A DNA stretch of 15,805 nucleotides from contig NZ_JOGB01000095.1 of NCBI RefSeq assembly GCF_000719335.1, positions 1 to 15,805 on the forward strand. Reading direction: 5' to 3'. The stretch's first letter is position 1, and each line of letters begins with the position of its first letter. The position numbers and the translations under genes are program-made. The stretch comes from Streptomyces sp. NRRL S-87 (lineage in GTDB: Bacteria; Actinomycetota; Actinomycetes; Streptomycetales; Streptomycetaceae). Below are positions 1 through 15,805 of the stretch, piece after piece. Under the pieces are notes generated by a model. It was not told where the DNA came from and made no database searches. It saw only the letters and a program-made list of their open reading frames with translations.

Positions 1-202
1 AAAGCCCCAGGGGTGGGCCTGCCGCAGGGCCTGCAGGCCATGACGGGTCAAGAGGCGAGGGGACCCACACACCACGGGACGGCCCCACGAAGCGAGAGCT
101 CACCCCGACACCGATACGCCCACGCAGCCCGCCCTGGCCCCACCGCGGGCCTCCGCCCCCGCCCGCCCCACGGCCCCCGCCCCGCCCCACCACGGGCCAG
201 CG

Positions 203-238
203 CCCCCACCACGGCCCCCACCACGGCCCCCACCACGG
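203..238. repeat. 12-bp tandem repeat, three exact copies
   Basis: CCCCCACCACGG is repeated exactly three times (203-214, 215-226, 227-238). A degenerate related stretch lies just upstream around 184-195. It lies in the C-rich spacer before adnB. No function can be assigned; replication slippage in low-complexity sequence is the simplest origin. Confidence 0.85.
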
Positions 239-261
239 ACCCCGCCCCCACCCTCGACGAG

Positions 262-291
262 CCGACACTTGTCACAACCCCCGGCTAGCCT
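262..291 (+). promoter_or_regulatory. Predicted promoter of adnB (leaderless)
   Basis: A -10 hexamer TAGCCT (286-291) lies 8 bases before the GTG start at 300. A weak -35 (CCGACA, 262-267) sits 18 bases further upstream. This spacing puts transcription initiation at or next to the start codon, the usual leaderless arrangement in Streptomyces. No Shine-Dalgarno is present before 300. Confidence 0.5.
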
Positions 292-299
292 TTTCTCTC

Positions 300-3200
300 G
301 TGTCCACGCGCCTCACCGATCCCGAGCAGCTCAAGTCGCTCCTCGGGATCCCCTTCACCCCGGAGCAGACGGCCTGCATCACAGCGCCGCCCGCGCCGCA
401 GGTCATCGTGGCCGGAGCCGGGTCCGGGAAGACGACGGTGATGGCCGCCCGCGTCGTCTGGCTGGTCGGCACCGGGCAGGTGGCCCCCGAGCAGGTGCTG
501 GGCCTGACCTTCACCAACAAGGCCGCCGGGGAGCTCGCCGAGCGCGTCCGCGCCGCCCTGGTCAAGGCCGGCGTGACCGACCCGGACCCGGCTCCCGGCA
601 GCGACGCGGCCGCCGCCGGCGAGCCCCGCATCTCGACCTACCACGCGTTCGCCGGCCAGCTCCTGAAGGACCACGGCCTGCGCATCGGCCTGGAGCCCAG
701 CGCCCGGCTGCTCGCCGACGCCACCCGCTTCCAGCTCGCCGCGCGCGTGCTGCGCGAGGCCCCCGGCCCGTACCCCGCCCTCACCCGCTCCGTCTCCGAG
801 CTGGTCTCCGACCTGCTCGCCCTCGACGCGGAGCTCTCCGAGCACCTGGTCGACCCCGCCGACCTCCGCGCGTACGACACCGAGCTGCTCGACCGGCTCG
901 CCAGGACCAAGCTCACCAACGAGGAGCTGCGCAAGGTCCCGGCCACCGCCGCCGCCCGCCTCGAACTGCTGGAGCTCACCGAGCGCTACCGCGCCGCCAA
1001 GCGCTCGCGCGACCTGCTCGACTTCAGCGACCAGATAGCCCTCTCCGCGCGGCTGGCCACCACCCGCCCCGAGGTGGGCGCGCTGCTGCGCGAGGAGTTC
1101 CGGATCGTCCTGCTCGACGAGTACCAGGACACGTCCGTGGCCCAGCGGCTGCTCCTGTCGGGACTGTTCGGCGGCGGCACCGGGCACGCGGTGACCGCCG
1201 TCGGCGACCCCTGCCAGGCCATCTACGGCTGGCGGGGCGCGTCCGTGGCGAACCTGGACGACTTCCCGGAGCACTTCCCGTACGCCGACGGCCGCCCCGC
1301 CGACCGCTACTCCCTCAGCGAGAACCGGCGCAGCGGCGGCCGGCTGCTCGACCTCGCCAACGGCCTGGCCGCCCCGCTGCGGGAGATGCACGAGGGCGTC
1401 GAGGCCCTGCGCCCGGCCCCCGGCGCCGAGCGCGACGGCTTCGTGCGCTGTGCGCTGCTGCCGACCCATGCCGAGGAGCTGGACTGGCTCGCCGACTCGA
1501 TCGCGCACCAGGTCCGCACCGGCAAGGCGCCGGGCGAGATCGCCGTGCTGTGCCGCTCCGGCGCCGACTTCCCCGCCATCCAGGCCGCGCTCGTCGCCCG
1601 CGACGTCCCGGTCGAGGTCGTGGGCCTGTCCGGGCTGCTCCACCTGCCCGAGGTCGCCGACCTGGTCGCCGTCTGCGAGGTGCTCCAGGACCCGGGCGCC
1701 AACGCGTCCCTGGTCCGCCTCCTGGTCGGCCCCCGCTGGCGGATCGGTCCCCGCGACCTCGCGCTGCTGGGCCGCCGCGCCAGACTGCTGGTCGCCGGCC
1801 ACCGGGGCGAGCGCGAGGACCGGCTGGCGGCGGCGGTGGAGGGCGTGGACCCCGCCGAGATCGTCTCGCTGGCCGACGCGCTGGACACCTTCCTCGACGG
1901 CGGCCCCGACGACGGGCTGCCGTTCTCGGCGGACGCCCGGGTGCGGTTCGCCCGGCTCGCCGCCGAGCTGCGCGAGCTGCGCCGTTCCCTCGCGGACCCG
2001 CTGATGGACGTACTGCACCGGGTGCTCGCCGCCACCGGCCTCGACGTGGAGCTCTCCGCCTCGCCGCACGCGCTCGCCGCCCGCCGCCGGGAGACCCTCG
2101 CCAACTTCCTGGACGTGGCCGCCGGCTTCGCCGCCCTCGACGGGCACAGCTCGCTGCTGGCCTTCCTCTCCTTCCTGCGCACGGCCGCCGAGTACGAGAA
2201 GGGCCTGGACAACTCCCTGCCCGGCGGCGAGAACACCGTCAAGGTCCTCACCGCCCACAAGTCCAAGGGCCTGGAGTGGGACGTCGTCGCCGTCCCGTCC
2301 CTGGTGTCCGGCGCCTTCCCGTCCGACAAGGCCCGCGAGTCCTGGACCGCACAGCCCCAGGTGCTGCCGCACGCCCTGCGCGGTGACGCCGCGACGCTGC
2401 CGGACGTGACCGGCTGGACCTCCGCCGCGCTGAAGGCGTACAAGGCGGACATGAAGGAGCACGCGGCGCTGGAGGAGCTGCGCCTGGGCTACGTCACCTT
2501 CACCCGCCCGCGCTCGCTCCTGCTGGCCTCGGGCCACTGGTGGGGCCCCAGCCAGAAGACCGTCCGCGGGCCGTCGGCCTTCCTGGAGGCTCTCCAAGCG
2601 CACTGCGCCGCGGGCTACGGGGAGACCGAGAGGTGGGCCGACCGGCCCGAGGCCGGGGGGGAGAACCCCGCCCTCGCCGAAACCGTCCAGGACGCCTCCT
2701 GGCCGCTGCCGCTGGACCGCGCCTCCTTCCGGCTGCGCCGCCGCGCCGCCGACCTCGTGCTGGCCCATCTCGACGCCCTGCGGAGCCGGCCGGAGCCGGC
2801 CCCCGCCGACCCCGCCCCGCCCGCCGACCCGGACACGGACTACCTGTGGCCCCCGCACTGCGAGGAGCCCCTGCCGTACGAGGACGAGCCCGTTCCTTAC
2901 GACGACGAGCCCGGCCCCTACGACGTCGGCCCCGACCCCTGGGCCGACGCCCCGCACGCCCCGCACGCCCCGTACGCCACCGACGACTCCGACGACCCCT
3001 GGGGTCCGGACGAGGCCCACGTCCTCCCCGCCCAGGCCCACGCCCTCCCCGCCCCGGCGCGGTCCGCCGTGTCGACGGTCCCGCGCGAGCCGGGGACCGG
3101 TGTGCCCGTACCCGCCCCCCGGCCCGGTGCCGAGGCCCCGGTACCGGCCCAGCGCAGCGGACCCGACGCGCCCGGCGACCACGGCCTGACCCCCGAGGAG

Positions 3201-3896
3201 CGGCGGCTGGCGGCCTCCTGGGACCGGGACCTCGACGCCCTCGCCGGCGAGCTGCGGCGCTCCCGCGCGGCCGTGCGCGACGTACCGCTGCCGCCGTCCC
3301 TGTCCGTCTCGCAGCTCCAGCGGCTCGCCGCCGACGAGGAGGGCTTCGTCCGGGAGCTCGCCCGGCCCATGCCCAAGCCGCCGCAGCCCGCGGCCCGCCG
3401 TGGCACCCGCTTCCACGCCTGGGTGGAGTCCCGCTTCGACGAGCTGGAGCTGCCCCTGCTCGACCCCGACGAGCTGCCCGGCAGCGACGCCGAGGTCGCC
3501 GACGAGCGGGACCTCGAGGCGCTCAAGGCCGCCTTCGAGCGCAGCGAGTACGCGGCCCGCACCCCGTACCGCATGGAGGTCCCCGTCCAGCTGACCCTGG
3601 CGGGCCGGGTGGTCCGGGGCCGGATCGACGCCGTCTACCGGACCGAGGACGGCGGGTGGGAGATCGTCGACTGGAAGACCGGTCACGGCACCCAGGCCGA
3701 CCCCCTCCAGCTGGCCCTGTACCGGCTGGCCTGGGCGGAGGCGCAGGGCGTGGACCCGGCGCGGGTGACGGCGGCGTTCCTGCACGTGCGCAGCGGCCGC
3801 GTCATACGCCCGGCCCGGCTGCCCGGTCGCGCCCGTCTTGAGCGGATCCTCCAAGGCAAATCGGGCGCGGAAAGCCGGGCCGGTGGGGACGGCTAG
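300..3896 (+). CDS. adnB: AdnB-like UvrD/Rep-family helicase with C-terminal RecB-type nuclease
   Basis: The 1198-residue protein is an SF1A DNA helicase fused to a nuclease, as in the actinobacterial AdnAB double-strand-break end-resection motor. Visible motifs: Walker A AGAGSGKT (38-45), Walker B LLDEYQD (D273, E274), AVGDPCQAIYGWRGA, motif V with LTAHKSKGLEWD, and motif VI YVTFTRPRS. The RecB-like nuclease is near the C-terminus: GRIDAV (D1110), VDWKTG (D1124, K1126), then QLALYR. An acidic, Pro/Tyr-rich, probably disordered linker of about 130 residues (roughly 832-960) separates motor and nuclease. AdnB rather than AdnA is inferred from the intact AGAGSGKT Walker A and from synteny with NudC, mycoredoxin, uvrD2 and whiB7. 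The partner adnA would lie upstream of the window. GTG 300 is chosen because the -10 box ends 8 bases before it. The stop TAG (3894-3896) overlaps the -10 box of the next gene. Confidence 0.85.
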   Translation: MSTRLTDPEQLKSLLGIPFTPEQTACITAPPAPQVIVAGAGSGKTTVMAARVVWLVGTGQVAPEQVLGLTFTNKAAGELAERVRAALVKAGVTDPDPAPGSDAAAAGEPRISTYHAFAGQLLKDHGLRIGLEPSARLLADATRFQLAARVLREAPGPYPALTRSVSELVSDLLALDAELSEHLVDPADLRAYDTELLDRLARTKLTNEELRKVPATAAARLELLELTERYRAAKRSRDLLDFSDQIALSARLATTRPEVGALLREEFRIVLLDEYQDTSVAQRLLLSGLFGGGTGHAVTAVGDPCQAIYGWRGASVANLDDFPEHFPYADGRPADRYSLSENRRSGGRLLDLANGLAAPLREMHEGVEALRPAPGAERDGFVRCALLPTHAEELDWLADSIAHQVRTGKAPGEIAVLCRSGADFPAIQAALVARDVPVEVVGLSGLLHLPEVADLVAVCEVLQDPGANASLVRLLVGPRWRIGPRDLALLGRRARLLVAGHRGEREDRLAAAVEGVDPAEIVSLADALDTFLDGGPDDGLPFSADARVRFARLAAELRELRRSLADPLMDVLHRVLAATGLDVELSASPHALAARRRETLANFLDVAAGFAALDGHSSLLAFLSFLRTAAEYEKGLDNSLPGGENTVKVLTAHKSKGLEWDVVAVPSLVSGAFPSDKARESWTAQPQVLPHALRGDAATLPDVTGWTSAALKAYKADMKEHAALEELRLGYVTFTRPRSLLLASGHWWGPSQKTVRGPSAFLEALQAHCAAGYGETERWADRPEAGGENPALAETVQDASWPLPLDRASFRLRRRAADLVLAHLDALRSRPEPAPADPAPPADPDTDYLWPPHCEEPLPYEDEPVPYDDEPGPYDVGPDPWADAPHAPHAPYATDDSDDPWGPDEAHVLPAQAHALPAPARSAVSTVPREPGTGVPVPAPRPGAEAPVPAQRSGPDAPGDHGLTPEERRLAASWDRDLDALAGELRRSRAAVRDVPLPPSLSVSQLQRLAADEEGFVRELARPMPKPPQPAARRGTRFHAWVESRFDELELPLLDPDELPGSDAEVADERDLEALKAAFERSEYAARTPYRMEVPVQLTLAGRVVRGRIDAVYRTEDGGWEIVDWKTGHGTQADPLQLALYRLAWAEAQGVDPARVTAAFLHVRSGRVIRPARLPGRARLERILQGKSGAESRAGGDG

Positions 3897-3899
3897 GCT
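3894..3899 (+). promoter_or_regulatory. Predicted -10 box of the dipeptidase gene, overlapping the adnB stop
   Basis: TAGGCT lies 7 bases before the ATG at 3907, the geometry of a leaderless transcript. Its first three bases are the adnB TAG stop codon. No good -35 is visible 17-18 bases upstream, so a promoter here is inferred mainly from position. Confidence 0.35.
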
Positions 3900-3906
3900 C
3901 GGGGGT

Positions 3907-5313
3907 ATGAGCCAGACCCCGGACAGCGCCGTCCGCGCCTTCATCGACGACCACCGCGCCGCCTTCCTCGACGACCTCGCCGAGTGGCTGCGCATCCCCT
4001 CCGTGTCGGCCCAGCCGGCCCACGACGGGGACGTCCGGCGCAGCGCCGAGTGGCTGGCCGCCAAGCTCACCGCGACCGGCTTCCCGGTCGCCGAGGTGTG
4101 GCCCACCCCCGGCGCCCCCGCGGTGTTCGCCGAGTGGCCCAGCGGCGACCCGCAGGCCCCGACCGTGCTGGTCTACGGGCACCACGACGTCCAGCCCGCG
4201 GCCCGCGAGGACGGCTGGGACACCGACCCGTTCGAGCCCGTGGTCGTCGACGGCGCGCGCCTGCACGCCCGTGGCGCGGCCGACGACAAGGGGCAGGTCT
4301 TCTTCCACACCCTGGGCGTGCGCGCGCACCTGGCCGCCACCGGCCGGACCGCTCCCGCCGTGAACCTCAAGCTCCTCATCGAGGGCGAGGAGGAGTCCGG
4401 CTCGCCGAACTTCCGCGACCTCGTCGAGCGCGAGGCGGCCCGGCTGGCCGCCGACGTCGTGATCGTCTCCGACACCGGCATGTGGTCCGAGACCACCCCG
4501 ACCGTGTGCACCGGCATGCGCGGCGTCGCGGACTGCGAGGTCGAGCTGTTCGGGCCCGACCAGGACATCCACTCCGGCGCCTTCGGCGGGGCCGTGCCCA
4601 ACCCGGCCACCGTCGCCGCCCGCCTGGTCGCCGCCCTGCACGACGAGGACGAGCGGGTCACGGTCCCCGGCTTCTACGACGGGATCACCGAGCTCTCGGA
4701 CCGCGAGCGCGAGCTGATCGCCGAGCTGCCCTTCGACGAGGCGCAGTGGCTGCGCACGGCCAAGTCGTACGGGACCCTCGGCGAGGCCGGGTACTCGACG
4801 CTGGAGCGCGTCTGGGCCCGCCCGACGGCCGAACTGAACGGCATCGGCGGCGGCTACCAGGGCCCCGGCGGCAAGACGATCATCCCGCGGAGCGCGCAGC
4901 TGAAGCTGTCGTTCCGACTCGTCTCGGGCCAGGACCCGTACGTCATCGAGGCCGCCGTGAAGGACTGGGTGGCGGCGCGGATCCCGGCCGGCATCCGGCA
5001 CGAGATCGTCTTCGGGGCCCCGACCCGGCCCTGCCTGACGCCGCTGGACCACCCCGCCCTGCAGTCCGTCGCCCGGTCGATGGGCCGTGCCTTCGGGCAG
5101 CCGGTCCGCTACACGCGCGAGGGCGGCTCGGGCCCGGCCGCCGACCTCCAGGACGTACTGGGCGCGCCCGTGCTGTTCCTGGGCATCTCGGTGCCCTCGG
5201 ACGGCTGGCACGCGCCGAACGAGAAGGTCGAGCTGAACCTGCTGTTCAAGGGCGTGGAGACGGCCGCCTACCTGTGGGGCGACCTCGCCGAGCACTGGAA
5301 CGCCGACGCATGA
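3907..5313 (+). CDS. M20-family zinc dipeptidase
   Basis: This 468-residue protein matches the M20 (carnosinase/DapE-like) family of cytoplasmic co-catalytic zinc peptidases that cleave dipeptides and related N-acyl amino acids. Visible landmarks: YGHHDVQP (first metal ligand H92 and D94), RGAADDKG (bridging D126), EGEEESGS (catalytic and ligand Glu around 161-162), VSDTG (D189), IHSG (H222) in the inserted dimerisation domain, and a C-terminal WHAPNEK carrying the last His ligand. Length is normal for the family and no signal peptide is seen. ATG 3907 is chosen over the upstream in-frame TTG at 3838 because conserved sequence starts after it and a -10-like TAGGCT lies 7 bases before it. The gene follows adnB by 10 bases. 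The exact substrate cannot be read from the sequence. Confidence 0.9.
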   Translation: MSQTPDSAVRAFIDDHRAAFLDDLAEWLRIPSVSAQPAHDGDVRRSAEWLAAKLTATGFPVAEVWPTPGAPAVFAEWPSGDPQAPTVLVYGHHDVQPAAREDGWDTDPFEPVVVDGARLHARGAADDKGQVFFHTLGVRAHLAATGRTAPAVNLKLLIEGEEESGSPNFRDLVEREAARLAADVVIVSDTGMWSETTPTVCTGMRGVADCEVELFGPDQDIHSGAFGGAVPNPATVAARLVAALHDEDERVTVPGFYDGITELSDRERELIAELPFDEAQWLRTAKSYGTLGEAGYSTLERVWARPTAELNGIGGGYQGPGGKTIIPRSAQLKLSFRLVSGQDPYVIEAAVKDWVAARIPAGIRHEIVFGAPTRPCLTPLDHPALQSVARSMGRAFGQPVRYTREGGSGPAADLQDVLGAPVLFLGISVPSDGWHAPNEKVELNLLFKGVETAAYLWGDLAEHWNADA

Positions 5314-5328
5314 CCGCCGACGCATGAG
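5301..5328. repeat. 14-bp tandem duplication across the dipeptidase stop codon
   Basis: CGCCGACGCATGA occurs at 5301-5313 and again at 5315-5327, a 14-base unit with one mismatch. The first copy contains the dipeptidase TGA stop; the second creates an ATG at 5324 in the nudC frame. That ATG has no clear Shine-Dalgarno, and the 57 residues it would add are low-complexity, so it is not taken as the nudC start. Confidence 0.8.
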
Positions 5329-5494
5329 CGCGGCGGCCCGGACGGGGACCGGGACCGGAGGCGCGGACGCACCGCACCGCTCCGGCCCTGTGCCGCACCG
5401 CCCCACCGCACCTGCTGACGCCGCCCGCGCCGCACCGCCCGGCATCCGCACCACGTCCGCCCATCCACCGACAACGGGGGAGTTGGAAGCACCT

Positions 5495-6466
5495 GTGAGC
5501 ACGAGCACCTCGACCGGGAACCCGGGCCGCACCACCGACCGGCCCATCTCGCTGACCGCGCCCAGCGGCGTCGACCGGGCCGCGCACCACCGGCTGGACG
5601 AGGCCTGGCTGGCGGCCGCCTGGAGCCACCCGAGCACCCGTGTGTTCGTGGTCTCCGGCGGTCAGGTGCTGATCGACGACACCCCCGACGGCGGCACCGG
5701 GATCGTGATGACCCCCGCCTTCGAGGCGCCCCCCACCGAGACCCACCGGTACTTCCTCGGCACCGACGAGGACGGTGTGAGCTACTTCGCGCTGCAGAAG
5801 GACGCCCTGCCGGGTCGGATGGACCAGTCGGCGCGGGCCGCCGGGCTGCGCGAGGCCGGGCTGCTGCTGGGCCCGCGCGACGCCGGGCTCATGGTCCACG
5901 CGGTGGCGCTGGAGAACTGGCAGCGGCTGCACCGCTTCTGCTCGCGCTGCGGCGAGCGCACCGTTGTGGCTGCCGCTGGCCATGTGCGGCGCTGTCCGGC
6001 CTGCGGGGCCGAGCACTACCCGCGCACCGACCCCGCGGTCATCATGCTCGTCACGGACGAGCACGACCGCGCCCTGCTCGGCCGGCAGGTGCACTGGCCG
6101 GAGGGCCGGTTCTCGACCCTGGCCGGCTTCGTCGAGCCGGGCGAGTCCATCGAGCAGTCGGTGGTCCGCGAGGTGTGGGAGGAGGCGGGCGTCCGGATCG
6201 GCGAGGTCGAGTACGTCGCCAGCCAGCCCTGGCCCTTCCCGTCCAGCCTGATGCTGGGCTTCATGGCCCGCGCCGTGAGCTCCGAGATCAACGTGGACGG
6301 CGAGGAGATCCAGGAGGCCCGCTGGTTCTCGCGGGCCGAGCTGCGCGAGGCCATCGAGGCCGGGGCGGTGCTGCCGCCCTCGGGCATCTCGATCGCGGCC
6401 CGGCTGGTGGAGCGCTGGTACGGCGAGCCGCTGCCCCGGCCCCTGGTCACCGCAGCCGCCCTCTGA
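5495..6466 (+). CDS. nudC: NudC-type NAD(H) pyrophosphatase / NAD-cap decapping Nudix hydrolase
   Basis: The 323-residue protein hydrolyses NAD(H) to NMN(H) and AMP, and family members also remove NAD caps from RNA. Three diagnostic elements are present. A zinc ribbon has C149-x2-C152 and C167-x2-C170. A complete Nudix box spans residues 211-233 (pattern G-x5-E-x7-REVWEE-x-G-V). The NudC signature SQPWPFP follows at 243-249. An N-terminal domain of about 140 residues precedes the ribbon. Length agrees with mycobacterial NudC (about 313). GTG 5495 is chosen because GGAAG (5485-5489) lies 5 bases upstream. The frame is open back to 5324, but that extension is Ala/Pro/Thr-rich and unlike the family. 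The gene is convergent with the mycoredoxin gene, with a strong terminator between them. Confidence 0.93.
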   Translation: MSTSTSTGNPGRTTDRPISLTAPSGVDRAAHHRLDEAWLAAAWSHPSTRVFVVSGGQVLIDDTPDGGTGIVMTPAFEAPPTETHRYFLGTDEDGVSYFALQKDALPGRMDQSARAAGLREAGLLLGPRDAGLMVHAVALENWQRLHRFCSRCGERTVVAAAGHVRRCPACGAEHYPRTDPAVIMLVTDEHDRALLGRQVHWPEGRFSTLAGFVEPGESIEQSVVREVWEEAGVRIGEVEYVASQPWPFPSSLMLGFMARAVSSEINVDGEEIQEARWFSRAELREAIEAGAVLPPSGISIAARLVERWYGEPLPRPLVTAAAL

Positions 6467-6490
6467 TCCACCCGCGCCGCCCGCGGCCGG

Positions 6491-6528
6491 ACGTGCGTGG
6501 AGCCCCCGGGCGGGGGCTCCACGCACGT
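6491..6528. terminator. Bidirectional terminator between nudC and the mycoredoxin gene
   Basis: A perfect 17-bp inverted repeat (6491-6507 and 6512-6528; left arm ACGTGCGTGGAGCCCCC) encloses a 4-base loop GGGC. It sits between the two convergent stop codons (6466 and 6543). There is no U-tract on either side, which is common for Streptomyces terminators. Confidence 0.85.
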
Positions 6529-6542
6529 GTGCGGTGCGGCGA

Positions 6543-6797
6543 TCAGACCGCGAGGGCCTGCTGCACCTGGGCCAGGCTGGGGTTGGTCATGACCCGCTCG
6601 CCGCCCGACGCGCCGACGACCAGGACGGTCGGGACGGTCTGGTTGCCGTCGTTCGCCTTCTCGACGAACGCCGCCGACTCCGGGTCCTGCTCGATGTTGA
6701 TCTCGGTGTACGCGATGCCTTCGCGGTCCAGCTGGGACTTCAGCCGGCGGCAGTAGCCGCACCAGGTCGTGCTGTACATCGTCACGGAACCCTGCAT
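6543..6797 (-). CDS. mrx1: Mycoredoxin (glutaredoxin-fold, CGYC active site)
   Basis: The 84-residue protein has the glutaredoxin fold with a WCGYC active site (C13, C16), a cis-proline TVP motif (54-56) and the length of actinobacterial mycoredoxin-1. Mrx1 reduces mycothiol mixed disulfides on proteins, using mycothiol and mycothione reductase instead of glutathione. The start ATG (6795-6797) is preceded on the minus strand by GAAGGAG, 10 bases upstream. It is transcribed divergently from uvrD2 and convergently to nudC, as in mycobacteria. A consensus sigma-R-type promoter lies about 90 bases upstream, consistent with induction by thiol-oxidative stress. Confidence 0.93.
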   Translation of the reverse strand: MQGSVTMYSTTWCGYCRRLKSQLDREGIAYTEINIEQDPESAAFVEKANDGNQTVPTVLVVGASGGERVMTNPSLAQVQQALAV

Positions 6798-6888
6798 GGC
6801 GGGTGCGCTCCTTCGGGCCTTCGGGGGACGGGGTCATGACGGGACCGGCTCGGCCGCTGGGGTTGGCCGGGTCGGTCCCACACAGAGG

Positions 6889-6915
6889 AACGCACGGGGT
6901 CCCCGGGACATTCCC
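6889..6915 (-). promoter_or_regulatory. Sigma-R-type promoter of the mycoredoxin gene
   Basis: Read on the minus strand, GGGAAT (6915-6910) is followed after exactly 18 bases by GTT (6891-6889). This matches the GGAAT-N18-GTT consensus of the Streptomyces thiol-stress sigma factor SigR (SigH in mycobacteria). Transcription would start near 6882 and give an 85-base 5' leader before the ATG at 6797. The functional link (thiol redox gene under a thiol-stress sigma factor) supports the call. Confidence 0.75.
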
Positions 6916-6957
6916 GCGGGAAAGCCCTGGCCAGAGCTCTGCGCATCAGAAGCCGCC

Positions 6958-6975
6958 GGTCGTACACGTACGACC
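6958..6975. promoter_or_regulatory. Palindromic site in the mrx1-uvrD2 divergent region
   Basis: GGTCGTAC-AC-GTACGACC is an 8+8 bp perfect inverted repeat with a 2-base centre. It lies about 60 bases upstream of the uvrD2 start and about 45 bases upstream of the sigma-R promoter of mrx1. Shape and location suit a dimeric regulator's operator, but I do not recognise the regulator. It does not match the actinobacterial LexA box (GAAC-N4-GTTC). Confidence 0.4.
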
Positions 6976-6988
6976 GCACCCGCACCCC

Positions 6989-6997
6989 TGTGGACAA
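6989..6997 (-). promoter_or_regulatory. Perfect DnaA box (TTGTCCACA on the minus strand)
   Basis: The plus strand reads TGTGGACAA, the reverse complement of TTGTCCACA, which is the preferred DnaA box of Streptomyces oriC. It lies about 40 bases upstream of the uvrD2 start. A single box is not an origin; it could be a regulatory or titration site, or chance. Confidence 0.45.
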
Positions 6998-7037
6998 CCG
7001 TCCCGGCCGCCGCACCGGACCTGGCAGCATGGCAGGT

Positions 7038-9212
7038 GTGACAGCAGCAACGCCTCTCCCGTCCTTCCCTTCCGCCGCGGAGTCGGCCGACGCGGTGCTC
7101 CTGGGCCTGGACCCGGAGCAGCGCGAGGTCGCGACCACGCTGCGCGGCCCGGTGTGCGTCCTCGCCGGAGCCGGTACGGGCAAGACCCGGGCGATCACCC
7201 ACCGCATCGCGTACGGCGTGCGCGCGGGCATCCTCCAGCCCGCCAGCGTGCTGGCCGTCACCTTCACCAACCGCGCCGCCGGCGAGATGCGCGGCCGCCT
7301 GCGCGGCCTGGGCGCCGCCGGGGTCCAGGCACGCACGTTCCACTCGGCCGCGCTGCGCCAGCTCCAGTACTTCTGGCCGCGTGCGGTCGGCGGCGACCTG
7401 CCGCGGCTCGTGGAGCGCAAGATCCAGCTGGTGGCGGACGCGGCTGCCCGCTGCCGCGTCCGCCTGGACCGGAACGAGCTGCGCGACGTCACCGGCGAGA
7501 TCGAGTGGGCCAAGGTCACCCAGTCCACCCCCGCCGACTACCCGGCCGCCGTCCGCAAGGCGGGCCGCGAGGCCCCCCGCGACCCGGCCGAGATCGCCCA
7601 GATCTACGGGATGTACGAGCAGCTGAAGCGGGACCGCGTCATGATCGACTTCGAGGACGTGCTGCTCCTCACGGTCGGCATCCTCGAGGACCGGCCCGAC
7701 ATCGCCGACGTGGTCCGCAGCCAGTACCAGCACTTCGTGGTCGACGAGTACCAGGACGTCAGCCCGCTCCAGCAGCGGCTGCTGGAGCTCTGGCTCGGCG
7801 ACCGCGACAGCCTGTGCGTGGTCGGCGACGCCAGCCAGACGATCTACTCCTTCACCGGCGCCACCCCCGACCACCTCCTGGACTTCCGCACCCGCTACCC
7901 GCAGGCCACCGTGGTGAAGCTGGTCCGCGACTACCGCTCCACCCCGCAGGTGGTGCACCTGGCCAACGGGCTGCTCGCGCAGGCCCGCGGCCGGGCGGCC
8001 GACCACCGGCTGGAGCTCGTCTCGCAGCGCGAGCCGGGCCCCGACCCGGTCTTCACCGAGTACGCCGACGAGCCCGCCGAGGCCGAGGGCGTGGCCCGGC
8101 GGATCCGCGGCCTGATCGACGCCGGGGTGCCGGCCGGGGAGATCGCGGTCCTCTACCGCATCAACGCCCAGTCGGAGGTCTACGAGCAGGCCCTCGCCGA
8201 CGCCGGGGTGCCCTACCAGCTGCGCGGCGCGGAGCGCTTCTTCGAGCGCGTCGAGGTCAAGCAGGCCATCGCGAACCTGCGCGGCGCCGCCCGCTTCGGA
8301 GCGAACGACGCCGTCCTCGACGACGTCGTCGAGCTGCCCGCGCAGGTCCGGGCCGTGCTGAGCGCGAACGGCTGGACCCCCCAGCCCCCGGCCGGCTCGG
8401 GGGCCGTGCGCGACCAGTGGGAGTCGCTGGCCGCCCTGGTCCGCCTGGCGGAGGACTTCTCCCGCGGCCGGTCGCGCGAGGTCACCCTCGCGGACCTGGT
8501 CGTCGAGCTCGACGAACGGGCCGCGGCCCAGCACGCCCCCACCGTCCAGGGCGTCACGCTCGCCTCCCTGCACGCGGCGAAGGGCCTGGAGTGGGACGCG
8601 GTGTTCCTGGTCGGCCTGACCGACGGCATGCTGCCGATCACGTACGCGAAGACCGACGAGCAGATCGAGGAGGAGCGCCGCCTCCTGTACGTCGGGGTCA
8701 CCCGGGCACGCCTGCACCTGGGCCTGTCCTGGGCGCTCTCGCGCTCTCCGGGCGGCCGGGCGACCCGGCGGCCCAGCCGCTTCCTGAGCGGCCTGCGGCC
8801 GGGCTTCCGGGCCGGCGGCAGCCGCTCGCCGGGCGCCTCCGGGGTCATCGAGCGGGGCCGGGCGCGCGGCCGCCGGGGCCCGGTGCTGTGCCGGGTGTGC
8901 GGCAGGACCCTCACCGACGCGGGAGAGATGAAGCTCATGCGCTGCGAGGAGTGCCCGTCCGACATGGACGAAGGGCTCTACGAGCGGCTGCGCGACTGGC
9001 GCGCGGTGCAGGCGAAGGCCCTGGGACAGCCGGCGTACTGCGTCTTCACGGACAAGACGCTCATGGCGATCGCCGAGGCCGTGCCCCACGAGGAGGGCGA
9101 GCTCGCCGTGATCTCAGGCGTGGGTGGACGCAAGCTCGACCGCTTCGGAGCCGATGTCCTGGCCATCTGCGCAGGTCAGGAGCCTGGTGAGGGGGAGGGG
9201 GCCGACGCGTAG
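7038..9212 (+). CDS. uvrD2: UvrD2-type SF1 DNA helicase with tetracysteine zinc motif and HRDC domain
   Basis: The 724-residue protein is a 3'-5' DNA helicase of the actinobacterial UvrD2 subfamily. Walker A is GAGTGKT (44-50) and Walker B is VDEYQD (D236, E237). Other motifs are VVGDASQTIYSFTGA, LVRDYRS, LASLHAAKGLEWDAVF and LYVGVTRAR. After a basic linker, C618-x2-C621-x14-C636-x2-C639 forms the zinc motif characteristic of UvrD2, followed by a C-terminal HRDC domain (about 643-720). Mycobacterial UvrD2 is about 700 residues and has this same architecture. The GTG at 7038 is chosen because a -10-like CAGCAT (7025-7030) ends 7 bases before it; in-frame ATG 7029 and GTG 6990 are alternatives. 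No terminator separates it from the wblC promoter, which starts 11 bases after its stop. Confidence 0.93.
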   Translation: MTAATPLPSFPSAAESADAVLLGLDPEQREVATTLRGPVCVLAGAGTGKTRAITHRIAYGVRAGILQPASVLAVTFTNRAAGEMRGRLRGLGAAGVQARTFHSAALRQLQYFWPRAVGGDLPRLVERKIQLVADAAARCRVRLDRNELRDVTGEIEWAKVTQSTPADYPAAVRKAGREAPRDPAEIAQIYGMYEQLKRDRVMIDFEDVLLLTVGILEDRPDIADVVRSQYQHFVVDEYQDVSPLQQRLLELWLGDRDSLCVVGDASQTIYSFTGATPDHLLDFRTRYPQATVVKLVRDYRSTPQVVHLANGLLAQARGRAADHRLELVSQREPGPDPVFTEYADEPAEAEGVARRIRGLIDAGVPAGEIAVLYRINAQSEVYEQALADAGVPYQLRGAERFFERVEVKQAIANLRGAARFGANDAVLDDVVELPAQVRAVLSANGWTPQPPAGSGAVRDQWESLAALVRLAEDFSRGRSREVTLADLVVELDERAAAQHAPTVQGVTLASLHAAKGLEWDAVFLVGLTDGMLPITYAKTDEQIEEERRLLYVGVTRARLHLGLSWALSRSPGGRATRRPSRFLSGLRPGFRAGGSRSPGASGVIERGRARGRRGPVLCRVCGRTLTDAGEMKLMRCEECPSDMDEGLYERLRDWRAVQAKALGQPAYCVFTDKTLMAIAEAVPHEEGELAVISGVGGRKLDRFGADVLAICAGQEPGEGEGADA

Positions 9213-9223
9213 AAACTCGTCGG

Positions 9224-9262
9224 AAAAATAGTTTGCACATGCCCCGCACATCCCCATAGGTT
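9224..9262 (+). promoter_or_regulatory. WhiB7/WblC-type autoregulated promoter of wblC
   Basis: An AT-rich run AAAAATA (9224-9230) stands directly upstream of a -35 TTGCAC (9233-9238), an 18-base spacer and a -10 TAGGTT (9257-9262). WhiB7 promoters are known to carry such an AT-rich block just upstream of the -35. The WhiB7 AT-hook binds it while the iron-sulfur domain contacts sigma region 4, giving autoactivation. Transcription should start near 9269, leaving a leader of about 610 bases before wblC. Confidence 0.78.
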
Positions 9263-9276
9263 CTTAGCAACGGAAA

Positions 9277-9299
9277 CGGTGGCTTCTGAGAAGCCTCCG
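9277..9299 (+). promoter_or_regulatory. Leader hairpin 1 of the wblC transcript
   Basis: CGGTGGCTT (9277-9285) pairs with AAGCCTCCG (9291-9299), with one T-T mismatch and a 5-base apex. It lies about 8 bases after the predicted transcription start, so it may protect the 5' end or form part of the attenuator. Confidence 0.45.
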
Positions 9300-9326
9300 C
9301 TCCGTGCTGTACTTGTCCGAATACAC

Positions 9327-9350
9327 GGGACGGGCCGAGAGGCCGGTCCC
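9327..9350 (+). promoter_or_regulatory. Leader hairpin 2 with GAGA tetraloop
   Basis: GGGAC (9327-9331) and GGCC (9333-9336) pair with GGCC (9341-9344) and GTCCC (9346-9350), with one G-G mismatch. The loop is GAGA, a stable GNRA tetraloop. It ends 12 bases before the Shine-Dalgarno of the upstream ORF, so it could influence leader translation. Confidence 0.5.
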
Positions 9351-9376
9351 CGAGACGCCGAGAGGAGGCGAGACCC

Positions 9377-9709
9377 GTGATCAGCTTCAACACCGTCACC
9401 AAAATGACCGATCGCCCGGTCGCCGCTTCCTCCTGCCTGCGTGATTCCAAGCTCGTCGCCTTCACCTCCGGTTTCCAGGGCACCGGTCTGTCCGCGATCT
9501 CCGCGATCAGCCCCGTCTCCCTTGCGACCCTGCCCGTCCGCGAGCGGATCGAAGGCAATGAGCGACCGACCCAGGCCCCGGCAGCAGTAGTGGCGCAGGC
9601 ACAGGCCTATGCCTTTGCCGCCACCGGTGCCGGACACCCGAAGCAGACGACGCAGCACCACACGATGTGGGCCTTCCGTGGGCTCGAACCCTGGAGTGAT
9701 CCAGCCTGA
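9377..9709 (+). CDS. wblC leader ORF (upstream ORF, 110 codons)
   Basis: A 110-codon ORF lies wholly inside the wblC leader. Its GTG start has a near-perfect Shine-Dalgarno AGGAGG (9363-9368) 8 bases upstream, the strongest in the window. The peptide shows no known domain, signal peptide or membrane segment. It is rich in Ala, Ser and Thr and ends in a short aromatic stretch with two Trp (WAFRGLEPW). Its stop (9707-9709) lies 21 bases before an intrinsic terminator. whiB7 genes of actinobacteria are known to have such upstream ORFs: when antibiotics impair leader translation, read-through into whiB7 increases. I infer this role here. Function probably depends on the act of translation rather than on the peptide, although a 110-residue product could exist. 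The second half uses more A-ending codons than the neighbouring genes. Confidence 0.8.
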   Translation: MISFNTVTKMTDRPVAASSCLRDSKLVAFTSGFQGTGLSAISAISPVSLATLPVRERIEGNERPTQAPAAVVAQAQAYAFAATGAGHPKQTTQHHTMWAFRGLEPWSDPA

Positions 9710-9720
9710 TCTGATCAGGC
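9704..9720 (+). promoter_or_regulatory. Inverted repeat spanning the leader-ORF stop codon
   Basis: GCCTGATC-T-GATCAGGC is an 8+8 bp inverted repeat that contains the TGA stop (9707-9709). In RNA it would form a short stem of about 5-6 bp. A ribosome at the end of the leader ORF would melt it, so it may sense leader translation next to the terminator. Confidence 0.5.
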
Positions 9721-9730
9721 CGGCGCCTTC

Positions 9731-9774
9731 AGGGCCGCGGAACCCCACCCGGGATCCGCGGCCCTTCTGTTTGT
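9731..9774 (+). terminator. Intrinsic terminator / attenuator in the wblC leader
   Basis: AGGGCCGCGGA (9731-9741) pairs perfectly with TCCGCGGCCCT (9755-9765), giving an 11-bp GC stem. Further C-G pairs are possible inside the 13-base loop (9743-9745 with 9751-9753). A T-rich tract TTCTGTTTGT (9765-9774) follows. This is a classical Rho-independent terminator located after the leader ORF and 107 bases before the wblC start. It would cut off wblC transcription unless antiterminated. Confidence 0.88.
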
Positions 9775-9881
9775 CCCCCGACGGGACGACGGAGCGAAGG
9801 GGCCTCGGGACTGGCAGCACCCGGTACCAGCCGAACACCGGCCCACCAGGCCGGACCGACCAGACGAGGAAAGAAACCACC

Positions 9882-10250
9882 GTGCAACTCGAAGCGCACG
9901 CCCCGTCCGTACCGCCCTCCCACTTGACCTCTCCGCCCGCAGTCCCGGAGGACTCCGCCTTGACTCCGCTCACCGCGCTCACCGCGCTCGACGACGCCAT
10001 CGAGAACCTCGGCGTGCCCGTCCCGTGCCGTACCTACGACCCCGAGGTCTTCTTCGCCGAGTCCCCGGCCGACGTCGAGTACGCCAAGTCCCTCTGCCGC
10101 ACCTGTCCGCTGGTCGAGGCCTGCCTCGCCGGCGCGAAGGAGCGCCGCGAGCCCTGGGGCGTCTGGGGTGGCGAGCTCTTCGTGCAGGGCGTGGTCGTCG
10201 CCCGCAAGCGTCCCCGTGGCCGTCCGCGCAAGAACCCGGTCTCGGCATGA
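9882..10250 (+). CDS. wblC: WhiB-family iron-sulfur transcription factor WblC (WhiB7)
   Basis: The 122-residue protein is the WhiB7/WblC master regulator of intrinsic antibiotic resistance. Four cysteines (C49, C72, C75, C81) ligate the [4Fe-4S] cluster. The GVWGG turn (93-97) is the sigma-interaction signature of WhiB proteins. The C-terminal AT-hook RGRPR (112-116) in a basic tail is specific to WhiB7. GTG 9882 is chosen because GAGGAAAG (9866-9873) lies 8 bases upstream. It follows uvrD2, as in other actinobacteria. Expression should be controlled at two levels: autoactivation at the AT-rich promoter (9224-9262) and attenuation in the leader. Its stop overlaps the start of the next gene (ATGA). 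It acts in the cytoplasm with the principal sigma factor. Confidence 0.97.
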   Translation: MQLEAHAPSVPPSHLTSPPAVPEDSALTPLTALTALDDAIENLGVPVPCRTYDPEVFFAESPADVEYAKSLCRTCPLVEACLAGAKERREPWGVWGGELFVQGVVVARKRPRGRPRKNPVSA

Positions 10251-10573
10251 ACGCCCGCGGCACGATCGACCGCCCCCTCACGTACGACCCCCTGAAGCAG
10301 GCCCCGATGACCCCGCACGCCAGCGAGCAGCCCTCCGGCTCCGCCCACACCGACTTCACCACTCCCGGCGCGAAGCTCTCGCGTCAGAACAGGACCCGCG
10401 AAATGCAACTCATCCCAGAAGCCCTGGCTCGTGCTCATATGCACGAACGGATGCGCGAGATCGACGCGGAACGGCAGGCCGTCCGTCTGATCAACGCCCG
10501 CCGCATGCAGAAGCGCGCCGAGCGCGTCTCGATGCGGGCCCGCCGCGCCCTGGCCATGGCGGTCATGCACTGA
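10247..10573 (+). CDS. Small basic protein translationally coupled to wblC, function unknown
   Basis: The 108-codon ORF starts at ATG 10247 inside the wblC stop (ATGA overlap), which implies translational coupling and co-expression. I do not recognise a characterised family. Residues 1-50 are Pro/Ser/Thr-rich and probably disordered. Residues 53-108 form a highly charged helix-rich segment with many Arg, Ala and Met. An internal in-frame ATG at 10403 begins this conserved-looking part, and codon use becomes less GC-rich around it (roughly 10377-10445). The true or an additional product could therefore be only 56 residues. No cysteines, signal peptide or membrane segment are seen. A strong terminator follows 21 bases after the stop. 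Co-induction with WblC is the main clue to its role. Confidence 0.7.
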   Translation: MNARGTIDRPLTYDPLKQAPMTPHASEQPSGSAHTDFTTPGAKLSRQNRTREMQLIPEALARAHMHERMREIDAERQAVRLINARRMQKRAERVSMRARRALAMAVMH

Positions 10574-10594
10574 TCAGCTCCGGCTGACTCGCCC

Positions 10595-10634
10595 CACCGT
10601 GGGGACCGGTCCGTCAGGACCGGTCCCCACGGTG
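10595..10634 (+). terminator. Terminator of the wblC operon
   Basis: A perfect 18-bp inverted repeat (10595-10612 with 10617-10634; left arm CACCGTGGGGACCGGTCC) has a 4-base loop GTCA. It closes the wblC-small gene unit and lies just before the promoter region of the zinc-ribbon gene. No U-tract follows, so termination could be bidirectional or less than complete. Confidence 0.85.
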
Positions 10635-10666
10635 CGTTGCGCAGGCGCACCCCGGTGCGGCGGCGA

Positions 10667-10672
10667 TATCGT
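10667..10672 (+). promoter_or_regulatory. Predicted -10 box of the zinc-ribbon gene
   Basis: TATCGT lies 6 bases before the GTG at 10679, suggesting a leaderless transcript. No clear -35 is seen at 17-18 bases. The terminator hairpin ends at 10634, so little upstream space exists. Confidence 0.35.
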
Positions 10673-10678
10673 CTGGTG

Positions 10679-10885
10679 GTGGACCAGCACACTCCCCACC
10701 CCGCATCCCCGGGTCCCGGAGCCGGGACCGTCGTGTGCGCCCGATGCGGCAAGCACAGCCCCGAGGGCGCCCCGCCCACCTGGACCTGCTCCGTCGAGAA
10801 CGGCACCCGCCAGTACTTCTGCGACGACTGCGCCCGGGCCAACATCCGCGCCATCGAGGGCAGACTCGACTCCGCCTGGTGGTGA
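10679..10885 (+). CDS. Small zinc-ribbon protein, function unknown
   Basis: The 68-residue protein has C20-x2-C23 and C48-x2-C51, a classical zinc-ribbon spacing, plus a lone C37 between them. The N-terminus is Pro-rich and the C-terminus ends in two tryptophans. I do not recognise a named family; a role in zinc-dependent protein or nucleic-acid binding is only inference. GTG 10679 is chosen because a -10-like TATCGT ends 6 bases before it; GTG 10676 is equally in frame. An upstream TTG at 10637 would add only an Arg-rich stretch from the promoter region. It converges on the ABC1 kinase gene with only 12 bases between stop codons. Confidence 0.75.
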   Translation: MDQHTPHPASPGPGAGTVVCARCGKHSPEGAPPTWTCSVENGTRQYFCDDCARANIRAIEGRLDSAWW

Positions 10886-10897
10886 CCCCGCCCCGAC

Positions 10898-12226
10898 TCA
10901 GTCCTCCGGCAGGAACCCCGGCAGCCAGGACTCCAGCTCCTCGCGCAGCCGGACCGTGGCGCCGAGCTGGCACAGGACGCCGATCGTGCTCAGCGTGACG
11001 CGGTGGATCAGGAGGTAGGCCGGCGGCAGGTTGAGCTGCTTGCCCAACTGGTGTGCGGGGGAGCGGGGATCGGCGATGCGGGCCGCCTGGCCGCGGATCC
11101 AGCCCCGGGTGAACGTGAACTCCTCCACCAACGCCGGCTCGATGATCGGCCGCAGGTACTCCAGTACCGCGTCCGGGTCGAGCTCGATGGAGTCCTTCAC
11201 GAAGCCCTCCGCGCACAACTGCCGGTAGACCTCGTCCCCGTCCCCCGCCAGGGCCATCCGCAGCGAGGTGCCGATGGTGCGCGGCAGGCCGCCCGGAAGC
11301 CGGTCGACCGTGCCGAAGTCCAGCACGCCCAACCGCAGTCGGCCGTCGTCGTCCGCCAGCAGCCGGAAGTTGCCCGGGTGCGGGTCCGCGTGGAGCAGCC
11401 CCGTGCGCGCGGGTCCGGAGAACAGGAAGCGGGCCAGCAACTGCCCGGCGCGGTCCCGCTGCTCCGGTGTGCCGTCGGATATGACCTCCGAGAGCGGTGT
11501 CCCCTCCATCCACTCGGTGACGAGCACCTGTTCGCCCTGGTGCACCACGTCCGGCACGACCACGTCCGGATCGCCCGCGAACACGTCCGCGTGCGACCGC
11601 TGGGACTCCGCCTCCAGCTCGTAGTCCAGCTCCTCCTCGATGCGGCTGCGCATCTCGCTGATCAGCGGCTTGAGGTCCATGCCCGGGATCAGCGGTCCCA
11701 ACAGCCGGGCGAAGCGCCCCAACTGGGCCAGGTCCGACAGCAGTGCCTCGCCGGCGCCCGGGTACTGGACCTTGACGGCCACCTCGCGCCCGTCGTGCCA
11801 CACCGCCCGGTGCACCTGCCCGATCGAGGCCGCAGCAGCGGGCTTGTCCTCGAACTCCAGGAACAGCTCCCGCCAGTCCGGCCCCAGCCGCTCGGTCAGG
11901 ACCTGGTGCACGGTCCCGGCCGGCAGGGGCGGCGCCGCCTCCTGAAGCTTCGTCAGTGCGGCCCGGTACGGCCCCGCCACCTCTTCCGGCAGGGCCGACT
12001 CGAAGACGGACAGGGCCTGCCCGAACTTCATCGCGCCGCCCTTCAACTCGCCCAGGACCTTGAACAACTGCTCGGCGGTGCGCTGCTGGAGCTCGCGCGC
12101 CACGATCTCGGCGGACTTGCCGCCGATCATCTTGCCGAGCCCCCACGTCGCCCGCCCCGCGATGCCCAAGGGCAGCGCGGCGAGCTTCGCGGTACGGGTG
12201 ACCGCCTTCCGGGGAAGATCAGACAT
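10898..12226 (-). CDS. ABC1/UbiB-family atypical kinase (AarF/ADCK)
   Basis: The 442-residue protein is a UbiB/ADCK atypical kinase or ATPase. Visible features in order: KxGQ motif (MKFGQ, K67-Q70), Ala-rich nucleotide loop AAASIG (131-136), catalytic-type lysine in VAVKVQ (K152), HADPHPGN (279-286, D281 and N286), and the metal-binding DFG (303-305). No membrane segment is obvious. Length agrees with the mycobacterial orthologue Rv3197 (about 447), which sits beside whiB7 in the same way and has been linked to the WhiB7 response and macrolide tolerance. The ATG at 12226 has a GGAGG Shine-Dalgarno 5 bases upstream. It is the downstream gene of a two-gene minus-strand unit, 41 bases after the ThiF-like gene. 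Its substrate is unknown; family members act in lipid or quinone metabolism. Confidence 0.93.
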   Translation of the reverse strand: MSDLPRKAVTRTAKLAALPLGIAGRATWGLGKMIGGKSAEIVARELQQRTAEQLFKVLGELKGGAMKFGQALSVFESALPEEVAGPYRAALTKLQEAAPPLPAGTVHQVLTERLGPDWRELFLEFEDKPAAAASIGQVHRAVWHDGREVAVKVQYPGAGEALLSDLAQLGRFARLLGPLIPGMDLKPLISEMRSRIEEELDYELEAESQRSHADVFAGDPDVVVPDVVHQGEQVLVTEWMEGTPLSEVISDGTPEQRDRAGQLLARFLFSGPARTGLLHADPHPGNFRLLADDDGRLRLGVLDFGTVDRLPGGLPRTIGTSLRMALAGDGDEVYRQLCAEGFVKDSIELDPDAVLEYLRPIIEPALVEEFTFTRGWIRGQAARIADPRSPAHQLGKQLNLPPAYLLIHRVTLSTIGVLCQLGATVRLREELESWLPGFLPED

Positions 12227-12267
12227 ACGCCCCTCCAGATCCCACTCAGCCGCGCCGCGAGCGGCGG

Positions 12268-13437
12268 TTACCCGGCCATTGTGTCGTGTGGCTCCCGCCG
12301 GCCGGCGGAGTGCTCCTCCGGTCCACCGCCCACCGCCCCGCAGGGGCAGTCGGGATGGGGCACCAGCACGGTCCGCCGCCAGTCCAAGCCGGGTAGCGCC
12401 GCCTCCCAGCGCGCCCCCGCCGAGGCCGGCAACTCCCCGTCCAGGAACGCCAGGGCGTGCGCCGCCGCCAGCCCCGCGACCGCCACGGCCAACCCCATGT
12501 CGCAGGCCGGCCCCGCCCGGCCCCGGCCCGATCGCCACTGGGTGAGCAACCGCGGCCAGGCCGGATCCCGGTCCACCCGCTCCCGCTCCATGCACCCGGC
12601 GCACGCGGTGTCCCCGGGCAGCACGAGGGGGCCCACGATGCCCGTCCCCTCCAGCACTCCCGCGTACAGGTGTGGGGTGCCCGACGCGAGCCAGTCCGCG
12701 GACCGGCCCGGATCGGGCGCGTGGGCCTCGATCCCCTCCCGGGGAGCGACCACCACGAGCCCCGGCCGGGCGGCCCCGTCGGGCTCCGGCCCCCGGCCCC
12801 GACCGGCGCCGGGGCCCCTGCCCCGGTCGCCGCCGGGTCCGCGCTCGGGCGCCGATTCCCGTACCAGCTCCGCCCCCGCCACCGCCCGCCGCAGGCCCAC
12901 GGCCTCCGGGGGCATCCCACCCGGTACCGGATCGCCCGGCTCGACCACGCCGCCGTCCATCACCTCCACCCTGCCCACCCCGGCACCCGAGAGCACCGAG
13001 GCGATCACCGCCCCGACCCGGCCCAGCCCGCGCACCTGGACCCGCGCGCCCCGTCGGGCCGCCAGCGCGCGCAGGGCCCCGCCCGGCTCCCGCCGCCGCA
13101 GCGACAGCGCACCCAGGTCCGGCCGCAGCCGCTCCATCAGCTCGATCCGGCGGCGCACCGACTGGGCCGCCGCACCGCCCGCGGTCACGTCCTCCAGCAG
13201 CCCCGCCTTCGCCAGTCGGGCCACCAGCTCGTCCGCCCGGCCCTCGGGCAGGCCCAACACACGCGCCCGCTCCCGCAGCGCGGGCGGCCCGAGCGAGCCG
13301 TCGAGCTGCTCGATGAAACTGCCCGTCGCCATGTCGATCGGCCCGAGCACGACCGCCTGCGCCGGCGTCACGCCGAACTGCACCGTCTGGAGGTCACGCC
13401 AGGCCCGCACCAGTGCGGGCTTCACCTTCGGATACAT
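12268..13437 (-). CDS. ThiF/E1-like protein with N-terminal leader-binding-like domain
   Basis: The 389-residue protein resembles E1-like ThiF-family proteins, especially TOMM cyclodehydratase-type ones. Residues 1-85 look like the winged-helix leader-binding domain of those proteins. A Rossmann glycine motif follows (RGLGRVG, 136-142), with an acidic residue (D161) ending the second strand. The C-terminal part has C279-x2-C282 and C364-x-C366, the expected four zinc ligands. Two oddities stand out. The usual Asn-Leu-x-Arg-Gln segment after the Asp is replaced by a Pro/Gly-rich stretch. A Gly/Arg/Pro-rich low-complexity insert also occupies about 195-225. Adenylation activity is therefore doubtful. 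No YcaO gene or obvious precursor peptide is nearby. The ATG at 13437 follows a GAGGGGG Shine-Dalgarno. It is probably co-transcribed with the ABC1 kinase gene. Confidence 0.8.
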   Translation of the reverse strand: MYPKVKPALVRAWRDLQTVQFGVTPAQAVVLGPIDMATGSFIEQLDGSLGPPALRERARVLGLPEGRADELVARLAKAGLLEDVTAGGAAAQSVRRRIELMERLRPDLGALSLRRREPGGALRALAARRGARVQVRGLGRVGAVIASVLSGAGVGRVEVMDGGVVEPGDPVPGGMPPEAVGLRRAVAGAELVRESAPERGPGGDRGRGPGAGRGRGPEPDGAARPGLVVVAPREGIEAHAPDPGRSADWLASGTPHLYAGVLEGTGIVGPLVLPGDTACAGCMERERVDRDPAWPRLLTQWRSGRGRAGPACDMGLAVAVAGLAAAHALAFLDGELPASAGARWEAALPGLDWRRTVLVPHPDCPCGAVGGGPEEHSAGRREPHDTMAG

Positions 13438-13521
13438 CGCACGCCCCCTCGTCCCCGCAGGTCACGCGCCCATGGGGGAGCGCGTGCCCGTCCGCCGCAG
13501 CGCGTCCGTCACGGCCCGCGA

Positions 13522-13540
13522 CCCGCACGAGCCGTGCGGG
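13522..13540. promoter_or_regulatory. Hairpin in the ThiF-YgjP divergent region
   Basis: CCCGCACG-AGC-CGTGCGGG is a perfect 8-bp inverted repeat with a 3-base loop. It lies about 85 bases upstream of the ThiF-like start, within its probable 5' leader on the minus strand. Role unknown; an operator or leader hairpin are both possible. Confidence 0.4.
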
Positions 13541-13581
13541 CAAAGCGAGCATGCCGGGCCGCCCCCAACCCCCGCTCCGAG

Positions 13582-13590
13582 TTATCCACA
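13582..13590 (+). promoter_or_regulatory. Perfect DnaA box (TTATCCACA)
   Basis: TTATCCACA matches the canonical bacterial DnaA box exactly. It lies in the divergent region and is followed within 10 bases by an AT-rich island (13599-13625). A single box with a 27-bp AT tract is not an origin; a regulatory or titration role is possible, as is chance. Confidence 0.45.
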
Positions 13591-13598
13591 GCACACAG

Positions 13599-13625
13599 GA
13601 ATTAAGGCTATTAATAGTTCAAAAC
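13599..13625. promoter_or_regulatory. AT-rich island with palindrome CTATTAATAG
   Basis: About 27 bases are mostly A and T in a genome of roughly 70 percent GC. They contain the perfect 10-bp palindrome CTATTAATAG (13608-13617). The site lies about 50 bases upstream of the YgjP-like gene and about 165 bases upstream of the ThiF-like gene. It may be a promoter or regulator-binding site, but I could not fit a convincing -35/-10 pair on either strand. Confidence 0.4.
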
Positions 13626-13659
13626 CGGCACGCGTAGGACGTCGGTCAGGGCCACCCGG

Positions 13660-13665
13660 TACCGT
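13660..13665 (+). promoter_or_regulatory. Predicted -10 box of the YgjP-like gene
   Basis: TACCGT ends 6 bases before the GTG at 13672, consistent with a leaderless transcript. The -35 is poorly defined (AGGACG at 13636-13641, spacer 18). Confidence 0.4.
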
Positions 13666-13671
13666 CGTGGG

Positions 13672-14232
13672 GTGTCCGCCGATCCCCCGCAGCGCGCCGT
13701 CGAAGTCCGCCGGAGCGCGCGCCGCCGCAGGACCGTCTCGGCCTACCGCGAGGGCGACCGTACGGTCGTCCTCATCCCTGCCCGCATGTCGGAGGCCGAG
13801 GAGCGGCGCTGGGTGGGCGTGATGCTGGACAAGCTCGCAGCGCAGGAGAGTCGCCGCAGCCTCGGTGACGCGGAGTTGACCGAGCGGGCCGCACAGCTGT
13901 CCGGTCAGTACCTCGGCGGCCGTGCGCGCCCCCGCGTGGTCCGCTGGGTCACCAACCAGAACACGCGCTGGGGCTCCTGCACCCCCGCCGAGGGCAGCAT
14001 CCGGCTCTCCCACCGCCTCCAGGGCATGCCGGAGTACGTGGTCGACTACGTGCTGCTGCACGAGCTGGCGCACCTGCTGGTCCCGGGCCACGGCCCCCGC
14101 TTCTGGGAGCTCCTGGAGGCGTACCCGCGTACCGAGCGGGCCCGCGGCTACCTCGAGGGCGTGGTCGCCGCCGACCGGCTGCCGCACCTGCCGGCCCCGC
14201 GCGAGGGCGGCGGCCCGGACGCGGCGGTCTGA
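13672..14232 (+). CDS. YgjP-like (M48-related) zinc metallopeptidase
   Basis: The 186-residue protein carries the YgjP/DUF45 signature. NTRWGSC (97-103) is followed by the zinc motif HELAH (H130, E131, H134) and a downstream GHGPRFW, whose H140 is the probable third ligand. These are SprT-like compact cytoplasmic metallopeptidases of poorly known substrate. It is shorter than the common length of about 230 residues, mainly at the N-terminus, but the catalytic core is complete. No signal peptide or membrane segment is visible. GTG 13672 is chosen because a -10-like TACCGT ends 6 bases before it. It is transcribed divergently from the ThiF-ABC1 unit. A long inverted repeat at 14314-14352 probably terminates it. 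Confidence 0.88.
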   Translation: MSADPPQRAVEVRRSARRRRTVSAYREGDRTVVLIPARMSEAEERRWVGVMLDKLAAQESRRSLGDAELTERAAQLSGQYLGGRARPRVVRWVTNQNTRWGSCTPAEGSIRLSHRLQGMPEYVVDYVLLHELAHLLVPGHGPRFWELLEAYPRTERARGYLEGVVAADRLPHLPAPREGGGPDAAV

Positions 14233-14313
14233 CTCCCGTCGCCTGCGGCGGCACGCGATCCGGGTTCGGTCGGGTCGCCGGCCACGTCCAGGGGGTCCCG
14301 CCGACCTCCGACG

Positions 14314-14352
14314 TCCCGTGCCGTCCCGGGGGTCGCACGGGACGGCACGGGA
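14314..14352. terminator. Terminator downstream of the YgjP-like gene
   Basis: A perfect 15-bp inverted repeat (TCCCGTGCCGTCCCG at 14314-14328 with its complement at 14338-14352) encloses a 9-base loop. It lies 82 bases after the stop codon. No U-tract follows. Confidence 0.7.
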
Positions 14353-14488
14353 ACGAGGACCCGCCACCGCGGACAGCTCCCTGGTGAAGCCGGTGACCTG
14401 CCGCGTCCCGTCCCGGCCCGCCGCCTCCCGCCGCCGTGCGGGACCGCCCCGGGACGCCTGGGACGGCGGGACGGAGGCCTGCCCTGCC

Positions 14489-14494
14489 TAGGGT
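14489..14494 (+). promoter_or_regulatory. Candidate -10 box for the secreted peptidoglycan-binding protein
   Basis: TAGGGT fits the TANNNT pattern and is the only such element near this gene. It would give a leader of about 98 bases. The -35 region is not convincing, so an ECF or other sigma factor, or a different site, is possible. Confidence 0.3.
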
Positions 14495-14598
14495 TCTGGC
14501 TGTCCGGACCGGTCCCGAGGCGCTCTCCGCCCGGCCCCGGCCGGCACCTCCTGTGCCACGCACCATTCCTCAGTCACCGAACCGAAGGCTGGTCCAGC

Positions 14599-15012
14599 AT
14601 GCCCATGAACTCCCTCACCCGTACCGCAGTCCTCGCCGGTGCGGCGACCCTCGCCCTGACCGCGCTGACGGGGACCGCGGAAGCCCGGGTCGGAGCCCCG
14701 TACATCGGTTACGGCCAGGCCAACAACGGCTCCGCGGTGTGGTGCGTGCAGCACCAGGTGAACGCCTTCTTCAAGAAGAGCGCCCCCTGGCACGAGCAGA
14801 TCTCCGAGGACAGCCGCTTCGGCCCCCAGACGGACGAGGCCATCCGCTTCTTCCAGCGCGAGGTGAAGCGGGACCTCTCGCCGAGCATGGACGTCGACGG
14901 CATCGTCGGGCCCCTGACCGGCACGTACCTGCTCATCCTGGGCGACCCGGTGTACGGCCGTGACGGCAACGGGGAGGGCTACTGCGAGGACTACCTGCCC
15001 ACCTACAACTAG
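14599..15012 (+). CDS. Secreted protein with a peptidoglycan-binding domain
   Basis: The 137-residue protein starts with a typical Sec signal peptide: a basic N-terminus, a hydrophobic core around 10-24, and probable cleavage after TAEA (residue 29). The mature part of about 108 residues carries a PG_binding_1-like fold, with RFGPQT, AIRFFQ and DGIVGPLT as the recognisable repeat signature (about 73-107). Two cysteines (C49, C129) probably form a disulfide outside the cell. No catalytic domain is attached, so it would be a stand-alone cell-wall binder or a regulator of a hydrolase. ATG 14599 has GAAGG (14584-14588) 10 bases upstream; ATG 14605 is an in-frame alternative. It appears to be a single-gene unit. 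Confidence 0.88.
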   Translation: MPMNSLTRTAVLAGAATLALTALTGTAEARVGAPYIGYGQANNGSAVWCVQHQVNAFFKKSAPWHEQISEDSRFGPQTDEAIRFFQREVKRDLSPSMDVDGIVGPLTGTYLLILGDPVYGRDGNGEGYCEDYLPTYN

Positions 15013-15142
15013 TGGCCGGGCCGGAGGCCTCCCGCTGGACCTCCGCGACCCCTCCGCCCCGCGGACGCCGGACCACCCCGGCTGACGAGCCGTGAAATGT
15101 ACCGTCTCCGTACCGGCCCGGCCGGATCCCGGCGGCTGCCGT

Positions 15143-15148
15143 TAGCCT
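15143..15148 (+). promoter_or_regulatory. Predicted -10 box of the TerD-family gene
   Basis: TAGCCT fits the TANNNT pattern, identical to the hexamer before adnB. Transcription would start near 15155, leaving a leader of about 34 bases with a G-rich possible ribosome site (GGGGGCGGG, 15172-15180). No good -35 is visible. The rest of the 15013-15188 spacer holds only a weak inverted repeat (TCCGCG at 15042-15047, CGCGGA at 15060-15065). Confidence 0.4.
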
Positions 15149-15188
15149 GGCCGTACGCATTCAACCGGGACGGGGGCGGGCTTCACGC

Positions 15189-15805
15189 ATGGTCAGGGAA
15201 TTCCAGCGCGGCCACAAGGCGAGGATCAGCGACCTCACGGCGGGCACCGACCTGTACGTCGGTGTCCGCATCGAGGGCCCCGGACTGGCCTTCGACATCA
15301 GCTGCTTCGGCCTCGACGCGGACGAACGGCTCTCCGACGACCGGTACTTCGTCTTCTACAACCAGCCGAAGTCGCCCGAGGAGTCCATCCAGCTGCTCGG
15401 CCCGCAGGCCGGCGACACCGAGTCGTTCCGCGTCACCCTGGACCGGATCCCGGACGCCGTCCGCACGCTGTCGTTCACCGCGACCATCGACGGCAGCGGC
15501 CAGATGTCGCAGATCGGATCCGGCCACATCCGGATCGTCGCGGGCGGCGAGGAGGTCGCCCGGTACGCCTTCACCGGCGCGGAGTTCAGCACCGAGCGGG
15601 CGGTGATGCTCGGCGACTTCTACTTCAAGGACGTCTGGCGGTTCGCCGCGGTCGGCCAGGGCTTCGACGGCGGACTCGACGCGCTGCTGAAGAACTTCGG
15701 CGGCGAGGTGGCCGAGGAGGTGGAGCAGGCGCAGCAGGCCCCGGCCGCCGCACCCCCCGCCTTCGCCCCGCCGCCCGCCCCCGCCCCCGCCCCGCAGCCC
15801 ACGCC
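15189..15805 (+). CDS. TerD-family (tellurium-resistance type) protein, 3' end beyond the window
   Basis: At least 205 residues are visible and no stop is reached. Residues 1-175 form a TerD domain: LTAGTDLYVGV, FDISCFGLDADERLSDDRYFVFYNQ with acidic calcium-binding residues, SFRVTLDRIP, and the C-terminal signature RFAAVGQGFDGGL (151-163). TerD domains bind calcium and occur in stress, tellurite, phage-defence-linked and developmental contexts in actinobacteria. From about residue 178 the protein becomes Gln/Pro/Ala-rich, a linker that in Streptomyces TerD proteins often leads to a second domain, here outside the window. ATG 15189 is chosen because the conserved TerD N-terminus follows directly. 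Gene partners cannot be judged from this end of the window. Confidence 0.88.
   Translation, partial: MVREFQRGHKARISDLTAGTDLYVGVRIEGPGLAFDISCFGLDADERLSDDRYFVFYNQPKSPEESIQLLGPQAGDTESFRVTLDRIPDAVRTLSFTATIDGSGQMSQIGSGHIRIVAGGEEVARYAFTGAEFSTERAVMLGDFYFKDVWRFAAVGQGFDGGLDALLKNFGGEVAEEVEQAQQAPAAAPPAFAPPPAPAPAPQPT

Follow-up and report, generated by a model that had tools for sequence, protein, structure and literature searches.

A whiB7/wblC-type transcription attenuator predicted in the wblC leader of Streptomyces sp. NRRL S-87

Described attenuators and the wblC leader

In attenuators of the trp type, which respond to amino acids, the position of the ribosome chooses between an antiterminator and a terminator. 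Transcription attenuation mediated by an upstream open reading frame (uORF) at whiB7/wblC has reportedly been described by Lee, Lee and Roe in 2022 (Mol Microbiol 117:179) and by Burian and Thompson in 2018. Excerpts of several papers bear on the same system: PMC10727445 (citing Lee 2022 and Burian 2018) states that in actinobacterial whiB7 leaders overlapping sequences of the uORF and the terminator make up an antiterminator, PMC4128351 (Dinan 2014) reports that whiB7 of two mycobacteria has a uORF and a terminator, PMC11550727 and PMC13393426 present a terminator/antiterminator model for whiB7/wblC, and, for the M. tuberculosis whiB7 leader, PMC13236596 refers to tracks from ribosome profiling and term-seq. 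According to the model in print, as these excerpts give it, completed translation of the uORF favours termination, and after a stall the uORF end is free to pair with the terminator and prevents termination. The excerpt of PMC12121999 (eLife 2025) adds that no test had been made of whether ribosomes stall inside the whiB7 uORF. A second group, the Streptomyces ABCF attenuators are5sc and tiaA, has uORFs of 3-9 codons at whose start codon ribosomes stall with LSAP drugs (PMC12421871, excerpt).

The window analysed here is the whole stretch of 15,805 nucleotides, in which a UvrD-type helicase gene is followed by a promoter, the leader and wblC (Table 1). The wblC product matched PF02467 (Whib) at 54.4 bits (Pfam cut-off, 23.6), and the best 80 wblC matches were all Streptomyces records, which groups the window's genome with Streptomyces. 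Upstream of wblC lie a uORF with its own Shine-Dalgarno sequence, a predicted Rho-independent terminator between this uORF and wblC, and, judging from the predicted fold and covariation, an antiterminator that draws on overlapping parts of uORF and terminator. These features and the identity of the gene are those of whiB7/wblC attenuation, in which a uORF with a Shine-Dalgarno sequence is followed directly by an intrinsic terminator that an antiterminator overlaps. A uORF, a terminator and an antiterminator also precede the antibiotic-response genes of the ABCF group (PMC12421871, excerpt), but the wblC uORF is 110 codons long and the model calls for no specific stall site. As in trp-type attenuators, ribosome position would decide between antiterminator and terminator, whereas the wblC uORF has no run of regulatory codons by eye and its body is near-neutral. 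The locus is a known kind of attenuator and looks complete; the added value lies in the element map and in class-wide covariation. Lee 2022 may already include the explicit helices, the apical stop hairpin, the kinetic reading or the class-wide covariation. An earlier note on this DNA had called the arrangement less explored, which is only partly right, as a whiB7 antiterminator overlapping uORF and terminator is in print (PMC10727445, excerpt).

Table 1. Coordinates of the leader elements and neighbouring genes in the window.
Feature	Positions	Strand	Evidence
UvrD-type helicase gene, upstream of the promoter	6990-9212		PF00580
WblC-type promoter: A-rich box AAAAAT 9224-9229, -35 TTGCAC 9233-9238, 18-nt spacer, -10 TAGGTT 9257-9262	9224-9262	+	sequence
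5' hairpin 1, imperfect	9265-9309	+	leader MFE fold
5' hairpin 2, whose loop in the window is GAGA	9327-9350	+	leader MFE fold; folds of relatives
uORF Shine-Dalgarno AGGAGG	9363-9368	+	sequence; Streptomyces comparison
uORF, 110 codons, GTG start 9377, TGA stop 9707-9709	9377-9709	+	frame and stop conservation; dN/dS
Predicted antiterminator 5' arm in the last uORF codons: GUGGG 9667-9671, UUCCGUGG 9674-9681, CCCUGGAG 9689-9696	9667-9696	+	fold, pair counts, covariation
Stop-codon hairpin, apical stem of the predicted antiterminator	9704-9720	+	fold, two-sided changes
Predicted antiterminator 3' arm: CUUCAGGG 9727-9734, CCGCGGAA 9735-9742, CCCAC 9744-9748	9727-9748	+	fold, pair counts, outer helix
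Intrinsic terminator hairpin, 11-bp stem (9731-9741/9755-9765) and 3 inner pairs	9731-9765	+	fold, alignment
U-tract, imperfect, UCUGUUUG (UUCUGUUUG)	9766-9773	+	sequence
wblC Shine-Dalgarno GAGGA	9866-9870	+	sequence
wblC (whiB7), 122 aa, GTG 9882 to TGA 10250	9882-10250	+	PF02467 Whib

Most elements had been recognized in the earlier note. Its 110-codon ORF stands, with an AGGAGG that is perfect rather than near-perfect, as do the stem over the stop codon, which is present in the fold, the 10 bases (9721-9730) between this stem and the terminator, and wblC with its own Shine-Dalgarno sequence. The promoter is present but placed just upstream of 9263, where the note had begun its leader; the 11-bp terminator stem was recovered, but the T-tract behind it is imperfect; and the two hairpins both appear in the fold, but the GNRA loop ascribed to one of them is a feature of the window. 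A hairpin occupied the site of hairpin 2 in all 11 relatives whose folds were inspected, of the 80 folded, with a loop sequence that varied among them; the GNRA loop was not conserved.

A AAAATAGTTTGC-type promoter was found in 79 of the 81 Streptomyces leaders (the best 80 and the window; misses, L006 and L026), and 77 of these 79 had TTGCRC with an 18-nt spacer. The excerpt of PMC7157823 places a WblC promoter box, GAAAWY, 3 nt upstream of the -35 element; by eye, the window matched 5/6 bases of this box at the 3-nt spacing. With this A-rich box upstream of its -35, the window promoter has the sequence features of a WblC-activated promoter. A simple consensus scan reported neither the 9224-9262 promoter nor the 9731-9765 terminator; on our reading, the promoter hexamers fall below its sigma-70 thresholds and the inner loop of the terminator breaks its loop rule. 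An Rfam 15 scan of the window gave 0 matches at the gathering score, and at E <= 1 four matches, each far below its own gathering score.

Competing folds and ribosome position

The whole leader folded at -288.7 kcal/mol, compared with a shuffle mean of -250.6 kcal/mol (z -6.88; 0/20 shuffles as stable). The last ~14 codons of the uORF (9667-9696) are predicted to pair with the entire 5' arm of the terminator (9727-9748), GUGGG with CCCAC, UUCCGUGG with CCGCGGAA, and CCCUGGAG with CUUCAGGG. The segment 9665-9745, which is the RNA already made before the 3' arm of the terminator exists, folded as this antiterminator at -40.9 kcal/mol (2/200 shuffles as stable) and contained both main helices and the apical stem. 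For the segment 9728-9775 the fold was the terminator, at -30.2 kcal/mol (z -4.75; 0/200 shuffles as stable). When the structures were written out singly, antiterminator plus stop hairpin gave -41.1 kcal/mol and terminator plus stop hairpin -39.7 kcal/mol.

In these modelled folds the antiterminator has the stop hairpin as its apical stem, which makes the hairpin no separate gauge. The earlier proposal of an attenuator that measures ribosome position is well supported by sequence, but its stop hairpin is part of the antiterminator; it was taken for a separate element because the antiterminator had been missed. A CUGGA-GNRA-UCCAG mini-hairpin at 9691-9704, in whose loop GUGA, GCGA and GAGA alternate, was considered and not counted, because some family members lack it (CCCUGGAGAGAACGAACC) yet retain the antiterminator helix.

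Stepwise folds were computed on RNA from 9600 onward, with a modelled ribosome footprint that we take to be -15 to +12. When the uORF end was free, the probability of the antiterminator was 0.97 with the RNA 3' end at 9748 and 0.98 at 9752, and 0.34 at 9760, as the second arm of the terminator emerges; in re-equilibrated RNA, the probability of the terminator was 0.98 at both 9765 and 9772. Even when the uORF end is free, equilibrium favours the terminator; the model therefore requires a kinetic switch in which the antiterminator stays trapped. At a 3' end of 9748, a modelled A site at codon 80, 90 or 95 left the antiterminator unaffected (0.96-0.98), codons 98 and 100 gave ~0.45, and codons 102, 104, 106, 108 and 110 gave 0.00-0.01; the values for codons 5-60 equal those of the free case because the modelled ribosome then sits upstream of the folded stretch. 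A modelled ribosome at the stop codon gave an antiterminator probability of 0.39 at 9748 and 0.39-0.45 over 9748-9752, an incomplete exclusion before terminator closure, and a terminator probability of 0.99 at 9772. A ribosome in about the last ten codons is therefore predicted by these models to block antitermination, whereas a stall upstream is not.

Conservation and covariation of the leader

The Streptomyces set (n = 81) comprised the window and the best 80 wblC matches and is biased toward close relatives. All 81 leaders had both uORF and terminator, kept the uORF frame and its TGA stop, carried AGGAGG 8-9 nt before the uORF start, and placed the stop exactly 18 nt past the CCC of the antiterminator arm. 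Length of the uORF took 19 different values between 88 and 119 codons in the same leaders, and 19 lengths with the frame always kept are hard to explain without translation.

In the family, 199/200 genomes had a wblC match, and we picked 40 leaders from these 199 genomes, 10 from the same genus and 30 from other genera; one of them (L228) matches Streptomyces-set locus L072 without a difference across 126 nt. Uniformly, the 40 leaders had a terminator and a uORF that ended at this stop with at least 5/6 Shine-Dalgarno matches, three of them (L208, L223 and L225) lacking the tail motif as first defined and being counted after separate testing. The stop lay 18 nt past the CCC in 39/40 leaders and 19 nt in the other. 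Together with 66/80 leaders across the class, these counts bear out the conservation of uORF and terminator that the earlier note had named as a check.

Alignment A1 contained 61 sequences, namely the window, 23/80 Streptomyces loci and 37/40 family loci. Across these 61 sequences, 98.8% of antiterminator cells and 99.3% of terminator cells were paired. The stop hairpin showed two-sided changes in 3 pairs and 27 cells, values reached by 11/500 and 0/500 shuffles, respectively. The helices of 9674-9681 and 9689-9696 showed no two-sided pair change in A1, so that all covariation among the main helices and the stop hairpin lay in the stop hairpin. The outer helix, GUGGG/CCCAC, changed jointly to GCGGG/CCCGC or CCCGU within the family; its test value was 283, against a shuffled mean of 272.8 and a maximum of 280 (0/2000, with relatedness ignored). 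Terminator pairs were almost invariant in A1, without covariation in that set.

Across the class, 130 of the 148 genomes searched had a whiB7 match, and 80 leaders were taken from these 130. The terminator rule found a match in 71/80 leaders, one of which (L182) was plainly wrong, and terminator and uORF were both present by strict rules (at least 5/6 Shine-Dalgarno matches for the uORF) in 66/80, on which all class fold, swap and covariation statistics rest. The uORFs of these 66 leaders spanned 23-279 codons, and their stops lay 15-29 nt before the terminator stem (median 22.5). In 66/66 folds the uORF end formed at least 5 pairs with the terminator arm, with a mean of 10.97 pairs versus 6.65 for shuffled tails; at least 8 pairs formed with 94% of own tails, compared with 49% of shuffled tails and 39% of segments 100 nt upstream. 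Tails swapped between class leaders averaged 9.32 pairs, and 80% reached at least 8, because terminator arms are alike and GC-rich; pair count alone is therefore no proof of co-evolution.

Matched changes across the class included GGACUCC/GGAGUCC, GGCACCC/GGGUGCC and GGAUUC/GAAUCC, among others. The own tail folded better with its own arm than the tails of other families did in 24/25 families, a comparison that includes the stop hairpin and hence tests the antiterminator as a whole. For the distal helix alone, the own tail had the advantage in 19/25 families (p 0.015); a pooled test of this helix gave 0/5000 with relatedness ignored, the by-family result being weaker. Paired changes were also seen in the terminator, with A-U to G-C at one pair in 18/64 sequences of alignment A2 (51 of the 66 class leaders and 13 nearer rows). 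Read from these sequences, the antiterminator shows compensatory changes class-wide.

Covariance model R1 matched 79/80 class leaders at E <= 0.01 (miss, L183), 51 of the 80 having built the model. Among the 29 class leaders outside it, which are often kin of the 51, 28 matched, 5 of them at 35.8 bits or less, which is no better than ordinary terminators elsewhere. Genome-wide, at E <= 0.01, R1 gave a match in at least 119/148 class genomes; not all of these need lie at whiB7, and one (L243), read by eye, lies elsewhere. In the window's genome the wblC site scored 94.1 bits, a match by construction because the R1 alignment includes the window; the 16 remaining matches at E <= 10 were its own reverse complement (30.5 bits) and sites of at most 26.5 bits. 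As candidates for a second copy of the element we considered L240, L241, L242 and L243, one in the window's genome (26.5 bits) and three in other genomes (33.4-37.2 bits); each has a similar GC-rich stem, and by eye we take them for ordinary terminators, placed next to tRNA genes or where genes end.

Readings of the leader

The best-80 Streptomyces set gave dN/dS values of 0.93-0.97 for the uORF body, 0.23 for its last 14 codons and 0.185 for wblC, which served as internal control; the values come from simple counting on gapped alignments of GC-rich genes. A body value near 0.95 suggests that the peptide hardly matters.

The sequences and modelled folds show how the leader is built and that it is conserved, with compensatory changes in both stop hairpin and antiterminator and a uORF body that evolves near-neutrally. 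We read the element as a whiB7/wblC transcription attenuator for which completed translation of the uORF, not its peptide, would be the signal, and put the probability of this reading at roughly 0.86. Transcription would start near 9268 from a promoter activated by WblC itself, and a ribosome would translate the uORF behind RNA polymerase. A ribosome that reached the last codons on time would cover the uORF end and block the antiterminator; the 9731-9765 terminator would then fold and transcription would end near 9766-9773. Were translation stalled or late upstream, the free uORF end would pair with 9727-9748 as these bases emerge, and the antiterminator would probably persist by kinetic trapping. 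Since the antiterminator occupies the whole 5' arm of the terminator, polymerase would read on into wblC, whose product could then boost its own promoter, autoactivation and antibiotic induction being presumed for this strain.

A very improbable alternative is an arrest-peptide sensor: a drug or metabolite would make the conserved C-terminal end of the uORF product (WAFRGLEPWSDPA) halt the ribosome close to or at the stop, and the fold would depend on where it halted. Such a sensor would fit tail amino acids that are nearly invariant within the best-80 Streptomyces set and the low dN/dS of the tail. However, fourfold sites in the tail are nearly invariant too (diversity 0.036 at 6 sites, versus 0.139 at 26 sites in the body), which points to an RNA pairing constraint; a modelled stall at codons 102-110 favours termination, the wrong sign for induction; and class tails change (WSPPV, PDPLPA, REPVIP and others) while their pairing with the terminator stays.

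We regard as very improbable an equilibrium terminator under Rho- or NusG-dependent control, with the antiterminator a by-product of a constrained uORF end. The equilibrium advantage of the terminator over a free uORF end and the imperfect U-tract are both in its favour, but compensatory changes in the stop hairpin, the outer helix and the class-wide distal helix are unexpected for a by-product. Hardly credible is a functional small protein whose transcript the hairpins merely end, for although frame, stop and Shine-Dalgarno sequence are kept in all 81 Streptomyces leaders, the body evolves near-neutrally beside a constrained wblC in the same genomes, the product had no Pfam match at E 0.001, and lengths range widely across the 66 class leaders.

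The attenuator reading can be taken further. From sequence evolution and predicted folds we suggest, with somewhat better than even odds, that wblC leaders form one class-wide RNA family acting as a peptide-independent gauge of translation completion, with the near-neutral uORF body as detector, such that ribosomes held up for whatever reason at nearly any of ~95 codons would switch the gene on. The last ~14 codons would then be both coding sequence and antiterminator arm, with the stop codon fixed inside the apical stem. In actinobacteria, WblC/WhiB7 controls intrinsic resistance to numerous drugs that target the ribosome, and such a gauge, if real, would explain induction by chemically unrelated drugs and by amino-acid starvation alike. 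From the map we predict that where the ribosome sits is important only near the last dozen or so codons of the uORF, the peptide sequence upstream being irrelevant.

Several side observations concern the same region. RNAalifold on 81 sequences (the best 80 and the window) marked islands within the uORF body at 9484-9494 with 9559-9568, 9575-9579 with 9626-9630, and 9597-9608. They pair in most of the 81 sequences, with changes nearly all one-sided (maximum double-change count 6/81), for which reason we make no claim for long-range helices in the uORF body. The uORF Shine-Dalgarno sequence sits in a strongly conserved CGCCGAGAGGAGGCG (9350-9376), where by eye a 4-bp hairpin could form around it, a possible extra control of initiation. 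On the opposite strand, a 274-aa open frame (9176-10000, -) faces the leader and the start of wblC and is probably a by-product of high GC content. Downstream of wblC, a 56-aa ORF (10403-10573, +; MQLIPEALARAH...) had a tblastn match in 80/80 Streptomyces loci of the best-80 set, with 49-88% identity and at a near-constant distance from wblC.
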